Of a stretch of DNA of 64,000 bases, positions 1 to 64,000 are shown piece by piece. A program made the position numbers and the translations under genes. The number at the start of each line of letters is the position of its first letter. Within the stretch, counting starts at the first letter, position 1. This DNA comes from Terriglobia bacterium (GTDB taxonomy: Bacteria; Acidobacteriota; Terriglobia; Terriglobales; Acidobacteriaceae). The notes beneath the pieces were generated by a model that saw only the letters and a list, made by a program, of their open reading frames with translations, was not told the DNA's origin and made no database searches. The DNA lies in NCBI GenBank assembly GCA_020073215.1, contig JAIQFO010000024.1, forward strand, positions 1 to 64,000. Direction: 5' to 3'.

Positions 1-4
1 GGTG

Positions 5-80
5 GGGCGCGTAGCTCAGGTGGTAGAGCAACGCCCTTTTAAGGCGTGGGTCGCAGGTTCGAATCCTGCCGCGCTCACCA
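5..80 (+). tRNA. tRNA-Lys (anticodon TTT)
   Basis: A complete cloverleaf can be folded by eye. The acceptor stem is GGGCGCG paired with CGCGCTC (one G-T pair), followed by discriminator A and an encoded CCA at 78-80. The anticodon loop CTTTTAA is closed by ACGCC/GGCGT, giving anticodon TTT, and the T arm is GCAGG-TTCGAAT-CCTGC. The tRNA is intact and no integrase or attachment duplication is visible beside it. Confidence 0.97.
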
Positions 81-101
81 TTCTCAGACCCGAATCAGCA
101 G

Positions 102-129
102 GCCCTCTTCGCGAGGGCTTTGCAATTTT
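102..129 (+). terminator. Probable intrinsic terminator after tRNA-Lys
   Basis: GCCCTC and GAGGGC form a 6-bp stem around a short TTCGC loop, followed by a T-rich stretch (TTTGCAATTTT). It lies about 20 bases after the tRNA and plausibly ends its transcript. Confidence 0.6.
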
Positions 130-261
130 GTCCGTAAGTTCTCCCCGCCGGAATCCCGCGCTATCACAGTAAGTTGTGACATACATCACAAGCTGTTGAT
201 TTCTTAGAGCTTAGTAGTTTCGCAGTAGTGATTGCCGCCTTCGAGCTGCGTATGATTTTGC

Positions 262-1152
262 GTGCAAGTCATGAACCCTAAATGGAATGGCCAGTTTTCG
301 CGCTTTGATCTGGTGGCTAGCACCGACGATGGCGTGCGAACGATCGTTCGCGCCGGCGAGGTCGAGATCGGTGGCGGCGATTTCGTTGTCATGGCGGGAC
401 CCTGTGCGGTCGAATCGGAGCGGCAGTTGCTGCGGACGGCGGAAGCCGTGGCCCAAGCGGGCGCGCGCCTTCTGCGCGGAGGCGCTTACAAACCGCGCTC
501 TTCGCCGTACACGTTTCAGGGTCTGGGTCTCGAAGCTCTGAAGATTCTACGTAAAGCGAGCGAAGAGACCGGGCTGGCGATTGTCACCGAAGCCATGAGC
601 GAGGAAGATGTCGACCTGGTCGCCGAGTATGCAGATCTCATGCAGGTCGGCACGCGCAGTATGCAGAACTACGCCCTGCTCGAAAAACTCGGCGGATGTG
701 GGCGCCCGGTGCTGCTCAAGCGGGGCATGTCCGCGACGCTCGAAGAGTTGCTCCAATCCGCGCAAGTTATCGCGATGAATGGCAATCCGCAGATCGTTCT
801 CTGCGAACGCGGCATCCGCACGTTTGAGACGGCGACGCGCAATACCTTGGACATTTCCGCCGTGCCGGTGTTGAAGACCGTTTCGCGTCTGCCCGTGATT
901 GTCGATCCCAGTCATGCCGCTGGAGTCCGTTGTCTGGTCCCGCTACTGGCGCGGGCCGCCGCGGTTGTGGACGCGGATGGATTGCTGGTCGAAGTGCACC
1001 CCTCACCCGATCAGGCCATGAGCGACGGAGAGCAGTCGCTTACCTTTCGCAACTTCCGCGACATGATGAACGATCTGCAGCCCTACCTGGCAATTCGCGA
1101 TGCTGCCCGGCTGACCGCTCCGCAACTGGTTGCGACGGGAGCAGCGGACTAG
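262..1152 (+). CDS. 3-deoxy-7-phosphoheptulonate (DAHP) synthase, type I-beta core
   Basis: Condenses phosphoenolpyruvate and erythrose 4-phosphate in the first step of the shikimate pathway; cytoplasmic. Family motifs are all present: AGPCAVES at about residue 46, the substrate loop [30 protein letters not shown] and the metal-binding VDPSHAAG. At 296 residues it is shorter than the roughly 340-residue family members that carry an N-terminal ferredoxin-like regulatory domain; only about 40 residues precede the barrel, so that domain is missing. The start is GTG 262 or ATG 271, nine bases apart, and I cannot choose firmly. The stop overlaps the GTG start of the next gene (TAGTG), suggesting coupling to the downstream periplasmic genes. 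Enzyme identity is secure; the loss of feedback control is inference. Confidence 0.93.
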
Positions 1153-2531
1153 TGCGGAAGTGGTCCATCGCCGTGCGCCTGTCCTTGCTAGTCATCATGG
1201 CCGGAATCATTGGATTTGGGCCTGCGTTTTCCGTACTTTCCTCAACCCCAGATCCCCCCACATTCCTTTTCACCGTAGCCAAACATTATGAGCCGCTGGC
1301 ATGGCTTCGCGGTGCCGACCGATTCAGTTCCGGCGCAAACATATTCCTTCAAGACAATAGCGGCCGCCGTCCCCTGCTCCCAGGTTTCGCGGCTTCCGCC
1401 GATCCCACGATTTCATTCGATGGCAACAGTACGTTGTTCGCCGGCAAGCTGAAGGCCGAAGATCACTGGCAGATCTGGGAAGTTGCCTTGGAGGTAACCA
1501 CGCATGGCGCCGCGCCGCGCCGTGTCACGTCGTGCGCCGACGACTGCGTTCGTCCCTTCTATCTGCCCGACGACCGCGTCGTATATGCGAGAAAGAGCGC
1601 CGGCCGTTTCATCATTGAGGCCGCCGACCGGGCGTCGGGCAAGACCGTTCAGTTGACCTCTGCCCCAGGAGACTTCCTGCCCACCGACGTTCTGCGCGAC
1701 GGCCGCATTCTGTTTGAAGCGGCGTATCCGCTTGGAACCCAGGGCACGCCGGAACTCTACACCGTCTATTCCGATGGCAGTGGAGTGGAATCCTATCGCT
1801 GCGATCATGGCCCAGCGCGTTACTCCGGCAAACAGGCCGCCTCCGGCGACATCGTCTTCGCATCCTCGTCTGGCTTGGCCGGGTTCACCTCGTCGCGAGC
1901 AAAGGAAGTGCGCATCCCGGCTCCAGCAGGAGAATACGCCGGAGAGATCGCCGAGGCTCCTTCGGGCGACTGGCTGCTGGCCTGGCGCAACGGGAAGACT
2001 CCGTTTCAGTTGATGTGGTGGAGACCGGGCGCCCGCGCTCTGCGTTCAGCAGCGGCAGAGTCCAATTCGAATGTAATCCAGCCAACGCTTGTCGTGGCGC
2101 GCACGGTGCCGAAGCGGCATCCCTCGGGCTTGCATGACTGGCCCCATGCCAATCTGCTTTGTCTGAATGCCTACACCTCGAAGTACAAGTTTGCTGCCGG
2201 ATCACTGCACTCGGTTCGCCTCTACGCGCGCGATAGCGCGGGGACCACAAAGGTGCTGGGGACTGCGCCAGTCGAACGCGACGGATCGTTCTTTCTTCAA
2301 GTCCCGGCCGATCAACCGTTGCAGATCGAGCTGCTCGACAGCTCCGCCAAGACCTTGAAGCGGCAAGCGGGTTGGTTCTGGATCCGTGCCGGCGAACAGC
2401 GTGCGTGCGTCGGATGCCACGCGGGTCCGGAAACGGCGCCCGAAAATGCGGTGCCGATGATTCTGCTGAAGTCCACGACCCCGGCCGACATGACGGGCGC
2501 AAGCACCCATGCCTCTTCAGGAGGACATTAG
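1152..2531 (+). CDS. Exported beta-propeller protein with C-terminal c-type heme motif (HzsA-related)
   Basis: About 459 residues from GTG 1152, which overlaps the upstream stop. An N-terminal hydrophobic segment (residues about 5-25) suggests export or membrane anchoring. The middle part has TolB/PD40-like propeller repeats (for example DPTISFDGNSTLFAG and RPFYLPDDRVVYAR) and resembles proteins grouped as related to the middle domain of hydrazine synthase alpha. One heme attachment motif CVGCH lies near residue 419, close to the C-terminus. It is probably a periplasmic electron-transfer or sensory protein. It begins a packed plus-strand series of periplasmic proteins. No substrate can be read from the sequence, and the HzsA resemblance does not imply hydrazine chemistry. 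Confidence 0.75.
   Translation: MRKWSIAVRLSLLVIMAGIIGFGPAFSVLSSTPDPPTFLFTVAKHYEPLAWLRGADRFSSGANIFLQDNSGRRPLLPGFAASADPTISFDGNSTLFAGKLKAEDHWQIWEVALEVTTHGAAPRRVTSCADDCVRPFYLPDDRVVYARKSAGRFIIEAADRASGKTVQLTSAPGDFLPTDVLRDGRILFEAAYPLGTQGTPELYTVYSDGSGVESYRCDHGPARYSGKQAASGDIVFASSSGLAGFTSSRAKEVRIPAPAGEYAGEIAEAPSGDWLLAWRNGKTPFQLMWWRPGARALRSAAAESNSNVIQPTLVVARTVPKRHPSGLHDWPHANLLCLNAYTSKYKFAAGSLHSVRLYARDSAGTTKVLGTAPVERDGSFFLQVPADQPLQIELLDSSAKTLKRQAGWFWIRAGEQRACVGCHAGPETAPENAVPMILLKSTTPADMTGASTHASSGGH
2519..2524 (+). promoter_or_regulatory. Strong ribosome binding site that decides the next start
   Basis: AGGAGG ends 8 bases before TTG 2533. An upstream ATG (2509) in the same frame would place this site inside the gene and put charged residues before the signal peptide, so the TTG is the better start. 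Confidence 0.7.
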
Positions 2532-2532
2532 A

Positions 2533-4164
2533 TTGATAACTCGAGTCTTCATCTTCCTCCTACTGGCTTCCGCTCTGCTGGCGCAATCGCCACCGGCCAG
2601 CCCTCCGGCTCCAATTCGTTTTGAAGACGCGACCGCGAAGTCGGGCATTCAATTCACGCACAGCTTCGGCGCGCAACAACTCGGCTCATTGCTCGAAAGC
2701 ACCGGCGCGGGGTGTGTCTGGTTCGACTACAACAACGACGGTCTTCCCGACCTCTACGTGGTCAGCGGGAAGCCGCTCGAAGAGGGAATTCATCCCTACC
2801 CGCTGAAACAGCCCCCCGCCGTTGCCCCGCACAATCATCTCTACCGAAACAACGGCGACGGCACGTTCACCGACGTCACCGGCCAAGCCGGCGTTGGCGC
2901 CAACATTTACGGAATGGCTGCGATTGCCGCCGACTTCGATAACGACGGTTTCGTCGATCTGTTTGTCACCGGCTACGGACGTGCAATTCTCTATCGCAAC
3001 AACGGCGACGGCACCTTCGAAGATGTCACCGCCAAAGCCGGCATCAAGGTTGACGGCTGGTCGATCAGTTCCGCGTGGCTCGACTACGATCGCGACGGTT
3101 GCGTCGACTTATTCGTCGGCCGCTATGTGAAGTTCGATCCAAAGTATCGCAACTACTACCCCGCCGATAACTATCCCGGACCACTCGACTATGCGGCAGA
3201 TACGAACCGTCTTTACCACAATAACTGTGATGGCACGTTCACCGACGTGACCGATAAGTCGAGGATCGGAGCTTATAAGGGACGGACGATGGGAGTTACA
3301 GCTGCGGATTTCGACGGCGATGGTTATCCCGATATCTACGTGGCCAACGATAAGACGGAAAACTTCCTCTTCCACAACAAACGCGACGGCACGTTTGAGG
3401 AAATCGCCGCCGATCTCGGCGTCGCCTACGGGCAAAACGGGGAGAACACTTCCGCGATGGGCCCGGTGTTCGCCGACATTGACGGCGACGGCCGAATGAA
3501 CCTTTGGGTGACCGACTCGAAGTACAACCGGCTGATGCGTAACAACGGGAAGAACGGCTTCGAAGATATCGGGCCGAGTTCGGGGATTTCACAGGCCACG
3601 GCGCAATACACCAGTTGGGGTTCGGGCATTTACGACTTCGATAATGACGGCTGGCTCGACATTCTCATCTTCCATGGCGGACTGATCCACCTGGTTCCGC
3701 AGGAGCAGTCGTTGTTTCGCGGCCTCGGCAACGGCAAGTTTGCCGACGTTTCGCGCGACGCGGGACCAGCGCTCGACGTAAAGACGGTTTCGCGGGGCGC
3801 CTGCTTTGCCGACTACGACAATGACGGAAAGATCGACGCCTTCGTCGTGAACCTTGGCGCGTCCGGCACGCTGCTGCACAACGTCACCCATAACACCAAC
3901 CATTGGCTGACCGTGCGACTGAAAGGAAAGAAGAGTAACCGCGACGGAATTGGCGCACACCTGGAGTTGCAGTCCGGTGGACGCAAACAGATCGCCGAGC
4001 GCGTCGCCGGATCGGGCTATCTCTCGCAAGACGACGGTCGCGTCCATTTTGGTTTGGGCAGTGCGACGAAGGCCGACAAACTTACCATCCATTGGCCCAG
4101 CGGTCAGGAGCAGGTTCTGGAGAATCTGGCCGTGGATCGCGTGCTGACGGTGGAGGAGCCGTAG
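2533..4164 (+). CDS. Secreted VCBS/FG-GAP repeat protein with ASPIC/UnbV C-terminal domain (CRTAC1 family)
   Basis: About 543 residues from TTG 2533. A signal peptide (VFIFLLLASALLAQ) is followed by a beta-propeller built from FG-GAP/VCBS repeats, seen as recurring Ca-binding loops such as DYNNDGLPDLYV, DFDNDGFVDLFV, DYDRDGCVDLFV and DFDGDGYPDIYV. The last 90 or so residues match the ASPIC/UnbV domain (NHWLTVRLKG, DGIGAHLEL, GSGYLSQDDGRVHFGLG, IHWPSG). Proteins of this type are secreted and are common in Acidobacteriota and Planctomycetes, with no settled biochemical role. It sits between two heme proteins and its stop directly abuts the next ATG, so it is very likely co-transcribed with them. 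Confidence 0.88.
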   Translation: MITRVFIFLLLASALLAQSPPASPPAPIRFEDATAKSGIQFTHSFGAQQLGSLLESTGAGCVWFDYNNDGLPDLYVVSGKPLEEGIHPYPLKQPPAVAPHNHLYRNNGDGTFTDVTGQAGVGANIYGMAAIAADFDNDGFVDLFVTGYGRAILYRNNGDGTFEDVTAKAGIKVDGWSISSAWLDYDRDGCVDLFVGRYVKFDPKYRNYYPADNYPGPLDYAADTNRLYHNNCDGTFTDVTDKSRIGAYKGRTMGVTAADFDGDGYPDIYVANDKTENFLFHNKRDGTFEEIAADLGVAYGQNGENTSAMGPVFADIDGDGRMNLWVTDSKYNRLMRNNGKNGFEDIGPSSGISQATAQYTSWGSGIYDFDNDGWLDILIFHGGLIHLVPQEQSLFRGLGNGKFADVSRDAGPALDVKTVSRGACFADYDNDGKIDAFVVNLGASGTLLHNVTHNTNHWLTVRLKGKKSNRDGIGAHLELQSGGRKQIAERVAGSGYLSQDDGRVHFGLGSATKADKLTIHWPSGQEQVLENLAVDRVLTVEEP

Positions 4165-6081
4165 ATGCAACTGGGGGCTACATTGCGCGGCAAGGCAAGG
4201 TTGATCGCGAGTATCACGCCCTTGTTAGCGCTGACTGTCGCTGCGACTCTCGCACTCATGGTGCTTGCCTCCGCTGCCAAGCCCGCAGCGGCGCGGTCTA
4301 AGTCAGAAGTCGGCGAGCGCTATCTGTCCCCGCTGGAAATGGCGCTTTCGCCTGATGGTCGCCGCCTCTACGTCGTCTGCCAGGCCAGCGACGAACTGCG
4401 CGTTGTGGATGTCGTAGCGAGCAAGGTAGTGACCGTTGTGCCTCTAGGCCGTGCGCCGCGGGGCATTACGTTATCGTCGGACGGCGCGCAAATTTATGTG
4501 ACCAATTCCACCGACGATACGGTATCGGTGATCGACGCCGCCACCCTGAAAAGCACGCGCACGTTCTCCAGCGGGTTTGAACCCGCCGGCATCGTTACTG
4601 GCCCGAAGGGCGAAACGCTCTACGTTGCCAATCGGCTCAGCGGCGATATATCCGTGATTGACGTGAAGACAGGGCAGGAAAAGAAGCGTTTGCTGGCGGG
4701 TCGCGGAGCCAGCTATCTGGCGCTCTCGCCCGACGGCAGGTTCATTTACGGCACGCACATTTATCCGAATCCGGGGGCGTTTCGTACCCCGCCGAATTCA
4801 GAGATCACCGTCATCGACACCGTGCGGCAAACAGTGGTCGAGCGTAAGCCGTTGCACAACGTGGCGGGCACGTTCCACGTTGCGCTGTCAGCGGACGGAA
4901 AGCTCGGAGTGGTCGCGCAGCTTCGTCCCAAGAATCTGGTTCCACTGGCTCATGTCGAGCACGGCTGGGTGTTCGGCAACTCGCTCACGCTGTTCGGCGA
5001 GGACGTAGGCGGAACAATCCAGGTCCCAATCGATGAACTCGATCGCTATTACTCGCTGCCCTGGGGCGTAGTTATCACGCCGGATAAGTCGAAGATGTTT
5101 ATAACCACCGCCGCATCGGAGAGCGTGACGGTCATAGATGTCGCGCGGCTGCTCAACCTCGTGCACTCCCGGCGCGAGCCCTTCGTCAACGATCTCTCGG
5201 CTTCGGCCAACTACGTAGTCGCAAGGATTCCCGTAGGCCACAATCCGCGGGGCGTTCTGCTGTCGAAGGATGGAAAGCGGCTCTATGTGGCGAACCGGCT
5301 GGATGACAACATCGCCGTCATTGACACTGCCGCCAACCGGGTGGTCTCCGCAATCGACCTGGGCGGTCCGAAAACCATCAATGCACTGCGCCGCGGCGAA
5401 CGTTTGTTTTTCACGGCTGCCTACGCCTTCCAGGGGCAGTTCGGCTGCTCGAATTGTCACTTAGATTCGACCATCGACGGCTTGCAGTGGGACCTGGAAC
5501 CCGACGGCTTCGGCAAAGACATCGTCGACAATCGCTCCCTCGAAGATCTTTCCGGCACCGAGCCCTTCAAGTGGAACGGCGGTAATCCTGACATGCCGAC
5601 CGAATGCGGCCCGCGCACTGAGAAGTTTTTCTTCCGCTCGCAGAGTTTCACCGATCACGAACTCACCGACCTGGTAACTTTTGTTTACTCGCTCCCCTAT
5701 CGCCCGAATCGTTATCGGCTCGCCAATCGAGAGCTGACCCCGGAGCAGGAACGCGGCAAGGCGATCTTCGAGAGGACGACCGACAAGCATGGCAAGCCTA
5801 TTCCCCGGACCAACCAATGCGTGTATTGTCACAGCGGTCCCAAGTTCACGAACCAGAAGCAGGTTGACGTTGGCACCGGTAAGTTGACCGACCGGTCGCC
5901 CGTCCTCGACGTGCCTCAACTGCGAAATGTTGCCTACTCGGCGCCGTATCTGCACGATGGGTCGGCGTACTCACTCGAGGAAATCTGGACCGTGTTCAAT
6001 CCGAAAGATCAGCACGGTGTCACCAACGACCTTACGAAAGACGAACTGAACGATCTGATTGAGTACTTGAAAACGTTATGA
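4165..6081 (+). CDS. YVTN beta-propeller fused to di-heme cytochrome c peroxidase/MauG-like domain
   Basis: 638 residues. A hydrophobic leader (about 12-45) is followed by a seven-bladed YVTN propeller (LSPDGRRLYVVCQ, DGAQIYVTNSTDDTVSVID, DGKRLYVANRLDDNIAVID) and then a di-heme C-terminal module. Heme motifs are CSNCH at about 428 and CVYCH at about 552. The end carries the peroxidase/MauG signature LRNVAYSAPYLHDGSAYSLEE. Members reduce peroxide or oxidise protein and small-molecule substrates through a high-valent heme pair; which applies here cannot be told. The ATG directly follows the upstream stop and the gene overlaps the next by four bases (ATGA), so it is a central member of the operon. 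Confidence 0.88.
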   Translation: MQLGATLRGKARLIASITPLLALTVAATLALMVLASAAKPAAARSKSEVGERYLSPLEMALSPDGRRLYVVCQASDELRVVDVVASKVVTVVPLGRAPRGITLSSDGAQIYVTNSTDDTVSVIDAATLKSTRTFSSGFEPAGIVTGPKGETLYVANRLSGDISVIDVKTGQEKKRLLAGRGASYLALSPDGRFIYGTHIYPNPGAFRTPPNSEITVIDTVRQTVVERKPLHNVAGTFHVALSADGKLGVVAQLRPKNLVPLAHVEHGWVFGNSLTLFGEDVGGTIQVPIDELDRYYSLPWGVVITPDKSKMFITTAASESVTVIDVARLLNLVHSRREPFVNDLSASANYVVARIPVGHNPRGVLLSKDGKRLYVANRLDDNIAVIDTAANRVVSAIDLGGPKTINALRRGERLFFTAAYAFQGQFGCSNCHLDSTIDGLQWDLEPDGFGKDIVDNRSLEDLSGTEPFKWNGGNPDMPTECGPRTEKFFFRSQSFTDHELTDLVTFVYSLPYRPNRYRLANRELTPEQERGKAIFERTTDKHGKPIPRTNQCVYCHSGPKFTNQKQVDVGTGKLTDRSPVLDVPQLRNVAYSAPYLHDGSAYSLEEIWTVFNPKDQHGVTNDLTKDELNDLIEYLKTL

Positions 6082-7211
6082 AGATGAAACCGGGAATCTT
6101 CGTCGCAACACTGAATGCGGCCATGGGTATTGTGATTGCGGTTTCGCTCGCGACTGCGCAAGACCTGCCCCGGTTCCGGTGGGAGAATTTCACCACCGCG
6201 AACGGCCTTCCCGACAACCACGTCTTCTGCGTGCTGGTGGACGGAAAGCGCATCTGGGCGGGTACGGAAAATGGTCTTGGCCTGTACGAAAACGGCGCGT
6301 GGAAAGTATTTCGTCCCGCGGATGGTCTGGCTCACCGGGCCGTGCTCTCGCTCGCTCTTGATAAACGCAGCGGCGACCTGTGGGCGGGCACGATGGGCGG
6401 GTTGAGCCGCGTCTCGGCCGGCCGCATCGATAACTTCACCCAGCTGAACTCTGGCTTGAGCAACGACATCGTGTACGGCGTTGGCGTGCAGGGAGATTTT
6501 GTCTGGGCCGCGACCGCCGCCGGGGCGAGCCGTCTGAGTACTCGTACCGGCCAATGGGCGCTGTTTAACGAACGCAACACTCCGATGTTCGAGATCTGGA
6601 CCTATAGCGTCAGCCCCGCTGAAGACAAGGTTTACTACGCGGTATGGGGCGGAGGAGTGCTCGAATACGACGTCAAGACCGAGCGCTGGAAAGATTACAA
6701 CGATCCCGACGGGGAAACCGAGTTAGTGTTGATGAAGGACCAGGGGCTGATCCATGAGATCACGACATCGGTCAGCTATGTCGACAAGATCCTCTGGGTT
6801 GCGACTTACTTCGGCGCCAGTCGCTACGATGGCCGATACTGGCATAACTTCCTGCAGAAAGACAGCGGCCTGCCCAGTAACTTCCTTAACCAGATCAAGG
6901 GTGTGGATGGGAATCGGGCCTGGTTCTCCACCGATAAAGGACTGGCTTACTACGATGGCGCAAACTGGGCTGTCTATCGGTTCGCGCTCGACACTCACAA
7001 GCCTGAGATGCTGGTTCGCGACGCCGCAGGCATCGTCAAACAGATAGCAGTCGAGAGCGCGCCCGCGCATAACTACATCCTCGGCGTCGACTTCGAGGGA
7101 GACGACCTGTGGGTAGCGACGGCCAAGGGCCTGAGCCACGGCATTCGGCAACGTGGTTCGACGGAAAGTGCGGAAGTAATTCGAAGTCAAGAGCCAAGTG
7201 AGAAGAAATGA
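6078..7211 (+). CDS. Periplasmic two-component-regulator-type beta-propeller protein
   Basis: 377 residues with a signal peptide (IVIAVSLATAQ). Recurring units such as IWAGTENGLGLYENGAWKVF, LWAGTMGGLSRVS and AWFSTDKGLAYYDGANWAVY are typical of the propeller domain found in the periplasmic sensor half of hybrid histidine kinases. Here no kinase, membrane anchor or other output domain follows, so it is a free periplasmic propeller. It starts inside the stop of the peroxidase fusion (ATGA) and ends in an ATGA overlap with the following reading frame, so it is translationally coupled. Ligand unknown. Confidence 0.75.
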   Translation: MKMKPGIFVATLNAAMGIVIAVSLATAQDLPRFRWENFTTANGLPDNHVFCVLVDGKRIWAGTENGLGLYENGAWKVFRPADGLAHRAVLSLALDKRSGDLWAGTMGGLSRVSAGRIDNFTQLNSGLSNDIVYGVGVQGDFVWAATAAGASRLSTRTGQWALFNERNTPMFEIWTYSVSPAEDKVYYAVWGGGVLEYDVKTERWKDYNDPDGETELVLMKDQGLIHEITTSVSYVDKILWVATYFGASRYDGRYWHNFLQKDSGLPSNFLNQIKGVDGNRAWFSTDKGLAYYDGANWAVYRFALDTHKPEMLVRDAAGIVKQIAVESAPAHNYILGVDFEGDDLWVATAKGLSHGIRQRGSTESAEVIRSQEPSEKK

Positions 7212-7231
7212 ATTTCTTAAGGAGTAATCCA

Positions 7232-7714
7232 ATGAACGTCGCAGAGCTACTCGCAGAAGTTACCAACGGCCAGGTCACAAAACGGGCGATCACCAACCAC
7301 AAAGTGTTGAACGAGGCTTACGCTTATGGCAGCGCGTTTTCCCGGGGGATGAGGATCGATCTGAATGGACTCGCCATCCTGCTGATCTCGGGCACCGCCA
7401 GCATTGACGACGAGGGCAAGACGGTTCACGTAGGCGACCTTCGCGCCCAGACGCGCCGCACGTTCGACAACATCACTGCCCTGCTCGCTTCCGAAGGCGC
7501 GACCTGGCATGACATCGTGCGCACCACGTGCTATCTGCGAGACATCGAGCGCGACTACCACGCCTTTAACGAAGAGCGCACCGCGTTCTACCAAGAGCAA
7601 GGTCTCAATCCTCTACCCGCCTCGACTGGGATCCAGGCGATTCTCTGCCGCCCGGACTTACTCGTCGAGATTGAAGCGATTGCGATGTTTCGCCGCGAAT
7701 CGTCCGCGGAATGA
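7232..7714 (+). CDS. RidA/YjgF-family protein, probably lacking the deaminase arginine
   Basis: 160 residues from ATG 7232, chosen because AAGGAG lies just upstream at 7219-7224; an in-frame ATG at 7208 would add eight residues. The fold is recognisable from LLISGTASIDDEGKTVHVGD, TFDNITALLASEGATWHDIV and the C-terminal LLVEIEAIAMF. Classical RidA deaminates reactive enamine/imine intermediates and has an arginine in a PAR motif before this last strand; here the equivalent reads PAS. It may therefore belong to a non-deaminating Rid subgroup. No signal peptide is visible, unlike its operon neighbours, so it should be cytoplasmic. A small repeat follows the stop. Confidence 0.82.
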   Translation: MNVAELLAEVTNGQVTKRAITNHKVLNEAYAYGSAFSRGMRIDLNGLAILLISGTASIDDEGKTVHVGDLRAQTRRTFDNITALLASEGATWHDIVRTTCYLRDIERDYHAFNEERTAFYQEQGLNPLPASTGIQAILCRPDLLVEIEAIAMFRRESSAE

Positions 7715-7737
7715 GGAGTAATGAGTAAGGAGTAGCG
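7711..7737 (+). repeat. Short degenerate GAGTAA repeats across the RidA stop
   Basis: Three to four imperfect GAGTAA-like words run from the stop codon into the gap before the next gene. They resemble stop-spanning word repeats elsewhere in the window (10343, 29622, 41324, 43198, 63859). Confidence 0.5.
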
Positions 7738-7740
7738 CGT

Positions 7741-9672
7741 ATGCGTCGTGTTGTCGTATGTTTCGTTGCCGTCGCGGTTGTGCTGGTCTCTACGGCGTGG
7801 GGCCAGGTAACGTCGCCGTGTGCCTGCGGAAGCACTCCTCCGGGCAGGCCTGCGCCCCGTTCCTTGAAACCCTACACCGGCGCGCCCGAGGACCTAAGGC
7901 CGTTCTCGAAGTTCACCACTCCTTACTTCGAGTTCTATCAGGACTTGATTGAGTACAACGGCGCGGCTCGCGATATCCCGGACCCCGACCTCAAGGACGT
8001 GAACGAGGTTCGTATTGGCGTTCTGGCGCCGCTCTACGACCACCCCGACCAGGTCCTCGGCAATCGCATGTTGAACGGGGCGAACCTGGCGATTGAAGAA
8101 GCGAACGCTGCCGGCGGCTACTGTGGCAAGCCTTTCCGCCTCGTGACCCACAACGACTACAACAACTGGCAGAACAGCAGCGCTGCCGCTGCGGGCGTCG
8201 CAAAAGATTCCGCCATTTGGGGAGCTGCCTCTAACGAGGCGGTCAGGATGATCTATGACGACAAGGTTTGGGCAATGCTCGGCTCCATCAGTTCGGAATC
8301 TACGCACATCGCCCTTCGCCTGATGCTGAAAGCCGAAACTCCGCTGGTGAACAGCGCGTCCACCGATCCCACGATCCCCGAGACCATCATCCCCTGGTAC
8401 TTCACCGACCTCCAGGATGACCGCGTGCAGGGCTACACGCTGGCGCGCCACATTTACACCGAGCTCGGACTGAAGCGGATCGCGATATTGCGGGTGAACG
8501 ATCGCTACGGCCGCTTCGGAGTCCTCAAATTCCGCGATGCTTCGCGCCGCCTCGGCCACCCCGTAGTGATCGAGCAGAAGTTTATACCCGGCGACACCGA
8601 CTTCCGGCGCCAGCTTCAGGTGATCGAAGATTCGCGCGTGGACGCGGTCGTGCTCTGGACCGACATTGGCCCCGCCGCGACCATCTTGCGGCAGATGCGC
8701 GAACTCGGAATGAAGCAAAGGGTCTTCGGCAGCCACCGTACAATTTCCGGAACCAGTGGCGATGAACTGGTGAAGCTGGCTGGACCCGCGGCGGAAGGCT
8801 TCGAGGCGGTGTTCCCGTACGATCCCACCCGCACCGACCCCCGCTGGCTCGACTTCAATGCCCGCTACGAGGCGCGCTTCCACGAGAAGCCGGATCACTT
8901 CGCCGCTCTGGCTTACGATGCGATGCAGATTCTGCTGGAGGCGATCTGCCGCGCGGGATTGAACAAGGCTCGGATTCGCGACGCGCTGACCGGCATCGAG
9001 AACCATAAGGGTGTGACCGGCGACATGATCTTCGACCCGAATTGCAAGAACATCGCTCCGCTCTTTCTTGCCCACGTGCACAATGGAAGCATCGAGTACC
9101 GCCGTATCACCATGGAGAAGCCGTATGCGCGCGTAGGAGAGGACGGAGTTCAGTACGCGGGACCGGCGCTGGCCGACGAAGAAACTGGCGACCAGCAAAT
9201 CGGCGTCTTCGGTCCGCGCGCCGATGAAGTCGTCCGCTCGGCCGCGGTAATGCGCATACTCCGAGCAATCAACGGCGAAGGCCACGCCGTCGCCTGCCGG
9301 CGCATTTCTCTGATTGCGATTCCCTCTCAACTTTCGTGGGGAAAGGCTTCCAACGAACTCGTAAAGGCCGTCTATCAAGATCATGCTCTGGCGTTGATCG
9401 CCCTCGACCGTCCTTCCAGTCATCTGGCGGAACAAATTGCGGTGAAATCGTTTATTCCCGTGGTCGCCATTTCTTCCGACCGCGCGCTCACCACGACCAA
9501 TATTCCCTGGATCTTCCGTCTGCCGGAAGGTACGCCGATCGAGCAAGCGCTCGGCAGCCTGGCGGAAGCCATCCGCCGCGCCGGGCCAAACCGCGAAAAG
9601 ATTCGCAACCTGCTGGCGTCAGGGACGCCTGTGGGCGGAGCCACCTTTGAATCCACCGGCGAACTGCGCTGA
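7741..9672 (+). CDS. ABC-type branched-chain amino acid/amide substrate-binding protein, with extra half domain
   Basis: 643 residues with a signal peptide (VVCFVAVAVVLVSTAWGQ). Residues about 95-450 form a complete type I periplasmic binding fold of the LivJ/AmiC group (IRIGVLAPLYDHPDQVLGNRM-like start, GSISSESTHIALRLMLKAETP, RIAILRVNDRYGRFG, FAALAYDAMQILLEAI). After about residue 490 a second stretch begins again like a first lobe (QIGVFGPRADEVVRSAAVMR) and continues with IAVKSFIPVVAISSD, so part of the fold is duplicated. No permease or ATPase of the Liv type is in the window, so it may deliver to a distant transporter or act as a sensor. It follows RidA by 26 bases and ends the operon-like run. 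Confidence 0.8.
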   Translation: MRRVVVCFVAVAVVLVSTAWGQVTSPCACGSTPPGRPAPRSLKPYTGAPEDLRPFSKFTTPYFEFYQDLIEYNGAARDIPDPDLKDVNEVRIGVLAPLYDHPDQVLGNRMLNGANLAIEEANAAGGYCGKPFRLVTHNDYNNWQNSSAAAAGVAKDSAIWGAASNEAVRMIYDDKVWAMLGSISSESTHIALRLMLKAETPLVNSASTDPTIPETIIPWYFTDLQDDRVQGYTLARHIYTELGLKRIAILRVNDRYGRFGVLKFRDASRRLGHPVVIEQKFIPGDTDFRRQLQVIEDSRVDAVVLWTDIGPAATILRQMRELGMKQRVFGSHRTISGTSGDELVKLAGPAAEGFEAVFPYDPTRTDPRWLDFNARYEARFHEKPDHFAALAYDAMQILLEAICRAGLNKARIRDALTGIENHKGVTGDMIFDPNCKNIAPLFLAHVHNGSIEYRRITMEKPYARVGEDGVQYAGPALADEETGDQQIGVFGPRADEVVRSAAVMRILRAINGEGHAVACRRISLIAIPSQLSWGKASNELVKAVYQDHALALIALDRPSSHLAEQIAVKSFIPVVAISSDRALTTTNIPWIFRLPEGTPIEQALGSLAEAIRRAGPNREKIRNLLASGTPVGGATFESTGELR

Positions 9673-9704
9673 ATCATTTCTGCGGGCAATGTAAATTAGA
9701 AGAG

Positions 9705-10361
9705 ATGATTGCGATCGGTTGCCGTGCCCTGCTGTTTGACTTGGATGGTGTGTTGATCGATTCCACTCCCGCAGTGGCGCGGGTGTGGCATCGTTGGGCG
9801 GTTGAGCATGGCCTCGATCCAGAGACCGTGGTTCGCATGGCGCACGGGCGCCCGAGTCGATCGACCATCCGCGATCTCTTACCCAATGCCGATATTGACC
9901 GCGAAGATCGCGAAGTCGAACGCCGCGAAATCGCGGACCTCGATGGCGTGGTTCTGCTGCCGGGCGCCCGGGATCTCCTGAACATTCTGCCTCCGGAACG
10001 CTGGACCATTGCAACCTCATGTACGCGCCCGCTGGCCGAGGTGCGTTTGCGGGCCGCGGGTTTGCCGATTCCAAAGACCATGATTACGTCGAGCGACGTG
10101 AAGATCGGCAAACCCGATCCCGAGCCCTACCTCAAGGCGGCGGCGATACTCGGGTTTGCCGCCTCCGACTGCATCGTGGTGGAAGATGTGCCGGCCGGAA
10201 TTCGCGCCGGAAAAGCTGCGGGCGCAGGCGTGATTGCATTCTTGACGACAATGGCCCGCCGCGAACTCGAAGATGCCGGCGCGGGTTGGATCGTTAAGAA
10301 CTGCGCTGATATCGTCGCATCCAATAACGGTGACGGGTTGCAGCTAGGTCTAAGGTGCTAG
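9705..10361 (+). CDS. HAD-superfamily phosphatase (sugar/glycerol phosphatase-like)
   Basis: 218 residues containing all four HAD motifs: DLDGVLIDS with the nucleophile and acid aspartates, the motif II threonine in TSCTRP, the motif III lysine in KIGKPDPEPY, and VVEDVPAGI for metal binding. The helical cap after motif I places it in the beta-phosphoglucomutase/sugar-phosphatase subfamily. It hydrolyses a small phosphorylated metabolite in the cytoplasm; the substrate is not predictable. It lies 32 bases after the binding protein. Its stop codon lies inside a degenerate word repeat. Confidence 0.85.
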   Translation: MIAIGCRALLFDLDGVLIDSTPAVARVWHRWAVEHGLDPETVVRMAHGRPSRSTIRDLLPNADIDREDREVERREIADLDGVVLLPGARDLLNILPPERWTIATSCTRPLAEVRLRAAGLPIPKTMITSSDVKIGKPDPEPYLKAAAILGFAASDCIVVEDVPAGIRAGKAAGAGVIAFLTTMARRELEDAGAGWIVKNCADIVASNNGDGLQLGLRC

Positions 10362-10411
10362 GTCTCAGGTCTCCGGAAAACAAAATCCTGACACCTGACA
10401 CCTAAGACCTG
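10343..10411. repeat. Degenerate word-repeat hairpin spanning the HAD stop codon
   Basis: The left side has repeated words (CTAGGTCTAAGGTG, CTAGGTCTCAGGTC) that run through the stop at 10359-10361. The right side (10389-10411, ACACCTGACACCTAAGACCTG) is their imperfect reverse complement, so the region can fold into a long imperfect hairpin. It may act as a terminator or 3' stabiliser. Confidence 0.6.
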
Positions 10412-10563
10412 CCCCCGACACCTTGTTGCGCGCGCCGTCTGGCTCCACTAGAATCCTCAGTTCGTGGGATGTCGCCCGCGGGAGCATGACTTGACGCGAG
10501 CCGTGCGGCCCCAAATCTTAGATTAGGAATCGCAACACAGAATCGCCAGACAGGCAGGGCCTT

Positions 10564-11730
10564 GTGATCATTGGTGTGCCGAAAGAAAGTTATCCGGGGG
10601 AGCGGCGGGTCGCGCTCGTACCGGCCGTCCTCCCCACGCTGACCAAAGCGGGTTTCGAAGTCCAGGTACAATCCGGCGCCGGAATCGAAGCCGGCTATCC
10701 CGATTCCCAATATGCCGACAAGGGCGCGAAGATCGTTGCGGACCGCGCCGCCGTGTTTGCCGCTGCCGACATCGTCGTGCAGATTCTTTGCTACGGTTCG
10801 AACGACATTACCGGCAGACAGGATGTGCCGCTCTATCGCCGCGATCAGATTCTGGTTGGATTTCTGCGTCCCTTCGGTTCGGCGGAAGTGGTCGAGGAAA
10901 TCGCCCACGCCGGCATCACCGCGTTTTCCGTGGAGTTAATGCCGCGTTCCACCCGCGCCCAAAGCATGGATGCGCTCTCCTCGATGGCAACAGTCGCCGG
11001 ATACAAGGCTGTTCTGATGGCGGCCGACCACCATCCGCGCTTCTTTCCTATGCTCACCACGGCGGCGGGAACCATCACCCCGGCTCGCGTCTTCGTAATC
11101 GGCTGCGGCGTTGCCGGACTGCAGGCGATCGCGACCGCGCGCCGCTTGGGAGCGGTGATCTCGGCTTACGACTTAAGGCCGGCGGTGAAAGAGCAGGTGC
11201 AGAGTCTCGGCGGCCGTTTCGTCGAACTTCCCATCGAGGTCAAAGACGCCCAGGATGCCCGCGGATATGCCCGGGCCCAGGATGAAGACTTCTACCGCCG
11301 TCAGCGCGAGTTACTCGGAAAGGCGGTGCAGGAAAGCGATGTAGTGATCACCGCGGCTGTGATTCCGGGGAAAAAATCGCCGGTTCTAGTGACCGAAGAC
11401 ATGGTGAAGGGAATGGCGCCGGGTTCGGTGATCCTCGACCTGGCTTCCGAACGTGGCGGCAACTGCGAGATCACCGAAACCGGCAAGTCCGTGGTCAAGC
11501 ATGGCGTGACCATCATCGGAGCGATCAACGTGGCTACCGGCGTGCCCTATCACGCCAGCATGATGTACGCCCGCAATGTCACTGCGTTCCTGACTCACCT
11601 GATCAAGGATCAGAAGTTGAATCTGAATCTCGAAGATGAAATTGTTCGCGAGACCCTGCTCACCCGCGGTGGCGAGATTGTGCAAGCTCGGGTGCGCGAG
11701 TTCTTTAAGTTGCCCGTGCTGGCACCGTGA
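10564..11730 (+). CDS. pntA1: NAD(P) transhydrogenase, alpha subunit part 1 (NAD(H)-binding domain I)
   Basis: 388 residues from GTG 10564. This soluble domain binds NAD(H) and exchanges hydride with domain III of PntB. The alanine-dehydrogenase-like N-terminus is seen in GVPKESYPGERRVALVP, and the dinucleotide fold is VIGCGVAGLQAIATARRLGA at about residue 177, followed by the acidic end of the second strand in SAYDLRP. The mobile-loop region and VTEDMVKGMAPGSVILDLA are also present. The length suits the split form, in which domain I is a separate chain as in Rhodospirillum. The other two subunits follow directly, after a 108-base gap filled by a dispersed repeat. Confidence 0.95.
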   Translation: MIIGVPKESYPGERRVALVPAVLPTLTKAGFEVQVQSGAGIEAGYPDSQYADKGAKIVADRAAVFAAADIVVQILCYGSNDITGRQDVPLYRRDQILVGFLRPFGSAEVVEEIAHAGITAFSVELMPRSTRAQSMDALSSMATVAGYKAVLMAADHHPRFFPMLTTAAGTITPARVFVIGCGVAGLQAIATARRLGAVISAYDLRPAVKEQVQSLGGRFVELPIEVKDAQDARGYARAQDEDFYRRQRELLGKAVQESDVVITAAVIPGKKSPVLVTEDMVKGMAPGSVILDLASERGGNCEITETGKSVVKHGVTIIGAINVATGVPYHASMMYARNVTAFLTHLIKDQKLNLNLEDEIVRETLLTRGGEIVQARVREFFKLPVLAP

Positions 11731-11734
11731 TCGC

Positions 11735-11812
11735 GTGGTGGGACGGGCGTCTCGCGAGCCTGCCCTGAGCGAAGTCGAAGGGCCAGCCGGGCGGGGACGC
11801 CCAGCTCTCCAC
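11735..11812. repeat. Dispersed modular palindromic repeat
   Basis: The gap between pntA1 and pntA2 holds GGGACGGGCGTCTCG, the word CCTGAGCGAAGTCGAAGGG and CGGGCGGGGACGCCC. These belong to the GGGACGG-type palindromes seen also at 22471, 49651, 51495 and 61081. The element lies inside an operon. Confidence 0.6.
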
Positions 11813-11838
11813 CAGCCAAGAAGCTGTACGGAGGAAAG

Positions 11839-12153
11839 ATGAACAGTAGTTCGAACCTGATCAATGCGCTCTTTATTTTTGTGCTCGCGGGCTTCATCGG
11901 ATTTGAAGTGATCCGGAGGGTCTCGCCCCTGCTGCACACTCCGTTGATGTCGCTCACCAACGCCTTGGATGCGATCGCGGTGGTGGGTGCGATCGTGCTG
12001 GTGGGCGAGCACAAGAGCACGCTCTCCGCCGTCTTCGGATTCATCGCCGTGATCGCCGCCACCAGCAACATCGTCGGCGGCTTCTTCATCACCGATCGTA
12101 TGTTGAAGATGTTCAAATCCAGCCGTCCCGCGGCCAAGCCGGTGGCCAAATAA
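11839..12153 (+). CDS. pntA2: NAD(P) transhydrogenase, alpha subunit part 2 (membrane)
   Basis: 104 residues with three hydrophobic segments (about 6-22, 38-56 and 62-82), as expected for the small membrane subunit that carries the first helices of proton-translocating domain II. GGAGGA lies 3 bases upstream of the start codon. The stop overlaps the pntB start (TAATG), so the two are coupled. With PntB it forms the inner-membrane proton channel that links NADP reduction to the proton gradient. Confidence 0.93.
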   Translation: MNSSSNLINALFIFVLAGFIGFEVIRRVSPLLHTPLMSLTNALDAIAVVGAIVLVGEHKSTLSAVFGFIAVIAATSNIVGGFFITDRMLKMFKSSRPAAKPVAK

Positions 12154-13550
12154 TGGCGCCTGAACTTGCAGGATCCCAAATCGTCATCGAACTGGTCTAT
12201 CTCATCGCCAGCGTGCTGTTTATCTTCTCGCTGAAGTGGATGAGTTCTCCGACCACGGCGCGCCACGGCATCTGGGCGGGCGAAATTGGCATGCTGCTGG
12301 CGATCTGCGGCACGCTGCTGCACCACGGCATTGTGGACTACCGGCTGATCGCCATTGGGCTGGTGCTCGGCACCATCATCGGCATACCGCTGGGGCGAGT
12401 GGCCATGACGGCGGTTCCGCAGCGAACCGCGCTCAGCCACGCCTTTGGCGCGCTCTGCGTAACCCTGGTCGGCTCGGCCGAATATTACCTGCGCACACCA
12501 TCCGAGCTCCCGCCATTCATGATGGCGGTATTGTCGCTGGAAGTCATTCTTGGCGGCTTGACCGTAACCGGCAGCTTGATGGCTGCTGGCAAGCTGCAGG
12601 AAATTCTGCCGCAACGGCCGCTCACTTATAAAGGCCAGAATCTGGTCAACTTTGCGCTGCTTGCCTGCGCGCTGGCGATCGCCGTATCTCTGGTGCGGAA
12701 TCCGGGAGCTCATTCACTGTTTCCGTTCATGATCCTGATCGCGCTAGCGTTCGGCGTGCTGCTGATCATTCCCATCGGCGGCGCGGACATGCCGACCGTC
12801 ATCTCGTTATTGAACGGCTATGCCGGACTGTCGGCGGCCGCCATGGGCTTCGTCCTCAATAGCAAGCTGCTCATTATCGCCGGAGCCCTCGACGGATCGT
12901 CGGGCCTGATCCTCTCCATCATCATGTCGAAGGCTATGAACCGCTCATTCACCAACGTTTTGTTCGGAGCCTTTGGCCAGGTACAAACTTCGCACGCTGC
13001 GGAAGAAGCGAAACCCGTTCGCAGCGCCACGCCGGAAGAAGCCGCCGCCATTCTTTCGGCCGCGAACCGTGTCATTGTCGTTCCCGGATACGGCATGGCG
13101 GTGGCCCAGGCGCAACACAAAGTCCGCGAGCTGTACGACGGCCTGACCAAGCGCGGCGTAGACGTGCGCTTCGCCATTCACCCCGTCGCCGGACGCATGC
13201 CGGGCCACATGAATGTTCTGCTGGCCGAAGCCGATATTCCCTACGACCGTCTGGTTGAGATGGACGAAATCAATGGCGACTTCCCGCAGACCGATGTTGC
13301 CCTGGTCATTGGTGCCAATGACGTCACCAACCCTGCCGCCCGCTCCGATACCACGAGCCCTATCTACGGGATGCCGATCCTCGATGTCGACAAAGCGCAT
13401 ACCGTCATGGTCATCAAGCGCAGCATGAATCCGGGCTTTGCGGGCATTGATAACCCGCTCTACTATCTCGATAACACCCTGATGCTGTTTGGCGACGCCA
13501 AGGCATTTGTCGGCAGCATCGTGCGCGAACTCGGCGGAGGACACGGCTAG
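12153..13550 (+). CDS. pntB: NAD(P) transhydrogenase, beta subunit
   Basis: 465 residues. About nine membrane segments (residues about 8-280) form the rest of proton-translocating domain II. The C-terminal NADP(H)-binding domain III has the characteristic VIVVPGYGMAVAQAQ at about 309, the acidic DEINGDF loop, VIGANDVTNPAA and VIKRSMNPGFAGIDNPLYY. All features of a working enzyme are present. The enzyme uses the proton gradient to make NADPH from NADH. It is the last gene of the pnt operon. Confidence 0.96.
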   Translation: MAPELAGSQIVIELVYLIASVLFIFSLKWMSSPTTARHGIWAGEIGMLLAICGTLLHHGIVDYRLIAIGLVLGTIIGIPLGRVAMTAVPQRTALSHAFGALCVTLVGSAEYYLRTPSELPPFMMAVLSLEVILGGLTVTGSLMAAGKLQEILPQRPLTYKGQNLVNFALLACALAIAVSLVRNPGAHSLFPFMILIALAFGVLLIIPIGGADMPTVISLLNGYAGLSAAAMGFVLNSKLLIIAGALDGSSGLILSIIMSKAMNRSFTNVLFGAFGQVQTSHAAEEAKPVRSATPEEAAAILSAANRVIVVPGYGMAVAQAQHKVRELYDGLTKRGVDVRFAIHPVAGRMPGHMNVLLAEADIPYDRLVEMDEINGDFPQTDVALVIGANDVTNPAARSDTTSPIYGMPILDVDKAHTVMVIKRSMNPGFAGIDNPLYYLDNTLMLFGDAKAFVGSIVRELGGGHG

Positions 13551-13639
13551 CGATCGCGAAGTTTCGGGGTGCCTCGCAAGTCGCGGCCGTATTTTGAAAC
13601 CCTGAAATTTTGCAACGTCGAAACCTGCAAGGAGCTACC

Positions 13640-15412
13640 GTGCCCGAACCGCGAACCGGAAACGACATAGGCGATTCCAAAGCCTCGAACGATCAGCCCC
13701 GGTTACGGGCCGCCCCGCCTTCACCAGGGAAGATTCTCTTCGTCGGACACTGGTCATCTTCATGCTCCTATGCTCTGCTGGCTGGACTGACGATCGCGTG
13801 CCTGCTGCCCTTTTCAGGCCGCGCCTTTCACGTAGATGACACGCTATTTGTTATGGCGGCACGTCAGATTGTCCGGCATCCTCTCGACCCTTACGGCTTC
13901 AGTCTCGTCTGGAACACCAGCTTGGAACAGATGGTGGATGTCACCAAGAATCCCCCTTTGGCTTGTTATTACGGAGCGTTGGTTGGCCGACTTGCCGGGT
14001 GGTCGGAGCGCGCATTTCATATCGCATTCCTCCTGCCTGCGCTGGCCCTGGTTCTCGGAACTTACCGCCTGGCAAAACACTTCACGCGTTTCCCACTCTT
14101 GGCTGCGTCGGCCACGGTTCTCACACCCGGGATCCTCGTGTCGGCGTGTAGCGTCATGTGCGACACGATGATGTTGGCGCTATGGGTTTGGGCCGTGATT
14201 CTGTGGATCGAAGGCCTGCAACCGCAAAAGGCCCGGTATCTGGCGGGGTCCGCAGTTTTGATTGCGGCGAGCGCGCTGACGAAGTATTTCGGAACGTCGC
14301 TGATTCTCTTGCTGGCCGCCTACTCCTTTGTGCGCCTGCGCCGTGTGGGGAGCTGGATATGGTATCTGCTGATTCCGGTCGGCGCGCTAGTGGGTTATGA
14401 GTTCTGGACCCAGGCGCTCATTGGCAGAGGTCTACTTTCGAGCGCCGCTGATTTTGCGACGGCACAACGAGCCTTTGGACAAGCTTCTCGCTTGGCGACG
14501 GCATTAGTCGCCCTCAGTTTCACCGGAGGCTGCACCCTTTCCGTCCTCACCTTCTGTCCTCTTCTGTGGTCCCGGAGGGCGGCAGGCCTAGTTGCTGTCG
14601 GCAGTGCCCTGGCGGCCTCAGCGCTGATCTTGGGATGGGTAGACTCCGGGCTGCGGGTCGGTGGAGAGCTAGCCCCTCAAGCACTCCGCGCCCAATGGGC
14701 GTTGGTCGGTACTCAGTTAGGTTTGTTTATCGCAGGCGGCCTTTTCACCCTGGCCTTGGCGATTACCGACTATTGGAACCGACGCAGCCCGGACTCTCTA
14801 CTGCTGGGACTCTGGGTCATGGGCACTTTCGCCTTCGTCAGCGTCCTGAACTGGACGGTCAACGCCCGGTCGGTGATTCCGCTGATTCCTGCGGCCGCGA
14901 TACTCGCCGCGCGCCGCCTGGAATCGAGACACGACGCGTGGACTCGAAATCTGATATTGCAAGTTGCTGGCGCCCTGACAGTCTCTGGCGTTCTGTCGAT
15001 CTGGCTCGCCGGCGCCGATACCCGTTTGGCCAACCTGGCGCGCGAGGCTGCCCAGAGAGTCCATTGGCAAACCAGCAACCAGGTTGAAACCCTCTGGTAT
15101 GAAGGGCATTGGGGCTTTCAGTACTACATGGAACAATTCGGAGCCGTGCCCGTGGATGCCCAGGACTTCCAGATTCGCCCTGGCGACCGCGTGGTCCTGC
15201 CGAACAACAACACGGAAATGGCGGGTCTTCCGCAGGACATGTTTTTCCAGCAGGAAGCGTTTCTGGAGTTTGCCAATCCCTCTTTGGCCACAACCATAAG
15301 CTGGCACCTGGGGGCCGGCTTCTATTCTTCCTACTGGGGCCCGCTGCCATTCACATTTGGCCCCGTGCCTTCCGAGCAATACGTCCTGGTGAGGGCGATT
15401 CCGTCCCCCTAG
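13640..15412 (+). CDS. GT39/PMT-type membrane glycosyltransferase
   Basis: About 590 residues from GTG 13640, chosen because AAGGAG (13629-13634) sits at proper distance; a TTG 30 bases upstream is possible. A cytoplasmic tail of about 45 residues is followed by some 10-12 membrane segments. The first periplasmic loop begins with HVDDTLFVMAARQI, with the acidic pair expected of polyprenyl-phosphate-dependent transferases (ArnT/PMT fold). A soluble periplasmic tail of about 120 residues ends the protein. It probably moves a sugar from a lipid carrier onto an envelope target. It converges on the next GT39 gene with only four bases between the two stops. Confidence 0.78.
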   Translation: MPEPRTGNDIGDSKASNDQPRLRAAPPSPGKILFVGHWSSSCSYALLAGLTIACLLPFSGRAFHVDDTLFVMAARQIVRHPLDPYGFSLVWNTSLEQMVDVTKNPPLACYYGALVGRLAGWSERAFHIAFLLPALALVLGTYRLAKHFTRFPLLAASATVLTPGILVSACSVMCDTMMLALWVWAVILWIEGLQPQKARYLAGSAVLIAASALTKYFGTSLILLLAAYSFVRLRRVGSWIWYLLIPVGALVGYEFWTQALIGRGLLSSAADFATAQRAFGQASRLATALVALSFTGGCTLSVLTFCPLLWSRRAAGLVAVGSALAASALILGWVDSGLRVGGELAPQALRAQWALVGTQLGLFIAGGLFTLALAITDYWNRRSPDSLLLGLWVMGTFAFVSVLNWTVNARSVIPLIPAAAILAARRLESRHDAWTRNLILQVAGALTVSGVLSIWLAGADTRLANLAREAAQRVHWQTSNQVETLWYEGHWGFQYYMEQFGAVPVDAQDFQIRPGDRVVLPNNNTEMAGLPQDMFFQQEAFLEFANPSLATTISWHLGAGFYSSYWGPLPFTFGPVPSEQYVLVRAIPSP

Positions 15413-15416
15413 TTCT

Positions 15417-17060
15417 CTACTGCGGCCTTCGGTATAGAAGTACCTGGAAGGGAGAACGTGGCGAATAGGTTCTCGCGTCGTTGTCCCAACGATATTCGGT
15501 TCCTTCGTCCAGCAAGTCCGCAATACCAACCAACTCGTAACCGCTTCGGATGTACGCGTCAGACCACGAGAGGATAGTCGTATTTGAATCAGCTCGGCGC
15601 AGCCACGACTGCGGTATGTCCACGAGAACCACAAAGCGCGGGTTCGCGTTCTCGATTTCAGAGATCATTTGTCGTTGCATATCGGAAGCAAAGGCCTGGG
15701 GCTCCATCAGAGGGTAGGCATAGATGTAACCAGTCGCGGAACGCCGGTGAGAGTAGAAATAGATTTCGGGCTCCGAGCCCAGCACGGCAATTGGATCCCC
15801 CTCCGCTGAGTTGCGCGCGATATAGTCGGCAATCTTCAGGGCTTCGGGAAACGGATTCTGTCCGTAAATAATGCGGCACGCGACAACTGGTGGGGTGCGA
15901 AAAAAGAATGCGCCATCATGGAAGACGGCGGCTCCCAAAGCGAGGACGAAGAAGAACGACGGGATGACAGCCCATGCCGGGTTCCGAAACAAGTCCCGAA
16001 GGAACGCGGTCAAAATACTCACCGCCGCGCCGCACAAAAGCGCTACCGCCGGCAGCAGCAGAACAAAATAGTGCTCGCGGAAATAAAACCCAGGGCAGGC
16101 AGCCGCAAAGGAGAAAACGAGCAAGCCTGTAACCAGTACCGCATGAATCCGCGCTTTCGGATTCCACAGAAGAGCGATCAGGCCGGTTGCGGCAATCAGC
16201 CAAACCAGAGCCGCAGGCCCGACCACGGAGGACGATGCACCCCAGAAATTCTCTAAACCTTGCGAGGCCGGCACCATCGCTCCATATTCTCGCGCATACG
16301 AAAACGTCCAGAACCAGAATTTCGCAAAGACGCCAGCGCGCCACAGAATCAGACAAGTCAATAAGAAAGGAAGCGCGGCTCCCAGCAGCAGCATCCCCAA
16401 ACGGACCGTCAGGCGCGGCCATTGCAAACCGGCCTTCCATTCACGGAACGCCAGGTAGAAAGAGGCGAACAGAACGAAGACAAGTCCCGGCTGTTTCATG
16501 AGGAACGCAAGCCCGAGCAACAGTCCACTCCAGAAAAACATCTTCGGCTTTTCGGACTCGATTGCTTTGAGCAGAATCAGAATCCCGCCCATGGCCGGCA
16601 ACACTACAAACTGCGTTGCGTGACCGGCAAAGCCCAAGATTGACGGCCCAATGGAAAGCACCCCAAAACTGGCACACGCAACCACGCCCGCCAGGCGATC
16701 GAAGATACGCCGGGCGAGGAAATAAATCAGAATGATGGATGCGGAATTGACCAGCAAAAGGCCGAGATGAACGCCCGACGCAGTCTGTCCGAATACGGCC
16801 ATGAACAGCGCATAGGCTGCCGCGGTTCCCGGCAGTTTCATGCTGTAACAGAGCTGATAGGGAGCGATCCCCTGCAAAATCAGCTGTCCGCCGTAAGCAT
16901 ACTCACCTTCGTCCCGCTCCAGTGGGAAATTCAAAAGACGGAGGCGAATCATTCCACAAAACAAAACCACGAGCAGCAGGAGCGCGTAGGACCACCACCG
17001 TGGGAGCCTCAGAAAAGAGGCCCTGCTGGGCGGAGTTGTTGTGTTTGTGGTCGCCGTCAT
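15417..17060 (-). CDS. GT39/PMT-type membrane glycosyltransferase
   Basis: 547 residues with about 11-12 predicted membrane helices. The first external loop holds LERDEGEYAYGGQLI, the classic Asp/Glu motif of the ArnT/PMT glycosyltransferase fold, followed by YSMKLPGTAAAYALFM. The C-terminal 130 residues form a periplasmic domain (IAVLGSEPEIYFYSHRRSA). It is probably a lipid-carrier-dependent sugar transferase of the inner membrane. It is divergent from the TPR membrane protein (94-base gap) and convergent with the other GT39 gene. Acceptor and donor unknown. Confidence 0.82.
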   Translation of the reverse strand: MTATTNTTTPPSRASFLRLPRWWSYALLLLVVLFCGMIRLRLLNFPLERDEGEYAYGGQLILQGIAPYQLCYSMKLPGTAAAYALFMAVFGQTASGVHLGLLLVNSASIILIYFLARRIFDRLAGVVACASFGVLSIGPSILGFAGHATQFVVLPAMGGILILLKAIESEKPKMFFWSGLLLGLAFLMKQPGLVFVLFASFYLAFREWKAGLQWPRLTVRLGMLLLGAALPFLLTCLILWRAGVFAKFWFWTFSYAREYGAMVPASQGLENFWGASSSVVGPAALVWLIAATGLIALLWNPKARIHAVLVTGLLVFSFAAACPGFYFREHYFVLLLPAVALLCGAAVSILTAFLRDLFRNPAWAVIPSFFFVLALGAAVFHDGAFFFRTPPVVACRIIYGQNPFPEALKIADYIARNSAEGDPIAVLGSEPEIYFYSHRRSATGYIYAYPLMEPQAFASDMQRQMISEIENANPRFVVLVDIPQSWLRRADSNTTILSWSDAYIRSGYELVGIADLLDEGTEYRWDNDARTYSPRSPFQVLLYRRPQ

Positions 17061-17154
17061 CGAAGCATTGCCGGTGTTGCACGTTCACAGCAAGGGCGCG
17101 ATAATTGCCGCAGCCTTCAGAACTGAACTGCAACCTCTGCATGATACACAGTGA

Positions 17155-18795
17155 GTGCCCCGCCCTTTGACCGATTTAATTGACAACTTTCGCCGCAAGC
17201 CGATTCTGGTGGGCGCTCTCCTCGTCGTCGCCACTCTGCTGTTGTATGGTCAGGTTACCCACGATGAGTTCCTGGCGTTTGATGACGCCCCCTATGTCAC
17301 GACGAACATTCACGTCAACACCGGTTTGCGTCTCGATAATGTGGTCTGGGCTTTTACCGCTTTCCACGAGGCGAACTGGCATCCGCTCACCTGGCTCTCC
17401 CACATGGCGGATTGCCAGTTGTTTGGCCTGAATCCCGGACCTCCTCACCTCGTCAATGTCGCGCTTCACGCAGTCAACGTTTTACTGTTGTTCTGGCTGC
17501 TGCAAAGGGCGACCGGCGCCGTGTGGCGCAGTGTTTTTGTGGCCGCGCTCTTCGCCGTGCACCCGCTGAACGTGGAAACAGTCGCTTGGGTTGCGCAAAG
17601 AAAAAGTCTGCTCTGCACCCTTTTCTCTTTGCTGACGATTGCCGCCTATGGCGGGTACATTCGGCGGCCCGATGGGAAGAAATACCTGATTGTGGTCGCC
17701 GCCTTTGCGCTGGCCCTGATGTCGAAGCCGATGGCGGTGACCCTCCCACTCATCCTGCTGCTTCTCGACTACTGGCCCCTGCAACGGTACGAGGATCTTC
17801 CCTGGCGACAGAAGTGGGTACGCTTGTCGGTGGAGAAGCTTCCCCTGTTCTTAATGAGCGCAGCTAGTTCCGCCATAACCCTGCTCGCGCAGCGTTCTGG
17901 CGGTGCGGTGGCAGACTCCTCGGCCTTGCCGCTCTCGGTGCGTATGGGAAATGCCATCGTCTCTTACGTGGCCTACCTTGGAAAGACCGTTTGGCCCGCC
18001 AACCTGGCTGTCTTCTACCCCCATCCGCAAAATTCCTTGCCCTGGTCCGACGTGATCGCAGCGATCGTCATCCTGGTTGCGATCACGATGGCGATGCTGT
18101 ACTTTGGCCGCGCACGCTACCTTGCGATGGGCTGGTTTCTCTTCGTCATAACCCTGATTCCAGTAATCGGAATTGTCCAGGTCGGCCGCCAAGCCATGGC
18201 GGACCGTTACGCTTACCTTCCGTGCATCGGCCTTTTCATCATCGTCGCCTGGGGGTTAAGTGACGCAGTCGCTGTAACCGCCATGCCTCGCGTTGTGCCT
18301 GCCGTGGCTGCGCTTGGCCTGCTTCTGGCGTTTGCCGCTGCCACTACGCACTACCTCCAGTATTGGCAGAATGGAGTGAAGTTGCTTACCCACGCCGCTC
18401 TCGTTGCCGGACGACCGGATCCCGGACTCGAGGAGTTCCTTGCAGATGACCTGGCTTCGGCCGGCCGCATCGATGAGGCCTATCGGCACTACGGAGCGGC
18501 CTGCGTACTGCTTCCGAGTTATCCCACCTGTCATTACAACCTGGCGGAGATCCTGTTTACTCGACATCAACTCCGGGATGCCCTGGAGCAGTATCAGCTC
18601 GCGGCGAGTCTTACCTCCAGCAAGGACATGGCGCTTTCATCTTTGATCAATTCTGGCGAAATCCTGCTGGAACTAGGCGATTACCAAACCGCGGAGTTGC
18701 GATTAGCCTCCGCGTTGCAGATCGACCCCACCAACCGCACTGCGCTGCAACTGCGCCAACGGCTGCTTAATCAAAAAAGCAGCGAGCACCGTTAA
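17155..18795 (+). CDS. TMTC/DUF1736-like multi-pass membrane protein with C-terminal TPRs
   Basis: 546 residues from GTG 17155. The N-terminus has a transferase-like first loop (FLAFDDAPYVTTNIHVN, HEANWHPLTWLSHMADCQL) followed by about ten membrane segments, including MSKPMAVTLPLILLLLDYWPL and PVIGIVQVGRQAMADRYAYLP. The last 130 residues are about three tetratricopeptide repeats. This architecture is common in Acidobacteriota and Planctomycetes and is related to eukaryotic TMTC O-mannosyltransferases, so a protein glycosylation role is plausible but unproven. It starts 94 bases from a divergent GT39 gene. Confidence 0.78.
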   Translation: MPRPLTDLIDNFRRKPILVGALLVVATLLLYGQVTHDEFLAFDDAPYVTTNIHVNTGLRLDNVVWAFTAFHEANWHPLTWLSHMADCQLFGLNPGPPHLVNVALHAVNVLLLFWLLQRATGAVWRSVFVAALFAVHPLNVETVAWVAQRKSLLCTLFSLLTIAAYGGYIRRPDGKKYLIVVAAFALALMSKPMAVTLPLILLLLDYWPLQRYEDLPWRQKWVRLSVEKLPLFLMSAASSAITLLAQRSGGAVADSSALPLSVRMGNAIVSYVAYLGKTVWPANLAVFYPHPQNSLPWSDVIAAIVILVAITMAMLYFGRARYLAMGWFLFVITLIPVIGIVQVGRQAMADRYAYLPCIGLFIIVAWGLSDAVAVTAMPRVVPAVAALGLLLAFAAATTHYLQYWQNGVKLLTHAALVAGRPDPGLEEFLADDLASAGRIDEAYRHYGAACVLLPSYPTCHYNLAEILFTRHQLRDALEQYQLAASLTSSKDMALSSLINSGEILLELGDYQTAELRLASALQIDPTNRTALQLRQRLLNQKSSEHR

Positions 18796-18823
18796 GGCGC
18801 ATGCCCTGAAGGAGCGTGCCTCT

Positions 18824-19075
18824 CTACTTCCGCGGCTTTCCCACGCGCTGCGCGGTCGCGAACATTTTCGCCACCGTGTCCATATCTTTCGGTTGCACCT
18901 TTCCCGGCGGAATACGCATGTGGGTCAGATCCTCGAGCTTCACCAGTAAATCTACTAGCGCCATTGAGTCGATCAGGCCGGAGGAGACCAGGGGAGTGTT
19001 CTCCTCGATGGTCAGGCCAGGTTTCCGGAGCAACCTGACAATATGCTCAATCATCTGCTGTGCGTCTGCGGTCAT
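18824..19075 (-). CDS. Acyl carrier protein
   Basis: 83 residues from ATG 19075; a longer frame upstream has poor coding character. The phosphopantetheine attachment site is the serine in SSGLIDSMALVDLLVKLEDL (about residue 37). It is a dedicated ACP rather than a housekeeping one: it lies just downstream of a fatty acyl-AMP ligase on the same strand (14-base gap), which would load it with a fatty acid. The acylated ACP could then feed the MBOAT acyltransferase encoded nearby or a small lipid assembly path. Confidence 0.88.
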   Translation of the reverse strand: MTADAQQMIEHIVRLLRKPGLTIEENTPLVSSGLIDSMALVDLLVKLEDLTHMRIPPGKVQPKDMDTVAKMFATAQRVGKPRK

Positions 19076-19089
19076 GCGAATCTGCTCTC

Positions 19090-20799
19090 TTAAGACGAGG
19101 CGTTGAGTTCCGGGTGTTCCTGCAACAGCTTTTCGCGGGTGGCGGAACGCGCTGCTTTGCCGGCCGTGCTCTTCACAATCCATTTAGGTGGCTTCAGGAA
19201 GATCGTCCGGACCGCCACTCCAATTCCGGCGACGACCAGGTTGCGGATCTCACCTTCAATCTCCGTGGCATTTGCCAGAAGATCTTTGCGTTCCACTTCC
19301 GCCACCACCACGATGTCCTCGGTCCCGAGATCGGCATTGTAGACGCCCATCGCCACCGCCCGGCCATCATGAATGGCCGGGTGGCTGGCGACGATCTCCT
19401 CGATGTCTTGCGGGTAAAGGTTCTCACCGCCCACAATCAGGAGGTCTTTCTTCCGGCCGATCACGTAGAGTTCGTCTCCCAGGCAAAAGCCTAGATCACC
19501 GCTGTAGTACCAGCCGTCGATGATCGCCTTGGCAGTCAGATCGAGACGGTTGTAGTAGCCCGTAAACAGACTGTCGCTCTTGATCAGAATCTCGCCCACG
19601 TGGCCATTAGCCAGCGGGGCGCCGGAATCGGATGCGATCCGAACTTCATTGCCGGGCAGCAACTGGCCCGACGATGTGAAAGAAACCGCGCCCACCGTCC
19701 CTTCCGCAACCGGGATGACGAGATGCGCGCTGCGAAATTGTTGACCGTCGGCCCAGATGCGGCTGAGACCTGAGGGCCGATTGATGTCCGATTGCGTCAC
19801 GGCAAAAACGTTCTCGGCCATCGCGTAGGAGGATTGCAGGACCCCACGCTTGAGTCCAATGCTGGAGAAAGCATTCTCGAATTCCTGCATGCTGCTGGCC
19901 CGAACCGGCTCCGAACAATTGATGAGGGCGCGAGCGGACGAGAGATCGTACCCTGCCCATCGGCTCGGTGGCGTGCGCCGGGGAACGAACTGAAAGGCAA
20001 AGTTCGGCATCCACGCCAAAGTGCACCGGTATTCGCTGATGATCTGCAACATGGTTTCCGGATGCATCACCCAGTCGAGCGGCGACTGCATCACCACGGG
20101 CAGGTGGCAAAACAGCGGCAGCATGAAGCAGGCAATCAGCCCCATGTCATGGTAGAGAGGCAGCCAGTTGTAAATGCAGTCAGTCGCCCCGTCGATCTTC
20201 AGGGCGTGAGCCAAGTGTTCGAGCTGGCGCAATACGGCGGCGTGAGAGAGGGCTACGCCCTTCTGCAGTCCCGTCGTACCCGCCGAATGCTGGATGAACG
20301 CCAAGCCGTCGGCATGACTTTCCCATTCAGATGGTTCTTCCTCCCCACTCCGGTCCTGGCCGTCGCTGCTGCGGATCAGCTTGGTTTCCTGGCCGAGAGA
20401 TACGTGACCGAGCAGGTCATCAGGGAATCCTTCATCGATGACCACGACCTTGGCCTTGAGGTTTGCGGTGACGCCCGCAAGTCCGAAGCGGTACTTGGAA
20501 GGCTCAATCTTGAAGTTGGGATAGGCCAGAAAAGCGGGCACCGCGCCCAGCATCATTGCCCCAACGAAGGTCGTCATCGCGGAAATGCTCTGCGGCATGA
20601 TGACAATCACGCGCTCGCCGGCCGTCACACCATGGTCGCGGAGGATTCTGGCCTGCCGGCGTGCGCGGCGTCGAAACTCGCCAAACGTGACCGTCTCGCG
20701 CTCGTCTTCGTCGATCCATGCGGTAACAAAAGGACGATCGCCGGGAGCAGCGGCGAGTGCATCGATGAGATTGCGAAAGGTAGCGGCGCTCCCGGTCAT
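19090..20799 (-). CDS. Fatty acyl-AMP ligase / acyl-ACP synthetase
   Basis: 569 residues of the adenylate-forming superfamily. The nucleotide-binding motif appears as FIQHSAGTTGLQKGV (about residue 190). NWLPLYHDMGLIACFMLPL and a long loop before YYSGDLGFCLGDELYVIGRKKDLLIV are typical of fatty acyl-AMP ligases that pass the acyl adenylate to an ACP rather than to CoA. The C-terminal lysine region is KWIVKSTAGKAARS. The next gene on the strand is an ACP, which supports that role. Likely start is ATG 20799, 181 bases from the divergent MBOAT gene. Confidence 0.87.
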   Translation of the reverse strand: MTGSAATFRNLIDALAAAPGDRPFVTAWIDEDERETVTFGEFRRRARRQARILRDHGVTAGERVIVIMPQSISAMTTFVGAMMLGAVPAFLAYPNFKIEPSKYRFGLAGVTANLKAKVVVIDEGFPDDLLGHVSLGQETKLIRSSDGQDRSGEEEPSEWESHADGLAFIQHSAGTTGLQKGVALSHAAVLRQLEHLAHALKIDGATDCIYNWLPLYHDMGLIACFMLPLFCHLPVVMQSPLDWVMHPETMLQIISEYRCTLAWMPNFAFQFVPRRTPPSRWAGYDLSSARALINCSEPVRASSMQEFENAFSSIGLKRGVLQSSYAMAENVFAVTQSDINRPSGLSRIWADGQQFRSAHLVIPVAEGTVGAVSFTSSGQLLPGNEVRIASDSGAPLANGHVGEILIKSDSLFTGYYNRLDLTAKAIIDGWYYSGDLGFCLGDELYVIGRKKDLLIVGGENLYPQDIEEIVASHPAIHDGRAVAMGVYNADLGTEDIVVVAEVERKDLLANATEIEGEIRNLVVAGIGVAVRTIFLKPPKWIVKSTAGKAARSATREKLLQEHPELNASS

Positions 20800-20980
20800 T
20801 TAGCGGACTTTGTCCTGCCGTCATTGTAGCTGGTGAGTGCGTTCGAAATCCGCAGCCTCTTCGATCCCCTCAGCCGCCTGCTTTCGTGGTATGCGAAGGC
20901 CTGCGAATACGCAATAATGCTTGCCATTGAGAGTGTTCATTCGGTGTCTGGTCAATTCATTTCGATAACGCAGGTGAGGA

Positions 20981-22459
20981 ATGTTGCTTCGAGGAATCCT
21001 GTACGCGCTGGTGTTTCTGCTGTGCGTGATGATGTTCGGCAAAGTTCGCTCGCGAGCCGTACGGCAGACTGTTCTTCTGATCGCCGGCTACGCGCTTTAC
21101 CTCACATGGGGATACTGGTTCGCGGCGGTTCTGCTCGCCTCTACGGCGATGAACTTCCTGTTGGGGAAATGGCTTCAGCGAAGGCCTTCCGGGTTCGTTC
21201 TCTCGGCCTGCATTCTATTGAATCTGGCGTTGCTCGCGAGCTTCAAGTACTTGCCGGAAATTGCGGTCAGTATTCCCATCCCCTTATCGTCGTTGCAACG
21301 GTTCTCGCATTTTGCTCTGCCGCTAGGGATCTCTTTCTGGACGTTTCAGGCGATGAGTTACCTGTTTGACCTTTACCGTGGCGAGGAACTCGACCCCACG
21401 TTCTTCGAATTTGCTCTGTACATGGTGTTCTTCCCGGTGGTGATCGCGGGGCCGATTTGCCGCATGCCGGAAATGCTTCCGCAATTTCGGTCCCAGCAAA
21501 CCACGCCCTGGCACGGCATCGGACGCGGATTGCGCCGCATCGCCATGGGCGTGTTGATGATGCAGTTGGCGCAATTGCTGGGGCAGGGAATCCTGGCGGG
21601 CGACGGGATCAATTCGGGTTTCGATCATGCCACCCGCTGGACCGGCCCGGACGTCTGGTGCCTTGCGGTCGGATACGGATTACAGCTTTTTCTGGATTTC
21701 GCCGGGTACTCGCACATCGCCATCGGCGCGGCCAGCGCGCTTGGTTTCACCGTGCCCGAGAACTTCACCCGCCCATTTCAATCCACCAGCCCGTCGATTT
21801 TCTGGACGCGCTGGCACATGTCGCTATCGTTCTGGATTCGAGACTACGTTTTCCTCTCGCTGGCCGTGCTGCGCCGAGAGCTGTGGTGGCGGAATCTCGC
21901 ACTAGTGGTCTCGATGATCCTGTTCGGGTTGTGGCATAAAGCCAGCGTGCTCTTCGTGCTTTGGGGCTGCTATCACGGAATCCTCCTCGTCCTGCATCGC
22001 CAGGTGCAGCAGTTGCAAAGGAAGATCGAGGAAAAGTTCGACTGGACGCCGCCAGCAACCCTCTGGAGTGCGGTCTCGTGGATCGTAACCATCGCCCTGG
22101 TCAGCCTGGGATGGATATTTTTCCGCGCCAAGTCACTGGTCGAGGCGCGCCAGATGCTGTCCGCCGTGCTGTCGCCCGCGAGTTATTCGTCACACTTTCT
22201 GAGTGGGAGTCTTTATGCCCTGGTGCTGGCTCTCGCCGTGGGGTATGTGATTGTGCTGCTGGTGATCGAGGTGCTGGATCGCTCTGCGGCAGAGCCGGAA
22301 CGTGCCCAGGCCCACTCGGGTTCGGGGATGATCGCCCTGCTGGCGCGCAATCGCTGGTTTTGGGTGCCCCCAATATACATATTGACATTGCTTCTCGTCC
22401 TGATCGTGACCCACACGCGCGGTGCCGACGCGGCCCAGTTCATGTACCGGAATTTTTGA
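20981..22459 (+). CDS. MBOAT-family O-acyltransferase (AlgI/DltB-like)
   Basis: 492 residues with about 11-12 membrane helices. The two MBOAT histidine regions are present: WTRWHMSLSFWIRDYVFLSL at about residue 275 and FGLWHKASVLFVLWGCYHG at about 310, the second holding the catalytic histidine. Close relatives acetylate alginate or other exopolysaccharides, or D-alanylate teichoic acids, working across the inner membrane with an SGNH or AlgJ/X partner. Here an SGNH hydrolase gene lies just downstream in opposite orientation, and an ACP with its loading enzyme is divergent, suggesting that an acyl group is moved to a surface polymer. Confidence 0.9.
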   Translation: MLLRGILYALVFLLCVMMFGKVRSRAVRQTVLLIAGYALYLTWGYWFAAVLLASTAMNFLLGKWLQRRPSGFVLSACILLNLALLASFKYLPEIAVSIPIPLSSLQRFSHFALPLGISFWTFQAMSYLFDLYRGEELDPTFFEFALYMVFFPVVIAGPICRMPEMLPQFRSQQTTPWHGIGRGLRRIAMGVLMMQLAQLLGQGILAGDGINSGFDHATRWTGPDVWCLAVGYGLQLFLDFAGYSHIAIGAASALGFTVPENFTRPFQSTSPSIFWTRWHMSLSFWIRDYVFLSLAVLRRELWWRNLALVVSMILFGLWHKASVLFVLWGCYHGILLVLHRQVQQLQRKIEEKFDWTPPATLWSAVSWIVTIALVSLGWIFFRAKSLVEARQMLSAVLSPASYSSHFLSGSLYALVLALAVGYVIVLLVIEVLDRSAAEPERAQAHSGSGMIALLARNRWFWVPPIYILTLLLVLIVTHTRGADAAQFMYRNF

Positions 22460-22470
22460 CTTTGCTTCGT

Positions 22471-22540
22471 GTGGGGACGGGCGCCTCGCCCGTCCAGGCC
22501 GAGCGCAGCTCGGCAATCGCAGCTCGGCAATGGCATGGGG
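22471..22540. repeat. Dispersed modular palindromic repeat
   Basis: GTGGGGACGGGCGCCTCGCC continues into CGTCCAGG and then two copies of a CAGCTCGGCAAT word. The first module matches, at 28 of 29 bases in reverse complement, a stretch inside the iron-system permease gene at 61100-61128. It lies in the convergent gap between the MBOAT and SGNH genes. Confidence 0.75.
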
Positions 22541-22577
22541 CAAACACCAACGCCAGTGTCGGTACAGGGCGTCGAAT

Positions 22578-24257
22578 CTATTCGATCTGCGTGCCGTCCG
22601 GAGCAAAGACCGGGAACCCATCCCACGGTTGAGCCAAGCGCAACTGCTCCAGCGCCGTCGCGCGGTCGTAGTCGAAGAGGAAGAGTCCAAAGTTGTAATG
22701 CAGGATCCGGTCGTCCGGTTCTTTCCCGATCGCCCATCGATATTCCGCAGCCGTTTGGTCCGGGTTTTCGTCCGCAGAGCCCGCCTGGATGGTCAATCGC
22801 AACACCTGATCCGAGTGGTTTAGTTGATTGGTGAATGGCGGCTTTTGCAAGCGCTCCAACATTTCCCGCGTAATCCGCAGGTGGTCATGAGGGGTGAAAG
22901 CCAGCCGCCGCTCGCATTCTGCTTGCGAAAGAACGCCGCCGTCCTGTAGAGACGGGGCTTGCCCCGTCTCCGTCGCCATCTTGCTCGCGATCTGGAGGAA
23001 CATGGCCCGCGCCAAAAGGTAGTTGCCCTCCGGAGTCAGGTGGACATGCTCATACACCAGTTCGCTGCCCACAATCCCATTCGGGCTTTCCTTGGCGAAA
23101 ATCTCATCGGTGTCCACCAGTTCAGCGCCTGGAGACGAAGAAGCTACGGTTCGATTGATGTTGTTGATCCTGCTGTCCGCGCGAAAGCGAAGCGTGTCGA
23201 GATCGCGGGCGCGAGAGAAATGTTCCCGGGCTGCGCCATAGTCGCCGAGCCTCCAAAGGCAGCGGGCAATACGGAATTCCAGCTCGGCGTACTGGTCGTC
23301 AATCTGCGCTGCCGACAGATATGTTTTCAATGCTTCCCCATATGCCCGGTTGTTTTCCCAATCGGAGCCTTGTTGCACCAGCGCGGTCCATGAACGCAGA
23401 GCGTCTTGCCCTAAATTCTCGCGGTGCAACGATGCGAATGGGGCACAGTCTTTCAGATTCGTAGCTACCGTGGCGACGATGACCCTGGCGCCCGAGCTGC
23501 GGGCAATGGCGATCGTCTCCCGTAGGTTGCTCTCGAAGTTTTCATAGGCACGCTGCATGAGCGGCGAACTGGCCGCCACTTGCTTGTCCAGAAACATCTC
23601 CATCCCGCCCCATTCGCGCTTTTGCGTGCCCATCTTGGTCAGAAGCTGGCCGGTGCGTGTCGAGCGAACGAACATGCTGGTGTGGATGAAGGGGAGGCTC
23701 ATACCGGAAGATGTAAGCGCGGTTCCGGGACCGTAAGGTCCGACGACTTCATTGTTGCCCGAGTAGATGATGAACAAGTCCGGGCGTTCTTTCGCCAACC
23801 CCCGGGCGATCGGCAACAGCACGTGGGAATTGATGGCGACACTGCCCGTATTGACCACCTCGAACTTCAGGGCGGGGAACCGTTCCCGGAGCATGACCTC
23901 CAGGTAGCGGCTGAATCCATAAGCGGGGTCGGGATCGCCCATGGCGGCGGATTCTCCGAGCACAAAGATTCTGAAGGTTCCGAACGGTTTTTCGGCTGGA
24001 ATCGCGTACGCCTGCGGTGTCTTGATCATGCCCGGAGGAAAAAACGGGGCGGGGAAGAACAGGTTGTAGCAAGAAGCGGGGCGACCCTGCACCGTGCACG
24101 GGACGGTAAGGTCGGTCGGAAACCCAACGCCCAGCAGGCGCAAGGCCCCTTCCAGGATGCCGAGTAGCAGCACGGGAACGATGACCGACGTGGCGATGCG
24201 TGGCGCCCAGAGGCGCCAGCCGCGAACTGGGTTTTCTGTTTCTGTGGAGGTTGTCAT
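22578..24257 (-). CDS. Membrane-anchored SGNH/GDSL hydrolase with TPR segment
   Basis: 559 residues. One membrane anchor (about 20-40) precedes a periplasmic SGNH domain: the nucleophile serine in VLGESAAMG, the glycine block NTGSVAINSH, the asparagine block IYSGNNEVVG, and a final Asp/His pair in DTDEIF...VHLTPEGN. Two TPR-like units (about 300-375) interrupt the domain. Such proteins add or remove O-acyl groups from surface polymers, often with an MBOAT partner such as the neighbouring gene. Residues about 430-437 (ETGQAPSL) are encoded by a palindromic repeat at 22946-22970 that also occurs between genes at 40206, so a short insertion seems to have been tolerated. Confidence 0.82.
   Translation of the reverse strand: MTTSTETENPVRGWRLWAPRIATSVIVPVLLLGILEGALRLLGVGFPTDLTVPCTVQGRPASCYNLFFPAPFFPPGMIKTPQAYAIPAEKPFGTFRIFVLGESAAMGDPDPAYGFSRYLEVMLRERFPALKFEVVNTGSVAINSHVLLPIARGLAKERPDLFIIYSGNNEVVGPYGPGTALTSSGMSLPFIHTSMFVRSTRTGQLLTKMGTQKREWGGMEMFLDKQVAASSPLMQRAYENFESNLRETIAIARSSGARVIVATVATNLKDCAPFASLHRENLGQDALRSWTALVQQGSDWENNRAYGEALKTYLSAAQIDDQYAELEFRIARCLWRLGDYGAAREHFSRARDLDTLRFRADSRINNINRTVASSSPGAELVDTDEIFAKESPNGIVGSELVYEHVHLTPEGNYLLARAMFLQIASKMATETGQAPSLQDGGVLSQAECERRLAFTPHDHLRITREMLERLQKPPFTNQLNHSDQVLRLTIQAGSADENPDQTAAEYRWAIGKEPDDRILHYNFGLFLFDYDRATALEQLRLAQPWDGFPVFAPDGTQIE
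22946..22970. repeat. Perfect 22-bp palindromic repeat inside the SGNH hydrolase gene
   Basis: GAGACGGGGC-TT-GCCCCGTCTC occupies 22949-22970. With its flank TGTA it is nearly identical to an intergenic copy at 40206-40230 (one difference). It is read in frame in the hydrolase gene. Confidence 0.8.
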
Positions 24258-24529
24258 TCTCTCTCGGTCCGGCTCTTCCGAGTTTGAAGCCAGATTCTCG
24301 CAAAATCCGCTGCGGTCCGCGACGCCGGGCCGTCACCGTTAGCGGAGGACGAAACAGGGCTGGGTCGGATCTGAGTCCTTGGGCCTAACCGCGTCCTCAA
24401 ACCCGTCATTCTCCAGCCCTGTATGTCTCCACGCCAAACGTTACCCAACTTGCGAGGGATAACGTTAAGCGGAGGAAGGTGAAAGCCTACATTCTTGCAT
24501 TTTCCATGAACCCGGCGTTGATGTTTCCT

Positions 24530-26455
24530 CTACTTTCTTATGGTCAATTTGGGCTTTGCCGTCGCGGGCGCACCGACCGAACCATCCGCATTGTGAGCGA
24601 CTGCGTGACACATCAGCGTACACGTGTTGCTGCTGCGGTTGTAAGCAATTGGAGCGCCGTTATTTTGTCCGACAACATTGGCATCGAAATTCACCATCCG
24701 CTCCCCAGTGATGTTGGGGGAGACGGCGCCCATACCGTGGGCCGTGTGGCAGACCGAGCAGCTAAAGCCCTGGGATATGTGCTCGCTATGCTGAGTGAAA
24801 CTTGTGTTGCCTACGATCAGGTTCAGGTCGTGACACTTCGCGCACATGGCATAGGGTCCGGTGAAAGTCAGGTCGGGATTGGGGAAAAGGTTTGTCACCA
24901 ACCCGCCCGGCGCGGCCGCCTGGCTAAATTGGTAGTTGCGCTCGAGGATGTGCGAGTTGACCGATCCATGGGGCCCGTTCGGGCCGGCGCCGCCGAACTC
25001 GCGATTGTCGTCGCTGTTATGGCAATCGGTGCAGAAGATGCGTGTTCCCACGGCGCGCGCAGATGCCGTTCCATTCTGATTGAGCATGTTCAATCGAAGG
25101 CTGGGCTGCGGCAGGGGACTGGTTCGATCGTGGGTTACAGGGTGGCTCGAGGTGGCCGTGGAAGCAAACTCCGGAATGACGTTCAGCGCATCCGGCGCCG
25201 ACACCACTCGCACCGGTGCATACCCGTAGAGGATCAGCCGCTGCTTGCCCGTGCTCGTGCCGTGGCAGCGCAGGCAATTTTCGTACTGATTGACCGCCGG
25301 AGTAAGAACCGTGACCCCATCGGCCGCGCTGATCCCGGTAACCCCCGCCTGCGAAGGACGCAACAGCGGCGGCGCGCTGAACTGCGTCGTCTGGTTCGAG
25401 GCGTGTGCGTTGTGGCAATCGACGCACGTGGTATGACGGTTGCTGTTCAACAGCGGTACCTCCGCCGCATCGTGGAAGTTATTCCCGGACGGCAGAGGAT
25501 GACCGGTCTTCGCCACCTCGGCCATGATGTTCAGAGGCGCAGGCGACAGGTAAGTGCCGCCGTTGTGACACGTCATGCAATCCTGTGTGGCCGGATCGTT
25601 AGCCGGCGCCGCCGGTGTAGCCGGACGCAGCAGCCGTGCCGGAGCCACCGCGTCGTGCGACATGTGACACGAGTTGCACGCATTCACTCCCACCGTCGTA
25701 TACGAACCCACGTGCGCATCCGGTGAAACCTGGTTGGTCGCAGTCTGATGAATGCTTCCCGTAAAACCGGCCAGAGGGTTGATCTTTCCCTGCACCACTC
25801 GGGTTGGATCGTGACAAGCCAGGCACATCTGCGCGTTAGAGCTGTCCCGGACCAGGAAATTCTGCGCGATCTTGTCGATCCCTTGCGTGTGCGGGTCGTG
25901 ACAACTCGTGCACTCGATATTGCCCTTCACCAGCTTCACCGCGCCGGTGGGGTCGGCGGTCTTGCCCTGCGACACCAGGGACGCCTGCAGGTTGGGTGCG
26001 TCCTTCATAGGAAGTACCAGACTGAAGGGATGCGAACCGGTCAGCGTTGTCCCGAAGGAATCCACGGCATTCAGCGAGCCGACCGTTGGCAGCGGTCCAT
26101 ACGCCGCCGACTGTCCCACTCCCACCGTGCCATCATGACAACTCAAGCACAGACTGCTCGTGACTCCGAGCGTCGGCTGAGTGTTGCCCTGCTGCGTGTA
26201 GGTCGTGCTGTTGTAGGGCGTATACGATTTCGACGACAGCTTCTGGTTCCACAGTGGCGAAATGCCTCCGATTCCGCTGTGGGGAGCGTGACAGAACGTG
26301 CAGCCGAGAGCTCCCTGGGAATAGACCGATGCCCCACTCCCCGCCGACAGGTTATGCATGCCCAGCACATCGCTGTTCACTTGCGCCGCGCCGAACGCGT
26401 GCGCCAGAATCGCCATGAGGATCAACCGGCTTGCCAGGGACAGGATCTTGGTCAC
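24530..26455 (-). CDS. Secreted 12-heme c-type cytochrome
   Basis: 641 residues with a signal peptide (ILMAILAHAFGAAQ). Eleven CXXCH motifs (CTFCH at residue 52, then CLSCH, CTSCH, CLACH, CNSCH, CMTCH, CVDCH, CLRCH, CTDCH, CAKCH, CSVCH) plus one CX3CH (CTLMCH at about 612) give up to 12 hemes. Several motifs are of the CXXCHxxH type (CHAPHSG, CHDPHTQ, CHNAHAS) typical of doubled-CXXCH multiheme proteins. It should carry electrons through or outside the periplasm. Its start overlaps the stop of the NHL propeller gene (ATGA), which itself overlaps a beta-barrel gene, an arrangement like porin-cytochrome conduits. Confidence 0.92.
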   Translation of the reverse strand: MTKILSLASRLILMAILAHAFGAAQVNSDVLGMHNLSAGSGASVYSQGALGCTFCHAPHSGIGGISPLWNQKLSSKSYTPYNSTTYTQQGNTQPTLGVTSSLCLSCHDGTVGVGQSAAYGPLPTVGSLNAVDSFGTTLTGSHPFSLVLPMKDAPNLQASLVSQGKTADPTGAVKLVKGNIECTSCHDPHTQGIDKIAQNFLVRDSSNAQMCLACHDPTRVVQGKINPLAGFTGSIHQTATNQVSPDAHVGSYTTVGVNACNSCHMSHDAVAPARLLRPATPAAPANDPATQDCMTCHNGGTYLSPAPLNIMAEVAKTGHPLPSGNNFHDAAEVPLLNSNRHTTCVDCHNAHASNQTTQFSAPPLLRPSQAGVTGISAADGVTVLTPAVNQYENCLRCHGTSTGKQRLILYGYAPVRVVSAPDALNVIPEFASTATSSHPVTHDRTSPLPQPSLRLNMLNQNGTASARAVGTRIFCTDCHNSDDNREFGGAGPNGPHGSVNSHILERNYQFSQAAAPGGLVTNLFPNPDLTFTGPYAMCAKCHDLNLIVGNTSFTQHSEHISQGFSCSVCHTAHGMGAVSPNITGERMVNFDANVVGQNNGAPIAYNRSSNTCTLMCHAVAHNADGSVGAPATAKPKLTIRK

Positions 26456-27573
26456 GGTCGCCTCCCCTCCTCCACCTGGGCGATGCCGTAGTAGCGAAAT
26501 ACCTCGACGCGCCGGTTAAACGAATCCACCACGTAAATCCGATCCTGCTTGTCGATTTGCAGCCCCGTCGGCAGTTGAAACTCGCCACTCCCCGTTCCCC
26601 TCTGCCCGAAGTAGTACAGCAACCGTCCTTCCCGGTCGAATACCTGCACCATCCCCCACTGTCCGTCAACCACATACAAATGGCCTTCGGAATCGAACCC
26701 AATCCCTTTCGGACGGAACATCCATCCGGCTCCGTCTCCTGGCTTGCCGATCGCGTAACGGAATGCACCCGAGCGGTCGAACACCTGCACCCGAAAATTC
26801 ATCGCGTCGACCACCACCAGGTCCGAACCATTCAGCCGCAGTTCGGTCGGGTAATTGAACTCGCCCGTTTCCGTACCCGTTTTTCCCATCGTCTGCAGTA
26901 CGCTGCCCTGCATGTCCATCATGAAGATCTTGTTCCGCAGCGTGTCCGTGACATAGATGCGTTGTGCCGCTGAATCCACCGCGATTCCCGTGGGCCGCTT
27001 GAAATATCCCTCGCCCCCTTTCAGACTGCCGATCGCGCGCCGATACTTCCCGTTCGCATCGAACACGAACACCTTGCCCGTCTGCGAATCGGTCACGTAG
27101 ATATTGTCTTGCGCGTCGACCGCCACGCACTGCGGCGTCAGCATCGGATCCTTGCGCGCGTCGCGTCGCGTAATGAACTTGTATTTCTGCTGGGTGAAAT
27201 CGAAGATGTGAACTCCAGCCGCGCCCACGTCGGTGATAATGATGCGGCCGCGCGAGTCGGTGGTCACGCTGTACGGACTCACCAGGTAGTGAAAATCCGG
27301 CTGGCCCGCGATCACGTCCACCACTCGCGTCCAGAAGCTGCGCTTGGGTTTGACCTCGCGCTCCAGGCTGAAGCTGCGTTCAAAGGAAAGTTTGCGTCCG
27401 CCATCGAGCAGCAGATCCGGGGGCGCCGGGGGAGTGATCGCGTCCTTCGAACGCTTGGAAGCCGCAGCGGGTGTAGCCAGTACAACTGCCAAGCCGGCAA
27501 TGGCCAGTGCCCCGCACAACGTTGATCTGCTCAAGGCTGATTTGCCCCGTGCGCTCAGAAGAAGTCGAACCAT
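26452..27573 (-). CDS. Exported NHL-repeat six-bladed beta-propeller protein
   Basis: 373 residues with a signal peptide (LCGALAIAGLAVVLATPAAA). Six NHL-type repeats are visible, for example PQCVAVDAQDNIYVTDSQTG, RPTGIAVDSAAQRIYVTDTL, RPKGIGFDSEGHLYVVDGQW and LPTGLQIDKQDRIYVVDSFN. NHL proteins commonly sit beside multiheme cytochromes and may scaffold the complex; no catalytic residues are visible. It overlaps the beta-barrel gene by 19 bases and the cytochrome gene by four, so the three are translationally coupled. Confidence 0.85.
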   Translation of the reverse strand: MVRLLLSARGKSALSRSTLCGALAIAGLAVVLATPAAASKRSKDAITPPAPPDLLLDGGRKLSFERSFSLEREVKPKRSFWTRVVDVIAGQPDFHYLVSPYSVTTDSRGRIIITDVGAAGVHIFDFTQQKYKFITRRDARKDPMLTPQCVAVDAQDNIYVTDSQTGKVFVFDANGKYRRAIGSLKGGEGYFKRPTGIAVDSAAQRIYVTDTLRNKIFMMDMQGSVLQTMGKTGTETGEFNYPTELRLNGSDLVVVDAMNFRVQVFDRSGAFRYAIGKPGDGAGWMFRPKGIGFDSEGHLYVVDGQWGMVQVFDREGRLLYYFGQRGTGSGEFQLPTGLQIDKQDRIYVVDSFNRRVEVFRYYGIAQVEEGRRP

Positions 27574-29408
27574 CTGGATATCCCGACAAAATACGACGTG
27601 CTGTTGACGGGCGTGCCGACTGCGCTAATGCCTTGCGTGAACCGAGTATATCCCGCCTGCAGACCGATCCTTCTGAGATGGTACTGCATCTGGGCATTGA
27701 AGATTTCCGTGTTGTTGTGCGAGGCCGTGCTAGCGAGGGTATCGCTGATCGCGCGGCTGAAGCTGCCCGAAACTACCAGCCGCTTCAACGGTTGCACCGA
27801 GGCCCCACCTCCGTAGCTCGTCCCGCTGAAGAGGATGAAATCGGTCAGACCGGGCGTCGGCGTGGGCGTGATGAGGCCCCCCGCCCCCAGCAGTGATACC
27901 CCACTGGACTTACTAAACAGACCGGTGATCGCCACCCTCCGCTTGCTCAGCGAAGTGGAATAGCTCTCGCTGTGGGTACTGGTTCCCTGGGAGTTGCTGA
28001 GGCCGCTGTGGCTTCCGTTGAAAGCCGCCGTCCACGTCAGGCCACCCGGCAAACGGCGATGCAGGTTGGCGCCATAGTTGTAGTAGGAAGTTGTATAAGT
28101 AATCAGCAGGGTCTGCACGTTTTGCGCATAGCTGAACTGTCCCGACGTCTGCCAATGCCCAAAGTTCCGAGAAAAGTTTACGTTGCCGACGAATCCCAGC
28201 GCATTGTTGCCCATCCCGCTGGAACTGTCGATCACCGAAGCGGAGAACGTGAACATGTCGAACAGCCTCCTGCCGTAGCTCACCGTGCCGCTCAGATACT
28301 CTCCCGTGTAGCTCTTCCCGAAGTAATGCTGATCGTAGTATGTGGCTTGGGCGGAGCCGATAAGGAAGTTCGTGAACATATAGCTCACTCCCCCACCCAT
28401 GGTGGACGAATAGGAGCCCGATCCCAAGTTCACTCCTCCCGGTGGTACCGACCCGGTGCTGCTGAGATTCTGGGCCACGTAGCCGGTTAAATTGTTGGTG
28501 AAGGTCTGAGTGACATTGAAGCTCAGCTTCTGCGTGGGGTGAAAATTGGCGTTCGTATTCTCCGTGCTGTCGGTGTAGCTTGAGGTGTTGGCGTTCTGCC
28601 CACCGTTCGACAGGTAATCGCTGCTGGCCGTGGCCCGGTTGTAGCTGGCACTAAACGACCCATGCAGGGGCAGGCTGTGCTGTCCCTGGAAGCCGAAATC
28701 GTGACCGCTTGATTCCTGCGCGGCTTCTTGCTGGCCCGCCAGAAACGCAGGGAACTTGGAGTCCAAATGGTTGTGATCGAAATAACCGGTGAGGCGAAAG
28801 CCGGCAATCTGGTATCCCGAATGCACATTGAACAGGCTCGTGCTGGAATTGGCTTCCTGATCGGTCCCATAGACCGTGCTATGGCCGCTCCCTTGAGAAT
28901 ACCCAACCGACAGCGTTGGCCAGTTGGGAAGCAGTGCGCTCCAGTTGATCCCGAAGCCCTGCCCCTTGCCGTAGGTCGTAAAGCTCGGCTGTCCCGCCAG
29001 GCCTAGTGTCCCGGTGCTGTTGGCGTCGTAGTGGTAACTAAACGAGCCGGGGAAATGGCTGCCGTTGAAGAAGTTCGCCGTACCGTTGACCCCGCTGGCG
29101 CCGGTGATCGATTGATAGTTGGAATCGGCTCGCGACTGATTGTAGTAGGGATGCGCCGTGAACGAAATGAAATTCGGATTGTAGTAAGAGCCGGAGATGT
29201 TTCCGTCCAATCCAAAATTCATCCCGTGGTTGGATTGAGTCTCATCTCCATACGCGCCCTCATATCCGAAAGTGAACAAAGCGCCCGCATTCAACTTGGT
29301 GTTCTCGCCCACCGAGAGCCCCGTTTGCTGCTGGGCAACCGCCAGCTGCGCCATCATCAGAACCGCCAGCCCCATCGCCAGCCCGATGATGCGATTCGCG
29401 CCCTTCAT
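27555..29408 (-). CDS. Large outer-membrane beta-barrel protein (porin-like conduit candidate)
   Basis: 617 residues with a signal peptide (LAMGLAVLMMAQLAVAQ). The mature protein is rich in alternating aromatic/polar strands with Ser/Asn/Gly turns (SGSYYNPNFISFTAHPYYN, FRLTGYFDHNHLDS) and ends in phenylalanine (ISRWFDFF), the usual outer-membrane insertion signal. The size would suit a barrel of about 20-26 strands, comparable to MtrB/PioB-type porins, but I see no definite sequence motif for that family. Coupling to the NHL and 12-heme cytochrome genes suggests it houses the cytochrome across the outer membrane. Confidence 0.78.
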   Translation of the reverse strand: MKGANRIIGLAMGLAVLMMAQLAVAQQQTGLSVGENTKLNAGALFTFGYEGAYGDETQSNHGMNFGLDGNISGSYYNPNFISFTAHPYYNQSRADSNYQSITGASGVNGTANFFNGSHFPGSFSYHYDANSTGTLGLAGQPSFTTYGKGQGFGINWSALLPNWPTLSVGYSQGSGHSTVYGTDQEANSSTSLFNVHSGYQIAGFRLTGYFDHNHLDSKFPAFLAGQQEAAQESSGHDFGFQGQHSLPLHGSFSASYNRATASSDYLSNGGQNANTSSYTDSTENTNANFHPTQKLSFNVTQTFTNNLTGYVAQNLSSTGSVPPGGVNLGSGSYSSTMGGGVSYMFTNFLIGSAQATYYDQHYFGKSYTGEYLSGTVSYGRRLFDMFTFSASVIDSSSGMGNNALGFVGNVNFSRNFGHWQTSGQFSYAQNVQTLLITYTTSYYNYGANLHRRLPGGLTWTAAFNGSHSGLSNSQGTSTHSESYSTSLSKRRVAITGLFSKSSGVSLLGAGGLITPTPTPGLTDFILFSGTSYGGGASVQPLKRLVVSGSFSRAISDTLASTASHNNTEIFNAQMQYHLRRIGLQAGYTRFTQGISAVGTPVNSTSYFVGISRWFDFF

Positions 29409-29705
29409 GCACCTGCTACCCTTCCAGCCAGAGGTTCAAACCCCGGTATCGACCCAGCCTTTAAAGGGCACAACGATTGCCAAAGGGTCCAATCCACGAG
29501 AAGCGGTACATCATTGAAAATAATGGTGTTATTTCGTTGGAACGAGTTGCCGAAACCTCAGAGATTACCAGAGTGCGGGATATCACCCGCTGGGCGAGTT
29601 GAATGACTCAACAGGAAAAAACAGTACCCAGTCACCAGTATCCAACGGCCAGTTCTTGAAACCGGACCCTGGAGTATTGACCACTGGGTGCTGGTAACTA
29701 GGTAC
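29409..29705. other. Gap between PpiC and the beta-barrel gene
   Basis: About 300 bases without a credible gene. The right third holds the stop-spanning word repeat at 29622-29707. The left part contains TTTAAAGGGCACAAC and AT-rich stretches that could hold a promoter for the barrel gene on the minus strand, but I cannot define one. Confidence 0.5.
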
Positions 29706-29707
29706 TT
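29622..29707. repeat. Degenerate word-repeat hairpin at the PpiC stop
   Basis: CAGTACCCAGTCACCAGTAT and the later CCACTGGGTGCTGGTAACTA are imperfect inverted copies, also built from repeated CCAGTA-type words. The right arm runs into the PpiC stop codon at 29706-29708. Confidence 0.6.
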
Positions 29708-30743
29708 ATCCTACTTCAATCTTCGCCTTGGCTCGCAGTTGCTTGGCCAGCCCCGACCGCAGCTTCTCGTACTTGCTTTTCTGCAGTTCCGTCTTCAGAT
29801 CGTTTCTTACTTCTTCCAGGCTCTGTTTCTTGGCTGGGTTGTGCGCATTGAGCCGCACGATCGTGTAAGCCGAATCAATCTGAATCAATCCACTGACCTG
29901 CCCCGGCTGCATGGCCAGGAAGGCTTTGACAACCTGGGGTGGCAACTTGTCGCGGCCCACAACCTTGTGATCGCCCAGATTCACCCGGAAATCGTCTTCT
30001 GAGATCTTTTCCGCCAAGAGTCCAAATTCCTGGTAGCTCTTGGTCGCCTTGGCTTGGCGCAAGGCATCTTCGGCGCGCTTCTGCGCTTCTTTGGCCTGCC
30101 CCGCGGTCGGCTTGAGCGGCGGCATCACCGAAATACTCTGGAAGCTGAACGACTCCCCTTGCAGGTATTTCGCCGGGTTCTTGTCGTAATAGGCCTTCAC
30201 TTCGGCCGGCGATACCGTGGCCTTGTTCTCCACGTCGATCTTCAACAATTGCTCGATCAGCAGTGAGCGCTTGATCTGCTGGCGCAACTTCTGCGCCGAG
30301 CCGTGCATTTCCGCCTGCATGTATTGCTGATATTCGTCCGGACTCTTGAACTGCTTGCGAAATTCCGTCTCCGCGCGATTCAGCTTCTCCGGCGCGATGG
30401 TCAGCTTGCGCCGTACCGCTTCTTGGTACACCAGTTCTTCAAAAATGATCATTTCCAGCGCGCCTTGGCGAATGGCTGCTTCCTGCGCCTTGGGGAATCC
30501 ATTGTGCTGCTGGGCGTAGGGGAAGATGGCGTACATTTCGCGCAGCAGGTCGCGATCGGTGAGCACCACCCCATTCACCCGCGCCACGGGTTTGTCGTTT
30601 GGCTGGTTTGCGGATACTTGTCCGGCCGGCGCCTGACGTGCCGTCGTATTCGCGACCGCCGTCGGCGCATGGGAGGCGACCTGGGCCGATGCCGCCGAGA
30701 GCGCTACCAGAAGAACCGTGCAGATTGAAACTTGGTACTTCAT
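29706..30743 (-). CDS. Periplasmic PpiC/SurA-type peptidyl-prolyl isomerase
   Basis: 345 residues from ATG 30743, chosen because it is preceded by a GAGGA site and followed by a signal peptide (VSICTVLLVALSAASAQ); the longer open frame upstream runs through a terminator. A SurA-like N-domain (PVARVNGVVLTDRDLLREM, then long helices) precedes a parvulin domain (about 190-300: FSFQSISVMPP, FGLLAEKISEDDFRVNLGDH, VVKAFLAMQPGQVSGLIQ). It helps fold outer-membrane or periplasmic proteins. Its place between a four-heme cytochrome and the beta-barrel gene suggests service to the electron-conduit proteins. Confidence 0.88.
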   Translation of the reverse strand: MKYQVSICTVLLVALSAASAQVASHAPTAVANTTARQAPAGQVSANQPNDKPVARVNGVVLTDRDLLREMYAIFPYAQQHNGFPKAQEAAIRQGALEMIIFEELVYQEAVRRKLTIAPEKLNRAETEFRKQFKSPDEYQQYMQAEMHGSAQKLRQQIKRSLLIEQLLKIDVENKATVSPAEVKAYYDKNPAKYLQGESFSFQSISVMPPLKPTAGQAKEAQKRAEDALRQAKATKSYQEFGLLAEKISEDDFRVNLGDHKVVGRDKLPPQVVKAFLAMQPGQVSGLIQIDSAYTIVRLNAHNPAKKQSLEEVRNDLKTELQKSKYEKLRSGLAKQLRAKAKIEVG

Positions 30744-30803
30744 ATTTCCTCGCTTGCCTGAATTCCGGTCGACTGAGAACCGAGAACTGAACTCAAGAAT
30801 CCG

Positions 30804-30833
30804 AAAAAAAAGGGGAGAGAATTTCTCTCCCCC
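30804..30833 (-). terminator. Intrinsic terminator after the four-heme cytochrome gene
   Basis: Read on the minus strand, a GGGGAGAG/CTCTCCCC hairpin is followed by a run of eight T. It lies 20 bases after the cytochrome stop and before the PpiC gene, so the cytochrome can be a separate, probably abundant transcript. Confidence 0.88.
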
Positions 30834-30852
30834 GTTTGTATCACAGTAATTT

Positions 30853-31770
30853 CTACTGGAATACCGTCGTGATGTTGTTGGTGTTGTTGGCCTCGTTCGC
30901 CTCAGCAAAGTGGCACTGACGGCAGAACTGCGTCGTCGAAGGCGCGTTCGTGTTGGAGACGTTGTTGATGTTCGGGTTGTACGGGCCGTTCACGAAGAAG
31001 AAGGTGGCAAAGTATCCAGCGGTATTGCCGGCGATCGGGCTGGCCGTGCTGGACGCGTAAACCGTCATCACGTGCTGGTTGTGGCAGGTCGTGCAGAGCA
31101 CGTACGCCTTGCCACCGGCGGTCACGGCGAAGGGCTGCGACCACTTCCCAGGCGCCAGAGCCGGGTATCCGTAGTTGGCTACGAACTGGGCGTATGGAGT
31201 GCTAGGAGTAACCGACATCTTGGTGCCATCGAACACCAAGCCATTGCCAGTACGGATTGTGGCCGCCTGGCCTACCGGGTGATCGTTCTGGTAGTTGCCG
31301 GCGGTCGAGCCGTCGTTTCCGAGCAGGGTCGGAATCGGGTTGCTGCCGTAGGCGGTATTGGTCAGAAGGCCAATCGTCTGTTCATACGACTTCTTGGCCA
31401 TCATGTTTGTCGGGGTGAGGTTGCCGTCGTGGCAGCTCAGGCAGAGCAGAATGCCGCCAACTTCCTCGCTCCCGGTGGAAATCGTCGAGGGCAGAAGTTC
31501 CGTGAATTCCCCACCGTCGCCGAATGCGATCGTTGCGCCATACAGCGGGCTGGCATCCTGGCCCCACAAGGCATAGCTGCCCGTGTCCGTGCCGGCTTTC
31601 ACCGTATGACCTGAACCGTAGGCACCGCTGTGCGGAGAGTGACAGCCCGCGCAGCCGCGACCGTTGTTGTTGTGGGCGCCGAGGACGTCTACCGGCGACG
31701 ACCAAGTCTGGCCCATCACAAACCCTGCGATTGCCAGAATGAACATTACTACTAACATCGCTCTCTTCAT
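30853..31770 (-). CDS. Exported four-heme c-type cytochrome
   Basis: 305 residues with a signal peptide (LVVMFILAIAGFVMGQ). Heme motifs are CAGCH (residue 40), CLSCH (110), CTTCH (226) and CRQCH (283). The first, CHSPHSG, resembles the doubled-CXXCH motifs of the 12-heme cytochrome downstream, and both share the DVLGAHN/DVLGMHN start of the mature protein, so they are related. Wide heme spacing suggests a mostly beta or loop-rich fold. It probably relays electrons in the periplasm to the conduit. A strong terminator follows. Confidence 0.9.
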   Translation of the reverse strand: MKRAMLVVMFILAIAGFVMGQTWSSPVDVLGAHNNNGRGCAGCHSPHSGAYGSGHTVKAGTDTGSYALWGQDASPLYGATIAFGDGGEFTELLPSTISTGSEEVGGILLCLSCHDGNLTPTNMMAKKSYEQTIGLLTNTAYGSNPIPTLLGNDGSTAGNYQNDHPVGQAATIRTGNGLVFDGTKMSVTPSTPYAQFVANYGYPALAPGKWSQPFAVTAGGKAYVLCTTCHNQHVMTVYASSTASPIAGNTAGYFATFFFVNGPYNPNINNVSNTNAPSTTQFCRQCHFAEANEANNTNNITTVFQ

Positions 31771-32467
31771 AAAATTACGACCTCCATGGATGTGTGCAGC
31801 GTTTCAAAGTCTCAGAGGCTTAGGCCCTGGGCTGCGCTTTGTTCCTACCACTCTCCGCAACCGCCCCTCGACTTTGGTAATGCAACTCGCCGTCCGAAAT
31901 CGACCGCAGCCGCCTGTCCCCAAAAACTCAACGTAAATAACTGATTACACAAACAAAAGTCTTCCCAAATCGGTCCTGCCCCGGTTTGGAGCTGGGCCGC
32001 GAACTGGGGCAAATCACCCATCTGCAAGACCCGGTTGGTCAAATCCCACGGTTGCAAGGCTATAAACAGGCATCAGCGTAAGTGTTGGGAATCACAACAC
32101 TTTCAAGAGACCCAGGCCGGGATGGACGCTGGTGGCTGCCAGACCCCTTGGCACGGGAGGCCGACTGAACAGGACAAAGTGAAAAGGATGTAGTGATAAC
32201 GTTCTGTGTTTGCAGGCTGTGGGAAAAAACAATCGGAGGCGGCAACCGGACACCTCGGGCGCATGAGCGTTAGCATCTTTTCAACCACAAACCCGTCAAC
32301 GACAGACCAGCGTGAACCAGGATTCCTTCCGCAACCTGCATGGCCCGTCTCGAGCGGACGCCGGAACCCAAGCATCAAAGAGAGTACCTTGTGTTTTCCG
32401 CCACTCCGGGCGGCCCGTGCTAAGCTTGGTGAAACAAAACTACATTCCTCAATACTCCGGAGGAGAG
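31771..32467. other. Long divergent intergenic region
   Basis: About 700 bases between the divergent cytochrome and small-barrel genes. Frames in it are short and lack coding character. It should hold promoters for both sides. I looked for a cyclic-di-GMP riboswitch near the cytochrome start and did not find a convincing one. No repeat of the types seen elsewhere is present. Confidence 0.5.
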
Positions 32468-33079
32468 ATGTCGGCCAAGAGTCTCGCAGCTCTAGTCGTG
32501 CCGGTTCTATTTTTTGTTTCCAGCGCGTTGGCACAAGTTAATGACTTTTCCATCACGGCGGGGCGGGCTTTCGTCAGCACGCAGACGGTTCGGAGTACGG
32601 GTTTGCCCGTTCATTTCGGGAACGAGGAAATGTTCGAGTTCAATTACGGTCGCCTGCTCAAGAGCCATACGATTTTCGGACTGTACGCGGAATTGCCCGT
32701 GGCGATCTATCCGCGGATGGACGTGAACTACAACCTCGGAACGACTCCCAAGGACGTTGGAGCTCTGTTCGTGACTCCGTCGTTACGATTGAATTTTTTT
32801 TCCGGCGAGTCTGTTAGCCCGTGGGTTAGCGCAGGCGGTGGATACGGTCGCTTCCGGGTCGCCCCGGTTACACTCTATGAGAATCCGAACCCTGGTTCCG
32901 GCAGCAATACCGGCGTGGTCCAGTTCGGAGCTGGGCTGGATGTGTGGGTGTGGCATAGTTGGGGCGCGCGCCTCGAAGCGCGCGATTTCTACTCGGGAGC
33001 TCCCGCCCTGAACGTTGATACCGGGAGAAGCCGCCAGCACAACTACTACGTGGGTTTGGGCGTCGTCCACCGCTTCTAG
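32468..33079 (+). CDS. Small outer-membrane beta-barrel protein
   Basis: 203 residues from ATG 32468, preceded by GGAGGAG; an upstream in-frame ATG adds 52 residues without a leader. A signal peptide (LVVPVLFFVSSALAQ) is followed by amphipathic strands (FEFNYGRLLKSHTIFGLYAE, SLRLNFFSGESVSPWVSAGG, NYYVGLGVVHRF) ending in phenylalanine. This matches the eight-stranded OmpA/OmpW-like barrels annotated as outer membrane beta-barrel proteins. Function unknown; no OmpA peptidoglycan domain. Confidence 0.78.
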   Translation: MSAKSLAALVVPVLFFVSSALAQVNDFSITAGRAFVSTQTVRSTGLPVHFGNEEMFEFNYGRLLKSHTIFGLYAELPVAIYPRMDVNYNLGTTPKDVGALFVTPSLRLNFFSGESVSPWVSAGGGYGRFRVAPVTLYENPNPGSGSNTGVVQFGAGLDVWVWHSWGARLEARDFYSGAPALNVDTGRSRQHNYYVGLGVVHRF

Positions 33080-33513
33080 GCACGCGTGGGTTCTCGCTCT
33101 CCGGAAGACCGCTAATCAAAGGGGAAAGTCCCGCCTCTCGGCCTGTGGCAGGGTTGCGAGTGGGGGGCCATGCTGGACCGCCCGCCCCGCCCGTGATTCC
33201 CGGTCGAGTACAGCCCCGTCAATTTTTAAAAAACCGCTTGATTTTTGGCGGCCTGTGGTAAGATTCGTCACCAGGTTTTTGGCGCTACGACCCTTCCCCG
33301 TCGCGCCCTCTTCATATCTGTTGGGTATTAAAAAGTGCGGACGCGCTGCCGCCGGTTTCATTCGTGCGGCCGGCAAGCCTTCGCTGTTGGAACTGGGGTA
33401 GAGAAGCATCCTTTGAGAGCTGGAAATACTCGCCGACTCTGGCGCACGCTGCTTGCTCTAACCCAAGGCTCATCGCTATTCGACATTCGCAGTCAAGTGA
33501 AATGAGGGGGACT
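33080..33513 (+). other. 434-base region before the metzincin-like gene
   Basis: No credible gene. A TTGATT (33238) and TAAGAT (33259) pair with a short 15-base spacer could be a promoter, which would give a 5' leader of about 240 bases. An oligo-A/T stretch (TTTTTAAAAAA) lies just before it. I recognise no riboswitch. Confidence 0.35.
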
Positions 33514-36500
33514 ATGCAGAATACGGCTCAAACGCTTCGCAAAGTTTTGTCGGTGTGCCCGCCGGCGCGCGCGACGATGGCATTGGGATTACTGTTGATG
33601 CTCGGATTTGCGCAATCGGGCATGGCGCAAACGGGAACGAACCAGCTCACCATATTCACGAATTATTTTGTGACCGGTGACTATGTCGTCTCAGGCTGGG
33701 TGGAAGGACCTCCCGACTACAGCGGCTTTGCGACGGGCACTATAACCGTTCCCGATCCGGTGCAAGCTCCCTTTCTCCAGACCGGCGTAAAGAGCCAGGT
33801 GCCTGCGGGCGCCGATGTCGTCGCCGCTTTCCTCTACTGGTCCACGGTCGAAGGCGGCAAGAGCACGTTTGCGGGCCAGCAGGGTTTCTTCAATGGCTAT
33901 CCCTTCTCCGGCACTGTGCTCGGAAATCCCAATGCCCCGGTTTCCTGGAGTTCCGGCGGGTGTTCCGGCTCTGCCAACGGGTCGAAAACGATCCGGACCT
34001 ATCGCGCCGACGTGCGGCCCTACCTGCCGCTGGATACCAATCCGTCCTCTTCAACCTTCGGAAGGATCGCCCCCAATACCGCCTACACGGTTCGTCTGGC
34101 GGACAGCGGAAGTAACGGCAACACCGCTCCGTTTGCGCTGGGGGCCACGCTTGTCCTCGTTTATCGCGTTCTGAATGGGAACGCCCCGTTGAATGGCATT
34201 GTGCTGTTTGACGGGATCTATGCGCCGAGCAATGCAGGGCAGACGATAAGCCAGACCCTGTATGGCTTCTACCAGGCGGCCCAAAGCCCCTTTGCGAAGC
34301 TCACCCACATCGTTGCGAATGGTCAGCCCAATAAATCCCAAAACGTATACCTGAACACGCTCTCTGAACCCCTGCCTTCCCTTTACGGCTCGCTGCCGCC
34401 ATTTCCGGGCATGTACGACACGTATGGAAGCGCGTGGGATAACCCGACCTGGGTTCTGACTAGATACCCTGGCTACGTGAATCCTCTGGATGGTCCCTCG
34501 GAAACGACGCAAGTAATTCCGACTCAAAGCAACACCGGATGCGTAAGCTGGGGAGCCATGATTTTGAGCACCACCGTGCAATCGACTGGTGGTGATGGTC
34601 TGCTCGACGTCTGGAAACAGGGATTCGGCGGCGTCCCCGGCTATACGGATGCGGCCAGCAACCAATGGGTTTCGCTGCCCGGTGCTAAATCGACGCAGAA
34701 GGACCTTTTCGTGGAAGTGGACTACGCGAGCAACATGGACGGCAAGGCCGGCAACTACTTGCACTCCCACCTGCCCAAGCAGGACGCTCTTGATAAGGCA
34801 GCTGCAGTGCTCGCGGGACAGGGGATCACTGTGCATTTCGATCTCGGCCCCGGAATCTACGCGGGCGACCCGAACGTTGTCTCCTATCCGGTCACACCGC
34901 CGAACCCGCTTCCGACTGGCACCTTGCCGCCGCAAGCCGGCGCAGGCGGGAACGCCATTTCGGAAAGCGCGCTGGTGTGCACGGATGGGAACCCCGTCGG
35001 AACCCTCTGTGCCTATCCGGGCATCTCCACCATTGGCTGGAAAGGCGGCTTCGTGCTGACTCGGGACACCATCACTCAGCCCACTACCAATCTCCCGCTG
35101 GGGAACTTCCAACCCGGGCGGGGACAAAGCTACCACTACATTCTTGTTGGCCACGCGCTCGGATCATCACGCTCCTTCTGGAGCACCTTGGCGAATGCCC
35201 TGTCGGGTCCCAACCTCAACATCTCAAACCTGGTTTCGATTGCGGTTGCCGGAACCACGAATTCAGGGACAGGAACGGTGACTGTTCAGTCTCCTCCGGG
35301 GCTCGTCAAGCCCGGGGATTGTCCTAACGCTGCGATTCCTGCGTGCAGCGACACAAATTACGACCGCGTGAGCATCAGCGGCGCACTCGGGCAGCAGAAT
35401 CTGAACGGAAATTATCGGTTCAGCAATGCGAGTTCGACGACCTCGAACAGCGTGACCACGACCACGTTTACGATTGCCACTTCCGGCGTGGTGCCCGGCA
35501 CGTACAACTTCACCAACGAGCCGCAGCTCGCCGTGAACTACCTTGGGCCGACGAGCACGTCCGGCCACTCCGATTTCGGCGGTGGAGGAGATTCGGCGCT
35601 GACGTTTGGCCGTTGGGAAGCGGACGATCCGCCTGGTTGCGTGGGTGATCCCTCACAGACTCTGCTCTCCGGGCAGGTTTATTGCAACAACCAGGTGGGC
35701 ACGGTTCAAGTGCAGGAAGGCACGTTGCTGCACGAACTCGGTCATACGTTCACACTTACGCACGGCGGCGCGTACTACGACCCCAACAATCCGACCCTGC
35801 CCCCCACCTACGGGGCGAACTGCAAATCCAACTTCCTGAGCGTGATGAATTACCTGTTCCAGGTTCGCGGCTTCCCCGATGGAGGATTTGATTATTCCGG
35901 ACAGCCTCTGGCGGATCTGTTTGAGGACCAGCTAGACGAGACGCAAGGGATAGGCGCGGCTCCGCATTACACCCGTTGGTATGGGCCGCCCAACGCGCTT
36001 GACAAGCAACTTCAGAACACGGTGGGCGGACGCTACGCCACCATGCACTGCGATGGTACGCCGATCACCGACGGGGCGCAGATGGTCAGAGTTGACGGCA
36101 CCACCCTTGGCTCTCCGATCGACTGGAACAACAATCTCGTGATTGACCCCCCTGGGCCAGTTGCCCCGCAGGACGTGAACTTCGATGGCGTTGCGGAATA
36201 TTCTGCATATCCTCCTCCTCCCCCTCCGAGCCTGCCTCTGCCGCCCAACCCACTCCAGGGGTTCATTGACAAACCGGCCATCGACTTGACCCAAATCGGC
36301 GCCCGTACTGGTGCCGCCGGGTTCTCGGGAGGCGGTGGTGGCTTCCTGACCCAGGGCGGTGGTGGCTTCCTCACGCAAGGCGGTGGCGGCTTCCTGACCC
36401 AAGGGGGTGGAGGCTTCCTGACCCAAGGCGGTGGCGGATTCCTAACCCAAGGTGGCGGCGGCTTCCTAACCCAAGGGGGTGGTGGATTCCTAACCCAAGG

Positions 36501-36897
36501 TGGTGGAGGGTTCCTCACCCAAGGTGGAGGCGTCGAGCAGGACTCCGACTTGGCCAATTCCACCGCCGATTCTCCGACCGGGCTGACGGCGGGTCTGAGC
36601 GGTCATGCTGTCGTCCTGAGCTGGACGACACCTGCCTTCGGTCAGGTCCGCGAGTATGACATCTGGCGTGCCACGGGCTCGTTCACATTGCAGTGCGCAA
36701 TTACGAATCCCCCGACGTGCGCATTCTCGGACATTAAAATGCTAACGCCGCCGCCGACGCCGCCGTCGACGACATTCACATTCACTGACACCACTGTCAA
36801 AAACAACACGACCTATACGTATTTCGTGACCGATAAGAACAAACAACGGGTCGAGAGCGGTGCGTCGAACACGGCGACGATCTACGTGAAATTCTGA
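33514..36897 (+). CDS. Large secreted metzincin-like protein with eight GGGGFLTQ repeats and FnIII-like C-terminus
   Basis: About 1,127 residues from ATG 33514 (an ATG at 33502 is possible). A signal peptide (MALGLLLMLGFAQSGMAQ) leads to a beta-rich region of about 700 residues. At residue 740 lies HELGHTFTLTH, which fits HExxHxxGxxH except for Thr in place of Gly, and 38 residues on SVMNYLF forms the Met-turn expected of metzincin zinc proteases. Residues about 940-1004 are eight copies of the octapeptide GGGGFLTQ. The last 110 residues resemble a fibronectin type III domain. It is probably an exported surface or matrix protein with protease activity. It is transcribed alone. Confidence 0.72.
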   Translation: MQNTAQTLRKVLSVCPPARATMALGLLLMLGFAQSGMAQTGTNQLTIFTNYFVTGDYVVSGWVEGPPDYSGFATGTITVPDPVQAPFLQTGVKSQVPAGADVVAAFLYWSTVEGGKSTFAGQQGFFNGYPFSGTVLGNPNAPVSWSSGGCSGSANGSKTIRTYRADVRPYLPLDTNPSSSTFGRIAPNTAYTVRLADSGSNGNTAPFALGATLVLVYRVLNGNAPLNGIVLFDGIYAPSNAGQTISQTLYGFYQAAQSPFAKLTHIVANGQPNKSQNVYLNTLSEPLPSLYGSLPPFPGMYDTYGSAWDNPTWVLTRYPGYVNPLDGPSETTQVIPTQSNTGCVSWGAMILSTTVQSTGGDGLLDVWKQGFGGVPGYTDAASNQWVSLPGAKSTQKDLFVEVDYASNMDGKAGNYLHSHLPKQDALDKAAAVLAGQGITVHFDLGPGIYAGDPNVVSYPVTPPNPLPTGTLPPQAGAGGNAISESALVCTDGNPVGTLCAYPGISTIGWKGGFVLTRDTITQPTTNLPLGNFQPGRGQSYHYILVGHALGSSRSFWSTLANALSGPNLNISNLVSIAVAGTTNSGTGTVTVQSPPGLVKPGDCPNAAIPACSDTNYDRVSISGALGQQNLNGNYRFSNASSTTSNSVTTTTFTIATSGVVPGTYNFTNEPQLAVNYLGPTSTSGHSDFGGGGDSALTFGRWEADDPPGCVGDPSQTLLSGQVYCNNQVGTVQVQEGTLLHELGHTFTLTHGGAYYDPNNPTLPPTYGANCKSNFLSVMNYLFQVRGFPDGGFDYSGQPLADLFEDQLDETQGIGAAPHYTRWYGPPNALDKQLQNTVGGRYATMHCDGTPITDGAQMVRVDGTTLGSPIDWNNNLVIDPPGPVAPQDVNFDGVAEYSAYPPPPPPSLPLPPNPLQGFIDKPAIDLTQIGARTGAAGFSGGGGGFLTQGGGGFLTQGGGGFLTQGGGGFLTQGGGGFLTQGGGGFLTQGGGGFLTQGGGGFLTQGGGVEQDSDLANSTADSPTGLTAGLSGHAVVLSWTTPAFGQVREYDIWRATGSFTLQCAITNPPTCAFSDIKMLTPPPTPPSTTFTFTDTTVKNNTTYTYFVTDKNKQRVESGASNTATIYVKF
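36331..36525 (+). repeat. Eight 24-bp coding tandem repeats (GGGGFLTQ)
   Basis: Each unit encodes Gly4-Phe-Leu-Thr-Gln. The copies differ mainly at third codon positions (GGC/GGT/GGA/GGG, CTG/CTA/CTC), so the peptide sequence is conserved while the DNA has diverged. Confidence 0.93.
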
Positions 36898-37020
36898 CGA
36901 CGGAGTCAACGTAGCGGGCCGCTCTTGGCGGGCGGCCTGCTGCGTGCAATGCGGACTCTTTCAGAATAATCGGCGCAGGATTTCGGGACGGGCGATCGCT
37001 GCCTGTCTTTTATTGCTAGT

Positions 37021-40000
37021 TTACTGGCCGAGGCGACGGCGAACTTCGGGCACAAACGGGTCCTCACTAGATTTTCCGCGGATGCTCAGGTAGGTGCGGT
37101 AGGAATCGGCAGCGCCGGAACTCTTCATGCCTTCGCGGACGCGTCCCTGGTAATAATAGACGGGCGGGAAATAGCCGTAGGTGGGCCCGTCAAGCAATTC
37201 CATCGCCTCACCACGCCATTTGAGGCAGAGGTCGAATTCAGAATCGGCTTCCACGTCGAGCCCCGCTTCCAAATACGCTCGTCCAAGATCGTACCGGCCC
37301 ACCCAAGTCTCCAGCACCTTGTTGGCTTCCGTGAACAACTGAATCGCCTGGCGCGCGTCCTTGCCTTGGAGAGCGACTTCGCCCTCGATCAACTTGGCGT
37401 TAGTCTGCGCTTCCGGATTCAACTCCGAACCGAGGCTAGCCGCCAATGCGCGTGCCTTCTGCGTTTCTCCGGCCTCAACCAAAACCCGCGCCACGAGGAA
37501 GCGGACGTTCACCTTTTGCGTGTTAAGCAGGGCGCGTTTGGCGGCTTCGAGCGCTGCGCCCTTGTGTCCCCACAGCAGCTGCGTATACGCGAGCACGGCA
37601 AATTTCTCGGCCTCCCGCGAGTTCTTGGCTGCCAGATCGGCGGCTGCGCCGTTTTCAAGAAGCCGCGCGGCGTCGGAAAAACGACCCTCGTACAGCGCCA
37701 GATCGGCCAGGCCGGAAGCGCTCATGGAAGCGCCCAAAGGGCTCAGCTTCCCAACCTTTTGGTAGGTTTCCGCAGCCTGAGCGAGCTGTCCCTGCCCCAG
37801 TTGAGCGTACGCCAGAAATTCATAGGCTTGTTCAAATGAGGGATTGGATTGAAGTACCGTCCGCGCCTGCTGTTCGGCCGTCTGGAAATCCCCGGTGTAA
37901 CTCGACAGAATCGAGACATTCAACCGGTACATCGCCGAGTTCGGGGTAGTTTGCAGTGCGCTCTGCATCTCCTCGAGCGCCTTCGGGTAATTATGCAACT
38001 CGTTGTAGCAGCCCGCGAGATTGTTGTGCCCGAGATTGTCGGCCGGATAGAGTTTGACCAACGCCGTGTATTCCTCAATACATTTGGCGAAATCGCCGCT
38101 ATATAAGTAGTAGAGTCCCCGGATGCGATAGCGTTCGCGTTCCGACATACGATCGACGTGCTCCAACGCCACCTTGATGTACTTTTCGGCATTTTCTTCG
38201 TTGCCCAGACTTCGCGAGGTGGCCGCCATCCCGGCGTAGGCACGCGCAAAGTTCGGGTCCAGTTCCGCGGCCTTGGAGAATGATTGCAACGCATCCTGCA
38301 TCTTTCCTGCGGATTGCTGTTCCATCGCAATGCCGTACTGGTGCACCGCCTCGAGATTGCTGGCGGCGAAACTTCCTTGCGTGGCCGCGAGTTGCACCGA
38401 CTCCGGCGTGGTATCACCGAGTGCTTTGCGGATGGGGGCAGCGACCTTGGGAACTTCGAGCAGAACTGCGTCTTTGTTCGCGGCGGTGACATTGGCAGTA
38501 GCAAGGGTCTTGCCCGTAACAGCGTCGATCGCCTCCACCGACAACCTGTAGCCATCGTCGCGGCGACTCAGAGAACCGGTTACGATCGCACTCACTCCCT
38601 GGCTGACGGCCACCAACCTCGCCGCCTGTTCATCAAGTTTGCTAGTCGGATTGGGAAGCTTGCCGGCCAACCGGCGCGCGTTGCCTCGGTTGTAGGCGTT
38701 GATGAAGCTGGCTCCTTCCAGGGCGACGTTGACCATCGGTTCCAGGGTGTCATCGAACAGCGTGTCGGAAGTATTGTTCTGGAAATCGGCCACCAGAACG
38801 GAAACCGGCGCATGCGCGACCACGGCTACATTCTTCTTCCTGCTGAAGTACCAGGCCGTCGCCGCTACCACAACAAGCAGCAGAAGGATGAAAGGCGCGA
38901 TCCGCGACCACGATACTTCCCGCAGCCGATTCATCCACAACCGGGTGGAAGAGGCCGAAACCCTGGTAGCGCCGCTTTTCCCCTGCCATGCCCACAGGTC
39001 GTTGAGCAGGTCGTCCGAACTCTGGTAGCGGAGCGCCGGGTCGCGCTCCAAGCATCGGCTCACGATGTTGCTGAGCGCTCCCGGCACGTTTTTGTCGATA
39101 TCGGAAACCGGAATCGCGCGCTGTTGCGTTCGTTTCAGCAGGCTGGCGATCGCGCTCTCCGCCTGATACGGCATGATCCCCGTCAGCAGTTCGTAAAGAA
39201 TCAGGCCCACCGTGAAGATATCCGAGCGCGCATCGAGGTCTTTTGCCTGGGCCTGTTCCGGAGACATGTACTCCATCGTTCCAAGCATCGTCCCCGTTCG
39301 GGTCATGCCATCGCCTTGGAGAGAGCGGGCGAGTCCGAAGTCCATGACCAGCACCCGGCCATCGCTGGCGCGCATGATATTTCCCGGTTTCAGATCGCGG
39401 TGAATGATGCCTATACGGTGGGCTGCTCGCAGGCCGCTGACGACCTGCTCCATGATCTCCACCGCCTCCGCCACCGGCAACTTCCCCTGGCCCTGCAGCA
39501 GGTGGCGCAGGTCATTCCCCTCGACGAACTCCATGGTGATGAACTTCACGCCTTCGGCGTCGCCCAGGTCGTAAATGCGGATGATATTGCGATCGGTAAC
39601 TTTACTGGCGAGAAGGATCTCCTGCTTGAAACGCTGCAGAATGGCGGGATCGCTGGCCAGTTCGGGACGGATCACTTTCAACGCAACCGTGCGGCCCAAT
39701 TCGCGGTCTTCGGCCTTGTAAACGGCCCCCATGCCGCCTTCACCGATCGTCTGGAGGATTTCGTAGCGCCCTCCGAGCATTGTCCCCGGAAGCAGGGCCG
39801 GAAGCTGCCAGATCGAACTGGCGGCAGGTCTGGGTGGCGGTGGGCCGCTCCACGTGCCAGCGTCGAGCAGGGTTGGCGCATCCGAGGCGACCGGCGCGCG
39901 AGCCTGGGGCGCGCCCGGCAGAATCGTGGGAGCGTCGGATGCGCTGGGCTTGCCTCTGCTTCCATCAACCAGAGTTGGGCTCTCGGATGAGTCCGGCGAT

Positions 40001-40089
40001 GGAGGGGCAGACTCCAGTTTTGTATTCCCCTGTGGGACAAGGGTGGGGCTTTCCGAATCTGCCCTGTTCGGAATCTTGGGGTCACTCAT
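37021..40089 (-). CDS. Transmembrane serine/threonine protein kinase with TPR sensor domain
   Basis: 1,022 residues. A low-complexity N-terminus (about 1-100, with repeated SPTLV/APTIL motifs that could be phosphosites or FHA-binding threonines) precedes a PknB-type kinase (about 107-370). The glycine loop is IGEGGMGAVYK, the lysine is in VALKVI, the catalytic loop is HRDLKPGN, the DFG is DFGLARS, and the activation segment is MTRTGTMLGTMEYMSPEQ. One membrane segment (FILLLLVVVAATAWYF, about 393-410) leads to a FlgO-like domain (about 425-555, SVLVADFQNNTSDTLFDDTL) and then about ten TPRs. This layout is typical of acidobacterial kinases. It is divergent from the sigma factor gene, a possible functional link. 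Confidence 0.92.
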   Translation of the reverse strand: MSDPKIPNRADSESPTLVPQGNTKLESAPPSPDSSESPTLVDGSRGKPSASDAPTILPGAPQARAPVASDAPTLLDAGTWSGPPPPRPAASSIWQLPALLPGTMLGGRYEILQTIGEGGMGAVYKAEDRELGRTVALKVIRPELASDPAILQRFKQEILLASKVTDRNIIRIYDLGDAEGVKFITMEFVEGNDLRHLLQGQGKLPVAEAVEIMEQVVSGLRAAHRIGIIHRDLKPGNIMRASDGRVLVMDFGLARSLQGDGMTRTGTMLGTMEYMSPEQAQAKDLDARSDIFTVGLILYELLTGIMPYQAESAIASLLKRTQQRAIPVSDIDKNVPGALSNIVSRCLERDPALRYQSSDDLLNDLWAWQGKSGATRVSASSTRLWMNRLREVSWSRIAPFILLLLVVVAATAWYFSRKKNVAVVAHAPVSVLVADFQNNTSDTLFDDTLEPMVNVALEGASFINAYNRGNARRLAGKLPNPTSKLDEQAARLVAVSQGVSAIVTGSLSRRDDGYRLSVEAIDAVTGKTLATANVTAANKDAVLLEVPKVAAPIRKALGDTTPESVQLAATQGSFAASNLEAVHQYGIAMEQQSAGKMQDALQSFSKAAELDPNFARAYAGMAATSRSLGNEENAEKYIKVALEHVDRMSERERYRIRGLYYLYSGDFAKCIEEYTALVKLYPADNLGHNNLAGCYNELHNYPKALEEMQSALQTTPNSAMYRLNVSILSSYTGDFQTAEQQARTVLQSNPSFEQAYEFLAYAQLGQGQLAQAAETYQKVGKLSPLGASMSASGLADLALYEGRFSDAARLLENGAAADLAAKNSREAEKFAVLAYTQLLWGHKGAALEAAKRALLNTQKVNVRFLVARVLVEAGETQKARALAASLGSELNPEAQTNAKLIEGEVALQGKDARQAIQLFTEANKVLETWVGRYDLGRAYLEAGLDVEADSEFDLCLKWRGEAMELLDGPTYGYFPPVYYYQGRVREGMKSSGAADSYRTYLSIRGKSSEDPFVPEVRRRLGQ

Positions 40090-40205
40090 ACCCTATTGGG
40101 AACCCTGAAAAAACAGCGCCGCCTCGAGTCAACCAAGCCAGCATATTAGCATCAAATCGGATGCTGACGGAATGAGTCTGCGGGAACCGCTTTGAAGGAA
40201 CTCGT

Positions 40206-40230
40206 GTAGACACGGGGCTTGCCCCGTCTC
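40206..40230. repeat. Palindromic repeat, intergenic copy of the one in the SGNH gene
   Basis: TGTAGACACGGGGCTTGCCC continues into CGTCTC and differs by one base from 22946-22970. The stem is GACACGGGGC with GCCCCGTCTC. Confidence 0.8.
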
Positions 40231-40314
40231 GGACTGCCGAATAACCTCGGCTCGTTCGGTTTTGGGAAAGCCACGACTTCACCATCTTCCGGAAAGATTC
40301 GAGATTCGCATCTG

Positions 40315-40367
40315 GGCATCGCTTTGGCGACGCCGGGTTCTTCGAAGTCCGGAGCCCCTTTAGGGGC
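40315..40367 (+). repeat. Paired TTTA-loop hairpin element, copy 1
   Basis: Left hairpin GGCATCGCTTTGGCGACGCC (one of the less perfect copies) and right hairpin GCCCCTTTAGGGGC at 40354-40367 are separated by 19 bases that include TTCGAA. The same layout recurs at 41975, 56996 and 59043. Confidence 0.8.
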
Positions 40368-40447
40368 CGGACATCGGCATGCGACTCTTTCCACAGCCCG
40401 TTCAGCCGCACCGCAACCCGAACGACGAACGTGCTACATTTACCCCA

Positions 40448-41335
40448 ATGCGCTCCGAGATAGACCGGGCCGTTCAACTGCTGCAGCGTGGCGATGACCA
40501 GGCCCTGGAACAAGCCCTGGCGCTGCTGCAAAACACCGTTTTCTCTTTCAGCATGAAAGTCTGCGGCCAGCGTGAAGATGCCGAGGACACCATGCAGGAG
40601 GTCCTGGTAAAGTCCGTTCCCTACCTCCCGAAGTTCGAGAGTCCCAAGGCACTCGTGGTGTGGCTCTACAAGGTGGCAAAGAACCGTTGCCTGATGAGCC
40701 GCCGCAGAAGCAAGTTCGCGCCCAAACCAGATCTTTCTCTCGAAGAGCTAATGCCCGACCGCAAAGAACTCGAACGGCTCGCGGCCGATGGCATCAACCC
40801 TGAAATGTTCGCCATCCGAAGTGAGCAGGCTGGGCGATTGCGGGAGGCAATTCAGAAGCTCCCACCGCCCTATCGCATCGTTTTGGTGCTGCGGGATATG
40901 GAGGGGTTGACCGACGAAGAGGTTGCAGAAATCACCGGCCTGCGTCCGGGAACCGTGCGCGTCCGTCTGCACCGGGCCCGGCTGTTCGTAAGAAAGGAAC
41001 TGATGAGGGTGCGGAAGCAACCTGGCGGTTCGCGTGTCCAGTCCATCGCGTCTCGGGGCCTCGCCGCCGCCGAGCCGAGACCCGCCCGCTGCAAGGCAAT
41101 GTTCGCGGAGCTCTCGAACTATCTCGACGAACAATTGGACGACTCGCTCTGTGAGGAACTGGAGAAGCACTTGGAGGGTTGCAACCCGTGCCAGGCATTT
41201 CTCGCGGGTTTAGAAGCCACCATCCAGGAGTGCCGGCGAACGCCAAGTCAAGTCCCAGATCGTGCGAAGGCGGTCAAACTGCGCAAGGAAGTGATGGGTC
41301 GCTACGAAAAAGTGCTGAGCAAGTTGAGTCATTGA
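40448..41335 (+). CDS. ECF-type RNA polymerase sigma factor with C-terminal zinc-finger (anti-sigma-like) domain
   Basis: 295 residues from ATG 40448. Region 2 is seen in CGQREDAEDTMQEVLVKSVP and WLYKVAKNRCLMSRRR, and region 4 in LPPPYRIVLVLRDMEGLTDE followed by EITGLRPGTVRVRLHRAR. Unlike ordinary ECF factors of about 190 residues it continues with a cysteine/histidine-containing zf-HC2-like domain (CKAMFAELSNYLDEQLDD, then KHLEGCNPC), the module normally found on the separate anti-sigma factor. It may hold its own activity in check by redox or metal state. It is divergent from the Ser/Thr kinase, and no separate anti-sigma gene is adjacent. Confidence 0.9.
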   Translation: MRSEIDRAVQLLQRGDDQALEQALALLQNTVFSFSMKVCGQREDAEDTMQEVLVKSVPYLPKFESPKALVVWLYKVAKNRCLMSRRRSKFAPKPDLSLEELMPDRKELERLAADGINPEMFAIRSEQAGRLREAIQKLPPPYRIVLVLRDMEGLTDEEVAEITGLRPGTVRVRLHRARLFVRKELMRVRKQPGGSRVQSIASRGLAAAEPRPARCKAMFAELSNYLDEQLDDSLCEELEKHLEGCNPCQAFLAGLEATIQECRRTPSQVPDRAKAVKLRKEVMGRYEKVLSKLSH

Positions 41336-41366
41336 CTCAATGATTGAATCTCTAAATGATTCAATC
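41324..41366. terminator. Two tandem hairpins between convergent sigma and TlpA genes
   Basis: TTGAGTC-ATT-GACTCAA (41324-41340, spanning the sigma stop codon) and GATTGAATC-TCTAAAT-GATTCAATC (41342-41366) are both perfect stems. They sit at the junction of converging genes and could act as a two-way terminator, although there is no long T run. Confidence 0.5.
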
Positions 41367-41371
41367 TCTCA

Positions 41372-41935
<564 letters not shown>

Positions 41936-41974
41936 GCCGCCCCTGTTAGCCGGTGCCTGTACGATTTGTATCAG

Positions 41975-42028
41975 GGTATGCCTTTAGGCATACCGGAAGT
42001 GCCGTTTTATGAACGCGCCTTTAGGCGC
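41975..42028 (+). repeat. Paired TTTA-loop hairpin element, copy 2
   Basis: GGTATGCCTTTAGGCATACC is a perfect 8-bp stem with a TTTA loop. GCGCCTTTAGGCGC follows after 20 bases (42015-42028). It sits between the TlpA start and the rhodanese stop. Confidence 0.85.
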
Positions 42029-42062
42029 TGGGTTTTCGGCGCTGGAGTTTCACCACAGGCCG

Positions 42063-42536
42063 CTAATCTCCCTTGGCGACCGGATAGCCCTTATTCACCC
42101 AGTTGGCGCCGAAATTGTCGGCGATATAGAGCACCTTCACGTTGGTAAAACCCAGCGTCCGCAAAGCGTCGTCGGCAGGCTTGACCGTCGGACAATGGCT
42201 CCATGGGCAACATCCGCAATAGATCACGATGAACTTTTTCTTAGGCAACGTCTGCACCCGTTGCCGCAATTGCTGCAACCCGCTCTCGTAGGATGCAGGG
42301 CCGATGTACTCGGATCCGGGAATATGCGCCTGCTCGTACATGACGTGCGATCCCACATGAATCAGGAGTGGTTTTTCGCCCTTGGGCGACTGCAGGACTT
42401 TGACCAGTTCTTCCGGGTTGATCAAGCGTGAAGCAGGTATCGAGGGTGCCTGAAATGCTAAAACAGCGGAAGCAGATATCAACACCAGCACCACGACTGC
42501 GAAAAGGACATACCTCTTTTTGAAAGAAACATTCAT
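42063..42536 (-). CDS. Exported rhodanese-like protein
   Basis: 157 residues from ATG 42536, preceded by GAGGTGAG; a longer frame adds 16 unlikely residues. A signal peptide (YVLFAVVVLVLISASAVLAF) is followed by a single rhodanese fold: LINPEELVKVL, LLIHVGSHVMYEQAHIPGSE, and the active-site strand IVIYCGCCPWSHCPT, in which a Cys-rich loop replaces the usual CxxGxR pattern. It probably handles sulfane sulfur or protein persulfides in the periplasm. It is divergent from the OsmC gene (197-base gap containing a palindrome). Confidence 0.82.
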   Translation of the reverse strand: MNVSFKKRYVLFAVVVLVLISASAVLAFQAPSIPASRLINPEELVKVLQSPKGEKPLLIHVGSHVMYEQAHIPGSEYIGPASYESGLQQLRQRVQTLPKKKFIVIYCGCCPWSHCPTVKPADDALRTLGFTNVKVLYIADNFGANWVNKGYPVAKGD

Positions 42537-42607
42537 TGGAATTCTCACCTCATCATTATTAAATCGCGATCGCGCACCTCGCAAGCCAGAATCCGGTTTG
42601 GTGGTGG

Positions 42608-42626
42608 GTCAGTTTCGCAAACTGAC
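42608..42626. promoter_or_regulatory. Perfect palindrome in the divergent rhodanese/OsmC promoter region
   Basis: GTCAGTTT-CGC-AAACTGAC is a perfect 8-bp inverted repeat with imperfect extension (GGTGGTG at left, ACTACC at right). It could be an operator serving both genes or a dispersed REP-type palindrome; only one copy is in this window. Confidence 0.4.
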
Positions 42627-42733
42627 TACTACCGCCGGCTTGCGATCACATACAGCACTGAAGTTTCCTGTAACAAATTTAAGAGTTCTTGCATTTATTC
42701 GTGTGGTTCTAAAAAATAATCCGAGAGGCAATC

Positions 42734-43201
42734 ATGATCAGCGCCAAGGTCGAACTAACTCAACCACTTATGCAGCGGCGCCAATTCGTCGCCCAGACCG
42801 GCAGCGGCCATCACCTGCTGCTCGACGATGCAGCCGGAGGCACCGGCCCCAAGCCCATCGAACTGATCGCCGCTGGCCTGGCGGGCTGTACGGCGTTCGA
42901 TGTCATCACGATTCTGCGCCAGAAGTATCACCAGAAGATCACGGGATATGAAGTGAGGGTGGAAGCCGACCAAGCTGACCGTCCCCCGCAAGTATTCACC
43001 GCGGCTCGCATTCATCACGTCGTCACCGGGTACGCAATCGACGTGGCAGCCTTGGAGGAAGCTATCCGTCTCTCCGAAGAAAAATACTGTTCGGTGGGTG
43101 CCATGGTGAAAAAGACGGCAAGCTTTCATACCACCTACGAGGTCGTCGAAGACAAGACCGAGTGGATCAAGCCGATCCAGACTGCCGGAGTCCAGAGTTG
43201 A
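42734..43201 (+). CDS. OsmC-family peroxiredoxin-like protein
   Basis: 155 residues. The two conserved cysteines are present: one in AAGLAGCTAFDVITIL (about residue 55) and one in EEKYCSVGAMVKKTASFH (about residue 118). OsmC/Ohr proteins reduce organic hydroperoxides with these thiols; the SVGAM/GPKPIEL pattern is nearer to the YhfA/OsmC branch than to Ohr. It is cytoplasmic. The last base of its stop overlaps the start region of the TolC gene, which makes it the first gene of the efflux operon. Confidence 0.9.
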   Translation: MISAKVELTQPLMQRRQFVAQTGSGHHLLLDDAAGGTGPKPIELIAAGLAGCTAFDVITILRQKYHQKITGYEVRVEADQADRPPQVFTAARIHHVVTGYAIDVAALEEAIRLSEEKYCSVGAMVKKTASFHTTYEVVEDKTEWIKPIQTAGVQS

Positions 43202-43245
43202 GAACAGAGCTGAGAACAGAGCTGAGAACAAAGTTGAGAACAAAG
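43198..43245 (+). repeat. Four 12-bp tandem repeats across the OsmC stop and TolC start
   Basis: Units TTGAGAACAGAG, CTGAGAACAGAG, CTGAGAACAAAG, TTGAGAACAAAG run head to tail from the OsmC stop. Each unit carries a possible TTG/CTG start in the TolC frame. Confidence 0.85.
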
Positions 43246-44622
43246 TTGAGCGCGCGCCTCAAGTTCGTCCTGGCCGCCGTTGCCGTACTGGCCTTCGGGC
43301 AAGCGGCAGCGGCTCAGTCGCCAGCCGAACCCGCGGCCCTCACTCTTTCGCAGGCAGTCAAGATCGCGCTGGAAAAGAATCCGCTGCGCAAGGTGGCGCT
43401 CGCCGACACGAAAGTAGCGTCCGCGGACATTCGTGAAGCGCGATCGGTCTTCCTGCCCCGGCTGACCTTCTCCGAGACGGCGACCCGCGGGAACGACCCG
43501 GTCTACGTCTTTGGCAGCGAACTGCGACAACAGCGTTTCACCTCCGCCGATTTCGCGCTCAACAAGCTGAATACTCCCACGCCCTTCGGAAACTTCAGCA
43601 CGCGTTTTGGCGGTACCTGGAATTTGTTCGACTCGTTCGCCAATTGGCATGGCATGAACCGGGCAAAACAGATGAACGATGCAGCCGGACATCAACTGAG
43701 CCGCACGGAACAGGAAATCGTCTACCGCGTTGTCGATGCATATTACGGAGTCTTACTGGCGGCCAAGCAACTGGAGGTCGCCGGGCATGCCGCGAAAACC
43801 TCCCAGTCCATCATGGATCGCAGCCAGGCAAGGTTCGACAGCGGGTTAGTAGTGGAGTCGGACTTGCTAACGGCCAAGGTTCGCATGGCGGCGCGAGAGC
43901 AGGAACTCATTCGCGCCAGGAACAATCTGGATCTGGCGCGCGCCCAGTTGAGCACCGCGATGGGCGTGCCGGTCGACTCCGTATTCCAGCCCTCCGAAGC
44001 CTTGGGAGAACGCACGCTCCCGGTTCCCGTTCTCGAGGAAGTTGAAAAGCAGGCCCTCACACTCCGGCCCGACTTGAAGCGCATTCACTCCGAGGAAGCA
44101 GCCCAGCAGCAGAGCGTTGCTATCGCCAAGTCAGCCTTTGGCCCGCGCGTGAACGCTTTCGCGGGCTGGGAAATGGACAACCCAACCTTTGTCGCCGGTG
44201 GTGGCGGCAACAACTGGCTCGGCGGAATTGAAGTGCAGTTCGACCTCTTCCAAGGTGGCGCAAAACGGGCCGAGCTTTCGCGCGAACGCGCCCTCGAAGA
44301 GAAAGTGACCGCCATGAAGCAGGTGGCCAGCGACGGAGTGCGCCTGGAAGTCCGCCGCGCGTATTACAACCTCGACTCCGCCCGGCAGGAGGTAGAGGTA
44401 ACGCGGACTGCCATCGCCCAGGCGCAGGAAAGTTTGCGCATCAACCAGGACCGCTACGAAGGCGGCTTGACCACCATTACCGACTTGTTGGGTGCCGAAG
44501 AAGCGACGCGCCGCAGCCAGGCCGATTATTGGGAGGCTGTCTATCGCTTCCACACCAGCTACGCCAATCTGGAATTGGCCAGCGGCACTCTGAACTCTCA
44601 ATCTCCTGTGGTGACGCCATGA
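43198..44622 (+). CDS. TolC-family outer-membrane efflux channel
   Basis: About 474 residues if it starts at TTG 43198, which overlaps the OsmC stop (TTGA); TTG codons at 43234 and 43246 are alternatives. The N-terminus is LRTE/LRTK four times, encoded by a 12-bp tandem repeat, before the signal peptide (FVLAAVAVLAFGQAAAAQS). The mature protein has the twofold outer-membrane efflux protein repeat: ALTLSQAVKIALEKNPL with long coiled coils, then QALTLRPDLKRIHSEEAAQQ. It forms the exit duct for the RND pump encoded next; the stop overlaps the adaptor ATG. Confidence 0.9.
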   Translation: MRTELRTELRTKLRTKLSARLKFVLAAVAVLAFGQAAAAQSPAEPAALTLSQAVKIALEKNPLRKVALADTKVASADIREARSVFLPRLTFSETATRGNDPVYVFGSELRQQRFTSADFALNKLNTPTPFGNFSTRFGGTWNLFDSFANWHGMNRAKQMNDAAGHQLSRTEQEIVYRVVDAYYGVLLAAKQLEVAGHAAKTSQSIMDRSQARFDSGLVVESDLLTAKVRMAAREQELIRARNNLDLARAQLSTAMGVPVDSVFQPSEALGERTLPVPVLEEVEKQALTLRPDLKRIHSEEAAQQQSVAIAKSAFGPRVNAFAGWEMDNPTFVAGGGGNNWLGGIEVQFDLFQGGAKRAELSRERALEEKVTAMKQVASDGVRLEVRRAYYNLDSARQEVEVTRTAIAQAQESLRINQDRYEGGLTTITDLLGAEEATRRSQADYWEAVYRFHTSYANLELASGTLNSQSPVVTP

Positions 44623-45749
44623 CTCGTTCCCATTCCATTCTTACCCGTCTCATTCCTCTGGCCGTGGTTTTGGCCCTGGGACTCGCGGGCTGTTCCAGTG
44701 AGCGTCCGGCGACGCCTCCAGCGCCCCAGACCGTGCGCAATGTCTCCGTGCTCCCAGTACAGCGGGCCGACGTACCCGATTTGCTGGAAGCGGTGGGAAC
44801 GGTTCGCGCGGCCGAAACCAGCCAACTCGCCAGCCAGATGATGGGGAACATCGTCGAGCTCCGCGCCCATGAAGGGGATCGCGTGCGGCGTGGGCAGGTG
44901 CTCGCGGTTATCGATGATGCCCAACCGCGGGCTGCGGTCGACCGTGCCACGGCCGCCGAGAGCGCCGCCGGGCAGGAAGTCACCGCGTCCGATTCTGACT
45001 TGGCTTTGGCGCAATCGACACTGCAGCGCTACCAGAATCTCTACGACAAGAAGTCGGTCAGCCCGCAGGAATTCGATGAAGTAAAGGCACGCTACCAGGC
45101 GGCGCTCGCGCATCGCGATAGCGCGCGCGCCGGGCAGGCCCAGGCCAAGGCGGCCTTGGCACAGGCTCGCACATCATTCTCCTATACCCGCATTCTGGCG
45201 CCGTTCGATGGCGTGATCATCGAGAAGAAAGCCGACCCCGGCACCTTGGCCAGTCCGGGCCTGCCGATCTTCACCATCGAAGGTCTGGGGCATTATCGGC
45301 TGGAAGCCACCGTCAACGAAAACGACCTGCGATACGTCAAGATGGGAGAGCAGGTGCCGGTGGTGGTGGACGCATTGGGAACCGCGGACTTGAAAGGAAA
45401 AGTTGCACAAATTGTGCCCGCCGCCGACCCCGGCAGCCGCAGCTTTCTGGTGAAGGTCGAACTGCCCGCGGATGCGCACTTGCGTTCGGGCCTGTTTGGT
45501 CGAGCGCAATTCTCCCGTGGTAAGCGCCCCTCGTTGTTGATTCCACAAACCGCTATCGTGGTCCGGGGACAACTGCAGGGTGTGTACGTCCTGGACCCAA
45601 CCAAGGTCGCAAACCTGCGCTACGTCACGCTCGGAAGCATCACCGGGGCCGAAGTGGAAGTGCTCGCCGGCCTTCAGGAAGGGGAGCGCGTCGTAGCGAA
45701 TCCCAGCGGTCTTGACCTAAGTGGCAAGCGCATCGAGGCCCAGCCATGA
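44619..45749 (+). CDS. RND efflux periplasmic adaptor (membrane fusion lipoprotein)
   Basis: 376 residues from ATG 44619, overlapping the TolC stop. A lipoprotein signal ends in LALGLAGC. The barrel-sandwich/lipoyl halves are seen in [20 protein letters not shown] and [20 protein letters not shown], with a helical hairpin between (about 95-170, Ala/Gln-rich). A beta-barrel ([20 protein letters not shown]) and a membrane-proximal domain follow. It links the inner-membrane pump to the outer-membrane channel. It overlaps the pump gene by four bases. Confidence 0.93.
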
Positions 45750-48700
45750 CAGAGCCAGAAGTCAAGCAGACGAACTCGCACGCGTCCAGTCTGCGCCTGG
45801 CGGGCCGCATCGCTCGCGGCTTCATCGATTCGAAGCTGACCCCACTCGTCATCGTAGCCGCATTGCTTCTGGGTGCGTTCAGCATTCTCCAGACTCCGCG
45901 CGAGGAAGAGCCGCAAATCGTGGTCCCCATGCTCGACGTGTTCGTGCAGATGCCGGGCGCATCCCCCGAAGAAATTTCGCAGCGGGTCAGCCTCCCCATG
46001 GAGAGGCTGCTGCGCGAAGTTCCCGGCGTCGAATATGTCTACTCCATCAGCCAGCCGGGCATGAGCCTGTTGATTGTGCGCTTCTACGTCGGTTGGAAGG
46101 AAGAAGACGCCATCGTAGAGACCTACAACAAGCTCTCCTCCAATTTCGACCGCATCCCTCCCGGCGTCTCACAGCCGATTATCAAGACCCGCTCGATCAA
46201 CGACGTTCCCATCCTGGCGCTCACCTTGTGGGGAAAGAACTATGACTCCTACCAACTGCGCCGCATCGCGGGCGAGCTGGAAAACTCCCTCAAACAGCTC
46301 GACGATGTTTCTGAAACCGCCATCATCGGAGGCCAGCCTCGCCAGGTACGAGTGGTTTTGGATACCCAGCGGCTGGCTGCCTATGGCCTGACACCCGCGG
46401 CGGTCGTCGGCCAACTCCAGAGCGCGAACAGCCGTGCTGAGGCGGGCAGCTTCAGCCGCGACAACCGCGAGTTCAAGGTCGAGGCGGGCAAGTTCTTTAC
46501 CCGTCCGGAAGATTTGCAGCAAGTCGTAGTCGGAGTTCATTCGAACCGCCCGGTTTACTTGCGCGACGTGGTCGAGAAGCTGGAAGACGGCCCAGCCGAG
46601 CCCGACAACTATGTCATGTTCGCAAACGCCCGGGGAGGCACGGCCGGGCAGTCCGGCGCGGAATATCCAGCCGTTACCATCACGCTCGCCAAGCGCAAAG
46701 GTACCAACGCCACCATCATCTCCGAGCGGGTTCTAGAAAAGGTAAGCTCCCTGCGTGGATACGCACTGCCCAATGACTTAAACGTCACCGTAACGCGCAA
46801 CTATGGCGAGACGGCAAAAGACAAGTCAAACGAACTGCTCAAACACCTTCTGCTGGCGACGCTCTCCGTCACGTTGCTGATCGCCCTGGCACTCGGCTGG
46901 CGTGAGTCCGGAGTCGTGCTTCTGGCCGTGCCCGTCACCCTGGCACTCACCTTGGCCGTCTTTTATCTCTACGGCTACACCCTCAACCGGGTGACGCTGT
47001 TCGCGCTGATTTTCTCCATCGGCATTCTGGTGGATGACGCCATCGTCGTGGTGGAGAACATCGTGCGCCATTTCCGTTTGCCGGCAAGTCGAGGCCGTTC
47101 TCTGGCCGACGTAGCGGTTGAGGCGGTGGATGAAGTCGGCAACCCTACGATTCTCGCCACCTTCGCCGTCATCGGCGCCATTCTGCCCATGGCCTTCGTG
47201 CGCGGCCTGATGGGCCCCTACATGCGTCCGATCCCTGTCGGAGCCTCGGCGGCCATGCTGTTCTCATTGATCGTCGCCTTCGTGGTCTCGCCCTGGGCGG
47301 CGTTGCGTTTGCTGCGCCATTATGCGGACGAAGGCGCCCACTCTACACATGAAAAAGAGGGCTGGACGACCCGTCTCTATCGCCGCATGATGAACCCGCT
47401 GATACGGAATCCCCGGCGTCGATGGATGTTTCTCGGCGGAGTGGTCGTGCTGTTGCTCGCAGCCGTTGCGTTCGTGCCGCTGAAATGGGTGCGAGTAAAG
47501 ATGCTCCCCTTCGATAACAAGAGCGAGTTCCAGGTCATCATCGACATGCCGGACGGAACTCCCCTCGAGCAAACCACCCGCGTGGCCCAGGCACTTGGCG
47601 GCTATCTCGGCCAGCAGCCCGAAGTCACCAATTACCAGATTTATGCCGGTACCTCCGGACCCTACAACTTCAACGGTCTGGTGCGGCATTACTTCCTGCG
47701 GCGTCAGCCCAATCAGGCCGACATCCAGGTCAACCTGCTCTCGCGGCACGACCGCAAAGCGCAGAGTCACGAAATCGCACGCCGCCTGCGTCCGGAACTG
47801 GATAAGATTGCCCAGCCGTTTGGTGCCCGCATCAAGGTCGCGGAAGTTCCCCCAGGTCCGCCTGTGCTCCAGACTCTGGTCGCGGAAGTCTACGGGCCCG
47901 ATTACAAAAGCCAAATCGAATTGGCCGCCCAGATCAAGAAAATCTTTCAGCAGACTCCCGGAGTCGTGGATGTGGACTGGTACGTTCAAGATCCGCAAAC
48001 CAAGTACAACCTGAACGTGGATCTCGATAAGGCATCCCTCCACGGAATCTCTCCTGCTGATGTCACGCGCACGCTCCAGATTGGATTGGCCGGCGTCAAT
48101 GCCGGCCTTTTGCACGATCCCAACTCCCGTGAAGACGTTCCCATCGAAGTCCGCCTGGCGCGCTCCGATCGCTCGGGAATCGAGAACCTGGAGAACCTCA
48201 AACTGCCGACCGCTTCCGGCGGACAAATTGCTCTCGGCGAGGTCACCGACCTTCAACCGACCACCATCGACACCAGTGTTTATCGCAAGAACCTGCAACC
48301 CGTGGTGTACGTGACCGGAGACGTGGCCGGCGGCGAAGAGAGTCCGGTCTACGCCATCATGAAGATGAGCGACGCCATCGACCAGATCAAGTTGCCCAAT
48401 GGCTACGCGGTCAAGCAGTACAAGGGAACGGCCATGCCAGACCGCACCGACCGGTTATCCCTGAAGTGGGATGGTGAGTGGTACGTCACAGTGGAAGTGT
48501 TTCGCGATCTCGGACTGGCGTTCGCTGCTGTGCTGGTGCTGATCTATGTGCTGGTCGTGGGCTGGTTCCGGTCTTTTATTACGCCCTTGGTCATCATGGC
48601 GCCCATTCCGCTGACCTTGGTTGGCATTCTGCCCGCGCATGCCCTGATGGGAGCGTTCTTCACGGCCACGTCGATGATTGGTTTCATAGCTGGCGCCGGA

Positions 48701-49066
48701 ATCATTGTGCGCAATTCCATCATCCTCGTGGATTTCATCGAACTCCGCCGCTCGCAAGGGATGTCACTCGAGGACGCCGTCGTCGATGCGGGCGCGGTCC
48801 GCTTCCGCCCCATGCTGCTGACCGCGGCCGCGGTGGTCGTCGGTGCCAGCGTGATATTATTCGATCCCATCTTCCAGGGTCTGGCGCTGTCGCTGATGGC
48901 GGGAGAAGTTGCGTCGACGGTTCTGTCGCGCATGGCTGTACCGGTTCTTTACTATCTGTCCAAAAGGAAGACGCGAGATTCAGTTCCGCCAGGGCATCCG
49001 CATTCGCCCGAGAACATCGCCGAATGCGAAACACCGCAATGCGAAGTTCCGCAGAACGCTTTGTGA
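45746..49066 (+). CDS. RND-family efflux permease (AcrB/HAE-type)
   Basis: 1,106 residues, a normal length. Twelve membrane helices fall into two groups around two large periplasmic domains. The start has the family [20 protein letters not shown] and [22 protein letters not shown]4 holds the proton-relay aspartates in [15 protein letters not shown]. The second half repeats the pattern with [20 protein letters not shown]. It uses the proton gradient to pump substrates out through the adaptor and TolC. Substrate cannot be read; the neighbours (rhodanese, OsmC, DUF2892) hint at redox or sulfur stress rather than classic drugs. Confidence 0.95.
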
Positions 49067-49086
49067 GGATTTAAGGAGGCTTAGCT

Positions 49087-49275
49087 ATGACCGTAGAACG
49101 CGCGCTACGTTTGATTGCCGGATTTTTCATTCTTGTGTCGCTGGCACTCGGGCATTGGGTGAACCCGTACTGGTACTTCTTCACAGCTTTCGTCGGTTTG
49201 AATCTATTCCAGTCGGCTTTGACCAACTGGTGCCCAATGATGACAATCCTGCGCAAGTGTGGGATGAACCGTTAG
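49087..49275 (+). CDS. Small DUF2892 (YgaP-type) inner-membrane protein
   Basis: 62 residues preceded by AAGGAGG. Two hydrophobic segments (LIAGFFILVSLALG and YWYFFTAFVGLNLFQSAL) and the conserved tail TNWCPMMTILRKCGM mark the DUF2892 family, which in E. coli YgaP is the membrane part fused to a rhodanese. Here the rhodanese is a separate exported protein a few genes away, so the two may work together in sulfur handling. It follows the RND pump gene by 20 bases and is probably co-transcribed. Confidence 0.88.
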   Translation: MTVERALRLIAGFFILVSLALGHWVNPYWYFFTAFVGLNLFQSALTNWCPMMTILRKCGMNR

Positions 49276-49741
49276 GGTTCGGCTGATTGAAGCTTCGCTT
49301 TGGGAAGGGCTCGAGTGCGGTTAAGCCCTTCGGCGCAGAGCCTGGGTTTGCCCCCTCCTGTTCGGGTCTTTTTAAGTCAAAGACTTAGCGTTGGTGATCG
49401 GCCAAGTCTTTGAGGAATAAGGACTTACTTGTAAAGTATTTATAAATCAATAGATTAGCTCGGATTTCCGGCCGGTTTTTGCGGTCGTTTCCCGCCAGGT
49501 CTTTGAGAAATAAATACTTTAGTGGTCATGACGGGGGGAAGAGCGAAGAAGGCTGCGGAGGGGTGCGCGGACAAGAGTGTCCGCGCTACACCGCCATGTC
49601 TTTGAGAACTAAATACTTTAGAGGGGTTTCGGAGTTGCTGCGGCGACGGGCAACTGCCGAGCTGCGCTCGGCTTGGACGGCCGAGGGCGGCCGTCCCTAC
49701 GCGAGCATGATACAGAATTATCCACCATCACGAAGGCCGCT
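49276..49741. repeat. Intergenic array of three spaced AT-rich repeats and two GC palindromes
   Basis: No gene is present in these 466 bases. The word GTCTTTGAGAAATAAATACT followed by TTAG (or close variants) occurs at 49406, 49499 and 49598, spaced 93 and 99 bases. An inverted half (GTAAAGTATTTATAA) follows copy 1. Between and after the copies lie GCGGACAAGAGTGTCCGC (about 49567-49584) and a GGACGG/CCGTCC plus GCCGAGC/GCTCGGC module (49651-49706) of the dispersed family. Confidence 0.75.
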
Positions 49742-50989
49742 CTAGGCACTTTTCTGCGGGAGTTCGGGACGCCGCGCGAATTTGTCCGACCAGCGAATCC
49801 TTCCCGTCGCTTGCATCACTATGAATAGCGTGATCACCGAGATGACCGTGATGCTAAGTCCGGTGAATCCCTTCCAGAAGAACGCGTAGGAAAACACTAC
49901 CAAGTAAATCAATTGTGCCGTGCCGGCTTCCAACGCGGCAAAGCGGATGCCAGCCACCAGGCGCAGATAGCTCACCACCAGAAAAATAGAGACCACGGAA
50001 GAAATGGCCATGGCCGCATGAATCGAGATGTGGTCGACAAGGTAGGCGAGAAGCAGGTGGAAGGCGAAGAAAGCCGCAGCGAGGAAAAAGTAATTCATGG
50101 GGTGAAGATCGATGCCTCGCAGGGTAGTGATGATGAACATCAGAAAAAAGAAGAAGAACAGCGAAACGGGAGCGAAGTAACTGATTTCTCCGGCGAGCGG
50201 ACCGGGCTGCAGTTTTTCCGGCATCTCCATTCCGATTTGGAGTCCGGAGACCATGTCGGAGTAACGCCAGTTGAGCTCCCAGCCACCGGGAATTTCTTTC
50301 TTCGCTGTGGGCGAAAGGGTGTCGTCCGCGAAGTCGATGTCCTTGAAATTAGTGCGCATGACCAGGGAGAAATCATGCACTTGCGCGATTCCATCGGCGA
50401 GTTTATAGCGCCAGCTACCCATGCCGTGGGAGCGATAGGCAACGTGGAGATTAGCCGTCTGTCCCGGCACGAGCGCGAGTTTGGAAGTCGCCGCGGTTTC
50501 GTCGATTGACGTTGCAACGCGTTGGCCGTTGAAGACCATTGTGAGGCCATCGTAGACCGCTCTTTGTGCGGGAAAGGGAAGACGAAGAGTTACGGTGCCC
50601 GGAACGGCAACGTTATTGTGAAAACTATAGTCGCCGTCAAAGTCCACTGCATAGGTGCTGTACCAGAGCAGGCCTTTCTGCCGATGGTTCAGGTTCAGGC
50701 CGACCTGGAGCCGGGTAGAGTCGAGTTGCAACGAGTTCGTGTGTTCAACATCGTGGTTGCGCACGATGGTCTTGCCGTCTTCCTTGGTTCTAACCGCCAC
50801 CGTTTCATTCCAGACGAAGGTAGCTGCGGGCGGGACTTGCTCCTGCGTAGTACCCCAGGTTGAGGCGACATGACCTTTGAGTAGATCGTCGCTGCTGTGA
50901 GTGCGCAACATGATGGTGGAACCGAGGATCATCCAGGCGATTGTCGTGCATACGAATATGAAGATGAGAGCAGCGATGTGGCGAAGCAA
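49742..50989 (-). CDS. CreD-family inner membrane protein
   Basis: 415 residues. One N-terminal membrane segment (AALIFIFVCTTIAWMILGST) is followed by a periplasmic domain of about 250 residues and a C-terminal group of six helices. The last part matches CreD: SLFFFFFLMFIITTLRGIDL, HPMNYFFLAAAFFAFHLLLA and YLRLVAGIRFAAL. CreD is an envelope protein of unclear biochemistry, part of the CreBC regulon in enterobacteria. No CreBC-like regulators are adjacent here. It stands alone on the minus strand. Confidence 0.78.
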   Translation of the reverse strand: MLRHIAALIFIFVCTTIAWMILGSTIMLRTHSSDDLLKGHVASTWGTTQEQVPPAATFVWNETVAVRTKEDGKTIVRNHDVEHTNSLQLDSTRLQVGLNLNHRQKGLLWYSTYAVDFDGDYSFHNNVAVPGTVTLRLPFPAQRAVYDGLTMVFNGQRVATSIDETAATSKLALVPGQTANLHVAYRSHGMGSWRYKLADGIAQVHDFSLVMRTNFKDIDFADDTLSPTAKKEIPGGWELNWRYSDMVSGLQIGMEMPEKLQPGPLAGEISYFAPVSLFFFFFLMFIITTLRGIDLHPMNYFFLAAAFFAFHLLLAYLVDHISIHAAMAISSVVSIFLVVSYLRLVAGIRFAALEAGTAQLIYLVVFSYAFFWKGFTGLSITVISVITLFIVMQATGRIRWSDKFARRPELPQKSA

Positions 50990-51154
50990 GCGATTGACCT
51001 CCCGGAAATTGATGTCGGGATACTAATTTGCAAGGATAGCGCCGCATGGGAGTCATTGCTATATAGGGAGTTAACTGGTAACCGCAGGACTTGGACGCGT
51101 CAGCTTAGACACAGGTGTGTCTAGATTGAAACGGTCATCGCGCCGAGGCCCGGC

Positions 51155-51463
51155 TTACGTCCGCACGACCCGCTCCCCGCAATCGGATTCAGGGCAGGCG
51201 TAGGTGATGTGATTGCGCTGGCGGTCGAGGCTGATGATGAACATGGGGCGTCCGTGGCGTTCGCAGATGGGCTGGTTGGGAGTAAGCACCGGCGCATCTC
51301 CGCGCTTCGGCGTGGTGTAGCCGACACGCTCTCCGAAGCAGCGATGGCAGAACTTGTCGGTACAGCGAAAGAACTCAATGGAATAGTCGGCGTTGTAGGG
51401 AGCCAGCGCGGGCTCCATGGTGCGGTAGTGCTGGTCGCAAAGGGGCAGGATGTCCGTCCGCAT
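51155..51463 (-). CDS. Small cysteine-rich (probable zinc-binding) protein
   Basis: 102 residues from the ATG at 51463 (MRTDILPLC); an upstream ATG adds nine. Eight cysteines and several histidines occur in pairs: CDQHY, CTDKFCHRCFGE, CERHG and CPESDCGE. The pattern suggests two zinc-ribbon-like knuckles. I do not recognise a named family. Frame quality and spacing are good, and no other gene fits this strand. It stands alone between the CreD-like gene and a repeat-rich gap. Confidence 0.6.
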   Translation of the reverse strand: MRTDILPLCDQHYRTMEPALAPYNADYSIEFFRCTDKFCHRCFGERVGYTTPKRGDAPVLTPNQPICERHGRPMFIISLDRQRNHITYACPESDCGERVVRT

Positions 51464-51494
51464 CGCAAGCGAGTGTAGCACCAGCCGCACTCTC

Positions 51495-51575
51495 GTAGGG
51501 ACGGCCGCCCTCGGCTGTCCAGCCTCTATGCCGCGCAGGCCGCGGACCTGAGCGTCCGGGCCTGCGTGGTTCGTA
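51495..51575. repeat. Dispersed modular palindromic repeat
   Basis: GTAGGGACGGCCGCCCTCGG followed by CTGTCC, then GCGCAGGCCGCGGACC and GAGCGTCCGGGCCTGCGT. The first module is the same as at 49651-49706 in reverse complement. Confidence 0.7.
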
Positions 51576-51598
51576 ATGCGATCAAATCGTTTGCGCCG

Positions 51599-52183
51599 TT
51601 ATTGCGAAGTCTTGTCGGTGGTCTTCATGACCGTTAACGGCTGATGCTGGCGCTTGCCACTGGCCTGTCCGCTGGCCGCGTCGCGCGGGGTCGCCTTGTC
51701 AACTGACTTCATGATCGTTAACGGTTGATGCTGCCGTTTGCCGCTGGCCTGTCCGGTGGCGACGTCGCGCGGAGCCTGGACATTCGCAGAGCTGCTAGTG
51801 CTGGCTGCGGCTTCGGTGGCATGGGCGGAATTCTTGCTGCTTACCGCCACGTCAGCGCGGCCGTCCCCATTTACATCGCCAACGGCCACGTGCGACGGTT
51901 TCGTGTCGGAGTTGGAGGAGGCAGGTTTTGCTCCAGTCTGCTGCCAGTCGTCCTGAGCCGTCTTTTTGCCCGTGGCATGACCAGAGGCAACCTCGCGTGC
52001 CGCCAGATCTCTGTGCACGATATTCTTCTGTTCCAAGTGACCGGTGGCCTGGCCGGAAGCGGCGTCGCGCGAACTCTGAGTCTGCGTGGTGGAAGACTGG
52101 GCTTTCTGCTTGTCGGTTTGTGACTGCGCAGCGGCGGCGACCGATAGACCGGCCAATGCGGCGATCAGAATCTTAGTGTTCAT
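51599..52183 (-). CDS. Exported Ala/Ser/Thr-rich protein with four RDxASGQAxGK repeats
   Basis: 194 residues from ATG 52183. A signal peptide (ILIAALAGLSVAAAAQS) is followed by a disordered-looking, Gln/Ser/Thr-rich chain. The motif recurs four times: RDAASGQATGH, REVASGHATGK, RDVATGQASGK and RDAASGQASGK; the last two are extended by RQHQPLTIMK/RQHQPLTVMK, a recent duplication. A single Ca-loop-like VAVGDVNGDGRADVAV sits in the middle. I do not recognise the family; the motif looks like a binding or cross-linking repeat. No neighbour suggests a function. Confidence 0.7.
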   Translation of the reverse strand: MNTKILIAALAGLSVAAAAQSQTDKQKAQSSTTQTQSSRDAASGQATGHLEQKNIVHRDLAAREVASGHATGKKTAQDDWQQTGAKPASSNSDTKPSHVAVGDVNGDGRADVAVSSKNSAHATEAAASTSSSANVQAPRDVATGQASGKRQHQPLTIMKSVDKATPRDAASGQASGKRQHQPLTVMKTTDKTSQ

Positions 52184-52389
52184 GTTTTCTCCTGTGTCGC
52201 GCGTCCCCACGACGCGCAGTGGACCCCTGGGAGCGGAAAATACTAAAGAGGCGCCGTCCCATTGGAATTCGATGATTCTGGCTGTCCGCAAGCAGATCAG
52301 CAAATTACTAAAGTACATGGTGCAGGCGAACGCCAACCGGAATCCGGCGCGGGTCGAGCAACGGGCCTGTGTGCTATGTCCAGACTGCG

Positions 52390-53535
52390 TCAGCCGATGT
52401 AGCGCAGCGCGTCGACGATACCGAGGTTTGAGGCGCGGTAGGAGGGAACGAGGCCGCTCACCAGTCCGACCACGGCAGCCACCGTCATGACGACAAGGGC
52501 GGTGAGCGGGGTCATGTGCATCGAGACCGGCAGGCCAATGCCGGGGCGTGCCAGCCCTTTAATGACCAGGCTTCCGAGCGCGACACCGGCAATGCCGCCC
52601 AGCAGAGAAATAGCGATCGATTCGCTCAGCAGCAGCTTGAGGATGCTTTCGCGGGTAAAGCCGAGCGTACGTAGGACGGCCACCTCGCGCGTGCGCTCGC
52701 GGATCGACATGGCCATGGTGTTAGCGCAGACCAGCAGCGTAGTAAACAATACCGCTCCGCAGATGCTGAGGATGAACGCCTTGACGCTGCCCAAAGTGTT
52801 GATGAAATCGAGTTTGAATGCCTGTTCGCTCTCGCTCTTGGTGGGTACGGGAGTGCTGTGGAACATGTCGTCGATGGCACGGGCCGCTAGTGGCATGTGT
52901 TCAGCCGTATCGACGCGGGTGAAGTAAAACCCGGCGGTGTCTTTGAACCAGTTAACGGATTCTTCCAGGTACTTGGTATGGAAGTAGAGGTTGCTGGACG
53001 GGGGATCGATGGTGTAGATGCCGCGCACGGTCAGGTCGAGATCAACGGGAAAAATAGTGCCTTGCAGGATGATGTGGTCGCCGATCTTCCAATTGTGTTT
53101 CCTGGCAAGATCAACGTCGACGACGCAACCCGCGCGATCGTGCTTCCAGGCGGCGAGTTGGTCGGCGGGCATGGCCTTGTCGGCAGCGACGTCGAAGTAT
53201 TCGCCGGGGTCGGTTGCGAACTGGCCGAAGAAGTTTTCCGGCTTGTCGTCCTTATACTTGCCGCCGAACCAGGTCATGGGGACGACATGCACCACGCCTG
53301 GAACGGCGCGGATCTTGTCGCGATAGTAAACAGGAAGGAAATTAGCCAGCGACACCTTGTGGCGCGTCATGATGCGAAGCGCCGAGTCCGGAGCACCCTT
53401 ATCGATGTAGAAGCTGCGCCACACGCAAAGCATGATGCACAGCAGAAGGAGAGAGAACGCGATGCTGGCGACCGTCAGCAGACTGCGCCGCTTGTTGCGA
53501 AACGCCGACTTGGCGACGAAGGTGGTGAGGGTCAT
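52390..53535 (-). CDS. ABC transporter permease (FtsX/MacB fold)
   Basis: 381 residues. One N-terminal helix (LLTVASIAFSLLLLCIMLCV), a periplasmic domain of about 210 residues and three C-terminal helices containing IRERTREVAVLRTLGFTRES and VGLVSGLVPSYRASNLGIVD give the MacB/LolC layout. No ATPase gene is adjacent, so the partner must be encoded elsewhere. It could act in lipoprotein export, efflux or envelope maintenance. It is unrelated in position to the iron-system permeases at 59-61.6 kb although it has the same fold. Confidence 0.87.
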   Translation of the reverse strand: MTLTTFVAKSAFRNKRRSLLTVASIAFSLLLLCIMLCVWRSFYIDKGAPDSALRIMTRHKVSLANFLPVYYRDKIRAVPGVVHVVPMTWFGGKYKDDKPENFFGQFATDPGEYFDVAADKAMPADQLAAWKHDRAGCVVDVDLARKHNWKIGDHIILQGTIFPVDLDLTVRGIYTIDPPSSNLYFHTKYLEESVNWFKDTAGFYFTRVDTAEHMPLAARAIDDMFHSTPVPTKSESEQAFKLDFINTLGSVKAFILSICGAVLFTTLLVCANTMAMSIRERTREVAVLRTLGFTRESILKLLLSESIAISLLGGIAGVALGSLVIKGLARPGIGLPVSMHMTPLTALVVMTVAAVVGLVSGLVPSYRASNLGIVDALRYIG

Positions 53536-53615
53536 GGGAACAACTGCAGTTTATCTTAGTTGGGGTTGGGTGGCAGAGGCCGGAAATTAGATTGCGGAGT
53601 TCTCCAGGGACAAAG

Positions 53616-54161
53616 TTAGAGAGCCGGGCCATTCTTCAGGCACTTCTCTACTGACCCGTTCTCATCAGACCTCAGGATGCCTGATTGATCGGTGCAGAAG
53701 GCTGGAATTCCCTTGTGTAACGGGCGTGCGGTCAATGTGTAGCCCGGGTTTGGTTCCTGCCCGCTGTTTCCGCGACACCCTGTAATCTCGAATGAATATC
53801 CATTCCGCTGACCGTTTTTTGCGGGACTTCCGATGGGAGGATCCGGCGGTAACTCGGAGAGCACGCAAGTATAGCCGAGACTTGGATGAGCCTTGGCAAA
53901 CTTGGCTTCGGCATCAACCAAAGTTCGCATTGAGCCGATCGCAGAATCCACGTATCCGAGTCCCAACAAACCCTGAAAGACAGTTGTGACAGAAATCGCC
54001 AACCCAAGGTAGCCAACGACGAGCAGCGCACGGGGAAATCCTTTTCGTCTGGACCTGTCGGCGTTTCTACGAATCTTCGACAGCCAGTCATGGCCGAAAA
54101 GGATCGAAGCGATGGAAGCAAGCAACAGGAAGAGAAGGAGGCCAAAGGAGTGCAAGATCAC
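53616..54161 (-). CDS. Membrane protein with pseudopilin-like C-terminal domain
   Basis: 181 residues. Two hydrophobic segments (LHSFGLLLFLLLASIASILF and FPRALLVVGYLGLAISVTTV) precede a domain resembling the globular part of acidobacterial pilin-like proteins: SMRTLVDAEAKFAKAHPSLG, a Tyr-Thr-Cys turn, NGYSFEITG and FCTDQSGILRSDENG. No prepilin cleavage site is visible and no pilus genes are near. The similarity is my reading of the pattern and should be treated as weak. Confidence 0.5.
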   Translation of the reverse strand: MILHSFGLLLFLLLASIASILFGHDWLSKIRRNADRSRRKGFPRALLVVGYLGLAISVTTVFQGLLGLGYVDSAIGSMRTLVDAEAKFAKAHPSLGYTCVLSELPPDPPIGSPAKNGQRNGYSFEITGCRGNSGQEPNPGYTLTARPLHKGIPAFCTDQSGILRSDENGSVEKCLKNGPAL

Positions 54162-54241
54162 ATACTCCCAATTCTACCGAGGAACGACGTTCCTCACCTA
54201 ATCGCGGAGAAAAGTCCGGTCCTGATTCTGCCTTGGTTCTA

Positions 54242-55813
54242 TCACGAAAGAATCTTGCGCAGCTCGCGCCGCAGAATTTTGCCCGACGGCGTTCGCGGCA
54301 TCGATTCTACAAAATGAACTTCGCGCGGCTGCTTATGGTGGGCAAGGCGGTCGGCGACGAAATCGCGCAATTGTGTGGCGAGCGCGTCCGAGGGCGTAAA
54401 GCCTTCCCGAAGCACGACAAAAGCGCAGGGAATCTCTCCGGCGGCCAAGTCTGGTTTTGCGACCACGCCGCAGTCGCGCACGGCGGGATGTTCGAGTAGA
54501 ACCGATTCGACCTCGGCGGGCGCGACCGGGAATCCTTTGTACTTGATCATTTCTTTGCTGCGGTCGAGCACGTAGTAGAAGCCGTCCGCATCCGCGCGCA
54601 CGATGTCGCCCGAGAAGTACCAGCCATCGCGAAGAACGGCCGCCGTGGCTTGCGGTTCCTTCCAGTATCCCAGCATGAATTGCGGCCCGCGCATGACCAG
54701 TTCGCCGGACTCGCCCGGGGCGACCTCGTGCCCCTCAACATCAACGATGCGGCAGTCGGTGAGGGCGAGCGGTTGCCCGATGGAGGCAGGCCGGTACATT
54801 TCCGGTGGCGCGACGTAGCCGACGTGGGTAACGGGCGAAGCTTCGGTCATGCCGTATCCCTGGTACACGATGATGCCGGTGAGTTCGGCCATGCGACGGG
54901 CAAGTTCGGGGGCGAGCGGCGCGGCGCCCGACTTGATCAAGCGGACTTTGTGGTTCTTGGGAAAAACTCCGGCTTCGGCGGCATGGGAGAGGGCATTAAT
55001 GGCGGGCGGCACCATGGGCAACATCGTCACGCCTTCCTCAATTACAAGCGCGCACAGCTTCGGCACATCGAAGCGCGGCATCAGAACCAGGGTGTTGCCC
55101 AGAGTCAGCGAAAGAGTCAGCGCCACGGTGAGTCCGTAAATGTGGTAGAGAGGCAGAAAGCAGAGCATGACGTCATCGGGCCCGAGCGTCGCGGCATTCG
55201 GGCCCAGGATCTGATAGACGTTCGCAACCAGGTTGTGGTGCGAGAGCATGACCCCCTTGGGCAGTCCGGTGGTGCCGCTGGAGTAGGGAAGGGCGGCGAG
55301 GGTGTGTTCGGAATCCTGGATTGGCTCCGGAAACTTGGCGGACGAGGGCCGCAACAAGTTAGCGAAGTCTTCGCAGCCGGCGTGCGGTCTGCGCGTGGTG
55401 AAGACGCGACGCAGCGCCGCCAGTTCCGCAAGGTTGACGTTCTCGAGAAGCGCACCATCGGTAATCAGGAAAGCGGCGCCGGAGTTTTCCAGTTGAAAGC
55501 GGATCTCGCGCTCGCGGTAGGAAGGATTGAGCAGTGTGGGGATGCCTCCGGCAAGTGTGGCCGCGTGATAAGTGATGGCGAATTCCCAGGAGTTGGGAAG
55601 AAAGATCGCCACCACTTCTCCGGGAGCGAGTCCGGCGGAAATCAGGCCGCGGGCAAGGGATTCAACTAGGCTCCCGTATTCAGCGAAAGTAAAGCGGCGA
55701 CCGCAGGAAGCGTCTATCAGAGCGGTCTTGCGGTTGTTATGTTGGCAGCTTTGCAGAACAACGTCGTGGACGAAACGGCCCGTGGGATCGGCGTAGAGCT
55801 GGGTGCGAAGCAT
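54242..55813 (-). CDS. Long-chain acyl-CoA / 4-coumarate-CoA ligase-like enzyme
   Basis: 523 residues of the adenylate-forming family. The phosphate loop is YSSGTTGLPKGVMLSHHN, the second motif is YQGYGMTEASPV, and the hinge and end are GWYFSGDIVRADADGFYYVL, RSKEMIKYKGFPVAPAEVE and MPRTPSGKILRRELR with the catalytic lysine. It activates a carboxylic acid as its CoA thioester via an acyl-AMP. Unlike the ligase at 19-20.8 kb it has no dedicated ACP next to it. Fatty acid or aromatic acid is possible. Stand-alone minus-strand gene. Confidence 0.9.
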   Translation of the reverse strand: MLRTQLYADPTGRFVHDVVLQSCQHNNRKTALIDASCGRRFTFAEYGSLVESLARGLISAGLAPGEVVAIFLPNSWEFAITYHAATLAGGIPTLLNPSYREREIRFQLENSGAAFLITDGALLENVNLAELAALRRVFTTRRPHAGCEDFANLLRPSSAKFPEPIQDSEHTLAALPYSSGTTGLPKGVMLSHHNLVANVYQILGPNAATLGPDDVMLCFLPLYHIYGLTVALTLSLTLGNTLVLMPRFDVPKLCALVIEEGVTMLPMVPPAINALSHAAEAGVFPKNHKVRLIKSGAAPLAPELARRMAELTGIIVYQGYGMTEASPVTHVGYVAPPEMYRPASIGQPLALTDCRIVDVEGHEVAPGESGELVMRGPQFMLGYWKEPQATAAVLRDGWYFSGDIVRADADGFYYVLDRSKEMIKYKGFPVAPAEVESVLLEHPAVRDCGVVAKPDLAAGEIPCAFVVLREGFTPSDALATQLRDFVADRLAHHKQPREVHFVESMPRTPSGKILRRELRKILS

Positions 55814-55855
55814 CGAGGGTGATTGTAGTGGGAGACGGCAGAAGTTAAAAGCAAC

Positions 55856-56101
55856 TCAAGCGCCCAGTTTGCGCAGGAATTCCTGTTCGTCCATGCGGTA
55901 CTTAAAAGCTTTGCGGCCGTTGATGAAGACCACGGGAACCTCGTCGTTATAGAGGCGTCGGATCTCGGCATCCGAGTCGACGTCGATTTCATGCCAACTG
56001 AACCCGCCCCGCTTGTGCAGCTTGACCAGGCTCTCCTTGACGATCTCGCAGAGATGGCATCCCTTGCGGGTATAAACGACGACCTCGCCCGGCTGCGTCA
56101 T
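55856..56101 (-). CDS. Glutaredoxin-family protein
   Basis: 81 residues from ATG 56101. The active site CHLC follows the first strand (VVVYTRKGCHLCEIVKESL), and the glutathione or substrate groove has VPVVFINGRKAF with the cis-proline. It belongs to the short glutaredoxin/DUF836 type and probably reduces disulfides in the cytoplasm. It lies 42 bases upstream of the CoA ligase on the same strand and is divergent from the SDR gene. Confidence 0.88.
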   Translation of the reverse strand: MTQPGEVVVYTRKGCHLCEIVKESLVKLHKRGGFSWHEIDVDSDAEIRRLYNDEVPVVFINGRKAFKYRMDEQEFLRKLGA

Positions 56102-56184
56102 TCGAGGGAGTGTAGCAGTTTCGACGCCGAGTCTCCAAGACGCGGAATGCCTGCCAAAGACAAAGACGGGCGTAAAATTTCCTG

Positions 56185-56946
56185 ATGATGACGACGCGCG
56201 GGATGACGACAAACGCACGGCCGCTTTCTGGCAGGGTGCTGCTGGTGACGGGCGGGGCGAAACGACTGGGGCGCGCGATTGCCTTGGCCGCCGCCGAACA
56301 CGGCGCCGACGTGGCCATTACGTATCGCAACTCCGGGCGCGAGGCTCGAGCGGTAGTGGGAGAGTTGGCGCGGCATGGCGTCGAGGCGTTGGCCGTGCGC
56401 TGCGATGTGACCGATGAGAAAAACGTCCAGGAGATGGTGAAGGAAGTGGCAAGCGAACTAGGCGAGATCGACGTGCTGGTGAACAACGCCGCCAACTACG
56501 AGACCGTCGAGTTTGAGAAGATCACGGTAGCGCAGTGGGATGCAATCTTTGCCTCGAACACGCGCGGGCCGTTTCTGGTATCGCGCGCGGCACTGCCGTT
56601 TTTGAAAAAGCGCAGAGGGCGCATCGTAAATATGGGTTCGCTCGGCGGGTTGCGGCCCTGGGCGGCGCACGCGCATTATTGCTCGTCAAAGGCAGCCGTA
56701 CACATGCTGACCAAAGTGATGGCGAAAGCGCTGGCGCCTGAGATCGCAGTGAATGCAGTCGCTCCGGGGATGATTGATTTGGGAGAGAAGGCGGCCGCAT
56801 CGTTCATGAAGCGGATGTCGAAACAAACCCCCATGCGGCGCGCGGGAACGGCGGCGGACATCGCCGCGGCGGTCATGTTCTTCGCCGCGGCTCCGCATTT
56901 TGTTACTGGGCAAGTGCTGGCGGTGGATGGCGGGCTCGGACTCTAG
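56185..56946 (+). CDS. Short-chain dehydrogenase/reductase (FabG/pteridine reductase-like)
   Basis: 253 residues with the full classical SDR set: nucleotide loop VTGGAKRLGRAIALAAAEHG, NNAANYE, the catalytic serine in NMGSLGGL, YxxxK as YCSSK, and NAVAPGMIDL after it. The arginine after the glycine loop and TYRNSG suggest NADPH use. The GGAKRLG start is common to pteridine reductases and FolM-type enzymes, but a 3-oxoacyl-ACP reductase role is equally possible. Single gene, divergent from glutaredoxin. Confidence 0.9.
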   Translation: MMTTRGMTTNARPLSGRVLLVTGGAKRLGRAIALAAAEHGADVAITYRNSGREARAVVGELARHGVEALAVRCDVTDEKNVQEMVKEVASELGEIDVLVNNAANYETVEFEKITVAQWDAIFASNTRGPFLVSRAALPFLKKRRGRIVNMGSLGGLRPWAAHAHYCSSKAAVHMLTKVMAKALAPEIAVNAVAPGMIDLGEKAAASFMKRMSKQTPMRRAGTAADIAAAVMFFAAAPHFVTGQVLAVDGGLGL

Positions 56947-56995
56947 GCTCTGACTCTAGACCGGCAGTCCGCAGTGCCGCCACGGTTCGTATCAG

Positions 56996-57050
56996 GGCAT
57001 CGCTTTAGCGATGCCGCAACCCCCTGCGAAATCAGATACCCCTTTAGGGG
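56996..57050 (+). repeat. Paired TTTA-loop hairpin element, copy 3
   Basis: GGCATCGCTTTAGCGATGCC is a perfect 20-base hairpin with a TTTA loop. CCCCTTTAGGGG follows after 23 bases (57039-57050). It lies between the SDR and PagL-like genes. Confidence 0.88.
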
Positions 57051-57148
57051 CTGAGGGACTGACCTTCGAGGTCTTACGACACATGCTGACGATTTGTCTC
57101 CTGGCTCCCGTTCGCGTATCGTTCCTTTTTTCGACCCTGACCCTACCT

Positions 57149-57751
57149 ATGACACGATCCATTCGGCGTGCGGTCTCAGTTCTTCTCACATTCTTCCTGA
57201 CTCTTTTCCTCACCGTGTCTCTCGCCGTCGCCCAGGATCGCCCCGAGGAGGGCGGTCATGAGCTCCAGGTGTGGACTGGCGGCGGGCGCTCGGTTCCCGG
57301 TGGCACCAAAGATACCAGCGTGTGGAACGCGGGCGTTCGCTATGGGTGGATCCTGACCGCTCCGCACGGCCCCGGCTTTCTCAACGGACGATTTGAGTAT
57401 GCGGTGGATGCGGTCCCGGCGTTTGTCGTATTCCAACCAAAGAATACGGCGTACGGGGCGGGAGTGAATCCGGTGGGCCTGAAATGGATTTTCGCCACCC
57501 GCGGCGATGTTGCTCCGTACCTCGAGTTAAATGGCGGAACGCTGTTTACCACCCACGAAGTTCCGGCGGGAACGTCGACCATAAATTTCACCTCGGGCGC
57601 GGCCTTCGGGCTGCATTTTCTGGGAGAGCGTGCGTGGTCGGTGGAAGTCCGCTACATGCACATTTCGAATTCCGGACTGACCACGCCGAATCCGGGAATC
57701 AATACAGTGCAAGTGCGTTTGGGGTTTGGAAAATTTTTCGGCAAGAAGTAG
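57149..57751 (+). CDS. PagL-like lipid A 3-O-deacylase (acyloxyacyl hydrolase family)
   Basis: 200 residues from ATG 57149 (an ATG at 57083 is possible). A signal peptide (VLLTFFLTLFLTVSLAVAQ) precedes an eight-stranded outer-membrane barrel. The family motif appears as VRYMHISNSGLTTPNPGIN, with the catalytic His and Ser of the H-x-S pair; the third residue, Glu in Pseudomonas PagL, is less clear here. It would remove an acyl chain from lipid A in the outer membrane. Single gene; it converges on the iron operon with a 22-base gap. Confidence 0.8.
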   Translation: MTRSIRRAVSVLLTFFLTLFLTVSLAVAQDRPEEGGHELQVWTGGGRSVPGGTKDTSVWNAGVRYGWILTAPHGPGFLNGRFEYAVDAVPAFVVFQPKNTAYGAGVNPVGLKWIFATRGDVAPYLELNGGTLFTTHEVPAGTSTINFTSGAAFGLHFLGERAWSVEVRYMHISNSGLTTPNPGINTVQVRLGFGKFFGKK

Positions 57752-57773
57752 ATTCCCTACCCTCGAATCAAAA

Positions 57774-59006
57774 CTAACGGGGCCGCGATAACGCCGCCGC
57801 GGTCTGCCTCGGTTCCGCCCGCCGTCCGCAGCACGGCCCAGGCGGAATCGGCGCGCCGTGCGGACAGGTAGCCGGGTGGTTGAGGAACGTGCAGATCTTG
57901 TCCGTAGCTTCCGGCGAGAGGATGTGCTCGAATTTGCAGGCTTGCTGCTCGATTTCGGTTTCGCTGTCCATGGCAAGCGAATCGGTGAAAAGACGCTCGG
58001 CGAGACGGTGGCGGCGGATGATGTCCGCGGCGCGCTGGTGTCCACGCGCGGTGAGTTCGACAATCGCCGAGCCTTCGCCAAGCGAAAAGCCTGCCGGCTT
58101 CAGCGCGTCGTGGCAGGGATTGACGAAGGGCTTGTGATCGTGTGCCGCCGGCGGGTGCGGGCGAGTGGCCACCAATCCCATGGCAGCCATCTTTTCCACG
58201 GCGATGGATACGGGCAATGCGCCGTGCACTTCCATCCGGCCAATCTCGGCAATTTGGCCGTTCTCTTCCAAGGCAAACAGTTCTTCCAGCACCTCGTCAA
58301 TCTGCTCGTCGTCGGCCATCGAAAAAACTTCCTGGGCGGCGATTTTTCCGTGATGCAATTCAACCCGGCGGTCGGCCAGCCGCGCCACCACGGGGTCGTG
58401 CGTCACCATGACAATGGTGCGTCCCTGTTGATGAAGCTCGCGCAGCAGGCGCAAGACAATTTCTTCATTGACAGCGTCGAGGTTGCCGGTGGGTTCGTCG
58501 GCGAGCACGATCTTAGGATCGTTAATGAGGGCGCGGGCGATGCAAACACGCTGCTGCTCGCCTCCGGAAAGCTGCGAAGGCAGGTGGCCGGCGCGGTCTT
58601 TCAAGCCAACACGGTCGAGCGCATCAAGCGCTTCCTTTTCGTCGGTCATGCTGTGGAAATATTGAGCGAGCATGACGTTCTCGACCGCGGTGAGATAAGG
58701 GATCATGTGGAATTGCTGGAAGACGAAGCCGATCGTCTCGGCGCGCACATGGTTGAGATCCGATGCGCTGAGGCTGGCGACGTTTTGTCCGTCCAGCCAG
58801 ATTTCGCCGCTGGTGGGGCGGTCGAGACATCCGATGAGATTGACCATGGTGCTCTTGCCCGAGCCCGAGGGACCCATCATCGCAACCCACTCTCCGGGCG
58901 CGATGGAGAGAGAAATGTCGTCGAGCGCATTGATGAGGCTGCGGCCGCCATTATTCTCCTCTTCTCTGGCCGGGTAACTCTTGGTAACGCCCTTAAGTTG
59001 AATCAT
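57774..59006 (-). CDS. ABC ATPase fused to a DtxR-family metalloregulator
   Basis: 410 residues. Residues 1-225 are a LolD/MacB-type ATPase: Walker [10 protein letters not shown] (45-53), Q-loop FVFQQF (94-99), signature LSGGEQQR (146-153), Walker [10 protein letters not shown] (166-174) and His 203. After a short linker, residues 234-281 read like a winged helix ([30 protein letters not shown]). Residues 317-388 match the DtxR/MntR dimer and metal domain: [36 protein letters not shown] and [10 protein letters not shown]. Metal ligands His333, Glu337, Cys357, Glu360 and His361 are conserved; the DtxR ligand His98 is Glu here. It serves the two permeases upstream in an iron operon. No characterised example of this fusion is known to me. 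Confidence 0.9.
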
Positions 59007-59042
59007 CGCTAGTCTTTCCTTTGCTACTACTCTTGCCGCGCA

Positions 59043-59096
59043 GCCCCTAAAGGGGCGCTTCTTTCGACAAAATTGCGGTATCGCTAAAGCGATACC
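59043..59096 (-). repeat. Paired TTTA-loop hairpin element, copy 4
   Basis: On the minus strand, GGTATCGCTTTAGCGATACC (59096-59077) and GCCCCTTTAGGGGC (59056-59043) are separated by 20 bases with GTCGAAAG in the middle. It lies inside the iron operon, between the second permease and the ATPase fusion. Confidence 0.88.
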
Positions 59097-59109
59097 CTAA
59101 TACGAAACA

Positions 59110-60273
59110 CTACTCTCCCCGCAAAATAATGGCGGGCTGAACGCGGCGCAGCAGTCCGATCGGCAGGATCGCCGAGATGAGCGCCACGGCAACGCTCCCC
59201 GCCAGCACGTACGGAAAAACGCTGAAGCGCGGCACCACAGGCGCGTGGAAGTTGACGCGTCCGATCCACGCCGCCACGCCAATGCCGATGAAGAAGCCAA
59301 GAATCGCGCCGACTACGCCCAGGGCCGCGGCTTCCGCCGCGAAGAATCCGTTGACCAGACGCTCGGATGCGCCCAGGGCTTTCATGATGGCAAAGTCGCG
59401 CCGGCGGTCGAAGACCCATCCGATGAGCGTTGCCAGCACACAGAGCGCGGACGTGAGTACCACCAGCGTGGAGGAGGCGTAGAGCGTGGCGCGCGTCTTG
59501 TTCAACACGTTCGCTTCGCCTTCCATGATCTGGCGGACGGGGCGAATCTCCGCCCCGGGCAGAAGCCGCGCCAGTTGGCGAATCGATGCTTCAACTTCCG
59601 CGGCGGTTCCGTTGGCGGCGACTTCAATGGTCGAGGGCGCGACCCCGGTCCAGCTCTGGAATTCAGATTGATCGAGATAAATACGACTGTCCTCGCCCGC
59701 TCCGGTCTGGAGCATTCCGGCGGGTGCGAGTTGGATCGCTTTGCCTTGAAACGTCAGTTCGAAGGGCTGTCGCTCGGGGCTGACTACCGTGGCCGCGCGC
59801 ATTCCGATCAGCGCTTCGTTGGGCACGTCGGGCCAATGGCTCACCTTCCACCAGTGATTTAACTGGCGGGCGCGAGTGAAGTCGGTGCCGGCGACGACTA
59901 CAGATTGTCCGTCGCGAGTGCGTGCAACCGCGTAGGCGAAAGGAACCGCCAGCGTCTTTGCGCCGAGAACCGATTCGACTTTGGTCAATGCGTCGGCGGG
60001 CAAGGCCTGTCCCTCTTTCGCAACGATGACCACGTTGGCGCCATAATTTCGAAATTCCGTGCGCAGTTTGGCCTGCACGTCGACGTAGAGGTTCATCATC
60101 GCTGTGGCCACGGCGGCCGCAACGATCATGGCCAGCAAAGCAGAGGCGGCGCGTCTGCGGCGTAACACGGCGGCGCGCAGAAGCATCCGAGCAAACATGG
60201 AAATGTGCTGCGCCTGAGCCCGGCGATCGGCAACCTGCTTCGGACTGTGGAGCGTGCCGGGAAGGGCGTTCAT
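59110..60273 (-). CDS. ABC permease of iron-uptake system (FtsX/MacB fold)
   Basis: 387 residues. One N-terminal helix (ASALLAMIVAAAVATAMMNL), a periplasmic MacB-like domain (about 70-255: GANVVIVAKEGQALPADALT, NHWWKVSHWPDVPNEALIGM) and three C-terminal helices around VFDRRRDFAIMKALGASERL. Paired permeases of this kind occur next to FTR1 and P19-type iron proteins, for example in the Campylobacter P19 and E. coli FetMP-like loci. It overlaps the first permease gene by four bases (ATGA). Confidence 0.9.
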   Translation of the reverse strand: MNALPGTLHSPKQVADRRAQAQHISMFARMLLRAAVLRRRRAASALLAMIVAAAVATAMMNLYVDVQAKLRTEFRNYGANVVIVAKEGQALPADALTKVESVLGAKTLAVPFAYAVARTRDGQSVVVAGTDFTRARQLNHWWKVSHWPDVPNEALIGMRAATVVSPERQPFELTFQGKAIQLAPAGMLQTGAGEDSRIYLDQSEFQSWTGVAPSTIEVAANGTAAEVEASIRQLARLLPGAEIRPVRQIMEGEANVLNKTRATLYASSTLVVLTSALCVLATLIGWVFDRRRDFAIMKALGASERLVNGFFAAEAAALGVVGAILGFFIGIGVAAWIGRVNFHAPVVPRFSVFPYVLAGSVAVALISAILPIGLLRRVQPAIILRGE

Positions 60274-61589
60274 CCTTCACCTCGCAGGGCGAACACGGGA
60301 TCGAACTTCACGGCGCGGCGAATGGCGGCGGCGCTTCCGGCGAAAGTCACAAAGACGGCGATGGCGATGATGATAGGGAACAGCACGGGCTCAATGGAGA
60401 TCTGCGAGTTGAAAATCGACCGGCCGATCTGGCGCGCCAGCAGCGCTCCGGCGGAGAATCCGGCGACGCCGCCGACTAGCGCGAGCAGCAGCGCCTCCGC
60501 AAAGAAGATCGCGGAGACTACCAGATGGCCCGCGCCCAGCGCCTTCATCAGGCCGACTTCAACCCGGCGTTCATAAATGGCCGTAGCCATGGCCGCCGAA
60601 ACGGCAAGCGCGGAAGCGAAAAGCGCGGCGAGCGTGATCAGCAGCATCAGTCCCTTGATCCGCGAAAGCACCGTGCCTTCGTTCTGGGCCACCTGCCGAA
60701 TCTGCTCCGCGTGCGAATGCGGAATGACTTCCTGCAACTGAAAGGCAATCGACTGCACGTACGGTGAGCAATACCAGCGATCGTAAACCTCGGGCGTCAT
60801 CGTCTTGGGATCGCGGATGGCAAGCGCATCCTGAGGCTTGGTCATAGCGCTGACGTAGACACGGCGTACGGCGCCCGGTTTGCCGAGAATCTGTTGCGCC
60901 AGGGCGAGCGGCGCCACAATCTGGTCGTCCTCGCTGGCTCCGGTCGAGAGGATGCCGGAGATGGTCAGCTGGCGCCCGGAGACATCGAGCGTGTCGCCTG
61001 GCTTCTTCGCCAGCTTCGTTGCCAATCGGTCGCCTACCAGAATGCTTTCGGAGTTGTCATCCGGCCAGCCGCACGCCGCTGGCGAGTCTTCGACTCGCCC
61101 TGGACGGGCGAGCCGCCCGTCCCCACACAAGCCCTCTACTTTCCACCAGGGATGCGTGATCCGCACGCCGGTGGTGAAGTCTTCCTTGCCGAAGGTGAGT
61201 TGCTTATTGAAGTAGGTGCCAACCAGCGTTACATCCTTCGCGCCGCCGCCGAGTTTCACCGTAACCGGCAGCATGGGCGAGAAGCCGACGATGTTGTGGT
61301 GCCAGAAGGTGCCGCGAATTTTCGGAAGATCCGCTTCGTTCAGAAACGCGCCGTCGCTGGGAGGCTTCAGGTTAACGCCACCAACTTCCACGTCAAGCGT
61401 GTCTTCCTGCGGCGTAACCACCAGATTAGCGCCGTAGGTGCGCAGTTCGCGGTTGATCTTGTCGCCGATATCGGTGGCCACGGCAATCATGGCGGTTGCG
61501 ACCGCAACGCCGAGCGTGATCGCGATGCCCGCCAGCAGCTTGCGGCGCGCTTGGCGGCGAAACGATTCGTAGACGAGGCGGGGGAACAT
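60270..61589 (-). CDS. ABC permease of iron-uptake system, with repeat-derived insertion
   Basis: 439 residues from ATG 61589, which overlaps the FTR1 stop by one base; longer upstream frames run through the FTR1 gene. Layout as in its partner: one helix (LLAGIAITLGVAVATAMIAV), a periplasmic domain, and three helices around IYERRVEVGLMKALGAGHLV. Between WWKVEG and WPDDNSESILVGDR there are about 21 extra residues (containing CGDGRLARPGR) where the partner goes straight from WWKVSH to WPDVPNEALIG. The DNA of this stretch (61071-61132) is a dispersed repeat also found between genes at 22471. The reading frame stays open, so the protein may still work. Confidence 0.88.
   Translation of the reverse strand: MFPRLVYESFRRQARRKLLAGIAITLGVAVATAMIAVATDIGDKINRELRTYGANLVVTPQEDTLDVEVGGVNLKPPSDGAFLNEADLPKIRGTFWHHNIVGFSPMLPVTVKLGGGAKDVTLVGTYFNKQLTFGKEDFTTGVRITHPWWKVEGLCGDGRLARPGRVEDSPAACGWPDDNSESILVGDRLATKLAKKPGDTLDVSGRQLTISGILSTGASEDDQIVAPLALAQQILGKPGAVRRVYVSAMTKPQDALAIRDPKTMTPEVYDRWYCSPYVQSIAFQLQEVIPHSHAEQIRQVAQNEGTVLSRIKGLMLLITLAALFASALAVSAAMATAIYERRVEVGLMKALGAGHLVVSAIFFAEALLLALVGGVAGFSAGALLARQIGRSIFNSQISIEPVLFPIIIAIAVFVTFAGSAAAIRRAVKFDPVFALRGEG
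61071..61132. repeat. Dispersed palindromic repeat inserted in frame in a permease gene
   Basis: Two hairpins, GGCGAGTC-TTC-GACTCGCC (61081-61099) and GGACGGGC...GCCCGTCC (61102-61122). The second plus flank matches the intergenic element at 22471 at 28 of 29 bases in reverse complement. The insertion is about 63 bases and so keeps the frame. Confidence 0.85.
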
Positions 61590-62839
61590 TATTTCTGCTC
61601 GAAGTAGTGTCGGCCCGCCGCCACGTCGGCCTCGGAGACGATGACCGAGTCTTCGGTGACCTGCGCCTTCAGCGGAATCGGATTGCAGCCGCCCGGCATG
61701 CCGAGCGACTGAGCGTTGATCGGAGCGGCGCAGTTCTTGCAGATTACGCCCTGCGCTCCCTTGTAAAAGCCGACCGGGCCGCAGATTTCGCAAGCGTCGA
61801 ACAGGGTAGCTACTTTTCCGTCGGGCTTCTGGTAGAGCCAGAAACGGACTTCCACCCCGCTTTCGCTGGCTTCAAAGCGATGCAGTTCGCCGTCGTAAAC
61901 CTGCTTTAGCGGAATCGAAACTTTGCCGTCGACGAACGTGACTTCCGTGGCCGGCGAGAGCGCGCTGGCGCTCTTCTCATAGATGAAGCTGGCCGTGATC
62001 ATCACAATGAACACGAACGAGAAGACGTAAATCGAGGCCATCCACATACGTTCGCGGCGCGCCGTCCAGAGCGCTTTGCGCCGGGCGGCGCCGGACTCCG
62101 GCAACTCGACCGGCTGCCGGCTCTTCATTTCAAACAGCACCATCAGCGCCGCCAGCACCAGGATGGTGACAAAAAAGAAGAAGTCGTTGCGGACGATGGG
62201 GCCGATCAGCGCCATCTCCTGCCGGGAAGAGGGAAGCACGCCATTCTCGGAAAGCTCGTGCAGGCCCGAGATCACCAGTTGCCCGGCCACCAGGAACAGA
62301 ATCGCGGTCGTGACCTTGAAGAACTTCTGCAGATTGATTTTGACGCTGCCCTTGACGAAGATCACGCCGAACAGGATGGCCACCACCACGCCCAGGACGG
62401 TGCCGATGAAGCTCATCAGTTCGCTCGAGTTCAGGGTTACCGCGGACAGGATCAGAACCGTTTCGACGCCCTCGCGCAACACCATCAGGAAGACGAAAAG
62501 GAACAACCCGATCCAGGCGTCCTCGCGGGCAAACAGGCCGATTTTGCCCTCAATTTGCCCTTTGAGTTTGCGGCCGGTCTTCATCATGAAGACGATCATG
62601 GTGATGACGAAGACGGCCGCCACCAGCATGACCCATCCTTCAAAGATGTCCTGGTTCCACTTGAGGCGGGAGAGCGCGACGGCCATGCCGATCGACCCGG
62701 CAAAGGCGGCTGCCAGAGCCGCGTACACCGATTTGCGCAGATCATTGCGGCCGATCTTAGCCAGATAGGCCAGGGTGATGCCGACGATGAGGGCGGCCTC
62801 GACGCCTTCGCGGAGCGTGACGATGAATGCCTGGAGCAT
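61589..62839 (-). CDS. FTR1-family iron permease fused to DUF2318 (FtrD-like) domain
   Basis: 416 residues. Seven or so helices carry the two REGxE iron motifs: LREGVEAALIVG (residues 10-14) and VLREGVETVLIL (122-126). The C-terminal 130 residues form a periplasmic DUF2318 domain with cysteine pairs DACEICGPVGFY and GVICKNCAAP plus PGGCNP, as in FtrD/Fe-S proteins of P19-type systems. It imports iron across the inner membrane, probably with a redox step by the C-terminal domain. It is the first gene of the operon and lies about 23 bases downstream of a Fur-box-like site. No P19/FetP periplasmic iron protein gene is in the window. Confidence 0.93.
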   Translation of the reverse strand: MLQAFIVTLREGVEAALIVGITLAYLAKIGRNDLRKSVYAALAAAFAGSIGMAVALSRLKWNQDIFEGWVMLVAAVFVITMIVFMMKTGRKLKGQIEGKIGLFAREDAWIGLFLFVFLMVLREGVETVLILSAVTLNSSELMSFIGTVLGVVVAILFGVIFVKGSVKINLQKFFKVTTAILFLVAGQLVISGLHELSENGVLPSSRQEMALIGPIVRNDFFFFVTILVLAALMVLFEMKSRQPVELPESGAARRKALWTARRERMWMASIYVFSFVFIVMITASFIYEKSASALSPATEVTFVDGKVSIPLKQVYDGELHRFEASESGVEVRFWLYQKPDGKVATLFDACEICGPVGFYKGAQGVICKNCAAPINAQSLGMPGGCNPIPLKAQVTEDSVIVSEADVAAGRHYFEQK

Positions 62840-62861
62840 GGAACAACCGTTCGCTTTCTAA

Positions 62862-62892
62862 GTGAAAATGAATTTCAATTTCAATATCAATA
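62862..62892 (-). promoter_or_regulatory. Fur-box-like site upstream of the FTR1 operon
   Basis: Read on the minus strand, GATATTGAAATTGAAATTCA followed by TTTTCA is a chain of GATATT/GAAATT hexamers with an inverted CATTTTC, as in Fur boxes built from repeated NATWAT units. It lies 23-53 bases before the FTR1 start, where it would cover the promoter. It could also serve a DtxR-type regulator such as the one fused to the ATPase. Confidence 0.65.
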
Positions 62893-63006
62893 GGATACGG
62901 GTTGGAACGGGGCCCGGTCAACGCAATCCATCACCAGTGGACGTGATTTGCATCACACGGGGAAACACGGCAGGGAACGGGGTTTGGCGCCCCCGGAGAG
63001 CTTGCA

Positions 63007-63050
63007 GATGGAGAGCCGGGCGTCCCGCCCGGCGGCCGGAGGAAACGCCC
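63007..63050. repeat. GC-rich palindromic repeat
   Basis: GCCGGGCGTCCCGCCCGGC is a near-perfect hairpin (63017-63035) similar in style to the other dispersed GC palindromes. It lies between the Fur-box-like site and the metallopeptidase stop. Confidence 0.55.
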
Positions 63051-63059
63051 GTCGCTCCC

Positions 63060-63746
63060 CTAGACCGAGTGCAGAAACGTGCGTGCTCGCTCCAGTTCTG
63101 GGAAGCCTTTTTCTTCCGCCAGAAATTCCCGCGAGTGCACGCAGCGTCGGCTGCCGCGTACCTTAACCGGGTGCTTCAAATGCAGCATCTCGTGAAAAAG
63201 AATGTATTCGACGGCGTAGCGCGGCACGCGCGGGTGGTCGAAGACGCGGCTGATGACGATGGCGTTGTGCGCCGGGTCGTAGTGGCCAAGGCTGCGGCGG
63301 GCGTGGTTCTGGCTCCAGGTAAGCTGCGGACGTCCCAGCAGTCCGTGGAAGAAGCGCCGGTTGAGGTCATCGAAAATTTCTTCCAGATGGTAGTGATGAC
63401 CGCGGGCGGAGTGGATGTGCTTGCGTCCGCGCATCTGGCGGACAAGGCGCGCTTTGGCGGCCACGTCGTGGCCGGCAACATAGCGGCGATAACGGGCGCT
63501 CTGCGCGCGGTCGACCGGCTTGCGATAAAGCTTGGCGAGCAGGATGTGCGCGATCGAATGCAGCACAGCCTCGGGAGCCCCTTCGAGCAGGTCGGAAAGG
63601 CGAATGTAGAGCTCGCCTTGGCGCAAGCGGATGGTGTTGTTGATGGAGACAAACGGATAAAACCGAACGTGCATCGGCGGCGCGGGCGTGCGGGGACGAA
63701 GTTCGCGATAAGCTTCGTGAAAGATTTCGGCGAGCTTTGGAGACAC
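63060..63746 (-). CDS. SprT/YgjP-like zinc metallopeptidase
   Basis: 228 residues. The zinc motif HEMLH lies near residue 186 (YILFHEMLHLKHPV) and is followed by a downstream HSREF in which the histidine could be the third ligand. The middle part (LEEIFDDLNRRFFHGLLGRP, LTWSQNHARRSLGHYDPAHN, IVISRVFDHPRVP) matches SprT-like/WLM-type proteases. The function in bacteria is uncertain, perhaps cleavage of DNA-protein crosslinks or general proteolysis. No signal peptide, so cytoplasmic. It faces the same way as the iron operon but 220 bases and a Fur-like site separate them. Confidence 0.83.
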   Translation of the reverse strand: MSPKLAEIFHEAYRELRPRTPAPPMHVRFYPFVSINNTIRLRQGELYIRLSDLLEGAPEAVLHSIAHILLAKLYRKPVDRAQSARYRRYVAGHDVAAKARLVRQMRGRKHIHSARGHHYHLEEIFDDLNRRFFHGLLGRPQLTWSQNHARRSLGHYDPAHNAIVISRVFDHPRVPRYAVEYILFHEMLHLKHPVKVRGSRRCVHSREFLAEEKGFPELERARTFLHSV

Positions 63747-63754
63747 GTTGAGGG

Positions 63755-63800
63755 AAGAGTAGCACGAGGCAGTAGCCGGTACCCAGTACCCGGAAAGTTG
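63755..63800. repeat. Degenerate CCGGTA/CCAGTA word repeat
   Basis: CAGTAGCCGGTACCCAGTAC and the later CAGTCGCCGGTAAC are imperfect repeats of one word, like those at 29622. It lies at the 5' side of the metallopeptidase gene. Confidence 0.4.
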
Positions 63801-63858
63801 TTAGCTTTCAGTCGCCGGTAACTTCGCCTCCGCGGGCGAACCAAAGTTGCATGACAGT

Positions 63859-63953
63859 ATAGGTTAGAGGTCAGAGGTCAGATTGCGGAGGTTAAAAGCC
63901 GGTGCCTGGAGGTTCGTACCTCTGCAATCTGCCCTCTAACCTCTGACCTCCTA
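63859..63953. repeat. Imperfect 29-base inverted repeat at a stop codon
   Basis: Left arm 63859-63887 (TATAGGTTAGAGGTCAGAGG onward) and right arm 63924-63953 (GCAATCTGCCCTCTAACCTC onward) are close to reverse complements, each built of AGAGGT-type words. The right arm ends on the stop codon of the next minus-strand gene, so it may act as its terminator. Confidence 0.7.
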
Positions 63954-64000
63954 TTTATTCTTCTTCTTGCGCTTCATGTATTCCTCAACCTCGGCGACGG
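63951..64000 (-). CDS. C-terminal end of an unidentified gene (partial)
   Basis: The last 16 codons of a minus-strand reading frame run off the window edge: VAEVEEYMKRKKKNK and stop TAG at 63951-63953. The tail is strongly basic. The inverted repeat beginning at the stop supports a true gene end. Nothing about function can be said. Confidence 0.55.
   Translation of the reverse strand, partial: VAEVEEYMKRKKKNK

Follow-up and report, generated by a model that had tools for sequence, protein, structure and literature searches.

Can the motor of an iron importer carry its own metal sensor, and what would such a sensor do there? The question arises from a gene at positions 57774–59006 (minus strand) of the window, the 64,000-nucleotide stretch of a Terriglobia bacterium contig (JAIQFO010000024.1) analyzed here, which encodes an ABC ATPase and a DtxR-type metal sensor in a single chain of 410 amino acids. 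Bacterial iron uptake is usually described in terms of transcription repressors; that cytosolic iron controls an importer directly is, to our knowledge, little documented. The initial annotation had proposed that the motor carries an apparently complete DtxR regulator, through which iron could either gate ATP hydrolysis or turn the free ATPase into a repressor of its own operon. Among the open-licence papers listed by our literature searches, none could be recognized from its title or abstract as dealing with an ABC-DtxR fusion.

An ABC ATPase and a DtxR-type sensor in one protein

The open reading frame runs from 59006 to 57774 without interruption, and Pfam assigns two domains to its product: ABC_tran at residues 28–173 (E = 2.8e-36) and, on the same chain, the metal-binding and dimerization domain Fe_dep_repr_C at residues 319–388 (E = 2.7e-25; 88.6 bits against a cut-off of 27). 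This bears out the earlier placement of a DtxR metal and dimer domain at residues 317–388 and the union of motor and metal sensor in one protein beside FTR1. The nucleotide-binding domain (residues 1–225; 58332–59006) is of the LolD/MacB/FtsE type. MacB, LolD and FtsE were its best general models, each scoring below its own equivalog cut-off, and the top Foldseek matches of the ATPase fold were MJ0796 and MacB. The motifs that we take to be Walker A, Q-loop, signature, Walker B and H-loop are invariant across 62 aligned rows (the window and 61 of 67 representative relatives) and, together with the ABC_tran match, place all ATPase motifs in the first 225 residues, as first annotated. The C-terminal part matched IdeR best among solved structures (E = 2.6e-14). 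With its predicted model (pLDDT 86.3, pTM 0.81), all 50 Foldseek matches listed were DtxR-family chains (DtxR, IdeR, SloR and DR2539). The full-length model, of moderate confidence overall (pTM 0.62), leads from the last ATPase strand (residues 221–227) directly into sensor helix 1 (residues 229–248).

The fusion is real and is neither a chance event nor the product of a frameshift or assembly error, because fused reading frames recur in related and distant Acidobacteriota and both parts evolve under purifying selection. Against 11 relatives, and where dS was computable, dN/dS was 0.02–0.08 in the ATPase, 0.02–0.09 in the part resembling a helix-turn-helix (HTH), 0.02–0.07 in the metal domain (8 of the 11 comparisons) and from 0 to about 1 in the last 17 residues. 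The many genomes with fused frames already refute the reading that a frameshift, sequencing error or mis-assembly joined two genes, and we regard its probability as negligible.

The whole-protein search covered 61 genomes, the window's own included. Within the genus, 19 of 24 genomes had a near-full-length match of at least 82% identity and one (G014) had a match in pieces; among 13 other genomes of the family, seven carried the protein whole and two (G026 and G028) in pieces at contig ends. The 80 named relatives among the matches listed were Acidobacteriota MAGs, many of them Acidobacteriaceae or Terriglobia. We also searched 396 Acidobacteriota genomes with an alignment of the C-terminal part, where 69 of the matches listed, in 67 genomes, reached the last profile column with at least 91 bits. 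Gene maps and reading-frame checks identified the fused form in 22 of the 396 genomes; the other 47 matches, 37 of which were retrieved with their surroundings, were stand-alone or lay in frames without the length to encode both parts. Over all searches, which surveyed fusions in Acidobacteriota, fused forms occurred in 11 family groups (f1, f2, f7, f8, f27, f31, f52, f57, f69, f75 and f89). Genome G014 has an ATPase-sensor frame (L046, G014:C141) that pairs a genus-like ATPase with a sensor of another type, lacking the His/Cys insert described below, alongside another copy that is partial and contains an N-run (L045, G014:C363), which we read as recombination or an assembly chimera.

Metal-ligand positions, wing insert and cysteine tail

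We assessed conservation in an alignment of 99 rows comprising the window and 98 deduplicated fused loci, among which the window's own gene may recur. These are 98 of 103 distinct loci: the locus with the N-run (L045) was included, and a locus cut by its contig end (L029) and four with no recognizable sensor (L041–L044) were dropped. In the Fe_dep_repr_C domain (57843–58052), the five annotated ligands are conserved, with His333, Glu337, Glu360 and His361 present in 99 of 99 rows and Cys357 in 98 of 99. Glu353 is kept in 94 of 99 rows and Glu238, in helix 1, in 96 of 98. When fused and stand-alone members were combined into a profile, it matched DtxR-family chains (E = 5e-24) and aligned Glu238 with DtxR Met10. 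The DtxR ligands, which we take to be Met10, His79, Glu83, His98, Cys102, Glu105 and His106, have counterparts throughout: His79, Glu83, Cys102, Glu105 and His106 are kept, Met10 is replaced by Glu238 and His98 by Glu353. By this assumed ligand list, each of the seven positions in the two DtxR-type metal sites would be occupied by a residue able to bind metal. Glutamate in place of Met10 and His98 presumably makes the site more MntR-like, and Mn2+ is therefore a possible ligand; we infer that the fused sensor binds Fe2+.

The protein offers further candidate ligands. A His/Cys-rich insert in the wing (residues 286–312; 58071–58151), recognized in the alignment, is present with its conserved His and Cys in 90 of 99 rows, the other nine being gapped at Cys298. 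His289, His291, Cys298 and His299 are conserved where the insert exists, and more distant families are without it. The C-terminal end carries the signature of the subfamily, C372-x8-C381PHG..IP.G.C392C393 (57828–57893). Cys372 is invariant in the 99 rows, and Cys381, His383, Cys392 and Cys393 were each found in 98 of 98. Across 69 fused and stand-alone rows, Cys372, Cys392 and Cys393 are invariant and Cys381 is kept in at least 90%; the full cysteine set occurred in none of the other DtxR-type rows listed for the charge comparison below. The tail is a putative metal or Fe-S site additional to the DtxR-type sites, a role that we consider possible.

A degenerate DNA-binding half

The segment between the ATPase and the wing insert (residues 229–285; 58152–58322) resembles a winged helix, with helix 1 carrying Glu238. 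The Pfam model of the N-terminal DNA-binding domain matched the C-terminal part alone with 13.6 bits (E = 0.078; cut-off 26) and was not listed at E = 1 for the whole protein. Stand-alone relatives behaved similarly, one scoring 18.3 bits and two further ones giving no match to this model at E = 0.01. In DtxR, helix 2 of the HTH lies in the region after helix 1. Neither predicted model of the fused protein has a helix between helix 1 (229–248) and the next helix (266–275). The annotated winged helix at residues 234–281 therefore stands as a fold, but its profile score stays below the cut-off; likewise, the profile check of the residues after 226 recovered the C-terminal domain and left the N-terminal one short. 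To call the regulator apparently complete was too strong, since its N-domain falls below the cut-off while that of the canonical DtxR encoded in the window's genome passes it with 45.3 bits.

The segment is also acidic. Net charge before the first metal-binding His had a median of −6 in fused proteins (n = 33, −15 to +1) and −7 in FeoB-linked stand-alone relatives (n = 35, −11 to 0) versus +1 in other DtxR-type proteins of the phylum (n = 24, −4 to +6), with overlapping ranges among the three groups. The segment was counted from the domain start in fused rows and over 73 residues in the others. L045 and L217 were left out of the sensor groups, L214 and L216 as rows without an anchor, and three anchor-less frames (L156, one in L241 and one in L243) out of the comparison set; among the 24 rows of that set are four membrane-anchored DtxR-FeoA proteins and the truncated L228. 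Residues 230–285 of the window's protein have a net charge of −9. Such acidity does not strictly exclude DNA binding.

The third domain of DtxR is SH3-like; the fused protein has no SH3/FeoA domain, which also speaks against a complete regulator. Compared with the DtxR, IdeR and MntR repressors (PF01325 and PF02742), the fused protein shares the metal and dimerization domain with its fold and ligand positions. In contrast to them, it is joined to an ABC ATPase, has a cysteine tail, lacks the SH3/FeoA domain, carries Glu for Met10 and His98, and has an acidic, degenerate HTH without helix 2. Judged from sequence and models, the DtxR-derived domain fails the tests of DNA binding applied here to DtxR repressors (profile score, helix 2 and charge), which rules out an intact DtxR repressor, and the fused part has probably lost its DNA-binding half.

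The fused gene closes an FTR1 operon

The ATPase-sensor gene is the last of four genes on the minus strand, in the order FTR1-FtrD, permease, permease and ATPase-sensor. The first (61589–62839) encodes an FTR1 iron permease and an FtrD-like domain in one protein (Pfam FTR1, E = 2.2e-38; FtrD-like, E = 1.2e-28). Permease 1 (60270–61589) is of the FtsX/MacB type (FtsX, E = 2.5e-13; MacB_PCD, E = 1.4e-12, both with the longer frame) and has 439 amino acids from the internal Met of MFPRLV, which we assume to be its start. Permease 2 (59110–60273) is of the same type (FtsX, E = 4.3e-16). The window's protein is a MacB/LolD/FtsE-kind ABC ATPase in an FTR1/P19-like operon. A gene for a PagL-type lipid A 3-O-deacylase (57011–57751) adjoins the ATPase-sensor gene convergently.

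The survey of homologues for the same fusion beside FTR1, suggested with the initial annotation, found the operon at 31 of the 33 fused loci that were mapped, counting one (L035) whose contig begins within the FTR1-FtrD gene and shows its FtrD end alone. The two exceptions, L034 (G041) and L036 (G043), belong to one genus of the sister family f2. In that genus, the ATPase-sensor gene has moved out of the FTR1 operon and sits among unrelated genes, close to those for riboflavin and NADH dehydrogenase. FTR1 occupies a different contig, so the two do not necessarily go together there. We also identified three ATPases of like FTR1/permease/ATPase operons that end without a sensor: L041 (G035), L042 (G049) and L043 (G042), the last of which begins inside permease 1, with the FTR1 end beyond the contig. 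With the operon otherwise present, the sensor is dispensable there, and the three loci are natural sensor-less controls. A split-off sensor gene was considered for them and rejected, as no other sensor match lies within L041, L042 or L043. In other families, three loci (L169, L171 and L176) have FTR1 frames that extend some 120–180 residues further N-terminally when read from stop to stop; the longer frame of L169 gave no additional Pfam match.

The closest described counterpart is the FTR1-P19-ABC system of Campylobacter jejuni (CJJ81176_1649–1656), which has a Fur box upstream (PMC6083913). Both systems combine an FTR1 permease with a further membrane protein, two ABC permeases, an ABC ATPase and an upstream Fur box or, in the window, a site resembling one. 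They differ in that the window's FTR1 and FtrD-like part are one protein and that its ATPase carries a sensor, which we assume to be absent from the C. jejuni ATPase. P19 and thioredoxins are not among the window's four operon genes either, and neither was found in the neighbors scanned. What the ABC part does in systems of the p19 type is itself described as unknown (PMC6083913). In the window's operon the ABC part would power uptake through FTR1, and the fusion provides a handle on that role in FTR1/p19 systems.

Sensor relatives beside FeoB

The closest kin of the fused sensor are stand-alone proteins of the same subfamily, which share the acidic, degenerate HTH, the metal domain and the CPHG..IP.G.CC tail. 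These are separate proteins that end in a FeoA domain, and most of their genes adjoin the one for the FeoB GTPase. The FeoA domain was matched in the three members scanned (E = 2.1e-15, 1.3e-12 and 5.5e-11), and the tails of the other members look similar. FeoB accounted for 22 of 29 neighboring frames scanned with Pfam (one per locus, on the upstream side); the other seven were not FeoB. The loci with an acidic HTH, this tail and a FeoA end are L168, L172, L177, L183, L187, L190–L209, L211, L215 and L227; one stand-alone set was drawn up without eight loci (L178, L188, L208, L212, L213, L214, L216 and L218). The type extends to plasmid pPRO1 of Pelobacter propionicus, where feoB is followed by a sensor-FeoA-type protein annotated as a "metal-dependent transcriptional regulator" (best match examined, from a tblastn search with the 64-residue metal part). 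This is a warning that some proteins so annotated beside feoB may not be transcription factors, and those of the sensor-FeoA type may act on FeoB directly.

The fused rows lie inside the stand-alone set, and five canonical rows outside it, in a quick maximum-likelihood tree built from 140 columns of 75 rows. The 34 fused rows form one side of a branch with an SH-aLRT of 90, which is below the trusted level and, given the few columns and some long branches, makes the tree a working result. This topology suggests that a sensor already serving FeoB was taken over by the FTR1/ABC motor. The window's genome, which is 98% complete, contains no convincing FeoB: its best FeoB_N matches are two tandem G-domains in one 503-residue frame that looks like Der.

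Transcriptional control of the operon

An operator-like palindrome, TGAAATTGAAATTCATTTTCA, lies at 62863–62883 (minus strand), 23 nucleotides before the FTR1 start, and resembles a Fur box. We collected 66 distinct FTR1 upstream sequences from the named relatives and same-family genomes. A site matching a Fur consensus at 14 or more of 19 positions was present in 56 of the 66, a count whose members are not independent because the upstream sequences are related, and ten lacked such a site. Only 0.3% of 660 two-base-block shuffles reached this threshold. A DtxR consensus was matched at 14 of 19 in none of the 66 upstreams and did no better than the shuffles.

Within the window's genome, the palindrome is the only place found at two mismatches or fewer. 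At two mismatches, a site was found in seven of 17 other genomes and in none of the remaining ten. It precedes FTR1 in five (G015, G029, G035, G189 and G430), two of which (G189 and G430) belong to a distant family, and lies elsewhere in G084 and G234. Of these ten, eight genomes with the fused form (G038, G041, G055, G056, G132, G185, G226 and G248) are named here as having no site at this stringency. In G035, whose ATPase ends sensor-less (L041), the site lies 22 nucleotides before FTR1. G015 and G029 have three places each, which implies more than one operon. Next to the additional sites of G015, G029 and G430 lie genes for an OprB-type porin and a penicillin amidase, and otherwise for products of no Pfam family; a TonB gene is about 2 kb away from one of these sites.

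The window's genome encodes three Fur-family proteins and one canonical DtxR/MntR with an intact HTH (L002). A Fur-type repressor acting at 62863–62883 probably controls the operon's transcription, a proposal drawn from the Fur-box likeness and the C. jejuni precedent. Since the genes by the extra sites are a porin, an amidase and frames without Pfam family, the case for Fur stays one of likeness.

Proposed iron gating of the motor and alternative readings

How would a sensor that has probably lost its DNA-binding half serve the transporter? The reading that we favor, at a little better than even chances, is that in soil Acidobacteriota an FTR1/ABC motor with an on-board, non-DNA-binding iron sensor stops when cytosolic iron is high, a case of trans-inhibition. 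ABC transporters operate with two ATPase copies, and these, placed under the FtsX-type permease pair, would bring two sensor domains face to face beneath the motor. The metal of DtxR links helix 1 with a metal domain that itself dimerizes. In the fused protein, where the model runs from the last ATPase strand straight into helix 1, rising cytosolic Fe2+ could fill the DtxR-type sites and tie this helix to the metal domain. The sensor pair would then hold the nucleotide-binding domains in a non-cycling state and shut the motor. Such braking would act on top of transcriptional control. The pairing in the complex, the negative sign and iron as the metal are the presumed form of this control. The annotated gating of the ATPase is upheld as the best reading, with metal, sign and mechanism as inferred parts.

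ABC importers that sense their own substrate provide the model. The C-terminal domains of MetN (methionine) and ModC (molybdate) pair, and substrate locks the transporter (PMC10710835); C-terminal trans-inhibition domains on ABC ATPases have also been surveyed (PMC7367683). The earlier statement that metal sensor and motor are separate proteins in known systems thus meets precedents, for substrates other than iron, of a motor with its own substrate sensor. Like MetN (MetNI) and ModC (ModBC), the fused protein joins an ABC motor to a C-terminal domain that is expected to bind the imported substrate and to pair across the complex. However, the MetN domain is ferredoxin-like and that of ModC a TOBE domain, whereas in our protein a domain of DtxR type is attached to a MacB/FtsX-type motor. 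Furthermore, those systems are Type I importers with their permeases and a binding protein, and the permeases here are of the FtsX/MacB type; the fusion may therefore work like MetN and ModC without being a member of their group.

The same metal chemistry could serve other ends. The C-terminal domain could take Fe2+ from FTR1 at the cytosolic face as an acceptor or chaperone, or iron could stimulate the motor through it, and the extra conserved Cys and His residues would allow metal to bind at more places than sensing requires. We find this unlikely, if worth keeping in mind, as the DtxR-type sites are sensor sites within a dimer domain and the stand-alone relatives carry FeoA, which in Bacteroides fragilis slows GTP hydrolysis by the FeoB to which it is fused (PMC8980893). 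A redox or Fe-S sensor, in which the four-cysteine tail (Cys372, Cys381, Cys392 and Cys393) would hold an Fe-S cluster or Zn and signal the state of the cluster instead of Fe2+, is rather improbable: the conservation of the tail in the 69 fused and stand-alone rows and the absence of the full set from the other DtxR-type rows listed are in line with such a sensor, but the DtxR ligands are about equally conserved and the cysteine spacing matches no Fe-S motif known to us. A purely structural domain, with metal fixing the ATPase dimer and sensing nothing, has a parallel in C-terminal elements that mainly aid pairing of nucleotide-binding domains, such as that of MlaF (PMC7367683). This, too, is very unlikely, since it leaves unexplained the derivation from FeoB-linked metal sensors and the continued likeness to them, and some operons have no sensor.

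Repression of the operon by its own ATPase, as the initial annotation had envisaged, has only a very slender chance. On that account, the free, iron-loaded ATPase-DtxR protein would bind the operator upstream of FTR1 and shut its operon in the manner of DtxR. Its DtxR ancestry and a good palindrome 23 nucleotides before FTR1, unique in the genome at two mismatches or fewer, speak for it. Yet helix 2 is missing in the models, and the N-domain is acidic and below the Pfam cut-off. The site at 62840–62900, where DNA binding had been expected, is Fur-like, and a DtxR box was found at 14 of 19 in none of the 66 upstreams. Moreover, a like site precedes FTR1 in G035 with its sensor-less ATPase, G015 and G029 have three places each, and the genome has three Fur-family proteins to hand.

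If trans-inhibition by the fused sensor holds, the cell may brake iron uptake directly, beyond gene control. The fusion would be a conserved and genetically compact case of a transcription-factor sensor moved onto a transporter motor, and it makes iron trans-inhibition directly testable. A broader reading, to which we give somewhat less than even odds, is that one Cys-tailed, DtxR-derived sensor subfamily acts as a general, DNA-free brake on both kinds of importer, gating two unrelated NTPase motors: the FeoB GTPase via a fused FeoA domain and the FTR1/ABC ATPase via direct fusion. Cytosolic iron would then halt uptake post-translationally. With the same reserve, this brake would span Acidobacteriota and, in its FeoB branch, reach at least one Desulfuromonadales plasmid.

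Other DtxR derivatives in Acidobacteriota

We also identified another DtxR derivative in Acidobacteriota, in which an N-terminal, membrane-like helix (judged by eye) is followed by a DtxR metal domain and FeoA domains. This membrane-anchored DtxR-FeoA type was found at L228:436–1590, L232:102–1154, L242:138–1316 and L247:311–1159, and Pfam recognized two FeoA stretches in L232. In L228 and L247, a canonical-type DtxR frame adjoins the membrane-anchored derivative.
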